A stretch of DNA of 64,000 nucleotides from Parabacteroides sp. Marseille-P3160 (GTDB lineage: Bacteria > Bacteroidota > Bacteroidia > Bacteroidales > Tannerellaceae). This document shows, piece after piece, positions 1 to 64,000 of this stretch. Location: the NCBI RefSeq assembly GCF_900162725.1, contig NZ_LT799418.1:454699-518698 (forward strand), read 5' to 3'. Each line of letters begins with the position of its first letter. Within the stretch, counting starts at the first letter, position 1. Under the pieces are notes generated by a model that was given only the letters and a program-made list of their open reading frames with translations, had not been told where the DNA came from and did not search any database. Position numbers and translations under genes: made by a program.

Positions 1-2206
1 ATTCTCTTCTACACTTAAAATTCCGTTTGAGCTGTTACTAAAGCCAAAGGTACAAACTTTTGAAAGCAAATCACAACCATTAGTTACAAATGATATAGCA
101 ACGGAATGCTGTTACTAAAGCCAAAGGTACAAACTTTTGAAAGCAAATCACAACTGGAGTTCACAAGAACGAATCTGATAAATGCTGTTACTAAAGCCAA
201 AGGTACAAACTTTTGAAAGCAAATCACAACCCATGCCTTTGCATCAATAAGCACCTGATTGCTGTTACTAAAGCCAAAGGTACAAACTTTTGAAAGCAAA
301 TCACAACAGATTAAGAGCATTTATTAAGATACTAATTGCTGTTACTAAAGCCAAAGGTACAAACTTTTGAAAGCAAATCACAACAGATGTTTACCGATAT
401 CCTTACAATTTTATGCTGTTACTAAAGCCAAAGGTACAAACTTTTGAAAGCAAATCACAACCATTATCGCCAATCTCGGTTTCTTCTGATGCTGTTACTA
501 AAGCCAAAGGTACAAACTTTTGAAAGCAAATCACAACCGTCTCCTAGTAGGATGAATTGAAGTATATGCTGTTACTAAAGCCAAAGGTACAAACTTTTGA
601 AAGCAAATCACAACCAGATGGAGACTTGAAAGTAATACCCTTAAGCTGTTACTAAAGCCAAAGGTACAAACTTTTGAAAGCAAATCACAACGTATGTTTA
701 CCGATATCCTTACAATTTTATGCTGTTACTAAAGCCAAAGGTACAAACTTTTGAAAGCAAATCACAACCATTATCGCCAATCTCGGTTTCTTCTGATGCT
801 GTTACTAAAGCCAAAGGTACAAACTTTTGAAAGCAAATCACAACCGTCTCCTAGTAGGATGAATTGAAGTATATGCTGTTACTAAAGCCAAAGGTACAAA
901 CTTTTGAAAGCAAATCACAACCAGATGGAGACTTGAAAGTAATACCCTTAAGCTGTTACTAAAGCCAAAGGTACAAACTTTTGAAAGCAAATCACAACGT
1001 ATGTTTACCGATATCCTTACAATTTTATGCTGTTACTAAAGCCAAAGGTACAAACTTTTGAAAGCAAATCACAACCATTATCGCCAATCTCGGTTTCTTC
1101 TGATGCTGTTACTAAAGCCAAAGGTACAAACTTTTGAAAGCAAATCACAACCGTCTCCTAGTAGGATGAATTGAAGTATATGCTGTTACTAAAGCCAAAG
1201 GTACAAACTTTTGAAAGCAAATCACAACCAGATGGAGACTTGAAAGTAATACCCTTAAGCTGTTACTAAAGCCAAAGGTACAAACTTTTGAAAGCAAATC
1301 ACAACGTATGTTTACCGATATCCTTACAATTTTATGCTGTTACTAAAGCCAAAGGTACAAACTTTTGAAAGCAAATCACAACCATTATCGCCAATCTCGG
1401 TTTCTTCTGATGCTGTTACTAAAGCCAAAGGTACAAACTTTTGAAAGCAAATCACAACGTATGTTTACCGATATCCTTACAATTATATGCTGTTACTAAA
1501 GCCAAAGGTACAAACTTTTGAAAGCAAATCACAACACATATTCCCAAAGACGCTTGGAGGTGGTTGCTGTTACTAAAGCCAAAGGTACAAACTTTTGAAA
1601 GCAAATCACAACACATATTCCCAAAGACGCTTGGAGGTGGTTGCTGTTACTAAAGCCAAAGGTACAAACTTTTGAAAGCAAATCACAACGCAAAGGTCGT
1701 GGCGCAAAAGTGTTGGGAGGCTGTTACTAAAGCCAAAGGTACAAACTTTTGAAAGCAAATCACAACACAGAATCAATCGGAGCTATGTTGCAGCTTGCTG
1801 TTACTAAAGCCAAAGGTACAAACTTTTGAAAGCAAATCACAACTATGCCAGTAGCCTCTTAGGGCATAATAAGGCTGTTACTAAAGCCAAAGGTACAAAC
1901 TTTTGAAAGCAAATCACAACACCGATTGTAGCAAGAACTAAACCAATAGAGCTGTTACTAAAGCCAAAGGTACAAACTTTTGAAAGCAAATCACAACCCT
2001 TATTGGCAGCAACCACTATCCAGCTATGCTGTTGCTAAAGCCAAAGGTACAACTTTTGAAAGCAAATCACAACCAAAGATATGTTCGATATTATTTGGTG
2101 CGAGCTGTTACTAAAGCCAAAGGTACGAACTTTTGAAAGCAAATCACAACTAATAAACACGATTATGAATATACTTGTATGCTGTTACTAAAGCCAAAGG
2201 TACAAA
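1..2206 (-). CRISPR. Type II-C-like CRISPR array, 47-bp repeats (right end)
   Basis: There are 26 identical 47-bp repeats, first at 31-77, last perfect one at 1951-1997. Two variants follow: 2028-2073 (one substitution, one base deleted) and 2104-2150 (one substitution). A truncated copy at 2181-2206 ends the array. Spacers are 29-30 bp. Bases 1-30 are spacer-sized, so the array runs on past the left edge. On the minus strand the repeat begins GTTGTGATTTGC and ends AGTAACAGC, the form and length known from Bacteroidetes type II-C (Cas9) arrays; crRNA is therefore expected from the minus strand. I count 17 distinct spacers in 29 positions. No cas gene or tracrRNA is visible, and I infer they lie to the left. 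Decay at the right end suggests that end is the old, leader-distal one. Confidence 0.97.
385..1488. repeat. Tandemly amplified four-spacer block within the CRISPR array
   Basis: Four spacers (A, B, C, D) with their repeats form a 307-bp unit starting at 385, 692, 999 and 1306. The order is A'-B-C-D, A-B-C-D, A-B-C-D, A-B, then A'' at 1459-1488. Copies of B (462, 769, 1076, 1383), C (538, 845, 1152) and D (615, 922, 1229) are identical. Spacer A' (385-414) differs from A in its first two bases, and A'' differs by one base near its right end. Next to the block, spacer E occurs twice in a row (1536-1565 and 1613-1642). Unequal recombination between repeats is the simplest explanation. Confidence 0.93.
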
Positions 2207-2752
2207 GCAACGGAAAAATGAGGTGTTATCTGTTTCTGCTCCAGTATATTTTGAAGCTCTGGTAAGCCCAGCAAGTATATATACAATAGCCCTTATGCCT
2301 ATAGAAATAGGTGTGAAGCTTCTGTTGCTATCATTCTACTTGTTTTGAATTTATCAGATTCCGAATAAGGATGCTTTTTTGAACGCTTTCGTTTATTTAT
2401 TTCACATAAATCCTTTTTGCATCCGGAAATACTCAAATTGGTTTTTCGACAGTGACAAGTTAATTTTCTCCGGCCAGTCGAAGATCTTTTCATGGTGAGT
2501 CGAAGATCTTCGACCCGCTAGGAAAAGATCTTTTACCCACTGGAAAAAATTAAGCCGAGAAGCGCGAAATCCAGACATATCAGTATGGGGAACAAGGAAA
2601 GAATATATCTCATCGTAAAAATGAATGTTAACTGCCTTAGATAAATAATCTTGATGGCAAAGCATGGCATTGTGATAATCTTTTTGATTTATATTTTGGT
2701 AAATTGGTTGCATAAAGAAAGTAGTTAGGCGGAATATATTTCATATATTTAT
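2207..2752. other. Gene-poor stretch between CRISPR array and sigma factor gene
   Basis: No convincing gene here. Open frames on the minus strand of 64 and 103 codons overlap each other, resemble no family I know, and the longer one reads straight through the palindrome cluster at 2474-2543. Apart from those palindromes I see no RNA gene, transposase remnant or CRISPR anti-repeat. Confidence 0.6.
2474..2543. repeat. Cluster of AAGATCTT-centred palindromes (REP-like)
   Basis: Three copies of an AAGATCTT core sit within 70 bp. The middle one is a perfect 16-bp palindrome, GTCGAAGATCTTCGAC at 2499-2514. The outer copies, GTCGAAGATCTTTTC (2477-2491) and GGAAAAGATCTTTTACCC (2521-2538), form an imperfect larger inverted repeat closed by CCAGT (2474) and ACTGG (2539-2543). 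The arrangement suggests a REP or mobile palindromic element rather than a terminator, since no T-run follows. Confidence 0.7.
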
Positions 2753-2782
2753 TTTGTTATTAAAGATTTTTTTACATCTTTG
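2753..2782 (+). promoter_or_regulatory. Probable promoter of the ECF sigma factor gene
   Basis: TTTG at 2753-2756, an 18-bp gap, then CATCTTTG at 2775-2782, one mismatch from the Bacteroidetes -7 box TAnnTTTG. It lies about 50 bp before the start codon at 2835. Confidence 0.5.
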
Positions 2783-2834
2783 CGCTAATTCTCATGAAAA
2801 TAAATATTGAGAACAATCTTATCTTCACAGATAG

Positions 2835-3422
2835 ATGGAAAAGAATAATTCGATAGACGATCTTTTTAGAAGAATAGCCTTTAGAGATGATGATCTGGCG
2901 TTTAAAGAGCTGTTTTTCAGCTTTTATCCTTCTCTTTGTGTCTTTGCGGGCAGATATATATTCTCCCCTGAAACATGTGAAGATATTGTTCAGGATACGT
3001 TTTTCAAACTCTGGAAAAACCGGAAAACCATTGAAATAACCTCTTCTTTTCGTAATTTCTTGATAACTACAGTGAAGAATAATTGTACGGATTATCTTCG
3101 TAGAGAGTCGGTACAACAGAATTATGTTAGGAAGCAAGCAGCCTCTTCGTTAAATGATGATACGCCGGAAGAAATTTATACTGTTAGAGAATTGGAAGAA
3201 TTACTTCGTATTGCTTTGGAAAAGATGCCGGAAAATGTGCGAGTCGCATTCGAAATGAGTAGACTGAAAAATATGAGTTATACCCAGATTGCCCAGGAGA
3301 TGGCCGTATCTCCAAGAACAGTTGAATCTTATATCAGCAAGGCCTTAACTATATTAAGAGTAGAATTGAAAGACTATTTCCTTCTTCTCCTTCTTCTTTA
3401 TCCTGGATTCTTTAATAATTAA
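2835..3422 (+). CDS. RNA polymerase ECF sigma-70 factor (PUL-associated)
   Basis: A 195-aa ECF sigma factor of the Bacteroidetes PUL type. The sigma-2 region covers roughly residues 20-90 (SPETCEDIVQDTFFKLW, then RNFLITTVKNNCTDYLRR). A sigma-4 helix-turn-helix lies near residues 130-180 (MSYTQIAQEMAVSPRTVES). It is followed by a FecR anti-sigma factor and an STN-carrying SusC, so it should direct RNA polymerase to the SusCD promoter when the receptor senses its ligand. The C terminus is unusually leucine-rich and hydrophobic (YFLLLLLLYPGFF), which may tether it or bind the anti-sigma factor. Confidence 0.93.
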   Translation: MEKNNSIDDLFRRIAFRDDDLAFKELFFSFYPSLCVFAGRYIFSPETCEDIVQDTFFKLWKNRKTIEITSSFRNFLITTVKNNCTDYLRRESVQQNYVRKQAASSLNDDTPEEIYTVRELEELLRIALEKMPENVRVAFEMSRLKNMSYTQIAQEMAVSPRTVESYISKALTILRVELKDYFLLLLLLYPGFFNN

Positions 3423-3515
3423 CAAATATTAACTCGGGGGTTCTTTTTAATCTACGTCAAGTTAATATAAAAAATGAAAAAATACGAGATGCGGTAATTG
3501 TATAAACTTTTTTGT

Positions 3516-4526
3516 ATGGAATTCAACGAGGCGCATATTTTAGCTTATATAAAAGGAGAACTTTCCGAAGATGCTCAAAAAGAATATGATGAACTTCTAC
3601 AAACATCACCTGAATTTCGTATGAAAGTAGAGGAAATCCGATCTTTTTATTCTTTGTCCGAAGACCTGGATAAACAAAGGAATATTGATACTTTGTCTGC
3701 ATGGGAAAAATTGCATCGGAAAATGATGTTTTTTTCTTTTATACAGAGAACAAAGAGTGGGATACAGACCGTTGCAGCGATTGTTTTGCCTCTGTTTCTA
3801 CTTTATCAATATGTTTTAAGGCCCGTATCAGAACCGAAAAATGATGAACTTATAACCCTTTTTTCAGCCCCGGGAGTGATAACAAAGACGATGCTTCCGG
3901 ACGGTAGTGAAGTATGGTTGAATGCACAAAGTGAATTATCATATCCACGCGAATTTATTGGGAAAGAGCGTACGGTAAAACTTTCCGGTGAAGCTTATTT
4001 CAAGGTAGTCTCTGATCGAAAAAATCGTTTTAATGTACTTACGCCTTATAACACGATGATAAGCGCTTTTGGAACGGAGTTTAATGTAAATGCTTATCCG
4101 GAAGAGGAGGATTCCCAGATAACTTTAGCTCGCGGAAAAATTGAAGTGGTTGCGTCTAATTCAGGACAAAAAGAGATGCTTCAGGAAGGACAAAAAATTA
4201 TTTTATCCTCTCAAACAGATAAAATGAAAATAATACCGGCTGATGTTTATGTGGAAACAGCATGGAAAGATGGAAAATTGGTTTTTCGTCGCGAAAAACT
4301 CAGCACGATAGTTAAAAAACTATCTCGTAAATATGGGGCATCCATCCAACTTAGTGGGGAAACCGTAAATGATTATGAATATACGGCAACATTCGCGAAT
4401 GAAACATTGGAAGAGATACTGGATTTGTTGATGCGCTCAGCTCCGATCACCTACTCAATAACGAAACGAGAACAGCTAAGTAATAATACTTTCAGTCAGC
4501 CAATCGTGAAAATTAAGCATAAATAG
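3516..4526 (+). CDS. FecR-family anti-sigma factor
   Basis: Inner-membrane anti-sigma factor expected to hold the upstream ECF sigma factor. N-terminal cytosolic part about residues 1-75, one membrane span near 78-100 (VAAIVLPLFLLYQYV), a FecR domain (LPDGSEVWLNAQSELSYP, then GEAYFKV and FGTEFNVNAY) and a DUF4974-like C-terminal domain (YTATFANETLEEILDLL), which usually docks the STN domain of the receptor. The open frame extends to a TTG at 3498; I prefer the ATG at 3516, giving MEFNEAHILAYIKGEL, the usual N terminus of the family. It starts about 90 bp after the sigma gene. Confidence 0.92.
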   Translation: MEFNEAHILAYIKGELSEDAQKEYDELLQTSPEFRMKVEEIRSFYSLSEDLDKQRNIDTLSAWEKLHRKMMFFSFIQRTKSGIQTVAAIVLPLFLLYQYVLRPVSEPKNDELITLFSAPGVITKTMLPDGSEVWLNAQSELSYPREFIGKERTVKLSGEAYFKVVSDRKNRFNVLTPYNTMISAFGTEFNVNAYPEEEDSQITLARGKIEVVASNSGQKEMLQEGQKIILSSQTDKMKIIPADVYVETAWKDGKLVFRREKLSTIVKKLSRKYGASIQLSGETVNDYEYTATFANETLEEILDLLMRSAPITYSITKREQLSNNTFSQPIVKIKHK

Positions 4527-4740
4527 AAAAACTTTGTATTCAGAAACCGTGTAGCAATAGTATCATTCAAAGGAAAGGAGGAGATCAATGAAGATAAAAT
4601 AAAGTGTATATATAATTTATATAAAACGGGAGAATGCGGAACACCCTCCCGAAAATTGTTCGCTTTTTGGAAAATCTCACCTGACCAATAAGCAAACAGG
4701 GCTATTAAATCAGTATTAATCTAATAACGATGTGAAATTT

Positions 4741-7700
4741 ATGAATAAATTATCAATTGTCCAAAAAAGACTATTTTTTTATTCCTTGCTAAATAAAATC
4801 CCAATCACTATGAGGATAATAATTGTGTTATTATGCGCTTTTGTTTTTCAAATGAAGGCAGAGCATATGTATTCCCAGCAGACAAAAGTTTCATTGGATA
4901 TACAAAATTCATCTCTTGAAAAAGTACTGCAGACCATAGAAGAGAAATCAGACTACTATTTTCTGTATAACAGTAAACTAATAAATGTAGACCGCAAAGT
5001 CAATATTCATGTTAAAAATGAGACGATTGCATCCGTGTTAGATAAGTTATTTAATGGGGAGAATGTGAAATATGAAGTAAAAGAATCTCAGATTATCCTT
5101 TCTCCGAAAAATATGGGGAATACAACTCCAGAATTTGGGGTAATGCAAGAGCAACGTAGAGTTATAAAGGGTAAAGTTACGGATGAAGGCGGGGAACCGA
5201 TTATTGGCGCTAATATCTTGGAAGTAGGTAATAATTCAAATGGCACTGTAACGGACGTTGACGGTAATTTTTCTCTGAATGTTGCAATGAATGCTAAGAT
5301 CCGTGTTTCTTATATAGGTTATTTAGAACAAGATATAAGTATAGGAGGGAAGACGACCTTTGATATTGTTTTACGAGAAAATACAAAAACGTTGGATGAA
5401 GTGATCGTTGTTGGTTACGGAACGCAGAAAAAAGTAAATATGACCGGTTCTATTACTGCGATTAAGGCAGATGATTTGAGCACGATTGCGACGCCCAATC
5501 TCTCTAATACCTTGGCCGGAAGGGCGCCAGGCATAAACATTACGGGAAATTCCGGATTGATGGGTTCTTCATCAGAGATTCGTTTTCGTGGCGGATTTGG
5601 AGACCCTCTTTTTGTTATTGACGGAATCATACGCGACAAAGCGGCTTTTGATGCGTTGGAAGCCAACGAGGTAGATCAAATGAGTTTCCTGAAAGACGCC
5701 GCGACAGCTTCTATCTATGGTTCGCAAGCTGGAAACGGGGTTGTTTTGGTTACGACAAAATCGGGAGGAACGACCGTTCAAAAGCCTATTTTTAATTACC
5801 AAGGTTCCTATACTTTCTCAGCACCTACGATGGAACTGCTTTCAGATAAAACAACTGCAATTGATGAGTTAATTTATCAGAATCGGGTTGCGGAATTTCA
5901 GGGGAATAAAGCTCCTAACGGAGATGTCGAATTTGCTTATTTTGCAGATAAAAATTATAACGTTAATGATTATATCTGGCAAACCCCGTGGAATACCAAA
6001 CATTCACTAAATGTGAGCGGGGCAAGTGATAAAATTTCCTACTATGCTTTAGCAAGTTATATCGGGGAAGAGGGTTCTTACAAGCATCTTGAAAATGAAA
6101 AATTCAACTTACGCTCAAATGTTACTGCTAAGATCACAGACTATATAAAAATGAATTTAAATATAGCCGCAAATCAACAAAACCAACGCCGTTTTTATTG
6201 GCCCTTTTCCGGAGATGATGAACAAACCGTTGGAGATTTATACCGTTGTACTTTTAACTGGCCTAAAACGTATCCTTTTTATCTATATGCGGATGGTACT
6301 CCGGCCAATGAAATAACGGAATACCCCGTACAAACGCCAATGGGTAGTTGGCAGGCATGGAGTGTAATAGATCAGGTAATAAGTGATGAGCGTTATATTA
6401 AAACCCGTCAACGTGAAATGAATACAATCCTTTCTTTTGATGTGAATTTGGACTTTATATTGAAAGGACTAAGCACAAAATTTAGTGCAAACTATATAGG
6501 CAATGATTATTCACGTAAGAAATATATGACATATCAAAAAAATTATGTGTGGACACCAAAAAATGCAGATGAGAATCGCTTTATACCGGCTCCTCCTAAT
6601 CCAGATAAGATTAATATATTCACGTTCTCCCAAAATCAGGAAAACTTACAATACGGTCTTCATTCATTATGGAGTGAACAACTGAACTGGTTTTTAAATT
6701 ATAATCAAAGTTTTGGTAAGCATGATGTGTCAGGATCTCTGATCTGGGAACAAGCTTCGAACAGAGGTGAGAAGATTTATGTGACGGCAGAGTCTCCTTT
6801 AACCTATTTCGATCAACTCTTTGTTTATTCTACTGATTCGGAAAGGAGGTATGGAGACGGAAATGAAGTGAATGGAGGCCGCCTTTCTTGGATCGGACGT
6901 TTTAATTATACATATGATAAAAAATATATTACCGAATTTTCATTCCGCTATGATGGAAACAGTCTTTTCCCTGAAGAAAAGAGATGGGGCTTTTTCCCTT
7001 CGATTTCTGCAGCATGGCGTATTAGTTCGGAATCATTTATGGAAGGAACTTCTGATTGGTTGAATGATTTAAAGCTTCGCGCGTCTTATGGTACTGCAGG
7101 TAATGACTTGGATTTGGAGAAGACATTGGCTCAAAAACAAAATGTAAAGATAACTCCCTTTTCCTATATTCCCACTTACGTCTCCGGAAGTCCCTATATA
7201 TTTGGCAGCAGCTTGAATCTCGGCATTAAACCCGGAGATACTCCCAATCCTTATATAACATGGGCTACTTCTAAAACGCTGAATGGCGGTTTGGATTTCT
7301 CCGTATTCAAAAACCGCTTGAATGGTTCGTTAGATGTTTTCTATAAAAAAGAATCGGATATCTTAGGAACACGTATTGTTACCCTCCCTGATACCTATGG
7401 ACAGTCTTTAGCTCCGGAAAATTATGCCGAACGGTCTTGGCGAGGTTTTGAAATAAACGCTCAATGGAGAGATCGTATGCTTGACGGGCGCATACAATAC
7501 AGTGTTTATGGAAATTTAGGTTATTCTCATGATCAATGGGATGTCTTGGATCAAACCGCTTTATATAAAGAAGGAGGTAATTTGGAAGATTTAGATGCCA
7601 TTGGACATCCTTTGAATCGGATCATCGGGTTAAAAACGGTCGGAATGGTGCGTACGCAGGAACAATTGGATGAGTTGTTGGCTAAAGGTTTTACGCAATA

Positions 7701-8307
7701 CGGACGTTCTCCTTATTTAGGCGGGTTGATTTTTGAAGATATACGTAGTGAAGGATATTCCAAAGGAGCTGACGGAAAAATTGATGGGAATGATATCCAA
7801 TTATTATCAGATAAAGCTTCTCCCCGTATCAATTATGGTTTCGGAGGGAATGTTAGTTGGAAAGGTATATCTGTAGACGTTCACTTTCAGGGTGTAGGGG
7901 ATTATGATCGTATCGTTAGCAATTTGGAAGGAGGCGGTTTTCGCCAGCATGGAGGTGCTATTCGTCCTTATTATCCGATATGGGCGGACGATGTATGGAC
8001 TCCAGAAAATCCTAACGCTAAATACCCTCGCCCCGTAGGTCAAAACTGGTATGAATCGGGCACCGGCGTTCAATCCTTCTGGATAAGGAGTGGGGCTTAT
8101 TTACGTTTAAAGAATTTGAATATTGGCTATGATTTACCCAAAAATATTGTTTCGATGTTCGGATTAATATCGGCACAACTTTTCTTTAACGGGTCAAACT
8201 TATTTGTAATTTCTCCCATGACCGAGTTTCATGATCCTGAACAGGATTGTTATGACTCTTATCCTCTGATGAAATCGTTTACTTTTGGCTTGAATGTTAA
8301 ATTCTGA
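4741..8307 (+). CDS. SusC/RagA TonB-linked outer membrane transporter with STN domain
   Basis: Outer-membrane TonB-dependent glycan importer, about 1188 aa. In order: signal/anchor region near residues 20-45, an STN domain near 50-125 (SLEKVLQTIEEKSDYYFLYN), a carboxypeptidase-D-like domain (GKVTDEGGEPIIGANI), the TonB-box-like sequence LDEVIVVGYGTQKK, the plug (VDQMSFLKDAATASIYGSQA) and a beta-barrel ending in aromatic FTFGLNVKF. The STN domain marks it as a transducer that signals to the FecR-like protein just upstream. Start: the frame opens at GTG 4732, but ATG 4741 gives the more usual MNKLS. The substrate cannot be read from the sequence. Confidence 0.96.
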   Translation: MNKLSIVQKRLFFYSLLNKIPITMRIIIVLLCAFVFQMKAEHMYSQQTKVSLDIQNSSLEKVLQTIEEKSDYYFLYNSKLINVDRKVNIHVKNETIASVLDKLFNGENVKYEVKESQIILSPKNMGNTTPEFGVMQEQRRVIKGKVTDEGGEPIIGANILEVGNNSNGTVTDVDGNFSLNVAMNAKIRVSYIGYLEQDISIGGKTTFDIVLRENTKTLDEVIVVGYGTQKKVNMTGSITAIKADDLSTIATPNLSNTLAGRAPGINITGNSGLMGSSSEIRFRGGFGDPLFVIDGIIRDKAAFDALEANEVDQMSFLKDAATASIYGSQAGNGVVLVTTKSGGTTVQKPIFNYQGSYTFSAPTMELLSDKTTAIDELIYQNRVAEFQGNKAPNGDVEFAYFADKNYNVNDYIWQTPWNTKHSLNVSGASDKISYYALASYIGEEGSYKHLENEKFNLRSNVTAKITDYIKMNLNIAANQQNQRRFYWPFSGDDEQTVGDLYRCTFNWPKTYPFYLYADGTPANEITEYPVQTPMGSWQAWSVIDQVISDERYIKTRQREMNTILSFDVNLDFILKGLSTKFSANYIGNDYSRKKYMTYQKNYVWTPKNADENRFIPAPPNPDKINIFTFSQNQENLQYGLHSLWSEQLNWFLNYNQSFGKHDVSGSLIWEQASNRGEKIYVTAESPLTYFDQLFVYSTDSERRYGDGNEVNGGRLSWIGRFNYTYDKKYITEFSFRYDGNSLFPEEKRWGFFPSISAAWRISSESFMEGTSDWLNDLKLRASYGTAGNDLDLEKTLAQKQNVKITPFSYIPTYVSGSPYIFGSSLNLGIKPGDTPNPYITWATSKTLNGGLDFSVFKNRLNGSLDVFYKKESDILGTRIVTLPDTYGQSLAPENYAERSWRGFEINAQWRDRMLDGRIQYSVYGNLGYSHDQWDVLDQTALYKEGGNLEDLDAIGHPLNRIIGLKTVGMVRTQEQLDELLAKGFTQYGRSPYLGGLIFEDIRSEGYSKGADGKIDGNDIQLLSDKASPRINYGFGGNVSWKGISVDVHFQGVGDYDRIVSNLEGGGFRQHGGAIRPYYPIWADDVWTPENPNAKYPRPVGQNWYESGTGVQSFWIRSGAYLRLKNLNIGYDLPKNIVSMFGLISAQLFFNGSNLFVISPMTEFHDPEQDCYDSYPLMKSFTFGLNVKF

Positions 8308-8311
8308 TAAG

Positions 8312-10084
8312 ATGAAAAAGATGAAAAAGATAGTTTATACAATATTCTGGGCAGTTTGCTTTTTGCAAAGTTGTAATACGCTGGATATAGAAAATATTTA
8401 CAGTTACGATGCCGATAAAGTATGGAATGATGAAAAGTTGGCGGATGCTTATTTAACGAACCTGTATGCGAATGTGTTCGGCAATTGGAATCCATCTGCC
8501 GATATCACCTCGCAGCAACTAAATTATATTCCTTTTTATCCGGATATGATTACGACGACGAATGACAATTATAAGAATTGGGATTACACAACCATTCGTC
8601 AAATTAATGAAGCCATCGAATATACGAACTCAGGAAGTCTATCCCAAGATGTCAAAGATAAGCTTATCGGTCAAGCCTTAGTTCTGCGAGCCTATCTCTA
8701 TTTTGGAATGGTTAAATATCACGGAGGAGTTCCTTACCTGACGAAAGCGCAAGATAAGGATATTGATGATTTGTACGTCACGCGTAACTCTACAAAAGAA
8801 TGTTTCGAATTAATAATAAAGGATTTAGATGATGCTTCAAAACTGCTTCCGGAATCGATTGCTAAAACATCGTCAGATTATGGACGTGTAGACGGTTGTT
8901 TTGTAAAAGCGCTAAAAGCGAAGATTTTACTTTATAAAGCTTCGCCTCAGTTTAATCCTAAGAATCCGTGGAATAATTCTTATTGGCAAGAGGCTTTTAC
9001 AGCGAATGAAGATGCTTATGAAACATTATCGGAGTATGGGTATGCTTTAACCGATAAATATGAAAATATCTTTTTAGTGGAAAAGGGGCCTGAGGTGGTT
9101 TTTGCTGTAATTAATCAGTATCCAAATAAAATGGCGAACTGGGATTATGGAGTACGTCCGGGTTCTGAAAGCCGCGGTAATGCCTGGGCGTGCCCAACGT
9201 GGGAGTTTGTTAAGGAGTTCCCTATGAAAGACGGTAAATCGTATACCGATCCTACTTGTAAATATAAAATGACAGAAGAGGAATTTTTGAATAATTACTG
9301 GAAAAATCGTGATCCTCGTTTTGACGAATCAGTCGTTTGGAATGGGAGTATTTATGAAGTTTCCGGTAAAAAGGGACATCGTCAATATACAGCTTTGGGA
9401 ATTGCCCATGAATTGGACGATTTTGGAACGAATCCCAAAGCAAATGTTAATAGTACGAACCTGAATTCTTATACTGGTTTCTTTATTCGGAAAGCAAGTA
9501 ATTTGTCTTTACTTCAATCCCAGGTTCAACAGTATGATATAGATTATATCGTAATGCGTTTTACTGAAGTGATGATAAATTATGCCGAAGCGGCAAACGA
9601 AACCGGCAAATCATCTATTGCTTTGGATATTTTGAAACAAATTAGAAAACGGGCAGGTATTGAAGCTGGTGATGATGAGAATTACGGCATCGAAGCAAAA
9701 ACACGTGAAGAAATACGTGAAGCCATTTTAGCAGAGCGTAATATTGAATTTTGTTTTGAGGGACATCGTTTCTGGGATTTACGCCGATTGAGAATGTTGG
9801 ATCGATTGGATGGTACTACAAAACACGGCATCGAATCTATTGCAATTAATTCGGACGGAACGGATATGCCTATTTCAGAAGCAAAAAGTAGAGCGGATAA
9901 AAACGAATTGAAAGAAGAGAATTTCCGTTATGTAATTCATCAGGTTCCTTTTAGCGGAGTGAAAGTATCCTCTGTTCCCAATACTTATTATTTCTTTCCT
10001 ATTAGTAAGAATTCGATTGATAGGAATAATAAACTGGAACAAAACGTTGACTGGGGTGGTAACTTTAATCCTGCCTTAGAATAA
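8312..10084 (+). CDS. SusD/RagB glycan-binding lipoprotein
   Basis: Cell-surface partner of the upstream SusC; it closes over the transporter and binds the oligosaccharide. Lipoprotein signal MKKMKKIVYTIFWAVCFLQSC with the acylated Cys followed by NTLDIEN. SusD hallmarks include QALVLRAYLYFGMVKYHGGVP and, near the C terminus, IREAILAERNIEFCFEGHRFW followed by DLRR. The open frame begins at ATG 8294 inside susC, but ATG 8312 begins directly with the signal peptide and follows the susC stop by 4 bp. Translation is probably coupled. About 590 aa, normal for the family. Confidence 0.95.
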   Translation: MKKMKKIVYTIFWAVCFLQSCNTLDIENIYSYDADKVWNDEKLADAYLTNLYANVFGNWNPSADITSQQLNYIPFYPDMITTTNDNYKNWDYTTIRQINEAIEYTNSGSLSQDVKDKLIGQALVLRAYLYFGMVKYHGGVPYLTKAQDKDIDDLYVTRNSTKECFELIIKDLDDASKLLPESIAKTSSDYGRVDGCFVKALKAKILLYKASPQFNPKNPWNNSYWQEAFTANEDAYETLSEYGYALTDKYENIFLVEKGPEVVFAVINQYPNKMANWDYGVRPGSESRGNAWACPTWEFVKEFPMKDGKSYTDPTCKYKMTEEEFLNNYWKNRDPRFDESVVWNGSIYEVSGKKGHRQYTALGIAHELDDFGTNPKANVNSTNLNSYTGFFIRKASNLSLLQSQVQQYDIDYIVMRFTEVMINYAEAANETGKSSIALDILKQIRKRAGIEAGDDENYGIEAKTREEIREAILAERNIEFCFEGHRFWDLRRLRMLDRLDGTTKHGIESIAINSDGTDMPISEAKSRADKNELKEENFRYVIHQVPFSGVKVSSVPNTYYFFPISKNSIDRNNKLEQNVDWGGNFNPALE

Positions 10085-10179
10085 AATATTATTTTTGTCT
10101 ATTGCTATAAGAGGGAGGCATTGGATATTCCAATTCTGCCTCTTATATCAAGTTAGTACTGTATTTAAAATCGTTATAT

Positions 10180-11064
10180 ATGAAAACAAAATTTGCATTG
10201 TTGGTCTTCGTCGGGATTTTGATGTCTTCTGTGATTGAAGCGCAAAATAAAATAACCGTAGGTGTAATTCAGTATGATTGGACTGATATTGATAAGAGTT
10301 TTAAGGAGCTTCATGACTTAGGATTTGGATCTTGTCAGTTAAACTATAATAAAAAGATGGATAGAGCCTTTGCGGAAAAGTTGAAAGCAGCTTCTTTGAA
10401 ATATAAAATAAAGGTAACAACAGTGGTAGGCGTTCCGGGCCATAGCGTTTGGAACTTCAGAGAAGGACCGGCGACGATTGGTTTAGTACCGGTGGATGGT
10501 AGAGAAGAAAAAATAGAAACATATCATCAAATGATAGACTTTTGTGTAATGGCCGGAGTTCCAGCTATGCATTCTCATTTTGGTTTTATCCCTGAAGACC
10601 TATCTTCTTCTCAATACAAAGACTTTATTGAGGTGATGAAAGGATTGGCGGAATATGCGAAAGAGCGTAATATTCTAATTTATTTTGAAACGGGGCAAGA
10701 GACTCCAATCACATTGATACGAGCCATAAAAGATATAGGGACAGGCAATGTTTTCATAAATTGTGATTTGGCGAATTTATTGATGTATGGAAAGGCCAAT
10801 TCCCTGGATGCGGTAAGATTATTTGGTGGCTTAATCAAAGAATTTCATGCAAAAGATGGACATTACCCGGATCCAGACAATCCTTATGAGTTAGGAAAGG
10901 AAGTTAATATACCTGAAGGGGAAGTAAACTTCCCCGCAGTAATTGCGGAGTTAAAAAAGCAGAATTTTCAGGGAGCATTAACGATAGAATGCGAATTAAC
11001 CGGGAGTCACCGGAACTATCTTATAGAAACCAGAAAGTATTTACAAGATCTATTAGATAAATAA
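10180..11064 (+). CDS. Secreted sugar phosphate isomerase/epimerase-like TIM-barrel protein
   Basis: A 294-aa xylose-isomerase-like TIM-barrel protein (AP endonuclease 2 superfamily). Signal peptide MKTKFALLVFVGILMSSVIEA precedes QNKITVGV. Likely metal-ligand stretches are MHSHFGF, YFETGQE, FINCDLAN, FHAKDGHYPD and ALTIECEL, matching the Glu/Asp/His pattern of this fold. Periplasmic members of this family occur beside SusCD pairs in Bacteroidales, but the reaction is not predictable here. It follows susD by 95 bp, with an imperfect hairpin in the gap, and is the only enzyme-like gene in PUL 1. Confidence 0.85.
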   Translation: MKTKFALLVFVGILMSSVIEAQNKITVGVIQYDWTDIDKSFKELHDLGFGSCQLNYNKKMDRAFAEKLKAASLKYKIKVTTVVGVPGHSVWNFREGPATIGLVPVDGREEKIETYHQMIDFCVMAGVPAMHSHFGFIPEDLSSSQYKDFIEVMKGLAEYAKERNILIYFETGQETPITLIRAIKDIGTGNVFINCDLANLLMYGKANSLDAVRLFGGLIKEFHAKDGHYPDPDNPYELGKEVNIPEGEVNFPAVIAELKKQNFQGALTIECELTGSHRNYLIETRKYLQDLLDK

Positions 11065-11175
11065 TCACGTTGGTCGGACTTGATAAAGACGGAAGAATAT
11101 TATATCATTGGAAATAGCACATTACGCTTTTCGTTTTCAGAAACCAGATAATCGATATATGGTTGTAATATGGAG

Positions 11176-11212
11176 AGGAGGCCGAAAGTAGAGATAGGAA
11201 AGCCTCCTTTTC
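11176..11212. terminator. Hairpin terminator between convergent genes
   Basis: Stem AGGAGGC (11176-11182) and GCCTCCT (11202-11208), then a T-run on the plus strand. It sits between the isomerase-like gene and the end of queA and could serve both. Confidence 0.6.
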
Positions 11213-12436
11213 CTATTTCAACAGTAGGGAACTGTCGCCGTAGCTGAGGAAACGGAAATTGTGGGAGAGGGCATAATCGTAGATCGCTCTCCAGTTGCCG
11301 TCGACAAAGGCGGAAACCAGTAGCAGAAGCGTACTTTGCGGCTGATGGAAGTTGGTGATGATGCCCCGGACGAGTTTGTAACGGTAGCCCGGGGCAATAA
11401 TGATCCGGGTAGCGGTAACGAGGCGGTCGGTCTGGTGGCGGTCCAGGTAGGCGAGAATCTCCCGGAGGGATTCCTGTGTGGTGAGAAAATCGCTATCTTT
11501 CTGGTAGGGTAGCCATTGGGGAACGACCAATTCTTCGGCAGTGGCTTCCGGATTGCGTGATAAAATACAGCCGATGTAATAGAGGCTTTCGAGTGTGCGG
11601 ACGGAAGTCGTGCCGACAGCGATGACGGAGTCTATTTTGCGGAGAAGATGTTCAATGCTTTCCCGGCGGACGGAAATATATTCTTCATGCATCTCATGGC
11701 CGGCGATCGTTTCGGATTTGACGGGCTTGAAGGTGCCGGCACCGACGTGTAGCGTGAGTTCCTCCCGTTCGAATCCCCGGGTGTCGAGGTCGTCCAGCAC
11801 CTCTTCGGTGAAATGGAGCCCGGCAGTGGGGGCGGCTACTGAGCCTTTGATCTTGGAATAGACGGTCTGGTAGGTCTGCAAATCGCTCGGCTCCGTCTCC
11901 CGGTGCAGATAAGGGGGAATGGGAAGGATGCCTCCCCTTTCCAGAAGGTCTGCAAAGGTATACCGCGAATCGTTCCATGAGAAGGTGATGAGATGGCTGT
12001 CACCTACGCTTTTGATCTTTTTGGCCTGCAGGACGACTTCGTCGGTGCCGAACCGGATCGTCTGGGAGAGTTTTCCTTCCTTCCATTTCTTTAGGTTCCC
12101 GACCAGGCAGGTCCAACTGCATTGGGCGGTTTGCTGGAAAATCAGGGCGTAGTCGTGTGGTACGGCCGGCTCGAGACAGAAGATTTCGATCAGGGCGCCG
12201 GTCTCTTTACGGAAGCGGAGACGCGCTTGGATCACTTTCGTATTATTGAAGACGATCAGCGATTTTTCCGGCAGGTAGCGGCTGATGTGTTTGAAGACAT
12301 CTTCCCGGATTTCCCCATTCTTATATAGAAGCAATTTGGATTCGTCCCGTTTGGAGAGAGGAAATTTGGCGATTCGTTCCTCCGGCAGCGGATAATTGAA
12401 TTCCTCGATGCGTATCTCTTGAGTTTTTGTAGTCAT
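11213..12436 (-). CDS. queA: tRNA ribosyltransferase-isomerase QueA
   Basis: S-adenosylmethionine:tRNA ribosyltransferase-isomerase. It transfers and rearranges the ribose of SAM onto preQ1-modified tRNA to give epoxyqueuosine. Family motifs: FNYPLPEERIAKFPLSKRDES at the N terminus (first residues are the diagnostic part), LIVFNNTKVIQARL, GGILPIPPYLHRE, GSVAAPTAGLHFT, LHVGAGTFKPVK and IITNFHQPQSTLLLLVSAF. At 407 aa it is longer than the roughly 350 aa of the E. coli enzyme, as is common in Bacteroidetes. Transcribed divergently from the Smr-domain gene; TAATTTTG on the minus strand just upstream resembles a -7 box. Confidence 0.96.
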   Translation of the reverse strand: MTTKTQEIRIEEFNYPLPEERIAKFPLSKRDESKLLLYKNGEIREDVFKHISRYLPEKSLIVFNNTKVIQARLRFRKETGALIEIFCLEPAVPHDYALIFQQTAQCSWTCLVGNLKKWKEGKLSQTIRFGTDEVVLQAKKIKSVGDSHLITFSWNDSRYTFADLLERGGILPIPPYLHRETEPSDLQTYQTVYSKIKGSVAAPTAGLHFTEEVLDDLDTRGFEREELTLHVGAGTFKPVKSETIAGHEMHEEYISVRRESIEHLLRKIDSVIAVGTTSVRTLESLYYIGCILSRNPEATAEELVVPQWLPYQKDSDFLTTQESLREILAYLDRHQTDRLVTATRIIIAPGYRYKLVRGIITNFHQPQSTLLLLVSAFVDGNWRAIYDYALSHNFRFLSYGDSSLLLK

Positions 12437-12541
12437 TATTTTAATTTCTGCGCAAAATTAATGAACTTTGTCCACATAGCCGCTTCCCGCTTCCGGTTTT
12501 ATCGGGGGGAGGAGCAGTAGAAGACAAAAAAGAAAGAAAAG

Positions 12542-13600
12542 ATGAAAATTGGAGATAAAGTCCGGTTTCTGAATAGTGTCGGAGGCGGAGTCGTACGTGG
12601 CTTCAAGGACAAAAACATGGTGATGGTGGAGGATGAAAGCGGGTTCGAGTTTCCTGTGTTTCTATCCGAATGTGTGGTTGTAGGGGATAGCGATATGCAA
12701 GTGCATTCCTCCAACAAACCGAAGGCGCCCGCTCCGGCGGCTCAGACGCCTGCTCCGGCATCGCGTCCGAAGCCGGAAGAGGTGAAGATTGAAGAGACAC
12801 CCGAAGGGGAACGGCTGAATGTTTTTCTGGCTTACCTGCCGGTCGACGCGAAGCGTCTGGCGGAAAGCGGGTACGAGGCTTACCTGATCAACGAAAGCAA
12901 CTATTACCTCTCCTTTACTTATATGAATCGCCAGAACGGCAGTTGGTCCAGCCGGTATCACGGAGAGATCGAGCCGAATACGAAAATCTTCCTCGAAGAG
13001 TTTCCGAAAGAGGATCTGAATGATCTGGAACGGGTTTGCCTGCAATTTATCGCCTATAAGAAAGATAAGCCTTTTACATTGAAGAATGCCGTGTCGGTGG
13101 AGCTGCATCCGGATACCGTTAAGTTCTACAAATTGCATTGCTTCCTTGACAATGATTTCTTTGAGGAGGGCGCCCTGGTTTATCCGGTGGTGCGTAACGA
13201 CGTGCCCGAACGGGAACTGCTCGTTTCGGCTGCCGAATTGCAGGAGGCCATGACGCAAAAGGCGCGGGAGGACCGACGGGCGCCGCAGGTGATCGTCCGG
13301 AAGAAAAAAGAGGCGGAACCTGTACTGGAGGTGGATCTGCATATTACTTCCCTGCTCGATTCGACCGCCGGCATGAGTAACGGGGATATCCTGAATTTCC
13401 AACTGGACAGATTTCATGAAGTCCTGCGGCAACAAGCCGGGAACAAGGGCCAGAAGATCGTTTTTATCCACGGCAAAGGCAACGGCGTCTTGCGTGCGGC
13501 GGTAGAGAAGGAGTTGAAAACGAAGTATAAACAATATACCTATCAGGACGCTTCCTTCCGCGAATACGGATTCGGGGCGACGATGGTGACAATTAAATAA
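12542..13600 (+). CDS. DUF2027/Smr-domain protein
   Basis: A 352-aa cytosolic protein. The N-terminal 50 residues (MKIGDKVRFLNSVGGGVV) are the DUF2027 start, followed by a Pro/Ala-rich linker near residues 58-80. A middle beta-rich domain spans about 95-225. The C-terminal Smr domain (EVDLHITSLLDSTAGMSN, then IVFIHGKGNGVLRAAV) is the MutS2-like nuclease/nucleic-acid-binding module with the characteristic HGKG. First gene of a probable three-gene operon: the CYTH gene starts 8 bp after it. Role in nucleic-acid metabolism is inferred only from the Smr domain. Confidence 0.9.
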   Translation: MKIGDKVRFLNSVGGGVVRGFKDKNMVMVEDESGFEFPVFLSECVVVGDSDMQVHSSNKPKAPAPAAQTPAPASRPKPEEVKIEETPEGERLNVFLAYLPVDAKRLAESGYEAYLINESNYYLSFTYMNRQNGSWSSRYHGEIEPNTKIFLEEFPKEDLNDLERVCLQFIAYKKDKPFTLKNAVSVELHPDTVKFYKLHCFLDNDFFEEGALVYPVVRNDVPERELLVSAAELQEAMTQKAREDRRAPQVIVRKKKEAEPVLEVDLHITSLLDSTAGMSNGDILNFQLDRFHEVLRQQAGNKGQKIVFIHGKGNGVLRAAVEKELKTKYKQYTYQDASFREYGFGATMVTIK

Positions 13601-13608
13601 AACGGATA

Positions 13609-14091
13609 ATGGCGTTGGAGATAGAGCGAAAGTTCCGGGTGGAAGGCGATTTCCTTCCGGATGTGTATCAAAGCGACCGGATCGTACAAGGCTATCTCTG
13701 TTCGTATCCGGATCGTACCGTACGGGTACGCATCCGTGGCGAGAAAGGGTACCTGACAGTCAAAGGACCTTCGGACGCCTACGGATGGAGCCGCTATGAA
13801 TTCGAACAGGAGATTCCCCTTTCCGATGCCGAAGAGATGCTCCGGCTTTGTGAGCCGGGAGTGATCGATAAGGTACGGCATTTGGTAAACTACGGCGGAC
13901 ATCTGTGGGAGGTCGATATCTTCCACGGGGAGAACGAGGGGTTGGTGATGGCGGAGATTGAACTTGCTTCCCGCAACGAGGATTTTGAGCGCCCGGCTTG
14001 GCTCGGGAAGGAAGTGACCGGAGACCGGCGCTATTATAATGCTATGTTAAGCAAAGAGCCTTACCGGCTATGGAGTCATGAACTAAAATGA
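13609..14091 (+). CDS. CYTH-domain protein (triphosphate tunnel metalloenzyme)
   Basis: A 160-aa CYTH protein with the signature EIERK (residues 4-8) that binds the triphosphate-metal complex. Further conserved tunnel residues: TVRVRIRGEKGYLTVKGP, YEFEQEIP, and WEVDIFHGENEGLVMAEIEL. Bacterial relatives are inorganic triphosphatases or of unknown substrate. Lies between the Smr gene (8 bp) and the S46 peptidase (6 bp), so it is probably co-transcribed. Confidence 0.92.
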   Translation: MALEIERKFRVEGDFLPDVYQSDRIVQGYLCSYPDRTVRVRIRGEKGYLTVKGPSDAYGWSRYEFEQEIPLSDAEEMLRLCEPGVIDKVRHLVNYGGHLWEVDIFHGENEGLVMAEIELASRNEDFERPAWLGKEVTGDRRYYNAMLSKEPYRLWSHELK

Positions 14092-14097
14092 AATCCG

Positions 14098-16257
14098 ATG
14101 AAAAGACTGATTTTATTCCTATGTACGATCCTGTTTGTCCTTCCGGCGAAGAGTGAGGAAGGCATGTGGCTGCTCCCTCTTCTAAAGCAGCAGAAGTTTG
14201 CGGATATGCAGGCCTTGGGTTTGAAATTGCAGGATTATGATATTTACAACCCGGATTCTTCTTCGCTGAAAGACGCCGTCGTAATCTTCGGCGGAGGATG
14301 TACCGGCGAGATTGTTTCGCCCGACGGCCTATTGCTGACGAACCATCATTGCGGATACAGCCAGATCCAGCGTCACAGTTCTCTGGAGCACGACTATCTG
14401 AGCGACGGTTTTTGGGCCGGCTCCCGGGAAAAGGAGTTGCCGAATCCGGGGCTGACGGTTACTTTCATCGATAATATAGAAGATGTGACCGACTATGTAA
14501 AGGCCGAACTGAAAAAGGATACGGTCGAAAACAGCATGAATTTCCTTTCCCCTCACTACCTGAATGCCCTGGCTAAAGCCAAAGTGGGGAACGCTTTCCT
14601 GAGCGACCATCCGGGAACGGAGGTAGAGATCAAAGCTTTTTACGGAGGCAACCAGTATTTCATGTTTACGAAGAAGATTTATACGGACGTCCGGCTGGTC
14701 GGTGCGCCGCCTTCTTCCATCGGGAAGTTCGGCGCGGATACCGATAACTGGATGTGGCCGCGGCATACGGGCGATTTCTCCGTCTTCCGGGTTTATGCCG
14801 ACGCCAACGGCAATCCTGCGGAGTATTCGGAAAAGAATGTGCCGCTGCGTCCGAAGCGTTGGTTCAGGATCTCCCTGAAGGGAGTTCAGGAAAATGATTT
14901 TGCCATGATGATGGGGTTTCCCGGTCGTACCAACAAGTACTATACTTCCTGGGAAGTCGCCGAACGGCGGGATATCGATAATGCCGTCCGTATCCGGGTG
15001 CGCGAATTGCGGCAGGAGGCGATGTTGGAAGAGATGTTGAAAGATCCGTCCGTCCGTATACAATATGCCAGTAAATACGCCGGTTCCACGAATGCATATA
15101 AAAATGCCATCGGAACAAACTGGGCCATCCGGAAACGGAATTTCGAACAGGTAAAGCAGGCGGAACAAGACGCTCTGTTGGCCTGGGCGAGAAAAGAGAA
15201 CCGACCGGAATACGCTATGGCGCTGGATTATATCCGGCAGGTGGTTTCCGACCGGACCGACCTTAGGTACCGTTCCTGGATGCTGGACGAGGCGTTAGTG
15301 AGAGGCATCGAGTTTATGAATGTGCCGACCGACTGTGACCGGGTCATCAAAGCGTTGGGAGGAAAGGACAAGGCAAATCAACAGCAGCAGATGCGTCTTC
15401 TGGAGCAGGCTTATCACCGGTTCGCCAACCAGAATTATAATCCTGGTGTAGATAAGAAGATTGCAAAAGTGCTTTTGAAAGAATATCTCCATTTGATTCC
15501 CGAAGTCAGTCAACCCGGTTATTTTACGGTCATTCATAAGAAGTTCAAAGGAGATGTCGACCGTTTTGTAGATTTTCTTTTCAAAGAATCTATCTTCGGT
15601 AGTGAAGAGAACTTTAATCGATTTTACGCTAATCCTTCCGCCAAGGCTTTGGAGAAGGATCCTATGATTCTTTTCGCCCATTCCGTAAAGGAAGAAAAAG
15701 CAAGGCTTGCGGCTGCGTTGGATGAGTTTGAAACGGGTTATGCATTGGCACATCGGCAATATGTAGAAGGGCTGTTGGCGATGTATGGCGACCGGGCTAA
15801 TTTTCCGGATGCCAATTTTTCGTTACGTCTGACTTACGGGCAAGTGAAAGGATATTCTCCAAGTGATGCGGTCTATTATACCTGCCAGACGACATTGGAT
15901 GGCGTGATGGAGAAAGAAGACTCGACCAATTGGGAGTTTGTGGTTCCTCCCCGCTTGAAGGAGCTTTATGCGGACAGGGATTTCGGACATTATGCGATAT
16001 CGGACGGACGTATGCCGGTGGCATTCTGTGCGACCACCCATACGACAGGTGGCAACTCCGGCAGTCCGGTACTGAATGCAAAGGGGGAACTGATCGGCAT
16101 CAATTTCGACCGTAACTGGGAAGGGGTCGGCGGAGACATCCAATATCTTCCCGACTACCAGCGAAGCATCATTGTCGACATCCGCTATGTCCTTTTTGTT
16201 ATTGATAAATATGCCGGGGCGGACTATCTCTTGAAGGAACTGGACATCATCGATTAA
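14098..16257 (+). CDS. S46-family dipeptidyl-peptidase (DPP11-like)
   Basis: Periplasmic serine dipeptidyl-peptidase, 719 aa with signal peptide MKRLILFLCTILFVLPAKS. Catalytic residues by family pattern: H84 in LLTNHHCGY, D226 in PRHTGDFSVFR and S654 in TTGGNSGSPV. Arg672 in NFDRNWEG lies 18 residues after the serine, the spacing of the Arg that gives P. gingivalis DPP11 its Asp/Glu specificity; DPP7 has Gly there as I recall. I therefore lean towards an acidic-residue-specific DPP11, less surely than the family call. Supports amino-acid nutrition. The TAA at 16255 is followed by a hairpin repeat near 16362. Confidence 0.93.
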   Translation: MKRLILFLCTILFVLPAKSEEGMWLLPLLKQQKFADMQALGLKLQDYDIYNPDSSSLKDAVVIFGGGCTGEIVSPDGLLLTNHHCGYSQIQRHSSLEHDYLSDGFWAGSREKELPNPGLTVTFIDNIEDVTDYVKAELKKDTVENSMNFLSPHYLNALAKAKVGNAFLSDHPGTEVEIKAFYGGNQYFMFTKKIYTDVRLVGAPPSSIGKFGADTDNWMWPRHTGDFSVFRVYADANGNPAEYSEKNVPLRPKRWFRISLKGVQENDFAMMMGFPGRTNKYYTSWEVAERRDIDNAVRIRVRELRQEAMLEEMLKDPSVRIQYASKYAGSTNAYKNAIGTNWAIRKRNFEQVKQAEQDALLAWARKENRPEYAMALDYIRQVVSDRTDLRYRSWMLDEALVRGIEFMNVPTDCDRVIKALGGKDKANQQQQMRLLEQAYHRFANQNYNPGVDKKIAKVLLKEYLHLIPEVSQPGYFTVIHKKFKGDVDRFVDFLFKESIFGSEENFNRFYANPSAKALEKDPMILFAHSVKEEKARLAAALDEFETGYALAHRQYVEGLLAMYGDRANFPDANFSLRLTYGQVKGYSPSDAVYYTCQTTLDGVMEKEDSTNWEFVVPPRLKELYADRDFGHYAISDGRMPVAFCATTHTTGGNSGSPVLNAKGELIGINFDRNWEGVGGDIQYLPDYQRSIIVDIRYVLFVIDKYAGADYLLKELDIID

Positions 16258-16361
16258 TAAATTACTGGGAATAAAAGATTGTTCTTCTGCAAAGCGGGAG
16301 TTCCGTCCGCATATAGAGAGATGGAATGAAAAGGAGAGAAATGGCTTGGTTATACCTGTGC

Positions 16362-16381
16362 GGGCGAATGCCTATTCGCCC
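16362..16381. repeat. GGGCGAAT hairpin repeat
   Basis: Perfect inverted repeat GGGCGAAT-gcct-ATTCGCCC, followed by CTACAG, between the peptidase gene and the small ORF on the other strand. Such GGGCGAAT...ATTCGCCC hairpins recur between genes in Bacteroidales. It could also end transcription of the minus-strand kinase/small-protein pair, although no T-run is present. Confidence 0.6.
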
Positions 16382-16406
16382 CTACAGTGGTGTCATTGAG
16401 TCGTTT

Positions 16407-16577
16407 TCAATAGGAGCCCTTGTCTAAGTCTTTAGCCTTTACCTTAAAGATCTGTCCGTTACGTGAAAATACGAGTTCTCCGTTGTCTTTTTTCTTTTCT
16501 TTTACCAGACGTTGAAAAGCAATGCTAGCTCCCTTCACTATACTCTCTTCAAATTCTCTTAGCTCTTGATCATTCAT
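16407..16577 (-). CDS. 56-aa protein coupled to a zeta-like kinase (possible antitoxin)
   Basis: Short gene starting MNDQELREFEESIVKGAS and ending KVKAKDLDKGSY. It has an acidic/amphipathic N-terminal helix, a basic middle (RLVKEKKKDN) and a small beta-rich tail (ELVFSRNGQIFKVKA). Its ATG overlaps the stop of the upstream zeta-like kinase by 8 bp (ATGAATGA), so the two are translationally coupled. Size, charge and coupling fit a toxin/antitoxin pair, but the order (kinase first) is opposite to classical epsilon-zeta and the sequence is not epsilon-like. No named family recognised. Confidence 0.8.
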   Translation of the reverse strand: MNDQELREFEESIVKGASIAFQRLVKEKKKDNGELVFSRNGQIFKVKAKDLDKGSY

Positions 16578-17145
16578 AATGCTCGAGTTTATTATAAATT
16601 ACAGGGTTATAGATTTCTTTTTTTTCATTTTTAAATCCTTTTGCTATCACTTCCATCGGTGATAAAGAGTTGTCCGTAATCATCCAATAGTCGCATACGG
16701 GTAAATAAAGCTCGAATAAGTTACGGATTCCTGCTTTATAGCGCCGACGAATGGTGGCTTCCCCGATATTGTGCCCTCCCTCGGCTACTCGCATTTTTAC
16801 GCGTTCAACTGCTAATTCCGGCGTATTCAACCAGAAATACAGCAGTGTGACGTAATATCCCTTTTTTTGTGCTTCCTTGGCAAGATTCGCTACCGACCGA
16901 GTGGCCAGCGTCGTTTCCAATGCAAAGGTTTTACCTCCCGAGATCAACTCTCTTATCCGCTTATACATGATACGGCTCGCTTCCACTGCAACCGCTATGC
17001 TGTCTGAGTTGAATGGGGACAATCCCTTAGCGATCTCATCGGAATTGACAAACTCTTTACACTTCAGCATTTCTGGCAAGATAGTGTATGAGGCTGTTGT
17101 CTTTCCTGCCCCATTACATCCCGATATAATGTATAAGTACGGCAC
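16570..17145 (-). CDS. Zeta-toxin-like P-loop kinase (COG4185 type)
   Basis: P-loop kinase, 191 aa from the chosen start. Walker A is SGCNGAGKTT, followed by the acidic motif FVNSDEIAKGLSPFN expected to position the substrate, ALETTLATRS, and a C-terminal lid with arginines (IRRRYKAGIRNLFELYLPVCD). Classical zeta toxins phosphorylate UDP-N-acetylglucosamine; whether this branch does is unknown. The open frame reaches ATG 17199, but a promoter at 17165-17196 would start RNA after that point. The GTG at 17145 gives VPYLYIISGCNGAGKTT, the typical N terminus of the family. It is coupled to a 56-aa protein. Confidence 0.87.
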   Translation of the reverse strand: MPYLYIISGCNGAGKTTASYTILPEMLKCKEFVNSDEIAKGLSPFNSDSIAVAVEASRIMYKRIRELISGGKTFALETTLATRSVANLAKEAQKKGYYVTLLYFWLNTPELAVERVKMRVAEGGHNIGEATIRRRYKAGIRNLFELYLPVCDYWMITDNSLSPMEVIAKGFKNEKKEIYNPVIYNKLEHYE

Positions 17146-17164
17146 TACTCTTATTTTATCACGG

Positions 17165-17196
17165 CAAATATATGCATATTTGTTTAATATACGCAA
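17165..17196 (-). promoter_or_regulatory. Promoter of the zeta-like kinase operon
   Basis: On the minus strand, TTG (17196-17194), 21 bp, then TATATTTG (17172-17165), a perfect Bacteroidetes -7 box. It lies inside the longer open frame and decides the start codon in favour of GTG 17145. Confidence 0.7.
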
Positions 17197-17279
17197 CATT
17201 TTATGATGTAATAAAATATAAAATGTTTGTTTTGCGCGGGGTTACGTCATTCAAACGGGGTGTTTTGTACAAAAACGAA

Positions 17280-18407
17280 TCAGACCCACAACAAATCGCT
17301 CATAATCCCATCAGAAATAAAGATTCCCTGGGGGGAAAGCTGCAGTATTTCTCCCGTTTTTTTCAGGGTTCCGTTACTTAAGTAAGGGCGCGCCTGCTCG
17401 ATGCAATAGGTGGATTGCCCGGCTCCGAAACGTTCGCCGATCACTTTTAGATCGATACCCCATTGGGTGCGCAGCCCGGTGATGATGTAATCGTTGTATT
17501 TCATTCGGTCATCCAACCTTTCGACCTCTATCTTCGGCTCCCCGGCACCAACGCTCCGGATATAGTCCGGCAGGGAGGAGACGTTCCATTGGCGTGATTC
17601 GCCGTTATAGGAATGTGCCGAAGGGCCCAGCCCGAGGTAAGGCTTGCCCGTCCAATATGAACTATTGTGACGGGAATAGGCATCCGGGCGGCAGAAGTTG
17701 GAGATCTCATAATGTAGGTATCCGTTTTCTTTCATACGATCGATCAGCAGGGTAAAGAGCCGGAGGCTGGTTTCTTCCCCGACGGCCCGGACTTTCCCAG
17801 CCTGCCATTGCCGGTAGAGCGGCGTGCCTTCCTCATAGATCAGATGGTAAGCCGATAAATGCGGGATGTCCAGCCGGAGCGCCTGTGCCAGATTGCTCTC
17901 CCAAGCCTCGGGCGTTTGTCCGGGAAGGCCGTAGATCAGGTCGATGCTAAGGTTGTCGAAGCCGGCGGATCGGCATTGTTCTACGGCCTCGACGGCCTGC
18001 CGGGCAGTGTGCCGACGGTTCAGGAACGTCAGGTCGGTGTCATTAAAACTCTGTATTCCCATGCTGATCCGGTTGACCGGCAGCTTGCGGAGCGACTGGA
18101 TATAGGCGGGTGTCAGATCGTCGGGATTCGCCTCCAGTGTAATTTCGGCTGTGGCGGATACTTTATATAACCGGTCGATCTGCCGAAAGATCCTTTCCAA
18201 TTCGCCGGGAAGGAGTTGCGATGGCGTTCCCCCGCCAAGATATACGGTTTCCAGCTCTTCTCCCTTTAGATAGTCGCTCCTCAGCTCCATTTCCCTGAGC
18301 AATGCCTGCAGGAACGCCTCCTTAGAGGACGAGTCCGTTTGGGAGAAGAAGTCGCAATACAGGCAACGCTTCTCACAAAAAGGAATATGTATATATAATC
18401 CTGCCAT
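17280..18407 (-). CDS. hemW: Heme chaperone HemW (radical SAM, HemN-like)
   Basis: Radical-SAM protein of the HemW branch, 375 aa. MAGLYIHIPFCEKRCLYCDF carries the CxxxCxxC iron-sulfur motif at C11, C15 and C18. Further motifs: YLGGGTPSQL, EITLEANPDDLTP, RISMGIQSFND, FDNLSIDLIYGLPGQT, HLSAYHLIYEEGTPLY and YEISNF. HemW delivers heme to target proteins; it is often annotated as oxygen-independent coproporphyrinogen oxidase, but lacks the extra N-terminal Cys context of HemN. The frame extends to ATG 18422, but ATG 18407 gives the conserved start. TACTTTTG overlaps the upstream codons, so the leader may be very short. Confidence 0.93.
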   Translation of the reverse strand: MAGLYIHIPFCEKRCLYCDFFSQTDSSSKEAFLQALLREMELRSDYLKGEELETVYLGGGTPSQLLPGELERIFRQIDRLYKVSATAEITLEANPDDLTPAYIQSLRKLPVNRISMGIQSFNDTDLTFLNRRHTARQAVEAVEQCRSAGFDNLSIDLIYGLPGQTPEAWESNLAQALRLDIPHLSAYHLIYEEGTPLYRQWQAGKVRAVGEETSLRLFTLLIDRMKENGYLHYEISNFCRPDAYSRHNSSYWTGKPYLGLGPSAHSYNGESRQWNVSSLPDYIRSVGAGEPKIEVERLDDRMKYNDYIITGLRTQWGIDLKVIGERFGAGQSTYCIEQARPYLSNGTLKKTGEILQLSPQGIFISDGIMSDLLWV

Positions 18408-18479
18408 ATTGCAAAAGTACAAAATCTATTTTCTTTATTTCTTGCTGCATAACATAGTTGTCAAACACTGGGCTATGGA

Positions 18480-18509
18480 TTGATTATTCCGTTAACAATT
18501 CATATTTTG
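18480..18509 (+). promoter_or_regulatory. Possible promoter of the EF-G2-like gene
   Basis: TTG at 18480-18482, a 19-bp gap, then ATATTTTG at 18502-18509, close to TAnnTTTG. It lies downstream of the first ATG of the open frame (18480), which supports translation from 18564. Confidence 0.4.
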
Positions 18510-18563
18510 CGGGATGTGGAAATTTTAGAGATCAAACTTATTGTTAAACTTATTCGCAGTATC

Positions 18564-20720
18564 ATGAAAGTATATCAAACAAATGAAATCAAGAACATTT
18601 CCATCTTGGGAAGTTCCGGCTCGGGGAAAACCACTCTCGCTGAAGCAATGCTTTACGAGGGTGGGGTTATAAAACGTCGCGGCAGTGTGGACGCAGGAAA
18701 TACGGTTTGCGACTTTTTCCCGGTTGAGAAAGAGTACGGATACTCTGTTTTCTCAACCGTTTTTAGTGTGGAATGGAATGATCTAAAGTTGAATTTTATC
18801 GATTGTCCCGGCTCGGATGACTTTATCGGGGGCGCTGTCTCAGCGCTGAATGTGACCGATACGGCATTGATGGTGCTGAATGCCCAATATGGGGTGGAGG
18901 TCGGTACGATCAACCAATTCCGTTATACGGAAGATTTCCATAAACCTGTGATCTTTGTAGTGAATCAGTTGGATCATGAAAAGGCGGATTATGATAATAC
19001 GGTGGCGCAGTTGAAGGATACGTATGGAAGCAAGATCGTGCAGATCCAATATCCACTTGTCTGCGGACCTTCCTTTAACGCCGTAGTCGATGTGCTGAAG
19101 ATGAAACTTTATCAGTGGAAGCCGGAGGGAGGCGTCCCGGATGTATTGGATATTCCGGCTGAAGAGATGGGTAAGGCGATGGAGTTGCATAAAGCCTTGG
19201 TCGAAGCCGCTGCGGAGCATGACGATGTCTTGTTGGAGAAATTCTTTGAGGAGGGATCTCTGACGGAAGACGAAATGCGCGCCGGGATCCGGGCAGGATT
19301 GGTTACGCGCGGAATGTTCCCGGTCTTCTGTGTCAGCTCAGGCAAGGATATGTGTGTCCGGCGGACGCTGGAATTCCTCGGCAATGTAGTGCCATGTACC
19401 GACAAGATGCCCCGGCTGGTGACGGTTGACGGCGTGGAAGTCGATCCGGATCCGGAAGGCCCGACCAGCCTGTTCTTTTTTAAGACGACGTTGGAACCTC
19501 ATATCGGACAGGTTTCTTATTTTAAAGTTCTCTCTGGAAAAGTGAAAGAGGGAGACGATTTGATTAACGCCGACCGCAGTTCGAAGGAGCGCATCTCGCA
19601 GCTCTTTTCCGTTGACGGGCAGATCCGTCATCAGGTGCCGGAAATGGTAGCCGGTGATATCGGCGCTACGGTCAAACTGAAAGACGTACGCCGTGGAAAT
19701 ACGCTGAATGAAAAGGGATGCGATTTCCGTTTTGATTTCATTAAGTATCCGGAACCGAAATATCGCCGTGCCATCAAGCCGGTGAATGAATCCGAAGCGG
19801 AGAAGCTGAGCGAAGTGCTGACCCGGATGCATGAGGAAGACCCGACTTGGCTGGTGGAACAATCCAAAGAGCTGAAGCAAACGATCGTTTCGGGGCAGGG
19901 GGAGTTTCATTTGCGTACTCTTAAATGGCGTATTGAAAACAATGATAAGATAGAAATCACATACAGTGAGCCGAAGATTCCTTACCGGGAGACGATTACC
20001 AAGGCTGCGCGTGCGGATTACCGGCACAAGAAGCAATCTGGCGGCGCCGGGCAGTTCGGTGAAGTGCATCTAATCATAGAACCTTATTACGAAGGCATGC
20101 CGATGCCGGATACCTACCGCTTCGGCGGACAGGAATTCAAAGTGAACGCCCGGGATACGCAGACGTATGACCTGGATTGGGGCGGCAAACTTGTATTTGT
20201 GAATAGTATTGTCGGCGGTGCGATCGACGCCCGCTTTCTTCCGGCTATCCTGAAGGGGATTATGGCGCGTATGGAGCAGGGGCCGTTGACCGGCTCGTAT
20301 GCCCGGGACGTACGCATCATCGTTTATGACGGAAAGATGCACCCGGTGGACAGCAATGAAATCTCGTTCATGCTGGCGGGGCGGAATGCCTTCAGCCATG
20401 CGTTTAAGGAAGCCGGGCCGAAGATACTGGAGCCGGTCTATGACGTGACGGTATCTGTTCCGGCCGACTATCTGGGGGACGTGATGAGTGATCTGCAAGG
20501 CCGCCGTGCGCTGATCATGGGGATGAGCAGTGAGAAGGGCTATGAGAAGCTGCAGGCGAAAGTTCCGTTGAAAGAAATGGGCAACTATTCCACTACCCTC
20601 AGTTCGCTGACCGGCGGCCGCGCATCCTTCACGATGAAGTTCGCCTCCTACGAATTGGTTCCGGCGGATGTTCAGGAGAAGCTCTTAAAAGAATATGAAG
20701 CCTCACAGGAGGATGATTGA
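18564..20720 (+). CDS. Elongation factor G-like protein (EF-G2 type)
   Basis: An EF-G paralogue of 718 aa, starting MKVYQTNEIKNISILGSSGS. G1 loop is GSSGSGKTT. G3 is DCPGSDDF with Ser84 where translational GTPases have the catalytic His of DTPGH. G4 is NQLDHE. Domains II-V follow (GQVSYFKVLSGKVKEGDD, GQFGEVHLIIEP, PILEPVYDVTVSVP-like region, MGMSSEKGYEKLQAKVPLKE). B. thetaiotaomicron uses an alternative EF-G2 in carbon starvation that translocates without GTP hydrolysis; the lost His fits that. The frame opens at 18480, but the 28 extra residues are not family-like. The main fusA is expected elsewhere. Confidence 0.88.
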   Translation: MKVYQTNEIKNISILGSSGSGKTTLAEAMLYEGGVIKRRGSVDAGNTVCDFFPVEKEYGYSVFSTVFSVEWNDLKLNFIDCPGSDDFIGGAVSALNVTDTALMVLNAQYGVEVGTINQFRYTEDFHKPVIFVVNQLDHEKADYDNTVAQLKDTYGSKIVQIQYPLVCGPSFNAVVDVLKMKLYQWKPEGGVPDVLDIPAEEMGKAMELHKALVEAAAEHDDVLLEKFFEEGSLTEDEMRAGIRAGLVTRGMFPVFCVSSGKDMCVRRTLEFLGNVVPCTDKMPRLVTVDGVEVDPDPEGPTSLFFFKTTLEPHIGQVSYFKVLSGKVKEGDDLINADRSSKERISQLFSVDGQIRHQVPEMVAGDIGATVKLKDVRRGNTLNEKGCDFRFDFIKYPEPKYRRAIKPVNESEAEKLSEVLTRMHEEDPTWLVEQSKELKQTIVSGQGEFHLRTLKWRIENNDKIEITYSEPKIPYRETITKAARADYRHKKQSGGAGQFGEVHLIIEPYYEGMPMPDTYRFGGQEFKVNARDTQTYDLDWGGKLVFVNSIVGGAIDARFLPAILKGIMARMEQGPLTGSYARDVRIIVYDGKMHPVDSNEISFMLAGRNAFSHAFKEAGPKILEPVYDVTVSVPADYLGDVMSDLQGRRALIMGMSSEKGYEKLQAKVPLKEMGNYSTTLSSLTGGRASFTMKFASYELVPADVQEKLLKEYEASQEDD

Positions 20721-20745
20721 TAAGACACACTTTTATTAAAGATGA

Positions 20746-20785
20746 GGAGGCTGCCACCGTTGTACGGTCGCAGCCTCCGCCTTTT
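20746..20785. terminator. Strong bidirectional terminator
   Basis: Hairpin with outer stem GGAGGCTGC (20746-20754) and GCAGCCTCC (20770-20778), inner stem ACCGT/ACGGT, then a T5 run. It lies between the convergent EF-G2-like gene and lipoprotein gene; the T-run touches the lipoprotein stop. Confidence 0.85.
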
Positions 20786-21636
20786 TACTTTTCCGGCTTG
20801 TCCTCTGTGCTTTTCCCCTCTAGTTTCCGGGTAAGGTAAGCGATCTTTTTGGCCGCCTTCTCCTTCTCCTGGTGCATCGACTCGATGTCGCTGAGGACGG
20901 CAGCTAACTCGAATGTCGCGACGATAGCTTTTTTATCGCCTTCGGCAATATAAAGAAAGAATTTTTTCCCGCCGATATATTCCGCTTTGATGCGTTGCTT
21001 CTGATTGGCATAAATAAATTTGACGGCTTCCTCACATTCCGGTCCTTTATAGGTGACGATTTCGGAGGTCATTCCCATATCCTTGAAGCGATAATTCCGT
21101 CCTCCGTCATAAGGGACGGCGGCTGTTTCGGCGAAAAGACCGTCCGGAGTGCTGACCCGCAATCCCGTATGGTTCAGGGGGCTATTCCCGTAGAATGCGC
21201 TGGCCAGATACATTTCTCCCTTTTCGTTCACGCCGCAACGGACATAACTGCGCTGTACATTCCGCTCAATGGTCTGCTGCTTCCAGATATAATTGCCGAT
21301 TTCTTCGTATTGCTCTTCTTTTTCGAAGGTAAAACCATTTTTCAATTTCTCGGCCTCTTCCGTCTTGATCGGAAGCATACTATCGCAAAAGGCAATGTTG
21401 CGCTGGCACTCTTTGAGGTCTACCTGCCGCATCAGAGCGAGGCTCTCTTTCAGGACACCGATCTCCTTCGGATAGAGCGTGCGGATCGAGTCAATTTCGC
21501 TTTTAGCCGCATACAACTCGTTGTTTTCATACATGGCTTTTGCTCTTTCCAGTCTGGCCCTCGCTTCTTTTCCGCCATTCCCGCAGCCCGCCAATAGCAA
21601 GGCAAGGGGGAGGATATAATACAATAATTGCTTCAT
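20785..21636 (-). CDS. Lipoprotein of unknown function, coiled-coil ends
   Basis: A 283-aa lipoprotein: MKQLLYYILPLALLLAGC is a clear lipobox signal, followed by GNGGKEA. Residues about 20-105 are helical and charged (ARARLERAKAMYENNELYAA...), resembling one TPR-like repeat or a coiled coil. A beta-rich central domain covers about 105-235, and the last 45 residues are again helical and lysine-rich (MHQEKEKAAKKIAYLTRKL). Probably periplasmic. No family recognised. Convergent with the EF-G2-like gene. Confidence 0.8.
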   Translation of the reverse strand: MKQLLYYILPLALLLAGCGNGGKEARARLERAKAMYENNELYAAKSEIDSIRTLYPKEIGVLKESLALMRQVDLKECQRNIAFCDSMLPIKTEEAEKLKNGFTFEKEEQYEEIGNYIWKQQTIERNVQRSYVRCGVNEKGEMYLASAFYGNSPLNHTGLRVSTPDGLFAETAAVPYDGGRNYRFKDMGMTSEIVTYKGPECEEAVKFIYANQKQRIKAEYIGGKKFFLYIAEGDKKAIVATFELAAVLSDIESMHQEKEKAAKKIAYLTRKLEGKSTEDKPEK

Positions 21637-21783
21637 AATATCTTTTTCTTTCTTTTTGGCACGATTGACGAGACAAACTTAGGAAAAAAGCCGCAAATAT
21701 ATTCTATTCTGTTTACCAAATCGTTCCGCCTCCCGGATCCGTCCCGTAGAGGAGTTCTAACAGGTTGAAGTAAATATTTTACC

Positions 21784-21791
21784 TATCTTTG
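21784..21791 (+). promoter_or_regulatory. -7 promoter box of the CCA-adding enzyme gene
   Basis: TATCTTTG is a perfect TAnnTTTG box 22 bp before the ATG at 21814. The nearest TTG (21765-21767) is only 16 bp away, so the -33 part is uncertain. Confidence 0.45.
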
Positions 21792-21813
21792 CACTGGATT
21801 AAAGAGAGCATGG

Positions 21814-23241
21814 ATGTACATTGATGAGGATAAGATAAAGGAGCATCTGGAAAAGAGGCCGTTTCGGCTGATTTCCGAAGTAGCGGAGCATTTGGGGACG
21901 GAGACGTACGTCATCGGAGGATATGTACGGGATCTTTTCCTACGGCGCCCGTCGAAAGATATCGATATCGTTGTCATAGGTAGCGGAATCGAGTTTGCAA
22001 AAGCAGTCGCCTCCCGCCTGGGACGCGGCGCCCGACTTTCCGTATTTAAGACATTCGGAACCGCACAGGTAAAGTCCGGCGATTTTGAAATCGAGTTTGT
22101 CGGCGCCCGGAAGGAATCCTATAGCCATGACAGCCGGAAGCCGGTAGTCGAAGACGGGACGTTGGAAGACGACCAGAACCGGAGGGATTTTACGATCAAC
22201 GCGCTTGCCCTCTGCCTGAACGGGGAGCGGTATGGCGAATTAGTCGACCCTTTCGGCGGGTTGGAGGATATGGAGCGCCTGATTATCCGTACGCCTTGCG
22301 ACCCCGATATTACCTTCAGCGATGATCCTTTACGTATGATGCGGGCCGTACGGTTTGCCTCCCAATTGGGTTTTTCGATCGATCCGGAGACCTTTGAAGC
22401 GATTGAACGAAATGTTTCCCGTATAGAGATTGTTTCGAAAGAGAGGGTCATCGACGAATTGGATAAGATCATACTTTCCCCCAAACCTTCCGTAGGATTC
22501 GAACTTCTGGATCAATGCGGGTTACTGCCGCTGATTTTTCCCGAACTCTGCGCCCTCAGAGGAGCGGAGACCAAAGAGGGAATCGGGCACAAAGACAACT
22601 TTGCCCATACGCTGATGGTGCTGGATCGTTTGAGCAAGAATTCCGACAATCTTTGGCTGCGCTGGAGCGCCTTGCTCCATGATATCGGTAAGCCTGCAGT
22701 CAAGCGTTTCGAAAAACGGCTCGGTTGGACATTCCATAACCATGACTTTATAGGCGAGCGGATGATCCCGGGCATCTTCCGGAAGATGAAGCTGCCAATG
22801 AACGAGAAAATGAAATACGTGCAGAAGATGGTACGGCTTCACATGCGTCCGATAGCCCTTGCCGATGACGAAGTGGCCGATTCGGCTGTCCGCCGCCTGC
22901 TGTTTGACGCGGGAGATGATATAGACGACTTGATGACGCTTTGCGAGGCCGATATTACCAGTAAGAACCCGGAGAAAGTGCGCCGTTTCCTGAATAATTT
23001 CCGTCTGGTACGCGAAAAACTGGCCGTGATCGAAGAAAAAGACCGGATACGCAACTTCCAACCTCCGGTCAGCGGGGAGGAAATCATGAAGACATTCGGC
23101 TTACAACCTTCCCGCCCGGTCGGAGTCATCAAAGAAGCCATCAAAGAAGCCATACTCGACGGCGTCATTCCGAATGAATACGAAGCCGCCCGTCAATTTA
23201 TGTTTGAACGGGCGGCCAGGTTGGGATTAAAACCGGTTTAA
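21814..23241 (+). CDS. cca: CCA tRNA nucleotidyltransferase with HD domain
   Basis: Adds or repairs the 3' CCA end of tRNAs; 475 aa. The class II nucleotidyltransferase head shows [20 protein letters not shown] with the metal-binding DxD, then DFTINALAL and [20 protein letters not shown]-binding neck follows, then an HD domain ([22 protein letters not shown]) that in other bacteria has phosphatase activity. Family length and architecture match HD-containing CCA enzymes or poly(A)-polymerase-like relatives; bacteria of this group normally have one such gene, so the CCA function is preferred. Confidence 0.92.
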
Positions 23242-23250
23242 CCTATCTGT

Positions 23251-23276
23251 ACTCCTTCCTTTCGGAAGGAAGGAGT
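23251..23276. terminator. Bidirectional hairpin after cca
   Basis: Perfect stem ACTCCTTCCTT (23251-23261), TCGG tetraloop, AAGGAAGGAGT (23266-23276), lying between the convergent cca gene and the YtxH-like gene. T-runs are weak on both sides. Confidence 0.65.
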
Positions 23277-23286
23277 TATTGGAATT

Positions 23287-23496
23287 TTATTCTCTAATTT
23301 TATCTTCCACACGATCTTTCAAATATCCTGCTTCATTCTTAGTAGTATCTGCTATATCCTTTAAATCTCTCTTTGATTTCCTGAAAAAATTGTTGACATT
23401 ATCGCAAATACAGTCAAACTGTCCATCATCTTGCATTTTACGAATTAAATACCCTGTTAGAGAGCCAACCATTAAGATCAATATTGCTTTTTTCAT
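23287..23496 (-). CDS. Small YtxH-like membrane protein
   Basis: A 69-aa protein with one N-terminal membrane span (AILILMVGSLTGYLI) and a charged helical tail (NFFRKSKRDLKDIADTTKNE). It resembles YtxH-type stress proteins in layout. It is the last member of a minus-strand series of small envelope proteins (23287-25574). Confidence 0.65.
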   Translation of the reverse strand: MKKAILILMVGSLTGYLIRKMQDDGQFDCICDNVNNFFRKSKRDLKDIADTTKNEAGYLKDRVEDKIRE

Positions 23497-23512
23497 GTTT
23501 ATTCTTATTAAT

Positions 23513-24493
23513 TTATTTGAGATAATATTTTAACGCTCCTGCTGAATATATGAACATCGAACGTGTTTGAGGTAAAGCCGCTAATCCATTTAGTAATCCA
23601 AAGTCATGAATTACGCCGTTGTAACGGATAGTCGTAACATCGACTTCAGCTTCGTCTAACTTACGCCCAAGCTCTTCCCCTTCATCTCTCAGTATATCGT
23701 TTTCGGCCACTAATATAATCGTTGGAGGCAATCCTTTCAATTCATCGATGGAAGCCAGAAGAGGTGAAAAGTAAATTTCTTTGCGTTGTTTCGGATCGTT
23801 TGCATACTGATCGAACATCCATTGCATCATCGATGTAGTTAAGAATCTTTGTTCGGCATACATTTTATACGAGTCCGTATCAAAATAGGTATCTGTCACA
23901 GGCCATAATAAAATTTGGACTTTAATAAGTGATTCATTATTTTTCTTTGCTAATAAACTGGTAGCAATGGCCATATTGCCTCCAGCGCTATTACCGACCA
24001 AAGCTAAACGTTTGCCGTCTATATTTATTTCGTCTCCATGTTTTGCAATCCATTTTGTGGCGGCATAAACTTCATTGATAGCCTGTGGATATTTGGCTTC
24101 AGGCGAAGGACTGTAATTTACAAAAACTGCAGCATATCCCGATTCTACTACCAAATCGCGCACCATCCGTTTATGGGTGATATAGTCTCCCAGTATCCAT
24201 CCTCCTCCGTGTATGAAAATGAAAGCGGGCAGTTTTTCTATTATTCCTATCGGACGAACAATGGTTAACTTCACCGGGTAATCTTTATCTGTAATTATTT
24301 TTTCAGATTCTTCAATCCCTGATAAATCAACTTTTACTCCTGCCTGAACCGTTATAAGAACATCACGTGCATCCTCTTTCGACAATGTTTCAACAGCTCC
24401 GCCGGCATTCAATACTTTTAAATACTTTTTTATTCCGACGCTCAAATGCTTGTCTTCCAGATAATCCGGTGCTGTTCCTGCTTGCTTTTCCAT
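23513..24493 (-). CDS. Alpha/beta hydrolase, hormone-sensitive-lipase-like esterase
   Basis: A 326-aa carboxylesterase-type hydrolase. Oxyanion-hole motif HGGGW at residues 95-99, nucleophile S169 in GNSAGG, acid D266 in AENDILRD and H296 in GVIHDFG complete the triad of the HSL family. No signal peptide is visible, so it is probably cytosolic. The frame begins at a TTG (24511) overlapping the preceding gene; ATG 24493 is the better start. Substrate unknown; short acyl esters are typical for the family. Lies 15 bp after the lipoprotein stop, so probably co-transcribed with it. Confidence 0.9.
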   Translation of the reverse strand: MEKQAGTAPDYLEDKHLSVGIKKYLKVLNAGGAVETLSKEDARDVLITVQAGVKVDLSGIEESEKIITDKDYPVKLTIVRPIGIIEKLPAFIFIHGGGWILGDYITHKRMVRDLVVESGYAAVFVNYSPSPEAKYPQAINEVYAATKWIAKHGDEINIDGKRLALVGNSAGGNMAIATSLLAKKNNESLIKVQILLWPVTDTYFDTDSYKMYAEQRFLTTSMMQWMFDQYANDPKQRKEIYFSPLLASIDELKGLPPTIILVAENDILRDEGEELGRKLDEAEVDVTTIRYNGVIHDFGLLNGLAALPQTRSMFIYSAGALKYYLK

Positions 24494-24507
24494 ATACTTC
24501 TTATTTT

Positions 24508-24915
24508 TCAAATTGGAATTGTAAGATCTAATGTCTTCTCGTCATTCCTTTTTACCGTCATGCTTTCACTTCCCGGTGCAATAATTTCAACACCTCCGAA
24601 TTCATAAAAGACGGCAAAAGACAATGTTGTTTTAGACTCAAAGATGTTTAATTCGGTAAAGTTTAAGCTAAATGTAGCAACACCATTCTCATCGGTTACA
24701 GCATGTTTGTCGGCATCGGAACTTTTTGTAGATTCGTCTATTTCCTTATCTTTATATAGGTAAACTGTCGTATTAGGTTGAACAGTGCCGATTATATTCT
24801 TTACTGTAACCTGTACATTAGCTCCTAATGCCGGAGCGTCGTCATCATCGTCTCCGCAAGACGTAAGACCGATGGTAGTTAATAGCATTATGCTGCAAAA
24901 TAGTAACTTGTTCAT
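24508..24915 (-). CDS. Small lipoprotein with Ig-like/transthyretin-like domain
   Basis: A 135-aa lipoprotein: MNKLLFCSIMLLTTIGLTSC, then an acidic spacer GDDDDDAPA as is common for Bacteroidetes surface lipoproteins. The rest is beta-rich (ANVQVTVKNIIGTVQPNTTVYL; first part of a carboxypeptidase-regulatory-like fold) with DENGVATFSLNFTEL, the usual strand of such domains. The frame reaches ATG 24942, but ATG 24915 starts directly at the signal peptide. Probably surface-exposed and made with the following esterase. Confidence 0.75.
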   Translation of the reverse strand: MNKLLFCSIMLLTTIGLTSCGDDDDDAPALGANVQVTVKNIIGTVQPNTTVYLYKDKEIDESTKSSDADKHAVTDENGVATFSLNFTELNIFESKTTLSFAVFYEFGGVEIIAPGSESMTVKRNDEKTLDLTIPI

Positions 24916-24989
24916 ATCATGTTTTTTAATAAAATGAGCCAACCATTTTGTTTATCGTGATTGGTTGGCATTTTCACATAGTCCGGATA

Positions 24990-25271
24990 TTAATCTAATT
25001 TCTTCTTAACATCCTTCTTTATATCCTTGATATCTTTTTTGATGTCGGTTCTGATAGTATCTGCTTTTTTGTCAACAGCTTCTTTTGTGTCATTCCATGA
25101 ATCTTTCATATCTTCCACACCATCTTTTGTTTTATCAGCGGCTTTATCAACAGATTTATTTACCGATTCTTTCGCATTTTTAAAATCTTTATCAGCACCA
25201 GACTTTGTATTGCATGAAGGTAACAGCAGTACAAATCCGGAGATAAACAGTATACTTAAAATCTTTTTCAT
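24990..25271 (-). CDS. Small lipoprotein with amphipathic 11-residue-like repeats
   Basis: A 93-aa lipoprotein with MKKILSILFISGFVLLLPSC as signal and lipobox. The mature part is almost entirely charged helix built from short repeats (KSVDKAADKTKDGVEDMKDS, then KKADTIRTDIKKDIKDIKKD), resembling LEA or apolipoprotein-like amphipathic repeats. This suggests a membrane-surface or desiccation/osmotic stress role, by analogy only. Member of the minus-strand envelope/stress series. Confidence 0.75.
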   Translation of the reverse strand: MKKILSILFISGFVLLLPSCNTKSGADKDFKNAKESVNKSVDKAADKTKDGVEDMKDSWNDTKEAVDKKADTIRTDIKKDIKDIKKDVKKKLD

Positions 25272-25313
25272 GATTTATTTTTTATATTTAAGCTATATAG
25301 CTTACTTGTTTAG

Positions 25314-25574
25314 TTAAACTCGGTTACCTCTTCTGCTAAATAAAGAGAGTATCCATAAGAAGACAACCGCACCGACAACCGACACAATCAAAACTCCTAT
25401 AATTCCACCGAAATCTACATCCAGCAAACTGAAGATAAATCTACCCAATACGGCTCCGATTAGACCGACTATCAGGTTTACGATTAAACCGAAACCCCGT
25501 CCCTTTGTAATCTGACCGGCTATAAAACCGGCGAGAATTCCAATAATGATTGAACCAATAATACTTAATCCCAT
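25314..25574 (-). CDS. GlsB/YeaQ/YmgE-family stress membrane protein
   Basis: An 86-aa protein with three predicted membrane spans. Glycine-rich motifs GIIIGILAGFIAGQITKGRG (shifted by one residue) and NLIVGLIGAVLGRFIF are typical of the transglycosylase-associated (GlsB/YeaQ) family, which is induced by general stress in other bacteria. First gene of the minus-strand series; upstream are tandem direct repeats at 25591-25637. Confidence 0.88.
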   Translation of the reverse strand: MGLSIIGSIIIGILAGFIAGQITKGRGFGLIVNLIVGLIGAVLGRFIFSLLDVDFGGIIGVLIVSVVGAVVFLWILSLFSRRGNRV

Positions 25575-25590
25575 TTTTTTTATTTTTAAA

Positions 25591-25637
25591 TTCTAATAGT
25601 AAAAATCTATAACTCTTATAGTAAAAACAATCTATAA
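25591..25637 (-). repeat. Tandem direct repeats upstream of the GlsB-like gene
   Basis: Two adjacent similar units: 25591-25612 (22 bp) and 25613-25637 (25 bp). On the minus strand each reads TTATAGATT, a T-rich stretch, ACTAT, then AGA. They end 17 bp before the start codon, so they sit in the promoter or leader and may be an operator or spacer duplication. The rest of 25638-25872 holds no convincing gene. Confidence 0.5.
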
Positions 25638-25872
25638 TCATATATGACTTATTTATCTGTGAATTATGCAAATAATAATCAGAAATATATAACAAAAATT
25701 ACAAATAAATTATTTCCTTTGGTAGTTTGGTTAATAGATATCGGCATGAGTAAAAGAATAAGAATTAGATTACCGGATCAAAAAAGGAGACTGCATCGAT
25801 CGCGGAAGGAAATCGGGTCTTTAATAATTTATTAATTACTTCTCCCAAATAGAATTTATAAAAAACGATAAG

Positions 25873-28506
25873 ATGAAGCCTTTAAATATATCTAAAAATA
25901 TATCATTAATTACCTTTTACTATTTAATAGTTCATCATAGAATTATTTTATGTAAAAAAATTAGAGTTTGCGCTTTAGTCATTATATCTATTTTCTCTGT
26001 AACGACATTAAATGCGCAGAATGAAGAAGATTCCATTCCTATTCGGTTAGGTGACATTGTAAAGAAACCGATATACGGACAAGAAAGAAAGGAACATGGT
26101 TCTCTCTATCATCGGTTATGGGGTACGCATTACGAACCATTATATTATAAACCGGTAAGTGTAAAAGCAATTAGTTTGAATTCTTTATATGGAGGATTAT
26201 CGATTCTCAGAGAATTTAAGGATTTACATACCTTAGTATTGAAGGATAAGAATGAACGTTTGTATTTACTGCGTCCACTTGGAGGGTCTACCAGTTTCTT
26301 GAACTCAAGTTTCTTTAAAAGTATTTATGATATCGACGATTTAGAGGATACTTACATTGGCGATTTCATTACGGAAGCATTTACGATTGTCCATCCGTAT
26401 GGGTTCATTGCCTCCAATCGTATGGCTAAAGATATTAACTTGATTTCCAACCGATATGATATTGCATATATTTCAACAGGTGAAGCGACAGATACGATTG
26501 CGGACGGCAGCAATATTAGAGGAAATTTGGTAACAATTACACGTTTACCTTTCACGGAACAGGAAAAGGTGTTTGCTAATGTGGAAAAACTTCTTGAAGA
26601 ATTACATAAAGGAGACACTTATGATGTCGATCAGCAACTTTACATCCGCACACGATTATTTGATATGTTGATTGGCGACTGGAATAAAATCCCCGAATCA
26701 TGGGGTTGGATTACTTCATTGAAAAATGACTCCGTTATATTTAGACCGATGGTGCTTGACCGGAACCATGCTTATCCGAAAATAGAAGGACTTTTATTTA
26801 AGCCATTGTTGGGTATGTTAGGGTTGGGCTTTATCACGAATTATGATGAAACACTGGATAATGTAAAGAAATTCAATACGCTTGGCTATGCATTGGATGT
26901 GGCTCTTACTCAAAAGAGTGGAGAGGATGTCTGGTTGGAGCAAGCCAGATATCTGAAGATTCATTTGACAGATCAGTTGATAAACAGCGCCTTTTCGGCA
27001 TTACCTAAAGAGATTCAGGATGGAGGCATTCAAGAAATAAAAAGAAAATTAATCAACCGCCGCAACCAGATAGAAGATATCGCACATCGGTATTATCTCT
27101 CATTGCAGGAAACACCTGTGATTACAGGAACGAATAATGATGACAGATTTGTATTCGGTGAAGATGAGACGGGCAATTTGCATCTGCAAATTTATAATTC
27201 AAATTCAGACCGGCCGTATTTTGATCGGCACTATTCTTCTAAATATACAAAGGAAATATGGCTTTACGGTTTAGACGGGAATGATCTGTTTGAGGGAAAC
27301 CGTCCTACCAACCGGATAAAACTATTGGTGATTGGAGGAAAAGGGATAAATGAATATGATTTTGCCCATAAGGAGAAAATCACGGTTTATGAATCCCGAT
27401 CTCAAAAAGAAAGATTGGCCGATTCATTGTCTATAAAAATGGTATATCCCAGTAATGAAGAAAATGCATTGAAGTATGATTATAAAAAACTGAGCTATAA
27501 AAAACTGTCTGTTACTCCGATCGGACTTTATGACTCTGATTTGGGTATTAATCTCGGAACATCGATTGCTTATGCTATATACGGCTTTAAAAGAGCTCCC
27601 TATACCCAATGGCATCAACTTGGTTTTGATTATATCAACGGTTTTACTTATCAGGGGATTTTTCCGGATTACGATGGGAAAAGAAGTTTCCATCTGTCGG
27701 CATTTATAGGCAGTCCCGCTTATTTCTCAAACTTTTTTGGTTATGGAAATTTAACGACAAGGAATAAAGACGAGAAAAATAAATTTAACAGGGTGCATCT
27801 GGAAAAATATGCAGTTACACCGGCATTTTATTATCAAATCGATCAAGACCAATTATTTAATATCGCAGGTTCGTTCGAGATTGATAAAGTAGATAATCCC
27901 AAAAGCAGAGACCGTTATATTAATCAAATATATAATGACGACGATGATATTTTTGATACCAAATTCTTCGTTGACCTGAACGCACGGTATGTGTTGGATA
28001 AGAAAACAAGATATGTCATCTCAAAATACAAAGTAGACCTATCTACCGGAGGAACATTAAATTTAGGAGATATGAGTCGTTTTGTTCCGTACGCAAAAGC
28101 TAATTTAAGTGTAAACGTTCACTTAATAAGTCATTTGTCCTTTGCTACAGAAGTGAATGCCAAGGCGCTATTTTCTGATAAATACGATTTCTTTCAATCC
28201 GCAACTACTGAATTAAGAGGTTTCCGTAATAATCGTTTCATCGGCAAACAATCGTTTTATCAGTTTTCCGAATTCAGATGGGATATGGGTGAATTGAATA
28301 ATAATTTCACACCGGTCGAATACGGTTTGTTCTCAGGGGTTGATTATGGGCGTGTGTGGTATCCTGGTGAAGATTCAAATAAATGGCATTCTTCCTATGG
28401 AGGTGGATTCTGGTTGACATTGTTCCGGGAATATACCGGTAAACTATCATTCTTCGCATCCAACGACGATCAGCGTTTTATGTTGCAATTGGGAATGGGA
28501 TTTTAA
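25873..28506 (+). CDS. Large outer-membrane protein: kinase-like region plus beta-barrel
   Basis: An 877-aa exported protein; a hydrophobic segment near residues 33-47 (VCALVIISIFSVTTLNA) ends in a likely cleavage site before QNEEDS. The first methionine may not be the true one. Residues 259-280 (RTRLFDMLIGDWNKIPESWG) and about 293-300 (MVLDRNHAY) match the spacing of the DmlIGDWDRHedQW and RDRdqaf motifs of Bacteroidetes outer-membrane proteins with a HipA/FAM20-like kinase fold, as I remember them. The Asp-Arg-His is replaced by Asn-Lys-Ile, so catalysis is doubtful. From about residue 540 it looks like a surface-antigen (BamA-like) barrel ending FMLQLGMGF. Substrate or role unknown. Confidence 0.7.
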   Translation: MKPLNISKNISLITFYYLIVHHRIILCKKIRVCALVIISIFSVTTLNAQNEEDSIPIRLGDIVKKPIYGQERKEHGSLYHRLWGTHYEPLYYKPVSVKAISLNSLYGGLSILREFKDLHTLVLKDKNERLYLLRPLGGSTSFLNSSFFKSIYDIDDLEDTYIGDFITEAFTIVHPYGFIASNRMAKDINLISNRYDIAYISTGEATDTIADGSNIRGNLVTITRLPFTEQEKVFANVEKLLEELHKGDTYDVDQQLYIRTRLFDMLIGDWNKIPESWGWITSLKNDSVIFRPMVLDRNHAYPKIEGLLFKPLLGMLGLGFITNYDETLDNVKKFNTLGYALDVALTQKSGEDVWLEQARYLKIHLTDQLINSAFSALPKEIQDGGIQEIKRKLINRRNQIEDIAHRYYLSLQETPVITGTNNDDRFVFGEDETGNLHLQIYNSNSDRPYFDRHYSSKYTKEIWLYGLDGNDLFEGNRPTNRIKLLVIGGKGINEYDFAHKEKITVYESRSQKERLADSLSIKMVYPSNEENALKYDYKKLSYKKLSVTPIGLYDSDLGINLGTSIAYAIYGFKRAPYTQWHQLGFDYINGFTYQGIFPDYDGKRSFHLSAFIGSPAYFSNFFGYGNLTTRNKDEKNKFNRVHLEKYAVTPAFYYQIDQDQLFNIAGSFEIDKVDNPKSRDRYINQIYNDDDDIFDTKFFVDLNARYVLDKKTRYVISKYKVDLSTGGTLNLGDMSRFVPYAKANLSVNVHLISHLSFATEVNAKALFSDKYDFFQSATTELRGFRNNRFIGKQSFYQFSEFRWDMGELNNNFTPVEYGLFSGVDYGRVWYPGEDSNKWHSSYGGGFWLTLFREYTGKLSFFASNDDQRFMLQLGMGF

Positions 28507-28625
28507 CGGAATTAGGGTACGTACTATAATACATCAGTAAAAGATGTAACTTATTTTGCTTTTTGTGTAATACAATCTAATTCATTAATTCTCATCTTTG
28601 AGTTTAATTCATACTTTTAATAATT

Positions 28626-28763
28626 ATGTCAAAAGAAGATAGAGGAAAAGACCGAGCGGATAAAAAAGCTCCTCAAAAGAACTTGAAAGAAAAGCGGGCG
28701 GAGAAAGCCAGTAAACGGGCAGATAAAAACAAAAAGGGATTAGATGATTTGAAGATCAAATAA
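28626..28763 (+). CDS. 45-aa highly charged basic protein
   Basis: Short gene starting MSKEDRGKDRADKKAP and ending GLDDLKIK. About half the residues are Lys, Arg, Asp or Glu; no aromatic residue and no membrane segment. Preceded by 119 bp with CATCTTTG (28590s), close to a -7 box, and followed by GGAGGATTTTTT. Small charged proteins of this type accompany stress genes in Bacteroidales, but no family is recognised. It stands alone after the outer-membrane protein gene. Confidence 0.6.
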   Translation: MSKEDRGKDRADKKAPQKNLKEKRAEKASKRADKNKKGLDDLKIK

Positions 28764-28992
28764 GGAGGATTTTTTCGATCTTCTTTATTCAATCCACATT
28801 TCTACAGAGTGTTCGAGTGTTACATTTTTACAATTGAATATCGCACAATTTACAGATTTTCAATATTGACTGTTCTTTTCTGTCCATGTATTGTCATGTA
28901 TTATAAAGATGATAGAGTAATACTTGTTATCTTCTTAAACTGATTAGATAAACACGTAATATCTCTGTAATTCTACTTGTTCCATGACTATA

Positions 28993-31218
28993 TCAGGTAT
29001 TCAGACGCTCGACGGTCTTTACGCCTCTCACTGTCCGGATCTTTTTGGTCAGGACGTTCAATGCAGAGGTGTCTTTCACGGTAACAGTAAAATTTCCCTG
29101 GAAAAGCCCGTCCGTCGAATCAATCTTCAGGGAACGGAGGGAAGCGCCGTTCTCCTTGCTGATGACCGAAGTGATATTGGTAACGATACCGATATCGTCA
29201 TGCCCGACGACGCGGAGCGTGATACTGTATCCGTTTTCGCCTTTGCCGCTCCATTTTGCCTGAATGATACGGTAGCTGAAGCGGTTGAACATGCTTTGTG
29301 CATTGGGGCAGTCCATCCGGTGAATCTTGATGCCCTGGGTAGACACAAAGCCGAATACTTCGTCCCCGTAAATCGGATTACAGCATTTGGCCAGCTTATA
29401 TTCTATGCCGGTCAGGTTCTTGTCAATCACCAGTACATCCTGCTGCGACGTGATCTCTTCCGCTTCCGTTTTGGCGATGAACTGTTCGGCGCTACGTATT
29501 TCGATGCGTTCATTGATCTCTTTCTCCTTGCGTTCCAGTTCCAGAAACTCATCGATCACATGGTTCACATCCAGCCTTTCTTCTGCGATTTCCATATAGA
29601 AGTCGGTAACGGTACGGTAACCCTTCTTTTTGATCAGGCGCATCAGGATGGGTTCTTCAAAATCGATTTTCCGATTTTTGAAACGCCTTTGGAGCGTCTC
29701 TTTGGCAAACTCGGCCGTTTTTGCGAGCTCTTCCCGCAGCGCTTGCTTTATCTTGGAGCGGGCCTTGGAGGTGACGACGAACGAAAGCCAGTCCTGTTTT
29801 GGCGACTGGGTAGGAGAGGTGACGACTTCCACGGTATCCCCGTTCGTCAGCACATATTTAATGGGGACATTCTTCCCGTTTACTTTTCCGGATACACATT
29901 TGCTGCCTAATTTCGAATGGATGCAAAAGGCGAAGTCCAATACGGTCGCTCCTTTTGCCAACTTGATCAGTTCGCCGGTCGGTGTGAAGACATAGATTTC
30001 ATCCTGATAGAGATCCATTTTAAACTCCTTCATCACCTCCATCGGATTGGAGCTTTGTGTTTCCAGCATACCCCGGACATCATTAAGGAATTCATCCAAT
30101 CCGCGTTCCTCCCGGATGCCCTTGTATTTCCAATGGGCGGCCAGGCCCCGTTCGGCAATCTCGTCCATCCGTTGCGTCCGGATTTGCACCTCCACCCAAC
30201 GGTTTTCAGGCCCCATGACGGTGATATGCAGGCTTTCGTACCCGTTGCTTTTCGGGATCGATATCCAGTCTTTCATTCGTTTTGGATTCGGCTGGTACAT
30301 ATCCGTAACGATGGAATAGACCTGCCAGCATTCCGAACGTTCCTTTTCCGGAGGAGCGTCCAGCACAATGCGGATCGCAAAGAGATCGTAGATGTTTTCG
30401 AAATCGATATTCTGTTTTTTCAGCTTATTGTTGATCGAATAGATAGACTTTGTACGCCCCTTGATGTCAAATGTCAAGCCACTCTCCTGCAGCTTCTTCC
30501 GAATCGGATCGATGAAGAGAGCGATATATGCATCCCGCGAGCGTTTCGTCTGGTTCAGTTTTTTCTTTATATAATTATATTGCTTCGGGTCGGTATACTT
30601 CAGCGTCAGGTCTTCGAGTTCGCTCTTGATTTGATACAGCCCCAGGCGGTGAGCCAGCGGAGCATACAGAAAAGATACCTCCGTTGCCATGCGTATCCGG
30701 TCTTTTTCATCCTTTATCTGTTTCCCCAGGCGCATCATACAGAGGCGGTCGGCAATCATGATCAATATCACGCGGACATCTTCTGCGAATGAGAAAAGCA
30801 GATGGGGAAAGTTCTCCGAGTCGATCGCCGTATTGCGGGCATACAAGCTGGAAGTCTTCAACAGCCGGCTGATAATTAAAGCCACATCTTCATTGAAAGT
30901 CTTTTCGACATCTTCCAGGGTAATCGCTTTTTTCAGGACCGGGCGGTAAAGGAGGACAGCCAGGACGGAAGTCCTCTTCAGGCCGATATCGACCGTCGCG
31001 ATCAACGCCGTTTCGATATTGCGCAGGAGTCCGTTGATGCCGTTTCGGTCCCGTCCGTAAAAATCCAGCGAAACCATATGCTGCGTCAACTTCCGCATTT
31101 TACGAATATCTTCAGGCTCCAAGCAGGAATATAGATGCCTGAGCAAAAGCCGGTATTTGGAGAAAAAGACCTTTTTCTCTTCCGGGGTAAAAAAATCTTT
31201 TACGCTTTCGGTATTCAT
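28993..31218 (-). CDS. relA: RelA-type (p)ppGpp synthetase with inactive HD domain
   Basis: RelA/SpoT homologue of 741 aa. The HD hydrolase domain lacks its signature: residues 85-97 read VLAVLLYRPVLKK where active enzymes have ALLHDVVED, and ADRLCMMR replaces ADRLHNMR. The synthetase domain is intact (GRTKSIYSI at 254, YDLFAIRI at 277, RMKDWISIPKSNGYESLH at 314, EVQIRT at 343). A TGS domain (about 410-470) and C-terminal ACT domain (about 665-740) follow. So it should make (p)ppGpp from GTP/GDP and ATP but not degrade it; a bifunctional partner is expected elsewhere in the genome. Confidence 0.93.
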   Translation of the reverse strand: MNTESVKDFFTPEEKKVFFSKYRLLLRHLYSCLEPEDIRKMRKLTQHMVSLDFYGRDRNGINGLLRNIETALIATVDIGLKRTSVLAVLLYRPVLKKAITLEDVEKTFNEDVALIISRLLKTSSLYARNTAIDSENFPHLLFSFAEDVRVILIMIADRLCMMRLGKQIKDEKDRIRMATEVSFLYAPLAHRLGLYQIKSELEDLTLKYTDPKQYNYIKKKLNQTKRSRDAYIALFIDPIRKKLQESGLTFDIKGRTKSIYSINNKLKKQNIDFENIYDLFAIRIVLDAPPEKERSECWQVYSIVTDMYQPNPKRMKDWISIPKSNGYESLHITVMGPENRWVEVQIRTQRMDEIAERGLAAHWKYKGIREERGLDEFLNDVRGMLETQSSNPMEVMKEFKMDLYQDEIYVFTPTGELIKLAKGATVLDFAFCIHSKLGSKCVSGKVNGKNVPIKYVLTNGDTVEVVTSPTQSPKQDWLSFVVTSKARSKIKQALREELAKTAEFAKETLQRRFKNRKIDFEEPILMRLIKKKGYRTVTDFYMEIAEERLDVNHVIDEFLELERKEKEINERIEIRSAEQFIAKTEAEEITSQQDVLVIDKNLTGIEYKLAKCCNPIYGDEVFGFVSTQGIKIHRMDCPNAQSMFNRFSYRIIQAKWSGKGENGYSITLRVVGHDDIGIVTNITSVISKENGASLRSLKIDSTDGLFQGNFTVTVKDTSALNVLTKKIRTVRGVKTVERLNT

Positions 31219-31371
31219 AGATATAGGATAATAACTGAGATTATTCTAATGTAAAAGTATCTTTTTTCCCTGAATAAAGCCGTATTTATTGCAGTATTTT
31301 ATACATTTGTACAAAAAGTTATCATTCAATAAATTCGTTGGAATCTATAGGTAAATTAAATACAAATTATC

Positions 31372-32898
31372 ATGCTAACCGAAAGCGATCTGAATCTCTT
31401 GAAAGAGAAGAATATCTCAGAAGAACAAATCAAAGAGCAGTTGTCCTGTTTTGAGAAAGGATTCCCTTTTCTTGAAATTATATCGTCCGCCTCTTCTGGA
31501 AAAGGAATACGGGTTTTATCCAATGAAGACAAGTCCGCTTATCTGCAAGTATGGGATGAATACCTGACGCAGCGCCGGAAAATAGAAAAGTTCGTTCCGG
31601 CTTCCGGAGCCGCCAGCCGGATGTTTAAGGGGCTGTTTGAATTCCTTTCTTCAAAGAAAGAGGCTCCTGAAACAGAGTTTGAGAAAACTTTTTTTGAAGG
31701 AATCAGCCGTTTTGCCTTTTATAAGGCGTTGAATGAAGTTTGCCTCAAGAATGAAGAAAGCGATGTTCTTAGCCTGATGGAGCAGGGACGCTATAAGGAT
31801 ATCGTACGGAATTTATTGGAAGAAGACGGACTGGGTTACGGCCAGTTACCCAAAGGCCTGCTCCTTTTCCACTCTTACCAAACGGGGCCGCGGACAGCCA
31901 TGGAAGAGCATCTGGCGGAGGGAGCCATGTACGCTAAGAACGAAACCGGACAAGTTTACATTCATTTTACCGTTTCACCGGAACATCTCAAGTTTTTCGA
32001 GGCATTGGTGAAAAAAAAGCAGAAATTTTATGAAGAGAAGTTTTCGGTGGTCTATTCCATTTCCTTCAGTACACAAAAAAACAGTACTGATACGATTGCC
32101 GTAGATCTGCAGAACCATCCCTTCCGGGATGCCAAAGGAAACCTGTTCTTCCGCCCGGGAGGCCATGGCGCCTTGATCAGCAACCTGAATGAACTGGATG
32201 CCGATGTGGTATTCATAAAGAACATAGATAATGTGGTTCCCGACAATCTGAAGGGATCGACCGTGATTTACAAAAAAGTGTTGGCCGGTGTCCTGATAGC
32301 CATACAGCGAAAGATATTCGACTACCTGCGCCTGATAAAAAGTGGAAAGTATTCGCATAAGCAGGTGGAAGAAATGATTCATTTCCTTCAGGACGAACTG
32401 AATATCCGGAATCCGGAGACGAAATTGCTGGAGGATGCCGAATTGATCCTTTATATCCGGCGCAAACTCCTCCGACCGATCCGCGTCTGCGGGATGGTGA
32501 AGAATATAGGTGAACCGGGAGGCGGCCCTTTCTTTGCCGTTAATCCGGACGGAACCGTCTCCTTGCAAATACTGGAAAGCAATCAGATTGACATGCGCGA
32601 TCCGGAAAAGAAAGCCTTGTTTGAACAAGGTACCCACTTCAATCCGGTGGATCTAGTCTGCGCTTTGAAAGACCCGGAGGGTAACTCCTACCATTTGCCG
32701 GACTTCGTGGATAAGAATACCGGTTTTATTTCCCATAAAAGCAAAGACGGCCGGGAACTGAAAGCGCTGGAGCTTCCGGGGCTTTGGAACGGGGCGATGA
32801 GCGATTGGAATACGATTTTCGTAGAAGTCCCCATCGGGACGTTCAATCCGGTAAAGGCGGTGAACGATCTGCTTCGCCCGGAACACCAAGTATCTTAG
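31372..32898 (+). CDS. DUF4301 protein
   Basis: A 508-aa cytosolic protein matching the Bacteroidetes DUF4301 family: PASGAASRMFKGLFEFL near residue 78, FHSYQTGPRTAMEEHL, FHFTVSPEHLKFF-like stretch, FRPGGHGALISNLNELD, VFIKNIDNVVPDN and GEPGGGPFF. The glycine-rich PASGAASRM and the FIKNIDNV segment recall nucleotide-sugar-transferase-like folds, but no activity has been shown to my knowledge. Divergent from relA with 153 bp between; TACATTTG at 31302-31309 is a candidate -7 box. Confidence 0.88.
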   Translation: MLTESDLNLLKEKNISEEQIKEQLSCFEKGFPFLEIISSASSGKGIRVLSNEDKSAYLQVWDEYLTQRRKIEKFVPASGAASRMFKGLFEFLSSKKEAPETEFEKTFFEGISRFAFYKALNEVCLKNEESDVLSLMEQGRYKDIVRNLLEEDGLGYGQLPKGLLLFHSYQTGPRTAMEEHLAEGAMYAKNETGQVYIHFTVSPEHLKFFEALVKKKQKFYEEKFSVVYSISFSTQKNSTDTIAVDLQNHPFRDAKGNLFFRPGGHGALISNLNELDADVVFIKNIDNVVPDNLKGSTVIYKKVLAGVLIAIQRKIFDYLRLIKSGKYSHKQVEEMIHFLQDELNIRNPETKLLEDAELILYIRRKLLRPIRVCGMVKNIGEPGGGPFFAVNPDGTVSLQILESNQIDMRDPEKKALFEQGTHFNPVDLVCALKDPEGNSYHLPDFVDKNTGFISHKSKDGRELKALELPGLWNGAMSDWNTIFVEVPIGTFNPVKAVNDLLRPEHQVS

Positions 32899-32935
32899 CC
32901 TTCCGCTGTCCGTCGGACGGATTAATAAAAGAAAG

Positions 32936-33832
32936 ATGAATAAGATTATTGAATGCGTACCGAACTTCAGCGAAGGATGCGATCCGGAAAAGATCGACCG
33001 GATCGTGCAGGCCTTTCGCGCGAAAGAAGGCGTAAAACTATTGGACTATAGTGCAGACCGAGACCATAACCGCATGGTAGTAACCGTGGTCGGCGAACCG
33101 GAACCCTTGAAGCAAGCCGTCATTGAAGCGATCGGAACGGCCGCCCGATTGATTGACCTGACTCGCCACCGGGGGGAACATCCTCGCTTGGGAGCGACCG
33201 ACGTCGTCCCCTTCATCCCGATTAAAAATGCAACAATGGAGGAAGTTGTCGCTTTATCGAAAACCGTTGCCCAAGAGGCGGCGGAACGCTACGGCATTCC
33301 GATGTTCCTTTATGAAAAGTCGGCTTCTGCTCCGCATCGCGAGAACCTGGCCGAAGTCCGCCGGAACGAATTCGAAGGGCTGGCCGAAAAGATGAAACAA
33401 CCGGAATGGAAGCCGGATTTCGGGCCGGACATACCGCATCCTACGGCTGGTGCTACGGTGATCGGCGCAAGGATGCCTCTGATCGCCTACAATATAAACC
33501 TGAATACCGACTGCCTGGAGATTGCGAAGCAGATCGCAAAGAAAGTCCGTTATATCGGAGGCGGCTTGCGCTTTTGCAAAGCGATGGGCGTTGAATTGAA
33601 GGAAAGGCATATCGTGCAGGTCTCTATGAACTTAACTGACTACACCCGGACTTCCCTCTACCAAGCTCACGAACTGGTCCGCCTGGAGGCCAAACGCTAT
33701 GGAGTTAGCGTAATCGGTGGAGAGCTCATCGGGCTGCTTCCACTGGCAGCCTTGGTGGATACCGCTGCCTACTATCTGGGGCTGGAAAACTTTTCCGTCC
33801 GCCAGGTTCTCGAATCCCATCTGATGGAGTAA
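32936..33832 (+). CDS. ftcD: Glutamate formimidoyltransferase
   Basis: Transfers the formimino group of formiminoglutamate to tetrahydrofolate in histidine breakdown; 298 aa, which is the transferase part only (no fused cyclodeaminase). Family motifs: MNKIIECVPNFSEGCD at the N terminus, DRDHNRMVVTVVGEP, RHRGEHPRLGATDVVPFIP, and HPTAGATVIGARMPLIAYN. The other histidine-utilisation genes (hutH, hutU, hutI, fchA), which often adjoin it in Bacteroidales, are absent from both sides. Starts 37 bp after the DUF4301 gene and may be co-transcribed. Confidence 0.94.
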   Translation: MNKIIECVPNFSEGCDPEKIDRIVQAFRAKEGVKLLDYSADRDHNRMVVTVVGEPEPLKQAVIEAIGTAARLIDLTRHRGEHPRLGATDVVPFIPIKNATMEEVVALSKTVAQEAAERYGIPMFLYEKSASAPHRENLAEVRRNEFEGLAEKMKQPEWKPDFGPDIPHPTAGATVIGARMPLIAYNINLNTDCLEIAKQIAKKVRYIGGGLRFCKAMGVELKERHIVQVSMNLTDYTRTSLYQAHELVRLEAKRYGVSVIGGELIGLLPLAALVDTAAYYLGLENFSVRQVLESHLME

Positions 33833-34088
33833 TCGAACAATACGATTCTCTGTCCGATTTTCATGGATAGCCGCCCATTCGTTTTTAACCATAAAACTTG
33901 CATTCAAGAAGGCTTTTGCACGGAGGATTATCGGGATGAGGTTTTTGTTGCCTCCCTTAAGGATAGAGCGTCTTTACGTTTTTTAAGGAAGAGGGCGGTT
34001 AAACCTTTTAGGAAATTTTTGATCTAAACGTGAATGCTGTTTGCGAACAGCCCAAAATACCTTAGTTTTATCTTATACAAGAAAAAAG

Positions 34089-35186
34089 ATGGCACATCGA
34101 ACAAAATGGGTTATAATAGGGGCGATTCTATTACTGATTGTCGGAATGATAGCTTATCCGTATGTGAGGAGAATGATGAAGGCGAAGCAAGAAGGCTTGA
34201 CCATCGCTCCTTCTTCCAAAGCGGCTACGAATCAAAGAACTTTGAATATCAATGCGGAAGTACTAAGGCATCAGACATTAACAGACAAGATTATCAGCAC
34301 CGGCAGCACGATTCCGGACGAAGAGGTTGATCTTTCATTCGAAGCTTCCGGCAAGATTGTTGCAATTCATTTTAAGGAAGGCACTCATGTACATAAAGGC
34401 GAATTGCTGGCAAAGATCAATGATGCTCCGCTGCAAGCCCAATTAAAGAAGTTGGAAGCTCAACTTCCGTTGGCAAAAGACCGGATGTTCCGCCAGCGCA
34501 CTCTTTTGGAGAGGGATGCGGTCAGCCAGGAGGCCTTCGAACAGGTCAGTACCGAATATGAGAAACTGATGGCCGATATTGATTTGGTGAAAGCCAATAT
34601 AGCCCAGACCGAATTACGTGCTCCTTTCGATGGCGTCATCGGATTGCGTTTTGTTAGTGAAGGAGCTTATACCTCCCCCACGACTGTGATTGCCAAGCTG
34701 ACCAAAATATCCCCGCTGAAAATAGAGTTTTCCGTTCCCGAAAGTTATGCTTCCGAAGTGAAAGAAGGAACGTCCATTATTTTCCGGATGTTGACTTCCG
34801 GCGGACTGATGAATGAATATAAGGCAACAATCTATGCGGTAGAAAGTATTATCGAAGAAAGTACCCGCAGCCTGAAAGTTCGCGCCCGTTATCCGAATCC
34901 CGGAGAACATATATTGCCCGGTCGCTATGCCTCCATCGAAATTATGAAGCGCGAGATTAAGGATGCGCTTACGATTCCGAGCGAAGCGTTGATCCCGGAA
35001 ATGGGAAAAGATATTGTGTATCTTTATCGAAACGGAGTGGCGCAGCCGGTTGAAATTATCATCGGTTTGCGTACCGAAAGCCGGCTACAAGTTCTTCAGG
35101 GAGTTTCTCCGGGTGATACGTTGATTACGTCGGGAGTCATGCAATTGCGTACCGGTATGCCTGTCTCGATTGAGAATATGAAATAA
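34089..35186 (+). CDS. RND efflux periplasmic adaptor protein
   Basis: Membrane-fusion protein of a tripartite efflux pump; 365 aa. One N-terminal membrane anchor (WVIIGAILLLIVGMIAYPY), a lipoyl/barrel-sandwich half (KIVAIHFKEGTHVHKGELLA), a short coiled-coil hairpin (LKKLEAQLPLAKDRMFRQRT onwards), the returning half (TELRAPFDGVIG) and beta-barrel and membrane-proximal domains. The frame begins at a TTG (34041), but ATG 34089 gives MAHRTKW and is preferred. 14 bp separate it from the transporter gene. Confidence 0.94.
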   Translation: MAHRTKWVIIGAILLLIVGMIAYPYVRRMMKAKQEGLTIAPSSKAATNQRTLNINAEVLRHQTLTDKIISTGSTIPDEEVDLSFEASGKIVAIHFKEGTHVHKGELLAKINDAPLQAQLKKLEAQLPLAKDRMFRQRTLLERDAVSQEAFEQVSTEYEKLMADIDLVKANIAQTELRAPFDGVIGLRFVSEGAYTSPTTVIAKLTKISPLKIEFSVPESYASEVKEGTSIIFRMLTSGGLMNEYKATIYAVESIIEESTRSLKVRARYPNPGEHILPGRYASIEIMKREIKDALTIPSEALIPEMGKDIVYLYRNGVAQPVEIIIGLRTESRLQVLQGVSPGDTLITSGVMQLRTGMPVSIENMK

Positions 35187-35200
35187 AGGGAAAGAAAACG

Positions 35201-38200
35201 ATGAGCAATATATCTGTAACGAGTATTAACCGTCCTGTGCTCTCCACCGTTTTGGTGTTGATTATTTTGTTATTTGGGATGATCGGTTACCGTTTTCTGG
35301 GCGTTCGGGAATATCCGAGTGTGGATCAACCGATTATATCTGTTAATGTAACCTATCCCGGAGCGAATGCGGACGTAATTATGAATCAGATTACCGAACC
35401 CTTGGAACAAAACATCAACGGGATTCCGGGGATTCGTTCGTTAAGCAGTGTCAGCAGTCAGGGAAGTAGCCGGATCACGGTGGAATTTGAATTGTCCGTC
35501 GATATGGAAACGGCTGCCAACGATGTCCGCGATAAAGTATCACGGGCGCAACGATATTTGCCTCGGGATTGTGATCCGCCGGTTGTCTCCAAGGCGGATG
35601 CGGATGCCAATCCGATTCTCCGGGTTGCCGTACAGAGTGATAGACGTTCCCTAATGGAGTTGAGTGAAATCGCTGAATTGACGGTAAAAGAACGGTTGCA
35701 AACGATCCCGAATGTAAGCGCCGTTGATATTTGGGGACAGAAGCGTTATTCCATGCGTCTTTGGCTTGATCCGATTCGGATGGCCGGATACGGCGTGACC
35801 CCGTTGGATGTAAAGAATGCCGTTGATAAAGAAAATATAGAACTTCCTTCGGGAAGTATCGAGGGAAATACGATGTCTTTATCTATCCGGACGTTGGGAT
35901 TAATGCACACGGCAAAGGAATTTAACGATTTGATCATTAAGAAAAACGGAAATAATATTGTACGGTTTAGTGACGTCGGGCGTGCTGAACTGGCTCCGGA
36001 AGATCTCCGGAGTATAATGAAAAAGAACGGAGTGCCCGTCGTGATGGACGTCATCATCCCGCAGCCGGGAGCAAATCATATTGAAATAGCCAATGAAGCT
36101 TACAAACGTATCGAACAACTGAAGAAAGACCTTCCCGAAGATGTGACCATCGAGATGGTTATCGATAATACCCGTTTTATACGCGCTTCTATTGCAGAGG
36201 TAGAAGAAACAATCTATATCGCTTTTGCATTGGTTGTATTAATCATTTTTCTTTTCCTTCGGGAATGGCGTGTGACGCTTGTGCCGATCATTGTGATTCC
36301 GGTTTCTTTGGTCGGAGCTTTCTTTGTCATGTATGTCGCCGGATTTTCCATTAATGTCTTGACCATGCTTGCGGTCGTATTGGCTGTTGGGTTGGTGGTT
36401 GATGATGCGATTGTCGTGACCGAGAATATTTTCGTACGTATAGAGGAAGGGATGAGTCCGAAAGCAGCCGGAGTAAAGGGATCGACCGAAATCTTTTTTG
36501 CCGTCGTTTCTACAACGATTACGTTGATTTCCGTTTTTCTTCCGATTGTTTTTATGGAAGGAATGACCGGACGCCTATTTAAGGAATTTAGTATTGTTAT
36601 TGCCGGTTCGGTCGCTATCTCCGCTTTTGTCGCTTTGACCTTTACTCCTATGTTGGCCACGAAATTGTTAAAGCAGAAAAAGAAGAAAAATTGGTTTTAT
36701 GAGAAAACATCCCCGTTCTTTGACGGAATGAATCATTATTATTCACTCACATTGGATGCTTTTCTGAAAAAGAAGATTTGGGCGTTGCCGATTGTTTTGA
36801 TACTATTGTTTGCCATCGTATATTTTTGGAAGAAAATTCCTTCTGAATTATCTCCTTTGGAGGATCGTTCGCAGGTTATTATCAATACACGGGGACCCGA
36901 AGGAGTTACCTATGAATTTATACGCGATTATACCGATAAAATTGAAGCGTTGGCTGATTCTTTGGTGCCTGAACGGGAATCTATTACGACTCGTTCCCGG
37001 GAAGGAAGCGGAAATGTAACTTTAGCCTTAACCGGCATCAAGGAGCGGGAACGTACGCAGATGGAAATTGCCGAAACGCTTTCGCAGGCAGTACGAAAGG
37101 AGACCGAGGCCCGCGCTTTTGTGCAACAACAATCGACCTTTGGTGACCGGAGGGGTGGTATGCCGGTGCAATATGTTTTGCAGGCACCCTCATTGGCAAA
37201 GTTGCAGGAATTTTTACCCGCTTTTATGCAAGAGGTGAATGCAAGTCCTGTTTTTCAGATGGCAGATGTAGACTTGAAGTTTACGAAACCGGAAATACGG
37301 GTGGAGATTGATAGGGACAAGGCCTCCCTGCTGGGAGTCAGTACACAGCAGATTGCCGAGACTTTGCAATATGCATTGAGCGGACAACGTATGGGATACT
37401 TTTATCTCAATGGAAAACAATATCAGATATTGGGGGATATCAACCGTCAGCAACGTAATCAACCTCTGGATTTAAAGTCAATTTATGTACGGAGTAATAC
37501 TGATGACATGATCCAACTTGATAATCTGGTCACACTGAAAGAAGATGTAGCGCCTCCACAGTTGTACCGTTACAACCGGTTTGTTTCCGCAACCGTTTCC
37601 AGCGGGCTCAATAAGGGTTACACGATTGGGGATGGCTTGGATGAGATGGATCGGATTGCAGCCAAGACGCTGGACTCCAGTTTTCGGACGGCTCTTTCCG
37701 GGGAATCGAAAGAATTCCGGGAGAGTTCCTCCAGCTTGATGTTTGCCATGGTATTGGCCTTGATTATGATCTTCCTCGTATTGGCGGCCCAGTTCGAGAG
37801 TTTCAAAGATCCGTTGGTCGTCATGTTTACAGTTCCGCTGGCTATTGCCGGGGCGTTGGCCTTTATGAGTTTTTCAGGAGTAACAATGAACATTTTCAGT
37901 CAGATAGGAATCATTATGTTGATTGGATTAGTGGCTAAGAACGGAATTCTGATCGTTGAATTTGCCAATCAGCGACAACATGAAGGACATCCTTTCGACA
38001 ATGCGATCCGGGAAGCTTCCGCGCAACGTTTACGACCGATCCTGATGACCAGCTTTTGTACGATCTTAGGTTTATTACCCTTGGTCTATGCCTCGGGTGA
38101 AGGTGCACAGGGACGAATCGCCATGGGAATTGCCGTTGTCGGCGGGATGATTATCTCTACTTTTATGACGCTTTATATTGTTCCTGCAATGTATTGCTTT

Positions 38201-38248
38201 ATTTCTACGAATTTACAACAGAAAAAGAAGAAAGAAATGATGTTATGA
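35201..38248 (+). CDS. RND efflux permease (HAE1/AcrB family)
   Basis: Inner-membrane proton-driven efflux pump of 1015 aa. N terminus SITSINRPVLSTVL-like with first span, porter domains (VSAVDIWGQKRYSMRLWLDP region), and 12 predicted spans. Essential proton-relay aspartates D401 and D402 in VGLVVDDAIVVTENIF. Second-half signature SQIGIIMLIGLVAKNGILIV. Exports drugs, bile-type detergents or lipids in relatives; substrate not predictable. Its stop overlaps the TolC gene start (ATGA). Confidence 0.96.
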   Translation: MSNISVTSINRPVLSTVLVLIILLFGMIGYRFLGVREYPSVDQPIISVNVTYPGANADVIMNQITEPLEQNINGIPGIRSLSSVSSQGSSRITVEFELSVDMETAANDVRDKVSRAQRYLPRDCDPPVVSKADADANPILRVAVQSDRRSLMELSEIAELTVKERLQTIPNVSAVDIWGQKRYSMRLWLDPIRMAGYGVTPLDVKNAVDKENIELPSGSIEGNTMSLSIRTLGLMHTAKEFNDLIIKKNGNNIVRFSDVGRAELAPEDLRSIMKKNGVPVVMDVIIPQPGANHIEIANEAYKRIEQLKKDLPEDVTIEMVIDNTRFIRASIAEVEETIYIAFALVVLIIFLFLREWRVTLVPIIVIPVSLVGAFFVMYVAGFSINVLTMLAVVLAVGLVVDDAIVVTENIFVRIEEGMSPKAAGVKGSTEIFFAVVSTTITLISVFLPIVFMEGMTGRLFKEFSIVIAGSVAISAFVALTFTPMLATKLLKQKKKKNWFYEKTSPFFDGMNHYYSLTLDAFLKKKIWALPIVLILLFAIVYFWKKIPSELSPLEDRSQVIINTRGPEGVTYEFIRDYTDKIEALADSLVPERESITTRSREGSGNVTLALTGIKERERTQMEIAETLSQAVRKETEARAFVQQQSTFGDRRGGMPVQYVLQAPSLAKLQEFLPAFMQEVNASPVFQMADVDLKFTKPEIRVEIDRDKASLLGVSTQQIAETLQYALSGQRMGYFYLNGKQYQILGDINRQQRNQPLDLKSIYVRSNTDDMIQLDNLVTLKEDVAPPQLYRYNRFVSATVSSGLNKGYTIGDGLDEMDRIAAKTLDSSFRTALSGESKEFRESSSSLMFAMVLALIMIFLVLAAQFESFKDPLVVMFTVPLAIAGALAFMSFSGVTMNIFSQIGIIMLIGLVAKNGILIVEFANQRQHEGHPFDNAIREASAQRLRPILMTSFCTILGLLPLVYASGEGAQGRIAMGIAVVGGMIISTFMTLYIVPAMYCFISTNLQQKKKKEMML

Positions 38249-39588
38249 AAGGCTTCCGGATATTATTTTTTATAGAATTTCTTTTGATTGCGACTTCTGT
38301 TGGTGCACAGAAAGTGTATACACTTAAAGACTGTATCGAAAAGGGGTTGGAATCTAATTACTCGATCCGCATTATCCGTAATGAACAACAGATCAGTGCA
38401 AATGATGCCACGCTGGGCAATGCCGGTGCATTACCTATGATTGACCTCAGTAGTGGTTTTTCCGGTAGTTCCACCCAAAACCGGGATCGGCTGACCAACG
38501 GAACAACCGAAAAGGCTTCCGGTGTAAATTCGGAGACGGCGGATGTCGGTTTGAATCTTAACTGGACTGTTTTTGACGGTTTCGGCATTCAGGCGACTTA
38601 TGATAAGTTGAAAGAACTTCAACGGAAAGGCGAGCTGAATACCCGTCTGACGATAGAGGATTTTGTCGCCGACCTTTCCAGTGAATATTATAACTTGATC
38701 CGGCAAAAAATACGATTGCATAATCTTCGTTCTACCTTGCGACTCTCGAGAGAGCGTCTTCGTATCGTAGAAGAACGCTATAATATCGGGGCTGGCTCCC
38801 GTTTGGAATTGCAGCAGGCACAGGTAGACTTTAATGCCGACAGTTCGGATGTGATCAATCAATTGGCGGTTGTACATACTTCCCGTATTCGAATGAATCA
38901 GTTGATGGCACTTGATAATGTGGAAGAAAATATTCAATTCAGCGATACTTTAATTAGTCCCAATCCTTTTCTGGACGAAGTGGATCTCTGGAAAAAGACA
39001 CAAGAGAACAATGTCTCACTGCTGCTGTCTCGGAAAGAGGAACAACTCTCCGAACTGGATTATAAAAAAGCGAAGAGCCGTAACTATCCGACTGTTAAAC
39101 TCAGCGGAGGCTATGGTTTCACCAATAACTGGTATGAAATAGGAAACTATGATTGGCAACAACGATTGGGGCTGAATTACGGAGTAACGATTGGCTTCAA
39201 TCTCTTCGATGGTTTCAATCGGCGAAGGGAGCAGCGTAACGCCCGGATTCAAATTAAAAACCAGGAGCTTCGTCGACAGGAAATGGAACTTGGAATCCGC
39301 GCCGATATGAGTAACCTCTGGATGGCCTATCAGAACAACCTGAATCTCTGGAGTCTGGAGAAAGAGAATTTAGTCGCGGCGCAGGAGAATTTCTCAATTG
39401 CCATCGACCGTTATAAATTGGGAGACCTGTCCGGAATCGAGCTTCGGGAAGCACAGAACAGCTTGCTTGAGGCCGAAGAGCGGCAGTCCATTGCAGAATA
39501 TTCGACTAAGATCTGTGAAATCTCTCTTCTTCAACTTAGCGGGCAAATCCTTGATTTCTTAAATCCAGCAGATCCTTCTCCGGAATAA
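38245..39588 (+). CDS. TolC-family outer membrane efflux protein
   Basis: Outer-membrane channel of the same pump, 447 aa. Signal peptide MKGFRILFFIEFLLIATSVG ending before AQKVYTL, then two repeated helical hairpins (DCIEKGLESNYSIRI; RLRIVEERYNIGAGSRLELQ and FSIAIDRYKLGDLSGIELRE). The frame extends to 38194 inside the permease, but ATG 38245 overlaps the permease stop as ATGA, the typical coupled start, and begins the signal peptide. Completes a three-gene efflux operon. Confidence 0.95.
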   Translation: MKGFRILFFIEFLLIATSVGAQKVYTLKDCIEKGLESNYSIRIIRNEQQISANDATLGNAGALPMIDLSSGFSGSSTQNRDRLTNGTTEKASGVNSETADVGLNLNWTVFDGFGIQATYDKLKELQRKGELNTRLTIEDFVADLSSEYYNLIRQKIRLHNLRSTLRLSRERLRIVEERYNIGAGSRLELQQAQVDFNADSSDVINQLAVVHTSRIRMNQLMALDNVEENIQFSDTLISPNPFLDEVDLWKKTQENNVSLLLSRKEEQLSELDYKKAKSRNYPTVKLSGGYGFTNNWYEIGNYDWQQRLGLNYGVTIGFNLFDGFNRRREQRNARIQIKNQELRRQEMELGIRADMSNLWMAYQNNLNLWSLEKENLVAAQENFSIAIDRYKLGDLSGIELREAQNSLLEAEERQSIAEYSTKICEISLLQLSGQILDFLNPADPSPE

Positions 39589-39594
39589 TTTTTT

Positions 39595-41094
39595 TCATTT
39601 CACTGCCGGTTGCATCATCCCGTAAATAAGGGGCATGTCGACATGGGAGCGGACGTGATCGGCCAACTTGTCGTACTGCTCCTCCTTGAAAGATTGAAAG
39701 TCGAAAGGAACATCCGTCAGCTTATCCACATAGGGGCGAAGCAGGTAATTGATAACAGCGGCGTTATCCAGGATGCCGTGGATATACGTGCCGAAACATT
39801 TCGGGGAGGCAAAATATCCATCCGCTTCTCCGTCGCTCCTTTGGTTGAGGGGTGAGACGGAAACATCGGGGAGAGGAACCGTATTTCCCATGTGAATCTC
39901 ATAACCGGAGCAGAACTGTTCCTCAAGAGCGGGTAAAAACCGGAAACGGACTTGTCTCGTGACTTTCTCACCTTCCATTTCGGTTGTAACCGGCAGCAAT
40001 CCAAGTCCCGGCAGACGTTCGATATTTCCTTCCACTTGTTTCGGATCGCAGACTTCCCGTCCCATCATCTGGTATCCTCCACAAATACCAACAACGGTAG
40101 CCCCGGCCTTATGCGCGCGGACAATGCTTTGCGCTACGCCATTGTGCCGCAGCTCATAGAGGTCGCCGATCGTATTTTTACTTCCCGGAAGAAGAACAAT
40201 ATCGGCTTTTTCTATCTCTTTCGTGTTATTTGTATAATAGAGGTGAACACGCGGGTCTTGTTCCAACGCCTGAAAATCGGTGAAATTGGAGAGATGGCGC
40301 AATAAGACGACCGCAATATTCACTTTTCCGTGTGCGGCCTGTACCTGTTTGGTCTCTAAAGAAACGGAGTCTTCTTCCTCGATATAAATATCTTTATAAT
40401 AAGGGACTATACCTACTACCGGGATGCCGCATAACTCTTCCAGCATCCGGACACCGGATTCAAAGAGGCGGATATCTCCCCGGAATTTATTGATCAGAAT
40501 TCCCCGGATCAGCGGACGTTCCTCCGGCGTCAATAATTGGATGGAACCGTAAACCGAAGCGAAAACGCCGCCCCGGTCGATATCCGCCACCAGGATCACG
40601 GCGGCTCCTGCATGGCGTGCCATCGGAAGATTAACCAAGTCTACGTCGCGAAGATTGATTTCAGAGATGCTTCCGGCGCCTTCCATCACAATCGGATTAT
40701 AGCGGCTGACTAATCGGTCGAAAGCGTCATGAACCGCTTGCCGGAAGATCTCACGTCCTTCTTTCCGGAAATAGCTTTGGGCGCTCTGGTTTCCCACCGG
40801 TTTACCGTTGAGTACAACCTGGCATACCTTGTCGGAAGTTGGTTTCAGCAACAACGGATTCATATCCGTATGGCAGGGGATGCCGGCGGCTTCGGCTTGT
40901 GTCGCCTGGGCGCGTCCGATTTCCAACCCCTCAGGCGTGGCATACGAATTAAGCGCCATATTTTGCGCCTTAAAGGGTGCCGGTTGGTAGCCATCCTGCA
41001 GGAAAATCCGGCAAAAGGCGGTCGCTATGACGCTCTTTCCCACATCGCTCCCGGTGCCTACCAGCATTAACGGCCTTAATTTCTTTTTTCCCAT
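39595..41094 (-). CDS. cobQ: Cobyric acid synthase CobQ/CbiP
   Basis: Glutamine-dependent amidation of adenosylcobyrinic acid a,c-diamide at four side chains in cobalamin synthesis; 499 aa. N-terminal ATP-binding part: LMLVGTGSDVGKSVIATAFC, PFKAQNMALNSY, EGAGSISEINL. C-terminal class I glutamine amidotransferase with nucleophile Cys in VGICGGYQMMG and His in GTYIHGILDN. No other cobalamin genes lie next to it, and I see no cobalamin riboswitch in the 438 bp upstream. Ends 6 bp from the convergent TolC gene. Confidence 0.96.
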   Translation of the reverse strand: MGKKKLRPLMLVGTGSDVGKSVIATAFCRIFLQDGYQPAPFKAQNMALNSYATPEGLEIGRAQATQAEAAGIPCHTDMNPLLLKPTSDKVCQVVLNGKPVGNQSAQSYFRKEGREIFRQAVHDAFDRLVSRYNPIVMEGAGSISEINLRDVDLVNLPMARHAGAAVILVADIDRGGVFASVYGSIQLLTPEERPLIRGILINKFRGDIRLFESGVRMLEELCGIPVVGIVPYYKDIYIEEEDSVSLETKQVQAAHGKVNIAVVLLRHLSNFTDFQALEQDPRVHLYYTNNTKEIEKADIVLLPGSKNTIGDLYELRHNGVAQSIVRAHKAGATVVGICGGYQMMGREVCDPKQVEGNIERLPGLGLLPVTTEMEGEKVTRQVRFRFLPALEEQFCSGYEIHMGNTVPLPDVSVSPLNQRSDGEADGYFASPKCFGTYIHGILDNAAVINYLLRPYVDKLTDVPFDFQSFKEEQYDKLADHVRSHVDMPLIYGMMQPAVK

Positions 41095-41194
41095 CTAATC
41101 TCTATTTCGGATGAGTACGTTCCTTTTCCTAAATCACTTGTGCCAAGTTCTTGTTTCAGCAGACCCATTTATATTTTTGACACCTGCTAAATTA

Positions 41195-41216
41195 TTTTTT
41201 GACATTTGTCAAAAAA
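41195..41216. promoter_or_regulatory. Perfect 22-bp inverted repeat, possible operator
   Basis: TTTTTTGACA, TT, TGTCAAAAAA. A related half-site (TTTTTGACAC at 41174-41183) lies about 20 bp to the left. It sits about 100 bp upstream of cobQ and 316 bp upstream of the GH2 gene, so it more likely serves cobQ. It could also be a T-run-flanked terminator on either strand, but the stem is short and AT-rich. Confidence 0.35.
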
Positions 41217-41487
41217 ACGATTGAGTATGCTGATTGCAATCATTCAGTACGGCGGATCTTCCCATCGGGTATACTCATTTCATTATACGAATACATCATT
41301 TGTTCCTTTCCTGCCCGTTCTTCCTTTATATCCGGCTCTGTCCGGTAATTTTGATCGCTTGTACAAACCTACATAAAAAAGGTGATTTATAAATATCCCG
41401 GGTAGAAATAATCGTTGCTTATCCTTGCATCTATGTTAAAAAGGCGGGATCAGACAATCATATACCTTAGTTTGGACAATTGATCTA

Positions 41488-41516
41488 TTGACAGCGGAGA
41501 AGGATTTCTATTTTTG
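41488..41516 (+). promoter_or_regulatory. Promoter of the GH2 gene
   Basis: TTG (41488-41490), an 18-bp gap, then TATTTTTG (41509-41516), a perfect TAnnTTTG box, 16 bp before ATG 41533. Confidence 0.6.
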
Positions 41517-41532
41517 TTGAAAATCGTTTGTT

Positions 41533-43572
41533 ATGAAGAGAACCTGTTTGATACTACTGTTAGTTCTGAATATTGCCTTTATGACGAAGGCTTCAAGAGA
41601 GGATATTTTAATCAATGAGAACTGGACGTTCCGTTTTTCTTATCAGGTACAGCCGAATAGCGGGCAACGGGTAGACTTGCCTCATACGTGGAATGCGATG
41701 GATGCGCTTTCCGGCAAACAGGATTACTATCGGGGTATGGGAAATTATGAAAAGCAATTGTTCGCCCGGCCGGAATGGAAGGATAAACGTATTTATCTCC
41801 GTTTCGAAGGAGCCAATACCGTTACCGATCTTTTTGTGAATGGGGCCCATGTGGGAGAGCATCGCGGGGGATACGGCGCTTTCGTCTTTGAAATTACCCG
41901 TTTTCTGAAATATGGTGAAAACAACAATCTTTTGGTAAAAGTAAGTAATGCTTTGACTTTGGATGTCATACCATTGGTTGGAGACTTCAATATGTACGGC
42001 GGAATTTACCGGGACCTGCATCTGATTGTCACTGATCCGATTTCTATTTCGCTTACCGATTATGCTTCGCCGGGAGTCTATTTGACCCAGAAGAAGATAA
42101 CGAAAGAATTGGCGGAGATACAAGCGAAAGTTGTACTGTCGAGTGCAATCGAATCCTCTCAACCGGTAGAAATAAGAGTAAAGGTAAGTGATAATCAGAA
42201 AGTAATCCAGGAACAATCTATTCGGAAGGATATAAGCAGGGGAGATAATCAGTCGGTCGAAATACCTTTTACCCTAAAAAATCCCCATTTGTGGAATGGG
42301 CGTAAAGATCCGTTTCTATATAAGGTGGAAGTCTCTCTTTTATCGGGAGGAAAGGAAGTTGACCGAATCGTTCAGCCCTTGGGACTTCGTTTTTACCATG
42401 TCGATGAAAACAAAGGCTTCTTTTTAAACGGCGAACCTTTAAAACTTCGGGGCGTATGCCGTCATCAAGACCGGGCGGAACGGGGCAACGCCCTTTGGAA
42501 AGAACATCATGAAGAAGATGCGGCGATTATGGCAGAAATGGGTGTCAATGCCGTACGCTTGTCCCATTATCCACAAGCATCCTATTTTTATGAATTGATG
42601 GATCGATACGGCATTGTCGTCTGGTCGGAAATACCTCTTGTCGGTCCCGGCGGATATGCTGACCAAGGATATGTGAATCAAGCTTCTTTCCGCTCGAACG
42701 GGAAAGAGCAACTCAAAGAGCTTATACGGCAACATTTCAACCATCCTTCCATTTGTTTCTGGGGTTTATTTAACGAGTTGAAAACGGTGGGAGATAACCC
42801 GGTTGAATATATAAAAGAGTTGAATGCTTTGGCGCATGAGGAAGATCCGAGCCGTTTGACCACCTCTGCTTCTTTTCTGGAAGATGAAAATCCTATTAAT
42901 CGGATTAGTGATTTAATTGCCTGGAACAAATATTATGGATGGTACGGAGGCTCACCGGAGCTTTTGGGACAGTGGGCGGATAAAGTGCATGCCGCTTACC
43001 CTGAGTTCCGGATAGCGATCAGTGAATACGGAGCAGGAGCCAGTATTTATCATCAACAGGATTCGGTTAAACAGGGACAGGCTTCCGGCTGGTGGCATCC
43101 CGAAAACTGGCAGACCTATTATCATAGGGAAAATTGGAAGGTTATATCCGAACGGCCTTATATTTGGGGCTCTTTTATCTGGGTGATGTTTGATTTCGGA
43201 GCAGCCCACCGGACGGAAGGAGACCGGCCGGGAGTCAATGATAAAGGCTTGGTTACGGCTGACCGCAAAGTAAAAAAGGACGCTTATTACTTTTATAAAG
43301 CCAATTGGAACAACGAAGATAAATTCATATACATCTCCGGCCGCCGTCACCGCGAACGTCCCCAAGGAAAGACGGACATTATGGTTTTTTCCAATTTGCT
43401 CTCTCTGGATCTCTATGTGAATGGTATTTTTATTGAACGTCAATTTCCGGATGCTTATGCCACTTTCCAATGGAAGAATGTTGATTTGTCTAAAGGGAAG
43501 AATGAGATCGAAATACGTAGTTCCATTTCTAAAATAAAATTACAGGATAAGGTCGTATGGTGGTGTAGATGA
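41533..43572 (+). CDS. Glycoside hydrolase family 2 (beta-galactosidase/glucuronidase-like)
   Basis: Secreted exo-glycosidase of 679 aa with signal MKRTCLILLLVLNIAFMTKA. Jelly-roll N-terminal domain (LPHTWNAMDALSGKQDYYRG), immunoglobulin-like domain, then the TIM barrel: GVCRHQDRAERGNALW, acid/base E415 in WGLFNELKT and nucleophile E498 in AISEYGAGAS. Short for GH2, so it lacks the large C-terminal domains of LacZ. Specificity is undetermined; with a GH88 and lyase nearby, removal of a galactosyl, glucuronyl or other beta-linked sugar is plausible. First gene of PUL 2. Confidence 0.93.
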   Translation: MKRTCLILLLVLNIAFMTKASREDILINENWTFRFSYQVQPNSGQRVDLPHTWNAMDALSGKQDYYRGMGNYEKQLFARPEWKDKRIYLRFEGANTVTDLFVNGAHVGEHRGGYGAFVFEITRFLKYGENNNLLVKVSNALTLDVIPLVGDFNMYGGIYRDLHLIVTDPISISLTDYASPGVYLTQKKITKELAEIQAKVVLSSAIESSQPVEIRVKVSDNQKVIQEQSIRKDISRGDNQSVEIPFTLKNPHLWNGRKDPFLYKVEVSLLSGGKEVDRIVQPLGLRFYHVDENKGFFLNGEPLKLRGVCRHQDRAERGNALWKEHHEEDAAIMAEMGVNAVRLSHYPQASYFYELMDRYGIVVWSEIPLVGPGGYADQGYVNQASFRSNGKEQLKELIRQHFNHPSICFWGLFNELKTVGDNPVEYIKELNALAHEEDPSRLTTSASFLEDENPINRISDLIAWNKYYGWYGGSPELLGQWADKVHAAYPEFRIAISEYGAGASIYHQQDSVKQGQASGWWHPENWQTYYHRENWKVISERPYIWGSFIWVMFDFGAAHRTEGDRPGVNDKGLVTADRKVKKDAYYFYKANWNNEDKFIYISGRRHRERPQGKTDIMVFSNLLSLDLYVNGIFIERQFPDAYATFQWKNVDLSKGKNEIEIRSSISKIKLQDKVVWWCR

Positions 43573-43601
43573 TTCTACAAAGTAGTTAAAAAGTCGTTTT
43601 T

Positions 43602-43667
43602 GGACAAATAACGCCTGTTAATAGGACAAATAATGTCTATGCTTACTTGTCCTCCGGGCTACATTTG
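43602..43667 (+). promoter_or_regulatory. Paired direct repeats and -7 box upstream of PUL 2 susC
   Basis: GGACAAATAACG at 43602-43613 and GGACAAATAATG at 43624-43635 are direct repeats exactly 22 bp apart, two helical turns. A perfect -7 box TACATTTG follows at 43660-43667, and there is no -33 TTG at the proper distance. An activator-dependent promoter, with the repeats bound by an AraC-type regulator (hybrid two-component protein), is the natural reading. Confidence 0.6.
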
Positions 43668-43709
43668 TTTTTGTTTTTTTATAACTATTAACCATTAAAT
43701 TATTCATTT

Positions 43710-46700
43710 ATGAAAGAATGCATTAAAATGTTACTGGTTTGTGTCATTGCTCTTCTTTATCCGCTGGGAATGGCAGGGGCAAGTCCCGAAAGACCAAATC
43801 CGGAAGATTCCGGTATATTATCAGTGGGGCAACAATCTAATATTAAAATTGGCGGAACGATTACCGATGCATCGGGAGAACCTATTATTGGAGCCAATGT
43901 GGTGCAAAAAGGGACTACGAGAGGGACCCTTACGGATATAGACGGACGGTTTTCTTTGGAAGTCTCTCCTGATGCCGTCATTGTCGTTTCTTATATCGGA
44001 TATGTGGAGCAACAGATCACAGTGGGTAGTCAACGGACGTTTAGTATTCAATTAAAAGAGAATTTGCAAACCCTGGAAGAAGTGATCGTCGTTGGTTACG
44101 GTACACAGAAGAAGGTAAACCTGACGGGTTCTGTGGCAGCAGTTAATATGAGTGAACTCTCAGAGACTCGACCTATTACTTCTTTGTCTTCTAGCTTACA
44201 TGGATTAGCAGCCGGACTTTCCGTTAATCAGGGTAATGCCCGTCCCGGAGCAGATGGAGCCACCTTACGAATTCGTGGACAGGGCACGTTGAATAATTCG
44301 AATCCATTGGTTATTATCGATGGAGTAGAAGGAAGCATGAACGATATCAATGCCCAGGATGTGGAAAGTATTTCTATTTTGAAAGATGCAGCCTCCTCCG
44401 CTATCTATGGTTCACGGGCAGCAAATGGCGTTATTCTTATTACAACCAAGAAAGGTAAAGAAGGCTCTATCAAGGTTAATTATAATGGACAATTGAGCAC
44501 TCAGAAAGCGGCTCATCTGATAGAATCGATTAGTAATTACGCAGATTATATGGAATTATATAATGAAGCAACCCGAAATACGGATCCGAATGCACAATTA
44601 CAATTTTCGCAGACCTCGATTGACCTATGGAGAGCCAATGAAAATGGAGATCAATTGTTATATCCGAATACAGATTGGACGAAAGAAATTTTTTCTTCCA
44701 ATTTATCGCAAAATCATAATCTTTCTATTAGCGGAGGAACAGATAAATTGCATTTATTCGGTTCTTTCGGATATTTGGATAATCCGGGAATTATCGAAAA
44801 TTCAGGCTTTGAAAGATATACGGCGAGAATCAATGCAGATGCTGCCGTAAAACCTTGGCTTACTTTAGGCATGAATGTGAGCGGATTTGTGTCTTCTTCT
44901 GATATAGGAACGGAATTATTAGATTCTAATGTTTTCACATATGCGGCCGCCAGTACACCAGGCATGGTTCTTCGTTCTCCGGATGGAAGATATGGGGCTC
45001 CTAATAATTCAGAAGATGATCCACAATCTAATAACGTACTTGCTCAAGTAAATTCTGTAAAAGGAGATGTTCGACAGAATCGGATACAAGCACGTTTTTT
45101 CGGAAAAATGACTCCGCTAAAAGGCCTTACTATCGAAGGTTCTTATAATTATGATTTTAGAGATAAGATACGGGAACAACAGCCGGTATTCATTGATCGT
45201 TGGAATTTTCTAACAAACGCAATTGCTGTAAGTGGAACCGGGCGTACTTATGTCTTAAATCGTAATGAGAAGTATTACCGTTATTTTATGGATGGAACGG
45301 CCCGTTATGAAAATAAATTGTTTGATAAACTCTCATACAATGTAATGGTAGGAGCTAGTCAGGAATATTATAAACAGTCATGGTTCCAAGCTCAGAAATA
45401 TGATCTTACAGACCCGAGTCTTACGGTATTAAATGCCGCCACGTTGGATGCTACAGCTACAGGTACGGCTACAGACTGGGCTATGCGCTCTTTCTTCGGA
45501 CGCCTAAATTTAAATTGGGAGGATAAATATTTATTTGAAGCAAATTTAAGATATGACGCTTCTTCCCGTTTCCGTACTGGAAGTGACCGTTGGGGAGCAT
45601 TCCCTTCTTTTTCTGCTGCATGGAGGATAAAGGAGGAAGGTTTTATGAAAGATATTCAATGGTTGGATAATTTGAAAGTACGCGCTTCCTATGGTTCTTT
45701 AGGTAATAATTCAGTTGGTACTCTTAGTTCGAGTGGAAATGAATATTCCGTGGAAAACTATAATTCGGTAGGAAACTATGATTACCAGGCCGTTTATGCT
45801 GCATCCAACTATATATTAAATAATACCTTGAATGTCGGTTTTGCGCAGACAGCTTTATCTAATGCTATATTAACCTGGGAAAGTACCTATGTTACCAATC
45901 TAGGGTTTGATTTTGATGCACTTTCAACTAGATTATCCGGAACAATCGATTTCTTTAATAAAAACACGAAGAACATTTTGATTAATCTACCTGCTCCTTT
46001 GGTTGTCGGAAATGCTTCCATCCCCAAACAAAATGCGGCAGAGGTAAGGAATAGAGGTATTGAAGTGACCTTGGGATGGAATGACAAAATTGGAAATGTT
46101 AAATACCGTATCAACGGAAACTTTAGCTTTGTGGATAATAAGGTCACAAAATTTAAGGGTAAGGAAAAAACGATCAGTGGTGCAAATGTAATACAAGAGG
46201 GATTACCAATCAATGTGCAATATGTATTGGCGGTAGATCGTATTATTCAAACAGATGAAGACTTAGCTCTGGTCCAGAAAATGATAGATGAAGCTCCTAT
46301 TGATGAGGCAACAGGAATAAAGAAAAATCCATTTGCTACATTCGGGACACCTTCCAAGGGTGATCTATTATATAAAGATCTGAATGGTGATGGAATAGTA
46401 GACAATGATGATAAATATACATTCGGTCATGGAACGGCACCACGCGTTAATTATGGTTTGTCACTGGGCGCAGAGTGGAATGGTTTTGATTTATCCGTAT
46501 TGTTGCAAGGGGTAAGTGGTTATAAGGTCTTTTGGTTAGATAATTATTACAGACCTGTCGTTGTTTACGGTAACCATATTAATAAAGAGATTGCGGAAGG
46601 CCGTTGGTATGAAGGACGAACAGATGCGACTTATCCGAGATTGTTACAATCTTCAAAAACATTGAATACGCAGTACAGTGATTTCTGGGTGACAGACAAA

Positions 46701-46907
46701 TCGTATTTACGTGTGAAAAACATCCAATTAAGTTATATGTTACCGAAGAAGCTAATTCAGCCTTTCGGAATTGATAATATCCGGGTATATGCTAATTTGG
46801 AGAACTATTTCACTTTTACTAAATATAAAGGATTTGATCCGGAGATTAGTGGTATAAATTATCCTATTATGAAACAGACTACTTTTGGATTGAGTGTATC
46901 ATTCTAA
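43710..46907 (+). CDS. SusC/RagA TonB-linked outer membrane transporter (no STN domain)
   Basis: Glycan importer of 1065 aa. After the signal (MLLVCVIALLYPLGMAGA) it goes straight into the carboxypeptidase-D-like domain (GTITDASGEPIIGANVV), then LEEVIVVGYGTQKKVNLTGS, the plug (VESISILKDAASSAIYGSRA) and the barrel ending TTFGLSVSF. Unlike the SusC at 4741 it has no STN domain, so it should not signal to an anti-sigma factor. Followed 15 bp later by its SusD. Confidence 0.96.
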   Translation: MKECIKMLLVCVIALLYPLGMAGASPERPNPEDSGILSVGQQSNIKIGGTITDASGEPIIGANVVQKGTTRGTLTDIDGRFSLEVSPDAVIVVSYIGYVEQQITVGSQRTFSIQLKENLQTLEEVIVVGYGTQKKVNLTGSVAAVNMSELSETRPITSLSSSLHGLAAGLSVNQGNARPGADGATLRIRGQGTLNNSNPLVIIDGVEGSMNDINAQDVESISILKDAASSAIYGSRAANGVILITTKKGKEGSIKVNYNGQLSTQKAAHLIESISNYADYMELYNEATRNTDPNAQLQFSQTSIDLWRANENGDQLLYPNTDWTKEIFSSNLSQNHNLSISGGTDKLHLFGSFGYLDNPGIIENSGFERYTARINADAAVKPWLTLGMNVSGFVSSSDIGTELLDSNVFTYAAASTPGMVLRSPDGRYGAPNNSEDDPQSNNVLAQVNSVKGDVRQNRIQARFFGKMTPLKGLTIEGSYNYDFRDKIREQQPVFIDRWNFLTNAIAVSGTGRTYVLNRNEKYYRYFMDGTARYENKLFDKLSYNVMVGASQEYYKQSWFQAQKYDLTDPSLTVLNAATLDATATGTATDWAMRSFFGRLNLNWEDKYLFEANLRYDASSRFRTGSDRWGAFPSFSAAWRIKEEGFMKDIQWLDNLKVRASYGSLGNNSVGTLSSSGNEYSVENYNSVGNYDYQAVYAASNYILNNTLNVGFAQTALSNAILTWESTYVTNLGFDFDALSTRLSGTIDFFNKNTKNILINLPAPLVVGNASIPKQNAAEVRNRGIEVTLGWNDKIGNVKYRINGNFSFVDNKVTKFKGKEKTISGANVIQEGLPINVQYVLAVDRIIQTDEDLALVQKMIDEAPIDEATGIKKNPFATFGTPSKGDLLYKDLNGDGIVDNDDKYTFGHGTAPRVNYGLSLGAEWNGFDLSVLLQGVSGYKVFWLDNYYRPVVVYGNHINKEIAEGRWYEGRTDATYPRLLQSSKTLNTQYSDFWVTDKSYLRVKNIQLSYMLPKKLIQPFGIDNIRVYANLENYFTFTKYKGFDPEISGINYPIMKQTTFGLSVSF

Positions 46908-46922
46908 TAAAAAAAAATTATC

Positions 46923-48644
46923 ATGAAAAGAACTATAATAAAATATCTATTTCTGTTTGCGGGAGTCCTTTCTTTGAACAGTTGTTATGATTTGGACACG
47001 GCTCCCTACGAACAAATCAGTTCCTCAACGTTTTGGAAGACTGAGGAGCATGCTAAACAGGCGATTATGGGCGTCTATAGACAGGCAAAACAACAATATG
47101 TCTTCGGTACAGCTTTTATGTTTGACAATATGGGAGATATCGGCATCGGTTATGATGCTCAATCCTATCAGGAGGCTTTTCTCGGATCTTACAATGACCG
47201 TTCAGTAATTGTGGTTAATCATTGGAAAATGACTTATGACGGCGTTCAACGGGCAAATACGGTGATCCGGAATGTTGCGACCATGACGATTTCCGAAGAA
47301 GTAAAAACACAAGTCATTGCAGAGGCTAAATTCATGCGGGCTCTCTATTACTTCCATTTGCTTGATTTTTTTGGAGGAGTCCCCTTATATGATGAGTCGG
47401 TTGATTTGAATGCTGATTTCAATAACCTGTTAAATCTGAGAAGTTCGGAAGACGATGTACGTGCTTTTATTCTAAAGGATTTGGATGCAGCGATCCAAGG
47501 GCTACCCGTTTCCTGGTCTACTGATAATTACGGACGTGCTACAAAGGGTGCGGCTTATGCCTTACGTGGCAAAGTTTACTTATACCATAAAGAATGGCAA
47601 AAGGCGGTTGCTGATTTTGAGGAAATAGTTTATAATAAAACGAATTCCTACGGATATCAATTATATGACAATTATGCAGATTTATTTAATCAAAAAGGTC
47701 ATGCCAGTTCTGAAATGATATTTGCTATTCAAAATAAAGGAGGGGTAGGAATTGATAATGGAATGCCGTTTGCCTTTTATATTGGAACTCGCAGTACATA
47801 CGGGAGTTGTTGGAATAATGGAATGCCTTCTGCCGCATTAGCGGATATGTATGAACTGAAAGACGGGAAAAAATTCAATTGGAATGACTTTATTCCACGG
47901 TTTAATGAAGATAATGCGGTAAAGAGTAAAGCTTTCCTTGCTACTCATACAAATGGGGTATTGACTTCTGTTCCTGATACGGCGCTATTGGCTTCTATTT
48001 ATGCGAAACGCGATCCACGGATGTTGCAAACTTTAATCGTTCCTTATTCTACTTATTTAGGTTGGAATGCAAATAAAGAACGGCAAATGTTGTTTGTCGT
48101 TGCTCCGGGAACAAATGAAAATTTCGGACAAATCAGAAATAATAAGGGATGGTATACCTATCTTTGGAGGAAGTTTGTTCCGGAAGGAGATCTGAATGGA
48201 GAGTTAACCAACCGGGAACATACTCCTTTTAATTTTCCGATTATTCGTTTGGCTGATGTACTGCTTATGTTATCGGAAGCCTATAATGAATTAGGGCAAT
48301 TGGACAAAGCGGTGGTCGAGTTAAATAAAGTTAGACAACGTTCTTCTACCAACATGCCGGCCCTGAATAGTGGTTCCGAATGGTTAAAGGTAACGACAAA
48401 AGAAGAAATGTTTGAACGTATCATGCATGAAAGAGCGGTTGAACTGGCTTGCGAAGGACATCGTTTTAGCGATCTAAAAAGATGGGGGTTGGCAAAATCC
48501 ATGTTGAACAATGTGGTTGAGAAGTCTCTGATCGGAGCGAATCTTTATACTCGTAAATTTGACGACCGTGATTATTTATGGCCGATACCCGGACAGGAAA
48601 TTGAAACAAATGATTTGTTGACTCAAAATCCTGGTTGGTATTAA
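46923..48644 (+). CDS. SusD/RagB glycan-binding lipoprotein
   Basis: Surface lipoprotein partner of the preceding SusC, 573 aa. The signal MKRTIIKYLFLFAGVLSLNSC ends in a lipobox Cys, followed by YDLDTAPY. SusD hallmarks: AEAKFMRALYYFHLLDFFGG, and near the end FERIMHERAVELACEGHRFS, then DLKRWG. A strong hairpin terminator directly follows, so downstream enzymes are partly uncoupled from the SusCD message. Confidence 0.95.
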   Translation: MKRTIIKYLFLFAGVLSLNSCYDLDTAPYEQISSSTFWKTEEHAKQAIMGVYRQAKQQYVFGTAFMFDNMGDIGIGYDAQSYQEAFLGSYNDRSVIVVNHWKMTYDGVQRANTVIRNVATMTISEEVKTQVIAEAKFMRALYYFHLLDFFGGVPLYDESVDLNADFNNLLNLRSSEDDVRAFILKDLDAAIQGLPVSWSTDNYGRATKGAAYALRGKVYLYHKEWQKAVADFEEIVYNKTNSYGYQLYDNYADLFNQKGHASSEMIFAIQNKGGVGIDNGMPFAFYIGTRSTYGSCWNNGMPSAALADMYELKDGKKFNWNDFIPRFNEDNAVKSKAFLATHTNGVLTSVPDTALLASIYAKRDPRMLQTLIVPYSTYLGWNANKERQMLFVVAPGTNENFGQIRNNKGWYTYLWRKFVPEGDLNGELTNREHTPFNFPIIRLADVLLMLSEAYNELGQLDKAVVELNKVRQRSSTNMPALNSGSEWLKVTTKEEMFERIMHERAVELACEGHRFSDLKRWGLAKSMLNNVVEKSLIGANLYTRKFDDRDYLWPIPGQEIETNDLLTQNPGWY

Positions 48645-48651
48645 TCTTTTA

Positions 48652-48694
48652 TCAGAAGAAGAGGTTGTCATACCTCTTCTTCTGACTTTTTCCT
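48652..48694 (+). terminator. Terminator after PUL 2 susD
   Basis: Perfect 14-bp stem TCAGAAGAAGAGGT (48652-48665) and ACCTCTTCTTCTGA (48672-48685), 6-base loop, then CTTTTTCC. Likely separates or attenuates transcription into the lyase/GH88 part. Confidence 0.85.
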
Positions 48695-48805
48695 TTTGTT
48701 GTTGGCGAGAATCAATTAAAGAACCCAACAGATCTGCTCGTTATCTTCTTGGAAATGATATAAACGGATAATACGAGTAAGAACATTTCAAATACAAATT
48801 AAATA

Positions 48806-49324
48806 ATGAAGAAATATCTTGTCCTTTTACTCACCGTGATAATATCTAATTTTGTGTGTTTATCGCAGTTACAGCAACATAGACTATCTTTAATCCCTGA
48901 TCCTAAGGAAGCAGAGGTACTTTCCGGCGAATTTGTTCTTTCATCAGCTATTCGTTTGCATTATCCCTCGAAACTGGATAAGACAGCTTCTCTTTTGACA
49001 GATTTCTTGTCTGCTAATTATGGGGTACAATTAAAAAAAGGATCGGCAAGTAAAAACTCAATTCGATTGATTGTTGACGACTCCATGAAATCAGAGTCCT
49101 ATCAATTACAAATAGATAAAGATGGAGTTCGTATTCAAGGAGGAGAAACCGGAGTCTTTTACGGAGTCCAAACGCTTCTGCAATTAATTTCCAGGAATGA
49201 ATCCGGTAAGTTATCACTTCCACAAGTCGTTATCAATGACGAGCCTCGTTTTACCTTCAGGCAGAAAGAGTGCTATTTATACTGTAACAGAATGAAAATA
49301 GAAACTAATACCATTAAAACATGA
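48806..49324 (+). pseudogene. Truncated GH20 beta-hexosaminidase (N-terminal domain only)
   Basis: A 172-aa product: signal MKKYLVLLLTVIISNFVCLS, then the GH20b domain (LSLIPDPKEAEVLSGEF, ESYQLQIDKDGVRIQGGETG, VFYGVQTLLQLI) and VVINDEPRFTFR, the exact point where the catalytic barrel should begin with the RG-mLDvsRHF-type segment. Instead an unrelated tail KECYLYCNRMKIETNTIKT follows, and the frame ends in ATGA overlapping the lyase start. The catalytic domain (several hundred residues) is missing, most simply by a deletion at about 49262. The leftover domain could still be translated and exported and may serve only to couple the lyase. Confidence 0.85.
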
Positions 49325-51246
49325 AAATATCTTTTTATACAATCTTCCTGTTTTTGTTCCTTTGCTCTTTTTCGACACATGCTTATACGGAAAAGAATCT
49401 ATTACAAAAGGCAGCGACTTTAGAGCAGGTTCAGTCTGCTCTGATAATGGATCAGAAATGGGTACCTTATCCCGTATATTCTGATCGGAACGGTTGGGAG
49501 CAATTATTAGGCGCTTCCAATAAGGAGACTCTTATACAAAGAGGAGAGAAAGCCCTTACTTACGAGTGGAAAGTCGTGAAGGCTACCGATTATCTTGAAT
49601 TTGAGAGAAGCGGAGACCGCCGGATTATGGAGGATCCGTTGGGCAGCAATGTAACGGCAGTAACCGACCTTTTCTTTGCTGAATTGGCCGAAGGAAAAGG
49701 CCGGTTTATGGATCAATTGATTAATGGTGTTTTTACTTCGTGTGAAATGACTTCCTGGGTACTTTCAGCTCATTTAACTGCTCAACACTCCAAACGTTCT
49801 TTACCGGATTATAAAGAAAATGTTATTGATCTTATGTCAGGAGATATGGGATCCCTGTTTGCATGGACTTATTATTTCTTCCACAAAGAGTTTGACAAAG
49901 TAAACCCGGTTATTTCGGAACGGTTACGATACGAGTTGCAAAAGCGCATTTTGGATCCTTATATGCAGGAGGATCGTTTTTGGTGGATGGCTTTCGATTG
50001 GAAACCGGGTGTTATGGTGAACAACTGGAATCCGTGGTGTAATTTCAATGTGTTGCAGTGCTTTTTGTTACTTGAGAATGACCGGGAGACTTTAGCTAAA
50101 GCTGTTTACCGGACCATGGCCTCGGTCGATAAATTTATCAATTATACCCATGAAGACGGCGGTTGTGAAGAAGGTCCTTCTTATTGGGGACATGCTGCCG
50201 GTAAGATGTATGATTATTTACAAATCCTTTCCGACGGAACCGGAGGGAAAGTCTCCGTTTTCGACCAACCCATGATTAAAAATATGGGAGAGTATATCGT
50301 ACGTTCGTACGTGGGAAACGGGTGGGTTGTCAATTTTGCAGACGCTTCCGCCAGAGGGGGAGGGGATGCTCCTTTGATCTATCGATACGGGAAAGCCGTT
50401 AAGAGCGACAGGATGATGCAACAGGCTGCTTATTTAAACCAAAAGAAAGAGCAATTGTCAACGAGCCGCGATATCTTCCGTTCCCTGCAGAATATACTAT
50501 ATGCCGATGAACTGAATAAGATGCAGGGAAAGCCTCAGCAGGCTCCTTATTCCTGGTACCCGGAGACGGAATTTTGTTATATGACGAATTCATCCGGGTT
50601 CTTTTTGGCAACGAAAGGAGGCTATAACAATGAGAGCCATAACCATAATGACGTAGGTACTTTTTCTCTTTATCTGAACACAATACCTGTCTTTATCGAT
50701 GCCGGTGTAGGTACTTATACCCGGCAGACATTCAGTAGCGAGCGGTATACGATCTGGACTATGCAGAGTAATTATCATAATCTGCCGATGATTAACGGAA
50801 TTCCCCAAGCGTTCGGATCTCAGTATAAGGCGACTGATGTGGAATTCGAAGCAAAGCAAATGAGTTTTTCAGCCAATATAGCTCAGGCATATCCGGCCGA
50901 GGCCCGTGTGAAAAAATGGATTCGTTCGTATACGCTTTCTAAAAATAGTTTATTGATTGAAGATAATTACGCATTGGAGCAAGCCGCTCAACCGAACCGA
51001 ATCAATTTCCTGACTTGGGGAAAGGTCGATCTCTCCGAGAAAGGAAAAATTAAAATTGCGGTTAAAGACCAGAAAGCGATGCTTTCCTATGACGAAAAGG
51101 CGTTCGATGTTTCTATTGAGACGATTTCCATAGAAGACCCGCGATTGTCCAATGTTTGGGGCAATGAGGTCTATAGGGTATCATTAACGGCTAAGAAAGT
51201 AAGTACAATCGGAAAATATAAATATACCGTTCAGCAAATAAAATAA
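49321..51246 (+). CDS. Heparinase II/III-like polysaccharide lyase
   Basis: Exported 641-aa polysaccharide lyase. Signal near MKISFYTIFLFLFLCSFSTHA. An alpha/alpha-toroid N-terminal part (WNPWCNFNVLQCFLLLE, DGGCEEGPSYWGHAAGKMYD) carries the usual Tyr/His/Asn residues. The heparinase II/III C-terminal beta-sandwich starts near FLATKGGYNNESHNHNDVGTF, with likely catalytic His in NESHNHND, and YHNLPMING. It should cut uronic-acid polymers by beta-elimination, giving unsaturated products for the GH88 that follows 17 bp later. Polymer specificity within the family cannot be read. Confidence 0.87.
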   Translation: MKISFYTIFLFLFLCSFSTHAYTEKNLLQKAATLEQVQSALIMDQKWVPYPVYSDRNGWEQLLGASNKETLIQRGEKALTYEWKVVKATDYLEFERSGDRRIMEDPLGSNVTAVTDLFFAELAEGKGRFMDQLINGVFTSCEMTSWVLSAHLTAQHSKRSLPDYKENVIDLMSGDMGSLFAWTYYFFHKEFDKVNPVISERLRYELQKRILDPYMQEDRFWWMAFDWKPGVMVNNWNPWCNFNVLQCFLLLENDRETLAKAVYRTMASVDKFINYTHEDGGCEEGPSYWGHAAGKMYDYLQILSDGTGGKVSVFDQPMIKNMGEYIVRSYVGNGWVVNFADASARGGGDAPLIYRYGKAVKSDRMMQQAAYLNQKKEQLSTSRDIFRSLQNILYADELNKMQGKPQQAPYSWYPETEFCYMTNSSGFFLATKGGYNNESHNHNDVGTFSLYLNTIPVFIDAGVGTYTRQTFSSERYTIWTMQSNYHNLPMINGIPQAFGSQYKATDVEFEAKQMSFSANIAQAYPAEARVKKWIRSYTLSKNSLLIEDNYALEQAAQPNRINFLTWGKVDLSEKGKIKIAVKDQKAMLSYDEKAFDVSIETISIEDPRLSNVWGNEVYRVSLTAKKVSTIGKYKYTVQQIK

Positions 51247-51263
51247 TTAAATCAAAGAAAAAG

Positions 51264-52481
51264 ATGAAGAATTTGACCACTTTCATGTGTGCCATTCTGT
51301 TGACAGCTTGCCATACCCATAAGCAAGTCGAGGAGCAGGATCCTTTTATTCAGGAAAATATCAGTTTTGCGCAGGAGCAACTGGGAAATGCGATAAAAAC
51401 GATTGAAGCCAGCGGGAAAATATTAAATCCGGTGACTCTTAAACCGGACGGATCGGTTTTCTATTGCGATATGACCGATTGGCGCAGCGGATTTTTCCCC
51501 GGTTCCGTTTGGTATTTGTATGAACTGACCGGAGATTCTGCCCTGTTGCCTCTTGCCGATAAATATACTGAAGCGATCAAAGGAGCAAAAGATCTGAATT
51601 GGCATCATGATGTCGGTTTTATTATTGAATGCAGTTTCGGAAACGGACTACGGTTGACAAAAAATGAGAAATACAAAGACGTGATTGTCGATGCCGCCCG
51701 CTCGTTGTCCACCCGTTTCCGTCCGGTACCGGGTATCATCCAATCCTGGAATGTAGACAAGGGCTGGCAGTCGGAGCGCGGATGGGAATGTCCGGTAATC
51801 ATTGATAATATGATGAATTTGGAATTGCTGTTCAATGCGACCAGGCTGACCGGAGATTCTTCTTTTTATAAGATAGCCGTTTCACATGCCGACCGTACCC
51901 TGGCTGAACAATTCCGTCCGGATGGGAGCTGTTATCATGTGGTGGATTATGATTTGAAAACCGGTAAAGTACGAAATCGCCATACGGCGCAAGGCTATTC
52001 GCATGAATCTGCCTGGAGCCGGGGGCAAGCATGGGCGATTTATGGCTTTGCCCTTTGTTATCGGGAAACAGGAGAAAAGAAATACCTGGATCAGGCGGGC
52101 AAAACTTTTCAATTTATGAAGAATCATCCTGTGATGCCTGAAGACCTTGTTCCCTATTGGGATATGGATGCTCCGGACATTCCGGATGCCTTGAGGGATG
52201 TTTCCTCGGCTTCATGCATTGCTTCCGCTTTATATATGATGAGTACATTAGATACGGTAAATGCTTCTTCTTATAGAAATTATGCGGATCGTATCCTTGT
52301 CTCCTTATCTTCGCCGGATTACCGGGCTAAATTAGGGGAAAACGGTAATTTCATATTGATGCACTCGGTCGGAAGCATTCCTCACCAGGCAGAGGTGGAT
52401 GTTCCTCTCAACTATGCCGATTATTATTTTTTGGAAGCCCTTAAACGTAAACGTGACTTGGAGGAGACCGTAAAAAATTAG
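51264..52481 (+). CDS. GH88 unsaturated glucuronyl hydrolase (lipoprotein)
   Basis: A 405-aa lipoprotein (signal MKNLTTFMCAILLTAC) of glycoside hydrolase family 88. It removes the 4,5-unsaturated uronic acid left by lyases. Motifs: YCDMTDWRSGFFPGSVWYLY, HHDVGFIIECSFGNGLRL with candidate acid D116, and PVIIDNMMNLELL with D181; their spacing matches the two catalytic aspartates of Bacillus UGL (D88, D149). SHESAWSRGQAWAIYGFALC is another family block. The anchor places it in the periplasm or on the outer membrane. Last gene of PUL 2. Confidence 0.93.
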   Translation: MKNLTTFMCAILLTACHTHKQVEEQDPFIQENISFAQEQLGNAIKTIEASGKILNPVTLKPDGSVFYCDMTDWRSGFFPGSVWYLYELTGDSALLPLADKYTEAIKGAKDLNWHHDVGFIIECSFGNGLRLTKNEKYKDVIVDAARSLSTRFRPVPGIIQSWNVDKGWQSERGWECPVIIDNMMNLELLFNATRLTGDSSFYKIAVSHADRTLAEQFRPDGSCYHVVDYDLKTGKVRNRHTAQGYSHESAWSRGQAWAIYGFALCYRETGEKKYLDQAGKTFQFMKNHPVMPEDLVPYWDMDAPDIPDALRDVSSASCIASALYMMSTLDTVNASSYRNYADRILVSLSSPDYRAKLGENGNFILMHSVGSIPHQAEVDVPLNYADYYFLEALKRKRDLEETVKN

Positions 52482-52534
52482 AATTACTAACTTAGAACCG
52501 ATTGCCGAAAGGAGACGGAAATCCTGTAAAAATT

Positions 52535-52609
52535 CATAACTGTGAATGAACGCGTTCACAGTTATGAATTTTTCGTTTCATAGTTATGACTGCGCGCAGT
52601 CATAACTAT
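52535..52609. repeat. Two adjacent GTTATGA-type palindromes
   Basis: First inverted repeat at 52535-52566 with arms CATAACTGTGAA and TTCACAGTTATG. Second at 52580-52609, a perfect 30-bp palindrome with half ATAGTTATGACTGCG. Both carry the same CATAACT/AGTTATG ends and differ in the centre, 13 bp apart. They resemble a small REP family copied between genes; they could also stop transcription, followed as they are by ATTTTTTC. Confidence 0.7.
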
Positions 52610-52681
52610 CATTTTTTCAGCAATCGCATGCAATAGGTATTTTCCTCTTGTATTCATATGAAAAATAGCAATGAATGGTGA

Positions 52682-52712
52682 TTGTGGAAAGAAGAAGCTA
52701 ATTCTACTTTTG
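52682..52712 (+). promoter_or_regulatory. Promoter of the TonB siderophore receptor gene
   Basis: TTG (52682-52684), 20 bp, then TACTTTTG (52705-52712), a perfect -7 box, 36 bp before ATG 52748. No obvious Fur-type palindrome was seen over it. Confidence 0.65.
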
Positions 52713-52747
52713 TGGGCGTAAAAGTGTATTAATTTAATCAAATCAAA

Positions 52748-55135
52748 ATGAAAATAGGTTTTAAAGATTTAAGAATAGTTATTCTCTTCTTTTCCATTTT
52801 AATGTTTTTCTCTTCGTCGTTATTTTCTCAAAGCAGGAATGGGCGCATTATGGGTTATGTTAAGACAAGTGATAATGAACCTCTCTCCTACGCTTCGGTA
52901 CTTTTGCAGGATACGAAATACGGGGATATGGCAGCAGATGACGGTCGTTTTTCTTTTCAAGCTCCTGCGGGAAAATATACATTGATCGTTACTTATACAG
53001 GATATATTACGATAGAGAAGGAGGTTGTGGTAGTGTCCGGTCAAAGTTTAGATGTGGGTACCCTTATCATTAATGCAGATTCGAAAAGGCTCAGGGAAGT
53101 CGTGGTGGCGGATATACAAAAAAATAAGTTTTCGAAAAAGATGACCGCAACAGTCGCCCGTATGCCGCTTGCGGATATGGAAAACCCAAGCGCTTATAGT
53201 GTCGTTTCAAAAGATTTTATGCAGGAAATAGTGGCGACGGATTTGAATTCGGCCGTATCTAATGTACCTGGAGTTATTGCTAACAACGGAGTAAATGATA
53301 GCGGTAATGACTTTACCTTGAGAGGTTTCACCGGTAATGCAACCTTTAGGAACGGATTGATTGTAAATCCACGGACCCAAACCGAGATTGCAAACGTAGA
53401 GCGCATCGAAATACTGAAAGGGCCTGCCGGGACATTATTCGGAGGGCTGATGTCGACTTATGGAGGAGTTGTTAATACCGTAACAAAGCGTCCCTATGAA
53501 AGCTTTAGAGGTGATGTTAATTATACGACCGGAAGCTGGGGATTAAATCGGTTTACGGTAGACCTGAACACTCCGTTGAATAAAGACCGTACGGCATTGG
53601 CCCGTTTCAACGGGGTAGCGCATACGCAGAATAGTTTCCAGGATGCGGGTTATATGAAAAGTTTGGCTTTTGCGGCAAGTTTGGCTTTTAAGACGAGCGA
53701 ACGTACGACCGTTCGTTTTGATGCCGATATTTACACCCCGGATAAAACGCTGAACGCTTATGTACGGAATTCCCAATTGCTGAATTACGAATCCATGAAG
53801 GATCTTAAGTCTTCACACGGACGTGCCTTTACGAGTAATGATATCGGAACCAAACGTACTTCATACTATGCCTTAGCCGAAGTAGAGCACCGTATATCGA
53901 ACAACTGGACTTCAAGAACATCTTACCAACATGGTGAATCGGGTGAAAAAGAATCGATTTTTCTCGTCTTGATGTACAACACGGATAATACCAAAGTCTC
54001 CCGTTACATAAGGCCTTTTGATGTATACGAAATGAAGACGGATAATTTCCAGCAGAATTTTATCGGCGAATTCAATCTGGGTAAGATACGCAACCGGTTT
54101 GTAGGAGGTTTTGATATACTGGCTCGGAGCACATTCTATCAATATGGAACGTTTAAGGATAATACATATTCCAGGGTCTTTGTTTTTTACGATGATGTGA
54201 CGCTGGATGATACTACACCTTGGCAACCGATTACGCGTACGGAAGTGAATAAGTTGGAAAGAATTTCAACGACAGGCATTAAAAACAGTGATTATTCGAT
54301 AAGCGCTTATGCTTCCGATGTTATCGATTTTACGGATTGGTTAGTTGCCATGGCGAGTGTGCGTGTAGACAGATATAAAAATCAGAAAACCGTGACCAAC
54401 GGCGTGAAGGGGGATGACGATTACCATCAGGTACAAGTCTCTCCTAAATTTGGAATTGTCGCCAAATTATGGAAAGATAAGATTTCTCTTTTCGGTAATT
54501 ATTCCAATGGATTTACGAATGTCGCGCCGTCTATGGGTTCGAATGGGGAGATAAGGAAATGGGATCCTCAACAATCTTATCAGGCAGAAGGCGGATTTAA
54601 GTTTGAATTATTAGATGGAAAAATAACCAGTACGATCAGCTATTACGATATCAAAGTAAAGAATTTGGTAAGAACGTTGGATGACGGGACATCGGAACAA
54701 GACGGTACCCAATATAGCAGAGGCTTTGAAGCTGAAGTGATTGCTAATCCGGTGAGGGGGCTGAATATTGTTGCCGGATTCGGGACGAATAAAAATAAAT
54801 ATACCCGATACAACGAGTCTTACCAGAATAAAAAAATGTACTTTATTCCTGATAATATCTTTAGTCTATGGACAAGTTATAAAATTCTGGATGGAAAAGT
54901 CGAGGGATTAGGTTTTGGCGCCGGTGTGAATTATGTGGGTAAAGCTAATCTGAATATGGTAAACGATTTTTATGTCCCGGACTATACCTTATTGAGTGCC
55001 AGTTTGTTTTATGACCAACCGAAATATAAAGTAACTTTAAAAGTCAATAATTTGACGGATGTTACTTATTGGAGCGTTTATGGACAACCTCAAAACCCGC
55101 GCCAGTTTATGGCAAATATCTCTTATAAGTTTTAA
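52748..55135 (+). CDS. TonB-dependent siderophore-type receptor
   Basis: Outer-membrane TonB-dependent receptor of 795 aa. Signal up to SSLFSQ, a carboxypeptidase-D-like domain (GYVKTSDNEPLSYASVLLQD), the siderophore-receptor plug (VPGVIANNGVNDSGNDFTLR, ERIEILKGPAGTLFGGLMST) and barrel with GISGFTNVAPS-like NGFTNVAPSMG and C-terminal PRQFMANISYKF. The plug motifs are those of FhuA/FoxA-type ferric-siderophore receptors rather than SusC. Followed by a PepSY-membrane protein, a common iron-acquisition pairing. Iron-hydroxamate type is a guess. Confidence 0.93.
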   Translation: MKIGFKDLRIVILFFSILMFFSSSLFSQSRNGRIMGYVKTSDNEPLSYASVLLQDTKYGDMAADDGRFSFQAPAGKYTLIVTYTGYITIEKEVVVVSGQSLDVGTLIINADSKRLREVVVADIQKNKFSKKMTATVARMPLADMENPSAYSVVSKDFMQEIVATDLNSAVSNVPGVIANNGVNDSGNDFTLRGFTGNATFRNGLIVNPRTQTEIANVERIEILKGPAGTLFGGLMSTYGGVVNTVTKRPYESFRGDVNYTTGSWGLNRFTVDLNTPLNKDRTALARFNGVAHTQNSFQDAGYMKSLAFAASLAFKTSERTTVRFDADIYTPDKTLNAYVRNSQLLNYESMKDLKSSHGRAFTSNDIGTKRTSYYALAEVEHRISNNWTSRTSYQHGESGEKESIFLVLMYNTDNTKVSRYIRPFDVYEMKTDNFQQNFIGEFNLGKIRNRFVGGFDILARSTFYQYGTFKDNTYSRVFVFYDDVTLDDTTPWQPITRTEVNKLERISTTGIKNSDYSISAYASDVIDFTDWLVAMASVRVDRYKNQKTVTNGVKGDDDYHQVQVSPKFGIVAKLWKDKISLFGNYSNGFTNVAPSMGSNGEIRKWDPQQSYQAEGGFKFELLDGKITSTISYYDIKVKNLVRTLDDGTSEQDGTQYSRGFEAEVIANPVRGLNIVAGFGTNKNKYTRYNESYQNKKMYFIPDNIFSLWTSYKILDGKVEGLGFGAGVNYVGKANLNMVNDFYVPDYTLLSASLFYDQPKYKVTLKVNNLTDVTYWSVYGQPQNPRQFMANISYKF

Positions 55136-55254
55136 TGAAGAAATTTTCCTGAAGTTATTCCGGCGATATATTCCGCCGGAACAACTTTATTTTATAAGGC
55201 CGGTTAATCCGGGCAGTATGAATGTCAAAAGAAGAATAAATAATAAGATTTAGA

Positions 55255-56355
55255 ATGAATAAGAAACTAATCTCATGGCTCCATTTATATCCGGGCCTTA
55301 TTTCTTCCCTACTTGTGTTTTTTGTTTGCATTACCGGTACAATCATAGTGTATAGTGATGAAATCATGGATCTCTCAGCAGGCAAAGCTTGCTATGTCTC
55401 GGAGATAAAAGAAGAAAGGTTACCAGTTGACCGATTGATAAATATTATAAAAAAGGAATACCCACAGCGTAAAGCGGTCAGTTATATGGTTGCATATAAA
55501 GATCCGAAACGTAGTGTCCGGTTTAATACGTATGGAAAAGAAGACGGCTTGCGGATGGTCTATATGGATCCTTATACCGGGAAAATCCTGAAAGACGACG
55601 GAACCATTTACTTTTTTTATATCACGGCACATTTACATAATTCATTACTTTTGGGTAAAACAGGGCAGTGGATTATCGATATAGCAACGATTATATTAAT
55701 TCTGGAATTAATCACCGGGCTTATTTTATGGTGGCCGAAGAGATGGAACCGCTCTTCGAGGAATAGTTCGTTTAAGATCAAATGGAAATCAAACGCCAAA
55801 CGTCTTAACTACGATCTCCATAAGGTATTAGGCTTTTATGCCCTGGGTGTCATTCTCTTATTATCCATCACAGGATTACTTATAGCCTTTAATCCGTTAT
55901 CGGCTTTGGTGCTGAAATCCGCCGGAGCGGATACCTCTCATCAATGGGAAAAGCAATTGCCCGGATTTCAGCCGGATAAACAAGCATACGATTTAAACCG
56001 GTTAATCAAAAATACATTTGACCGGTATCCTCAAAAGAGTGAAGTGCAGGTGGCAACCTACAAATTAGATTCCAGTGGATATTATTCTCTCAGAGTAGCC
56101 GATCGGATCGGCTTAAAAAGTGCACAACGTCCCGTCTTTAAAGTATATAACCGCTTTTCAGGAGAAGAAATCGAGATACCGGAGCCTGCCTTGAAGCACG
56201 AAAAGATTGAGAATACGATTTGGGTTTTGCATATGGGGAATTGGATGGGGCCTGTTGGCAAATTTGTCACATTCTTAGGAGGCCTGATTGCCTCAAGCCT
56301 TTCCTTAACAGGTTTCTATATCTGGTGGGGAAGGAGAAAAAAGGGAAAGGGGTGA
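55255..56355 (+). CDS. PepSY-associated membrane protein (iron-reductase-like)
   Basis: A 366-aa inner-membrane protein with about four spans: near residues 12-33 (LISSLLVFFVCITGTIIVYS), 140-160 (IIDIATIILILELITGLILW), 190-212 (VLGFYALGVILLLSITGLLI) and 335-355. PepSY domains lie in the periplasmic loops. Conserved HLYPGL near the N terminus and HLHNSL, KVLGFYALG, LHMGNW bear histidines typical of heme-b-binding PepSY reductases such as those that free iron from siderophores. Encoded 119 bp after the siderophore receptor, so the pair probably acts together. Confidence 0.88.
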   Translation: MNKKLISWLHLYPGLISSLLVFFVCITGTIIVYSDEIMDLSAGKACYVSEIKEERLPVDRLINIIKKEYPQRKAVSYMVAYKDPKRSVRFNTYGKEDGLRMVYMDPYTGKILKDDGTIYFFYITAHLHNSLLLGKTGQWIIDIATIILILELITGLILWWPKRWNRSSRNSSFKIKWKSNAKRLNYDLHKVLGFYALGVILLLSITGLLIAFNPLSALVLKSAGADTSHQWEKQLPGFQPDKQAYDLNRLIKNTFDRYPQKSEVQVATYKLDSSGYYSLRVADRIGLKSAQRPVFKVYNRFSGEEIEIPEPALKHEKIENTIWVLHMGNWMGPVGKFVTFLGGLIASSLSLTGFYIWWGRRKKGKG

Positions 56356-56440
56356 TTGGAAAATACCCCGGTTTGCAGGCGGAATGTATAATCTTGCTTC
56401 CATAGCTTCTATACCTCTTTATGAAAAAGGAATGCTACAT

Positions 56441-59400
56441 TCAGTTTTCATTGCCTTTTTTTCTGTACTCATTGGGAGGCATGTGAAATTGTTCTTTGAA
56501 GCAACGACTGAAATAGCGGGCGGATTCAAATCCCACCTGCTCTGCTATTTCGATGATCTGCATTTGCGGTTTCTCCTTTAGCCATCTGGCAGCCAACTTA
56601 AGTTTGTAATTCAATACGAAATCATTGGGCGTCATACCTGTCAAAGACTTGAATTTCGCATAGAATGAACTTCGGCTGACTCCAAGTTGTTGGGCCATTA
56701 GATTCATGTCGAATACCGTATTATTTAAATTTTTTTGGATGATCTTCTCAACCGACCGAAGGAAGTCCCGGTCCATGGGATTATCAGCCAGCAGGCTTGT
56801 CTCGAAGTTTTCCTGTTGACTGAATTTCTGTTTGATGATAAGGCGGTTACGCACAATATTATTGCAACAAGCAAGCAGTACTTTTGAATTAAAAGGTTTG
56901 GTGATATAGGCGTCTGCCCCGTGCTTGAAGCCTTCGAGGTTTTGCTCCGGTGAAGTGAGCGCCGTAAGGAGTACAACCGGAATATGGGAAAGATTAAGAT
57001 CGCTTTTTATTCGCAAACACATTTCCGTGCCGGACATTTCAGGCATCATGATGTCACTCAGGATAATATCCGGCATGATTTCTACCGCCTTTGTCAGTCC
57101 TTCCTTCCCGTTTTTAGCTATACATACCTTATATACAGGAAGAAATAGAGAGACTAATATTTGAAGGAGTTCTTCATTATCTTCAATAATAAGGATACTG
57201 TAAGATGCATCTTTTTCATTTGTCAGGATATAATTTTCCATCTCCGGTTCTACCGTTTCTCCGTTATCGTATGATTCGGTTAAGATGGGTTCCATATCTA
57301 TCACAGAAGAATTTTCTTTTTCAAATACAGCTTCCCCCCGCTCGAAATGTGTTTTTCCTTTTTTTAATCGTACGGAAAAAATGCTTCCGTATCCGGGTTT
57401 ACTTTCTACCTGAAGAACCCCTTTGTGCAGTTCTATGATATTTTTAGAAAGAGAGAGGCCGATACCGCTTCCGATAGTTTGTGTCGAGCTGTTTATTTCA
57501 TTTTCACTTTGATAGAAATGATTGAAAATTTTATCCAATTCCTCTTTCTTTATACCGATGCCATTATCGATAATCTTTATGACTACTTCGTCCGTCGTTT
57601 CTTCAAGGATGATATCGATCATTCCGTTGGATCCGGTATATTTGAATGCATTCGATAGTAAGTTCAAGATTACCTTTTGCATTTGTTTCGAATCAATCCA
57701 GCATAAAACGCTTTCTTGTGAGGTTTGGAAGTGATAACTGATATTTTTATTCTTAGCAATTTCAAGAAAAGAAAGATAGATCTCTTTGATAAAAGGAACC
57801 ATGTTCCTTTCTGCTATTTTCAATTTTGTATGGCCTTGTTCCAGCTTTCGGAAGTCTAATAATTCACTAATCAGATTACGCATCTGATACGAATTCTTGT
57901 AGACTTTTAATAGCTTGTTGTATAGAGAAGGCGCCAAACGGTTGTTTTGCAAAAGTAGTTCTATCTGTGATATAATGAGAGTCAATGGAGTTCGGAATTC
58001 ATGGGAAATGTTGGAGAAGAATTGTAACTTCTCTTGATTAAGTTCTTCTATTCTCTCTTTCTCCTTTCTTTCAAACTCAAGAGAAGTACTTAAAAGGATT
58101 TCGGCATGTTTAAAACGGATAAAAGTATAGACTATTCCTAAAAATACAAGAATATACAACGCATAAGACAGAGGGGTGGCATAAAACGGTGATTGAACAA
58201 TAACCTCCAGTTGGATAGGTTCTACTTGCGGCATGTTTGAATTTTGTTTTTGCCGAACCGATAGCTTGTATTTTCCGGGGCTTAAATTCGTATATGATAT
58301 CTTTTTATCTGTATTTAATATCCATTTTTCATCAAAGCCTTCCATTTTGTATTCATATACAGGTGTTTCGAGTGAGCTTACATAGTTGTTGGTCGTGAAC
58401 GTGAAAATCAAGTTGTTCTGATTATACTTTAAAGTTATTTTCTCTGTATAGGGTAAGGCTTCTTTCAATACTTTTGAGGAAGGTCCCGGATGTACCAACT
58501 CGTTGTTGACGGATAAAGAAGAGAAGTATAATTTATATTTCTTTTTAGACAAGAAAAGAGATTCTTCATGGAAAGAGGTAAGTCCGTCTACTCCTCCGAT
58601 GAAGATTTCTCCATCTTGACAGACAAACATTCCACATCCGTAATTAATGCCGGAGATAGGGAGCGCTATTCCCAACTCTATCACCTCAAGTTTCTGTTTG
58701 TCAGGTGAGAGAATACTAATGCCTTTATCTCCCGATATAAGTAAAGATCCTTTTTTCGTTTGTACAATATCATAGCAATAATTACTTTGTAATAAATTCT
58801 GTTCGGCACTGTATTTCACAAATGAATTCGTTTCCTTTCTTATTTCGAACAACCCGGATCCTCTTGTTCCAAAGAAAATACGGTTTTGATTATCTTCGAA
58901 TATCTTAATAACCGAATAATTCTTTATGCCGTTGCCCGGCAGGCTATATTGTGTCTGATCGTTTTCATTTTCCAGATAAATGCGGATTATACCGGAACCT
59001 ATCCCAAGCCAGATGTTATTTTTAGAATCTATTAAAAAAGAATTCGGAGTATAGTTTTTCTTAAATAATTTGGAAATTTTCCCGTCATCGAGAGACATTT
59101 TAAAGAGCCCTTTCCGAGTATAGAAAATCAGGAATTCGTTTTTATAAATCCCCACTTGATTTATAACATCATCTGCTAGTTCAGGTGTATCCGATGGGTA
59201 AATTGTTTTTATGTTATGGAACTTCTTTCTTGAAATATCATAAATAGATAATCCTCCGATATGGGTACCAATATATAATTTATTTCGTTCGGGACTGTAA
59301 CAGATGGATTTTAAATTGTTGTGTGATATTGAATTGCCCGATTCTCCAGCGATGAAATGAGTAAATTTACGCTTCTTTCTGTCAAAAAAATTCAATCCTC

Positions 59401-60463
59401 CTCCTTCGGTACAAATCCAAAGATTATGATCCTTATCTTCCGCCATATGTCCGACAAAGGGATTGCTTATACAATCGGTACGCGAAGTATCGGCATAATA
59501 GTAGGTAAATACATCCGCAACCGGATTAAAATAGTTTACGCCTCCATAATAAGTACCGATCCACAGGCTTCCCTGTTTATCTTTATAGATAGAGAATATG
59601 GAAGAATGGACCAGACTACCGGGGATTACATCTTTTGAATAGACCTTGAATACTCCCGTCTTCGGATTAAAAACATTAAGTCCGAGAAAGGTTCCTATCC
59701 ATATTTGTCCATTGCTGTCTTCGGCAAAACAACGGATATGGTTGCTTGAAATGCTGTTGGAATTGTGGGAATCATGCATGAATTTCTTAATCCTTCCTTC
59801 TTTATCCCGTTTATACATTCCGTTTTCACGAGTGGCAATCCATATATTTTTTTGGGTATCTTCAAACAGTTCGTAAATATCTTCTTTGGGAATGACTGTT
59901 TGAATTTCTTTCCCCTGCTTGAGGAGCAAACCGTTTTTGGTACCAATCCACAGTTGCTTATTGGAATCGATAAATATTTTCTGAATGGAGAAGTTTTCGA
60001 CTTTTACTATAAAATCATATGATTGTTCCTTCGGATTCCAAATGCAGATAGAGTCATTTATTCCAAACCAAAGTCGATTGTCATGAAAAAGGAGGGCTTT
60101 TATATTATTGGGAATCAGTTTCTCAAAGCGTTCGGTTCTGAAATCATATCGGAGTAAAGCGGAATAATCGGAAATAAAGTATAAATTACCGTTTTTATCT
60201 CCGGTGAGAGGGTATGTTTCATTTCCAGGAGACAGGACCTTTGGGCTATTTGTCGGTTTGAATGAGATTGTAACGTTCCCGTCATACATGCTTAATCCTT
60301 CTTCTGTTCCGAACCACATGCGACCAAACTCATCCTGATAGATTGACATGACGGCTAATTGGGCCAATCCCTCTTTCATCCCGATATGTTTGAAGTAAAT
60401 GGAATATATATTGGGAGTAAATGCGCAGATATATAGTAGAAGAATCAGGTATCTCTGTTTCAT
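56441..60463 (-). CDS. Hybrid two-component system regulator (HTCS)
   Basis: One-protein sensor/regulator of 1340 aa. Signal/N-terminal span, then about 14 Reg_prop beta-propeller repeats (GRMWFGTEEGLSMYDG, QLWIGTKNGLLL, QGSLWIGTYYGGVNYFNP and so on) to about residue 650, a Y_Y_Y domain (YEYKMEGFDEKW), a membrane span near 766-784, HisKA with H821 in NISHEFRTPL, HATPase (NLLSNAFKYT, GIGLSLSKNI), a receiver with phosphoacceptor D1137 in ILSDIMMPEMSG, and an AraC helix-turn-helix at the C terminus. Such proteins sense oligosaccharides in the periplasm and activate the adjacent PUL. PUL 2 and the divergent GH97 are candidate targets. Confidence 0.97.
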   Translation of the reverse strand: MKQRYLILLLYICAFTPNIYSIYFKHIGMKEGLAQLAVMSIYQDEFGRMWFGTEEGLSMYDGNVTISFKPTNSPKVLSPGNETYPLTGDKNGNLYFISDYSALLRYDFRTERFEKLIPNNIKALLFHDNRLWFGINDSICIWNPKEQSYDFIVKVENFSIQKIFIDSNKQLWIGTKNGLLLKQGKEIQTVIPKEDIYELFEDTQKNIWIATRENGMYKRDKEGRIKKFMHDSHNSNSISSNHIRCFAEDSNGQIWIGTFLGLNVFNPKTGVFKVYSKDVIPGSLVHSSIFSIYKDKQGSLWIGTYYGGVNYFNPVADVFTYYYADTSRTDCISNPFVGHMAEDKDHNLWICTEGGGLNFFDRKKRKFTHFIAGESGNSISHNNLKSICYSPERNKLYIGTHIGGLSIYDISRKKFHNIKTIYPSDTPELADDVINQVGIYKNEFLIFYTRKGLFKMSLDDGKISKLFKKNYTPNSFLIDSKNNIWLGIGSGIIRIYLENENDQTQYSLPGNGIKNYSVIKIFEDNQNRIFFGTRGSGLFEIRKETNSFVKYSAEQNLLQSNYCYDIVQTKKGSLLISGDKGISILSPDKQKLEVIELGIALPISGINYGCGMFVCQDGEIFIGGVDGLTSFHEESLFLSKKKYKLYFSSLSVNNELVHPGPSSKVLKEALPYTEKITLKYNQNNLIFTFTTNNYVSSLETPVYEYKMEGFDEKWILNTDKKISYTNLSPGKYKLSVRQKQNSNMPQVEPIQLEVIVQSPFYATPLSYALYILVFLGIVYTFIRFKHAEILLSTSLEFERKEKERIEELNQEKLQFFSNISHEFRTPLTLIISQIELLLQNNRLAPSLYNKLLKVYKNSYQMRNLISELLDFRKLEQGHTKLKIAERNMVPFIKEIYLSFLEIAKNKNISYHFQTSQESVLCWIDSKQMQKVILNLLSNAFKYTGSNGMIDIILEETTDEVVIKIIDNGIGIKKEELDKIFNHFYQSENEINSSTQTIGSGIGLSLSKNIIELHKGVLQVESKPGYGSIFSVRLKKGKTHFERGEAVFEKENSSVIDMEPILTESYDNGETVEPEMENYILTNEKDASYSILIIEDNEELLQILVSLFLPVYKVCIAKNGKEGLTKAVEIMPDIILSDIMMPEMSGTEMCLRIKSDLNLSHIPVVLLTALTSPEQNLEGFKHGADAYITKPFNSKVLLACCNNIVRNRLIIKQKFSQQENFETSLLADNPMDRDFLRSVEKIIQKNLNNTVFDMNLMAQQLGVSRSSFYAKFKSLTGMTPNDFVLNYKLKLAARWLKEKPQMQIIEIAEQVGFESARYFSRCFKEQFHMPPNEYRKKGNEN

Positions 60464-60600
60464 AATCGACGGATATATGAGTTGCCGGTTTTAACGATAT
60501 CTCTTAATAGTAGTCAAGATGTACGAAAATAGCTTACGAATATACGAAAAAATAATTAATTTACTGAGCTCCTCTTTTCTCATTGCTTTTGAGAATAGAG

Positions 60601-60633
60601 TTGGGTGCGAGTCAAACTTTTTGCCTATATTTA
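60601..60633 (+). promoter_or_regulatory. Possible promoter of the GH97 gene
   Basis: TTG (60601-60603), 22 bp, then TATATTTA (60626-60633), one mismatch from the -7 box. RNA would start near 60640, after the first ATG of the frame (60583), which supports the start at 60670. Confidence 0.4.
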
Positions 60634-60669
60634 TCGTCCAAAATGATGAGTCTGTTAAACTTATTGGTT

Positions 60670-62682
60670 ATGAGAAATGAATACCGTGTTTTATTATTGG
60701 CGGCCGCCTCGATGATGGTCTGCTCCTTTTCTTTCGCTGAGAAAAAGTTTACCTTAAAAGCTCCCGACGGGCAGTTGCAGGTGGATATTACGATCGATAA
60801 GACGATCGAATACTCCGTTACGCAAGGGAGCGATCTGCTAATAAGCCCATCGCCGATTTCGATGACTCTGACGAACGGGCAGGCTTTCGGCATCGATCCG
60901 AAGTTTCAGAAGAAATCGACCCGTAGCGTGAACCAGACGATTGCACCTCCTGTCTATAAGCGGGCTGAGATCAAAGACGAGTTCAATGAGTTGGCTTTGA
61001 AATTCAAGGGAGATTATACTTTGATTTTCCGCGCCTACAACGAAGGGGTGGCTTACCGCTTTGTGTCGACTTCCTCCAAGGGCTTCGAGGTTCAAAGCGA
61101 ACAGGCTTCTTTCCGTTTCCCGGCGGACGCCCAGGCGTTTGTTCCTTATGTGAAGGGACGGACGGATGCCGGGTTTGAGGCCCAGTTCTTTAACTCGTTC
61201 GAAAATACGTATGAGCATATTCCCCTGTCAAAATGGGATAGCAAGCGTCTGACATTCCTTCCGTTGTTAGTGGAAGGGCCTAATGGAAAAAAGGTATTGA
61301 TTACCGAGAGCGACCTGCTGAATTATCCGGGTATGTATCTGCATAACCCGGATGGATCTCCCGGTTTGCAGGGCGTTTTCGCGCCTTATCCCAAGGAAAT
61401 CGAGCAGGGCGGGCATAATCGTTTGCAAGGCGTGGTAAAGTCGCGGGAGGCTTACCTTGCGAAATATGACAAGGGTACCTCCTTCCCCTGGCGGGTCATT
61501 GTCGTTTCTGAAAAAGACCGGGAGTTGGCGGATAACGATCTGGTTTATAAGTTGGCTTCTCCCGCTACATTTACAGATATAGCCTGGATCAAACCTGGGA
61601 AAGTGGCCTGGGACTGGTGGAATGATTGGAACCTGTATCACGTTGATTTCCGCACCGGAGTCAATAACGAGACATACAAATATTATATCGACTTTGCCTC
61701 CGCACATGGAATCGAGTATGTTATTCTGGACGAAGGATGGTCGGTCAACTTACAGGCGGATCTGATGCAGGTCGTTCCTGAGATTAACTTGCCGGAACTG
61801 GTTCGTTATGCCGACAGTAAGAAAGTCGGACTAATCCTCTGGGCCGGGTACCTGGCTTTCGACCGGGACTTGGAAAAGGTCTGCAAGCATTATTCCGAAA
61901 TGGGGATCAAAGGTTTTAAGGTAGACTTTATGGATCGCGACGACCAGGCGATGGTGAATTTCCACCGGCGGGCGGCCGAAACAGCCGCCAAGTATCATTT
62001 GATGCTCGACTTCCACGGAACGTATAAGCCGACCGGCTTGCACCGTACTTATCCCAATGTAATCAATTACGAAGGGGTGCATGGTCTGGAGACTATGAAA
62101 TGGTCGCCTGGAAGCGTGGATCAGGTGACCTATGACGTAACAATTCCTTTCATCCGCATGGCTGCCGGCCCATTTGATTATACGCAAGGCGCGATGCGGA
62201 ATGCGACGAAGAATAATTACTATCCATGCAATTCGGAACCGATGAGTCAGGGAACCCGTTGTCGCCAACTGGCGGAATATATTGTCTTCGAATCCCCATT
62301 GAACATGCTTTGCGATAACCCTTCCAATTATATGGCGGAGAAGGAATGCCTTGAGTTCATCGCATCGGTACCGACCACTTGGGATCAAACGGTTTCGCTG
62401 GACGGAGAAGTGTCCAAATACATTGCCATTGCCCGTAAGAAAGGCAACGACTGGTACGTCGGCGCTTTGACCAATTGGGATGCCCGTACGTTGGAGCTGG
62501 ATCTTTCCTTCCTGGGAGAAGGTTCCTACCGGGCGGAGATTTTCCGTGACGGCATCAATGCCGACCGTGTAGCGCGTGATTACGTGAAAGAGGAAATCTC
62601 CATTCCGGCGTCCGGGAAGCTCAGTGTGAAACTGGCTCCCGGCGGAGGTTGTGTCCTTAAAATCACAAAAGGAAACTCGTAA
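60670..62682 (+). CDS. Glycoside hydrolase family 97 (alpha-glucosidase/alpha-galactosidase)
   Basis: Exported GH97 enzyme, 670 aa from the chosen start (MRNEYRVLLLAAASMMVCSF is the signal region). N-terminal beta-supersandwich (FTLKAPDGQLQVDITI, FRAYNEGVAYRF), then the TIM barrel: WDWWNDWNLYHVDFRTGVN, YVILDEGWS, GFKVDFMDRDDQ with D419, DFHGTYKPTGLHRTYPN, and NYEGVHGLE with E468. GH97 contains inverting alpha-glucosidases (SusB) and retaining alpha-galactosidases. The Asp in VDFMDRD could be the nucleophile of the retaining branch, but I cannot settle the subfamily. Divergent from the HTCS gene. Confidence 0.93.
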   Translation: MRNEYRVLLLAAASMMVCSFSFAEKKFTLKAPDGQLQVDITIDKTIEYSVTQGSDLLISPSPISMTLTNGQAFGIDPKFQKKSTRSVNQTIAPPVYKRAEIKDEFNELALKFKGDYTLIFRAYNEGVAYRFVSTSSKGFEVQSEQASFRFPADAQAFVPYVKGRTDAGFEAQFFNSFENTYEHIPLSKWDSKRLTFLPLLVEGPNGKKVLITESDLLNYPGMYLHNPDGSPGLQGVFAPYPKEIEQGGHNRLQGVVKSREAYLAKYDKGTSFPWRVIVVSEKDRELADNDLVYKLASPATFTDIAWIKPGKVAWDWWNDWNLYHVDFRTGVNNETYKYYIDFASAHGIEYVILDEGWSVNLQADLMQVVPEINLPELVRYADSKKVGLILWAGYLAFDRDLEKVCKHYSEMGIKGFKVDFMDRDDQAMVNFHRRAAETAAKYHLMLDFHGTYKPTGLHRTYPNVINYEGVHGLETMKWSPGSVDQVTYDVTIPFIRMAAGPFDYTQGAMRNATKNNYYPCNSEPMSQGTRCRQLAEYIVFESPLNMLCDNPSNYMAEKECLEFIASVPTTWDQTVSLDGEVSKYIAIARKKGNDWYVGALTNWDARTLELDLSFLGEGSYRAEIFRDGINADRVARDYVKEEISIPASGKLSVKLAPGGGCVLKITKGNS

Positions 62683-62750
62683 AAAGAGTCTGAAATAGAT
62701 GAAAAAAATGAGTTAACTGAAATTCTCTAATCAGTATACTCGTTTTCTAC

Positions 62751-62793
62751 AATCAGTGCACTGAATAAAATGATTCAGTGCACTGATTTTTTT
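62751..62793 (+). terminator. Terminator after GH97
   Basis: Perfect 15-bp arms AATCAGTGCACTGAA (62751-62765) and TTCAGTGCACTGATT (62774-62788), 8-base loop, then a run of seven T to 62793. Each arm contains the self-complementary CAGTGCACTG. Confidence 0.88.
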
Positions 62794-62887
62794 GCCTGGG
62801 TTTATTGAGTTTGACTTGTAAGGAAAAAAGTTTACACAACTTAAAATTAAAGAGGTATAACCTCAGGAGAAATGCATTTCCCTATTT

Positions 62888-62946
62888 GTTCGGTGGAGTG
62901 TCCTCACTCCGTCGTGTTGGAAGCAAAGCTCCCGCTTCCGCCGAAC
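62888..62946. repeat. Multi-stem (three-way-junction-like) intergenic repeat
   Basis: Outer stem GTTCGG (62888-62893) with CCGAAC (62941-62946). Inside are two hairpins: GGAGTG-TCC-TCACTCC (62895-62909 region) and GGAAGC...GCTTCC (62919-62939 region). The 59-bp unit could fold as a cloverleaf-like element or be a REP-type mobile element. No tRNA features (no T-loop, no CCA end). Confidence 0.5.
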
Positions 62947-63030
62947 ATAACAGGAGTTTGCCCTGGGTGTAAGCTTTTTTCGTACAAGTCACTGTCTTGA
63001 TCTTGAGTTTTTTTAAATAGATCCCAATTA

Positions 63031-63915
63031 TTATTTTTCGTAATATAAATGATGGATGATGCCGTCGGCAAGGCCTACTTTAGGTACATATATCCGGTCT
63101 ATTTTGCAAATCTTGCTGATCGTGGAAAAGATTTTCAGCGCCGGAACGATCACATCCGCCCGGTAGTATTTCAGTTGATAATTGAGGATCCGCTCTTCGT
63201 AACTCATTTCCTTCAATGTCTGATAAAGGATCTTGAGCTCCGTATACCCGATCGGTTCGTTTTCCCTTTTGCCCAGTAGCTTGTGCACTTTGTTGATATT
63301 GCCTCCCGAAGCGATGATACTCATCGGATAATACCCTTTGTAGACTTCCTTCAGCCATTCCTTAAAACGTTTTTTTTCCATCTTCTCTACCTTGTCTGCC
63401 AGCATGCGTACCGTTCCGATTTGGAAGGACTCTGACATAATTTTCTGATGGTTGCTGTAAAGTATGATCTCCGTGCTTCCCCCGCCTACATCCACATAAA
63501 GGTAATTCCGTTCCTGGTCCATCATCTGGTCTAGTCTTCCGGCTTCATAGATGATGTCTCCTTCTTCCCGGCCGTTAATGATCTCGATCTCGATCCCGCA
63601 AAGCTCTTTGATCTTACTGACGACTTCAGCCCCGTTGGAGGCATCCCGCATGGCGCTGGTGGCGCAAGCGCGGTATTTGCTGACACCATAGGCTCGCATG
63701 ATATGGATGAAGCCGGTTAAGGCGTCTTCCAGGCGTTGCCGTTTTTTTTCACTGATCTTTCCTTCATCGAACACATCTTCCCCCAAACGAATCGGGACTC
63801 TGAGAAAGGCTGTTTTCTTAAACTCCGTCGTGGACGCATTCTGGTCTATATCGTTAATCAACAGTCGGATCGCATTGGATCCGATATCAATCGCTGCATA
63901 CGTTTCCGTTTTCAT
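63031..63915 (-). CDS. Ppx/GppA-family exopolyphosphatase
   Basis: A 294-aa Ppx/GppA phosphatase of the ASKHA fold. The N terminus AAIDIGSNAIRLLINDI is the phosphate-1 loop, YRACATSAMRDASNG and YVDVGGGSTEIILY the other two, and SIIASGGNINKVHKLL completes the site. It is the short form without the HD extension. Members hydrolyse polyphosphate or pppGpp. It overlaps the 3' end of a probable ppk gene upstream, which supports a polyphosphate role. Confidence 0.93.
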   Translation of the reverse strand: MKTETYAAIDIGSNAIRLLINDIDQNASTTEFKKTAFLRVPIRLGEDVFDEGKISEKKRQRLEDALTGFIHIMRAYGVSKYRACATSAMRDASNGAEVVSKIKELCGIEIEIINGREEGDIIYEAGRLDQMMDQERNYLYVDVGGGSTEIILYSNHQKIMSESFQIGTVRMLADKVEKMEKKRFKEWLKEVYKGYYPMSIIASGGNINKVHKLLGKRENEPIGYTELKILYQTLKEMSYEERILNYQLKYYRADVIVPALKIFSTISKICKIDRIYVPKVGLADGIIHHLYYEK

Positions 63916-64000
63916 GGGCTATGTCTTTATAAAAATCGTATAATACAACCTGCGAACGACAGGGTGTTTCTCCATTCTGTCGGTAATTGTTTTTACCGAA
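63887..64000 (-). CDS. Partial gene, probable polyphosphate kinase C terminus
   Basis: An open frame enters from the right edge and reads FGKNNYRQNGETPC, RSQVVLYDFYKDIA, then HENGNVCSD and stop at 63887. It overlaps the ppx start by 29 bp. The pattern RSQxxLYDxY and the adjoining Ppx suggest the end of PPK1, which commonly neighbours ppx in Bacteroidales. Only 37 residues are visible, so the call is tentative; the frame could also be chance. Confidence 0.45.
   Translation of the reverse strand, partial: FGKNNYRQNGETPCRSQVVLYDFYKDIAHENGNVCSD

Follow-up and report, generated by a model that had tools for sequence, protein, structure and literature searches.

Bacteroidales type II-C CRISPR repeats probably carry an internal promoter box of the sigma-ABfr type

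In the type II-C CRISPR system of C. jejuni, each repeat contains a promoter from which transcription begins at position 5 of the spacer (PMC3656092). Repeat-internal promoters in the type II-C system of N. meningitidis are credited to Zhang et al. 2013, as cited in PMC7038990, while for C. cellulolyticum they have the status of a proposal (PMC7038990). In C. jejuni and N. meningitidis the promoter is a sigma70-type extended -10 element occupying the final 8-9 nt of a repeat of 36 bp. In Flavobacterium, which belongs to the same phylum as the DNA analysed here, a TTG located 33-35 bp before each spacer has been proposed as a repeat-encoded promoter of II-C arrays, both in F. columnare (Hoikkala et al., PMC8092290) and in F. 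psychrophilum (PMC10309648), with support from low-depth or bulk RNA-seq and some within-array transcription. These papers name only the TTG within the repeat, which is 36 bp long in F. columnare, and the F. psychrophilum paper names TAnnTTTG for the cas9 promoter only. Riemerella anatipestifer CRISPR1 has a 47-bp II-C repeat like the one described below, along with a 16-nt anti-repeat and a cas2-side leader (PMC5006608, PMC6008519) at which new spacers are added (PMC6008519); the absence of a promoter from its 47-bp repeats was reported after a generic promoter predictor had been run on the leader (PMC5006608). A survey of B. fragilis found no assignable leader in II-C (PMC5704556). Bacteroides sigma-ABfr gene promoters are composed of a -7 element, TAnnTTTG, whose centre lies at -7, and a -33 element, TTTG, and in B. 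thetaiotaomicron dRNA-seq the motif precedes 81% of primary starts (PMC7366714); strain VPI-5482 of that species is without an annotated CRISPR (PMC7366714). Within the open-licence PubMed Central literature, we found no description of TAnnTTTG inside II-C repeats. The finding reported here is a better-specified variant of the known II-C design rather than a new kind, and it is partly anticipated in the Flavobacterium papers.

The window, a stretch of 64,000 nucleotides from Parabacteroides sp. Marseille-P3160 (genome G000, C5:454699-518698), opens with the leader-distal (old) end of a type II-C CRISPR array (31-2206, crRNA sense on the minus strand), in which 29 copies of a 47-bp repeat are separated by spacers of 29-30 bp. 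The array extends leftward past the window edge; it comprises at least 130 repeats in all, from C5:444520 to a truncated copy whose last base is C5:456904. To its left, on the minus strand, lie cas9, cas1 and cas2; profile matches above cut-off (TIGR01865, 426 bits; TIGR03639, 306.6; TIGR01573, 74.5) show Cas9, a type II Cas1 and Cas2 to be encoded together, and an ORF reading for csn2 or cas4 found no same-strand ORF of at least 120 aa after cas2 before the opposite-strand ORFs begin. A tracrRNA gene (about L003:4306-4450, plus strand) is located between cas9 and the array, its anti-repeat AAATTTTTGAAAGCAAATCACAAT lying upstream of cas9 and being followed by a hairpin with a T-run, as found by folding. 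The system is of type II-C (cas9-cas1-cas2 plus tracrRNA). It shares with those of C. jejuni and N. meningitidis this gene content, a putative promoter in the 3' part of the repeat and the addition of spacers at the end towards which transcription would run; it differs in that the candidate box, TAnnTTTG, lies 13-17 nt before the end of a 45-49-bp repeat and in that the predicted start falls before the spacer.

In crRNA sense, the repeat reads GTTGTGATTTGCTTTCAAAAGTTTGTACCTTTGGCTTTAGTAACAGC (typical copy at 31-77, minus strand). Its positions 26-33 are formed by TACCTTTG (45-52, minus strand), a candidate sigma-ABfr -7 box of the form TAnnTTTG that lies outside the tracrRNA pairing, and its positions 2-4 by a TTG (74-76, minus strand) which, at a distance of N21, is a candidate -33 element and which also falls within the tracrRNA-pairing and repeat-end sequence. 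The start is predicted in the 3' tail of the repeat (31-44, minus strand), at about repeat position 36-40 (window about 38-42). An earlier note on this DNA had assigned TTG-N21-TACCTTTG to every repeat. On the minus strand 27 of the 29 copies do carry it exactly, and a degenerate copy (2028-2073, minus strand), which has lost one linker base, keeps the box intact with N20, as the note had said, bringing the count to 28 of 29; the last copy has the box only. This truncated 5'-terminal ('extra') repeat (2181-2206, minus strand) retains positions 22-47 with the -7 box and has lost positions 1-21, including the TTG and the tracrRNA-pairing part, and it shows no TTG at N18-21 from TACCTTTG. A further copy (2104-2150, minus strand) has one linker substitution before an intact box. 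Dinucleotide shuffles of the window gave 1.1 matches per window (largest 5), compared with the 29 found, but an array built from a single repeated unit has to be scored as one occurrence. Since a shuffled 3' part of a long repeat has a chance of about 1.6% (1.82/116) of containing the motif, the motif by itself is modest evidence, and it is the comparison across repeats that is decisive, not the count in the window. The same geometry had been claimed for two gene promoters, and both motifs exist. TTG-N20-TACTTTTG (52682-52712, plus strand), 36 bp before the ATG (52748) of a TonB-dependent receptor gene, is likely the promoter of that gene, whereas TTG-N21-TATATTTG (17165-17196, minus strand), outside the array, lies across the start of the ORF at 16570-17199 (minus strand) in its longest form and could serve as a promoter only with a start codon further inside that gene.

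Loci were gathered from the phylum, class and order with Cas9 as an unbiased anchor, 80 named loci were included in addition, and arrays were located and oriented by script. Long-repeat II-C arrays occur, for example, in Bacteroides faecis MAJ27 (L265) and B. fluxus YIT 12057 (L263). The II-C repeats in this collection are of two kinds, 36 bp and 45-49 bp long. TTG-N18..22-TAnnTTTG occurs in 62 of 116 unique long repeats (44 of 93 without near-duplicates), compared with a mean of 1.8 and a maximum of 7 in 2000 shuffles of the 3' parts of these 116, and within Bacteroidales the strict motif is present in 35 of 44 dereplicated 45-49-bp repeats. It was absent from the reverse strand of all 116 long repeats, from all 18 short (36-bp) II-C repeats and from all 11 Bacteroidales type I-C repeats, the last being a GC-rich control set. 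In the Bacteroidales long repeats TAnnTTTG is a conserved 8-mer island between variable stretches: the columns of the box carry 1.49 (T), 1.69 (A), 0.86 (n), 1.07 (n), 2.00 (T), 1.84 (T), 1.32 (T) and 1.34 (G) bits, the two columns before it 0.17-0.29 bits and those after it 0.02-0.80 bits. The peak of conservation thus consists of exactly the six bases that a promoter specifies, with the n positions lower.

This pattern is narrower than the design for Bacteroidetes in general that had been envisaged, as the strict box is missing from the 36-bp repeats and, in Flavobacteriales, from most of the long ones. The named Flavobacteriales long repeats are TAnnTTTA-like (near-match in 14 of 15 when dereplicated, strict match in none), and one Capnocytophaga repeat variant (L245) has the strict box. 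Flavobacteriales genes and several tracrRNAs (L234, L244, L247, L270) use TAnnTTTG despite the TAnnTTTA of the repeats, which would therefore be either weaker promoters or a motif serving something else. Near-matches to the box were also seen at positions 23-30 of three 36-bp repeats (L097, L102, L226), as TATCTTAG, TACCTTAG or TAATTTAG. In L233 (Ignavibacteria UBA2360), a long II-C repeat without TAnnTTTG ends in TGATACAAT, which is like an extended sigma70 -10 and resembles the repeat-end -10 of N. meningitidis and C. cellulolyticum; this is possibly a host-specific switch of promoter type, although the sample from other classes (14 kb) was too small for a co-variation of repeat box and sigma type to be upheld. 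Viral contigs were considered as a further source of repeat-internal promoters, but only five Cas9 loci turned up in them.

We then compared the box with the segment of the repeat that pairs with tracrRNA. In the Parabacteroides locus the crRNA-tracrRNA duplex formed with AAATTTTTGAAAGCAAATCACAAT takes up repeat positions 2 to about 22 and does not include TACCTTTG. At loci with a true anti-repeat, pairing ends between the start of the box and its third base (+3), leaving CTTTG unpaired, and so pairing fails to explain the TTTG; the exceptions are for the most part degenerate copies of the repeat itself, situated on the crRNA strand. Conservation of the boxes beyond what tracrRNA pairing demands, a check that the earlier note had proposed, is accordingly seen for the -7 box, which is far above chance and outside the paired segment, but not for the TTG, which is inside it. 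The TTG is inseparable both from this pairing and from the terminal GTTG of the repeat, and on these grounds the idea of an independently conserved -33 element was rejected.

The tracrRNA genes served as a positive control for the host promoter box. In 47 of 94 loci the 60 nt ahead of the anti-repeat contain TAnnTTTG, against an expectation of 0.024 per locus; between the end of this box and the anti-repeat (L092-L307) there are 0-7 nt, mostly 2-5, and the TTG is mostly at N20, so that in half of the loci the tracrRNA seems to start with the anti-repeat itself. In the regions upstream of Bacteroidales genes the sense strand has 2.7 times as many TAnnTTTG sites as the antisense strand, and TTG-Nk-TAnnTTTG peaks at N18-20 (12, 30 and 45 sense occurrences against 3, 13 and 9 antisense), while N21, with 5 sense and 1 antisense, is at background. 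The Bacteroidales repeats thus have the same two elements as sigma-ABfr gene promoters, and most of them, with N18 or N19, match the host peak. The Parabacteroides repeat does contain the -7 element, but its N21 fits poorly, and since its TTG coincides with the GTTG end common to these repeats, it is not the perfect promoter that it had been taken for. It differs from the Bacteroides gene promoters (PMC7366714) in being embedded in a CRISPR repeat, in this spacing and in its nn, which is mostly TC in these repeats. As a candidate for a favoured host promoter core, TATCTTTG was dropped when more loci gave 34 of 287 in sense and 6 of 72 in antisense (P 0.53).

The orientation of the arrays was assessed in 93 cases with both ends inside the locus. 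The more degenerate terminal repeat is at the crRNA-sense 5' end in 70, at the 3' end in 6 and equal in 17, with means of 6.75 mismatches in 5'-terminal copies (a figure that includes some spurious alignments) and 1.05 in 3'-terminal copies. This implies that new spacers enter on the 3' side, which is also where R. anatipestifer adds them (PMC6008519), and that the 5' side is without a leader; judged by the strand that pairs with tracrRNA, transcription would then run from old to new spacers. In the 500 nt before the first repeat, leaving aside leftover boxes in truncated repeats, promoter-like sites occur at 0.20-0.43 per kb according to the interval, close to the antisense background of about 0.25. 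A crRNA-sense 5' end made up of the oldest repeats, together with the lack of an excess of external promoters, is what repeat-internal promoters predict. 'Extra' repeats are known to lose their 5' part, and provision of a promoter for the first spacer has been proposed as a reason for their retention (PMC12080349). We selected the terminal copies that carry two or more changes within positions 1-17, 35 in all, and aligned them from the 3' end. In this set 51% of positions 1-17 have changed, yet 31 copies retain an intact box, and no more than 12 still have a TTG at N17-22. The comparison was set aside as a proof that selection acts on the box by itself, because the tail after the box is kept equally well (1.9% of positions changed, against 2.4% in the box), and it supports retention of the 3' half only. 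A selection test on internal repeats had no power: 1311 inner repeats yielded 19 distinct mutations, most of them in one decaying array.

Bacteroidales II-C repeats therefore have a composition for which repeat-internal sigma-ABfr promoters are the probable explanation. The main rival is that the box is a recognition or ruler motif for integration by Cas1-Cas2, or is simply inherited, its likeness to the sigma-ABfr -7 element being coincidental. We regard this as rather unlikely, but several observations speak for it. The distance from the box to the repeat 3' end (sd 0.88; 16 nt in 36 of 49) is slightly steadier than the spacing between TTG and box (sd 1.15), and the Flavobacteriales box differs under the same host consensus. 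Furthermore, nn is TC in 39 of 49 Bacteroidales repeats against 34 of 287 host promoter sites, a fixation beyond the need of a promoter which indicates that descent or another constraint acts too. On the other hand, the distance to the end still ranges from 13 to 17 nt, and it is the six promoter-specified bases that are most conserved, nn being less so. The box is also kept in leader-distal terminal copies, which are no longer used in integration, and the region upstream of the arrays is not enriched in external promoters.

That same upstream region bears on a second rival, in which readthrough or a non-canonical outside promoter produces one long pre-crRNA and the repeat boxes play a minor part. 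The suboptimal N21 of the Parabacteroides repeat and the frequent loss of the TTG from terminal copies fit such a reading, which we nevertheless consider improbable: in crRNA sense the upstream side is the old, unconserved end, its density of promoters is near the antisense background, and in F. columnare eight reads represent within-array transcripts directed toward the leader (PMC8092290). That the whole motif is a product of chance in an AT-rich repeat is very hard to believe, for although about 1.6% of shuffles give it in a single long repeat and the array is one repeated element, its presence in 35 of 44 diverged Bacteroidales repeats, its strand specificity and the column pattern contradict this.

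We thus favour, as a likely account when taken as a whole, that these II-C repeats double as weak sigma-ABfr promoters whose transcripts start before the spacer, with no leader promoter needed. Polymerase use of the box, the position of the start and RNA processing are what we infer here from sequences, conservation, pairing limits, polarity and spacing statistics. Each 47-bp repeat would be a weak promoter recognised by sigma-ABfr, the housekeeping sigma factor of Bacteroidales, with the TAnnTTTG immediately 3' of the tracrRNA-pairing segment as its -7 box and the TTG of the GTTG start as a facultative -33 element. From the distance between tracrRNA boxes and anti-repeats and from the published -7 centre (PMC7366714), transcription is predicted to start about 4-7 nt past the box, some 8-12 nt before the spacer. 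The transcript would then cross the spacer and enter the following repeat, and its 3' end would be formed there through tracrRNA pairing and RNase III, on the model of the II-C systems already known. With spacers added at the 3' end of the array, each crRNA would have its own promoter, making a leader promoter unnecessary. The last repeat of the Parabacteroides array reads in the direction of cas9, and between the two lies a perfect hairpin with A- and T-run flanks (L003:4410-4450; -23.8 kcal/mol, z -9.2), which could terminate both the plus-strand tracrRNA and the minus-strand array transcripts, the latter ahead of cas9.

With the start predicted at this position, compared with spacer position 5 in C. 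jejuni (PMC3656092), it does not follow that crRNAs are made without 5' processing, as had been supposed. A bolder extension, which is possible but towards which we do not lean, is that the repeat-internal promoter was rebuilt in Bacteroidales II-C systems to suit the sigma factor of these bacteria; the need to place the box outside the duplex would have stretched the repeat to 45-49 bp and shifted the start to a point before the spacer, and the crRNAs would bear a repeat-derived 5' tag that has to be trimmed or tolerated, a third biogenesis route beside the leader-driven and start-in-spacer ones. If the account holds, repeat-internal crRNA promoters would be a general II-C trait that is rewritten for each sigma factor, crRNAs with a repeat-derived 5' end would be expected, and a reason for the 45-49-bp repeat length would suggest itself; the published claim that a 47-bp Bacteroidota repeat has no promoter would be contradicted. 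Duplication of a repeat-spacer unit would, moreover, amount to duplication of a transcription unit, which bears on the array described here, where one spacer is present 32 times.

This spacer, ATATAATTGTAAGGATATCGGTAAACATAC, has 31 of its 32 copies in one tandem run and no match in the phage collection, and its repetition could be a real amplification of crRNA dosage or an assembly effect. Between C5:444520 and C5:456848, the right end of which corresponds to window 31-2206, there are 129 spacers, 62 of them distinct, and further blocks of 3-4 units recur 3-5 times. A run of 2291 N bases within the array (L005:171-2461) is flanked by the same sequence as the window start, so that the array may be larger or hold masked content. 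Among the 2898 spacers (2841 unique) of long-repeat arrays, the number of unique spacers containing TAnnTTTG is 22 for the crRNA strand and 46 for the opposite one, compared with 34 and 36 in shuffled spacers; selection against promoters in spacers or a strand bias of protospacers are possible reasons for this skew. Upstream of the 5' end of the array, the minus strand has a stable hairpin without a clear T-run (window 2440-2560; -47.4 kcal/mol, z -5.8), which perhaps insulates the array. Beside the array end (window 2835-4526), sequence reading assigns genes for an ECF-type sigma factor and a FecR-like anti-sigma factor, followed by a SusC-like receptor.
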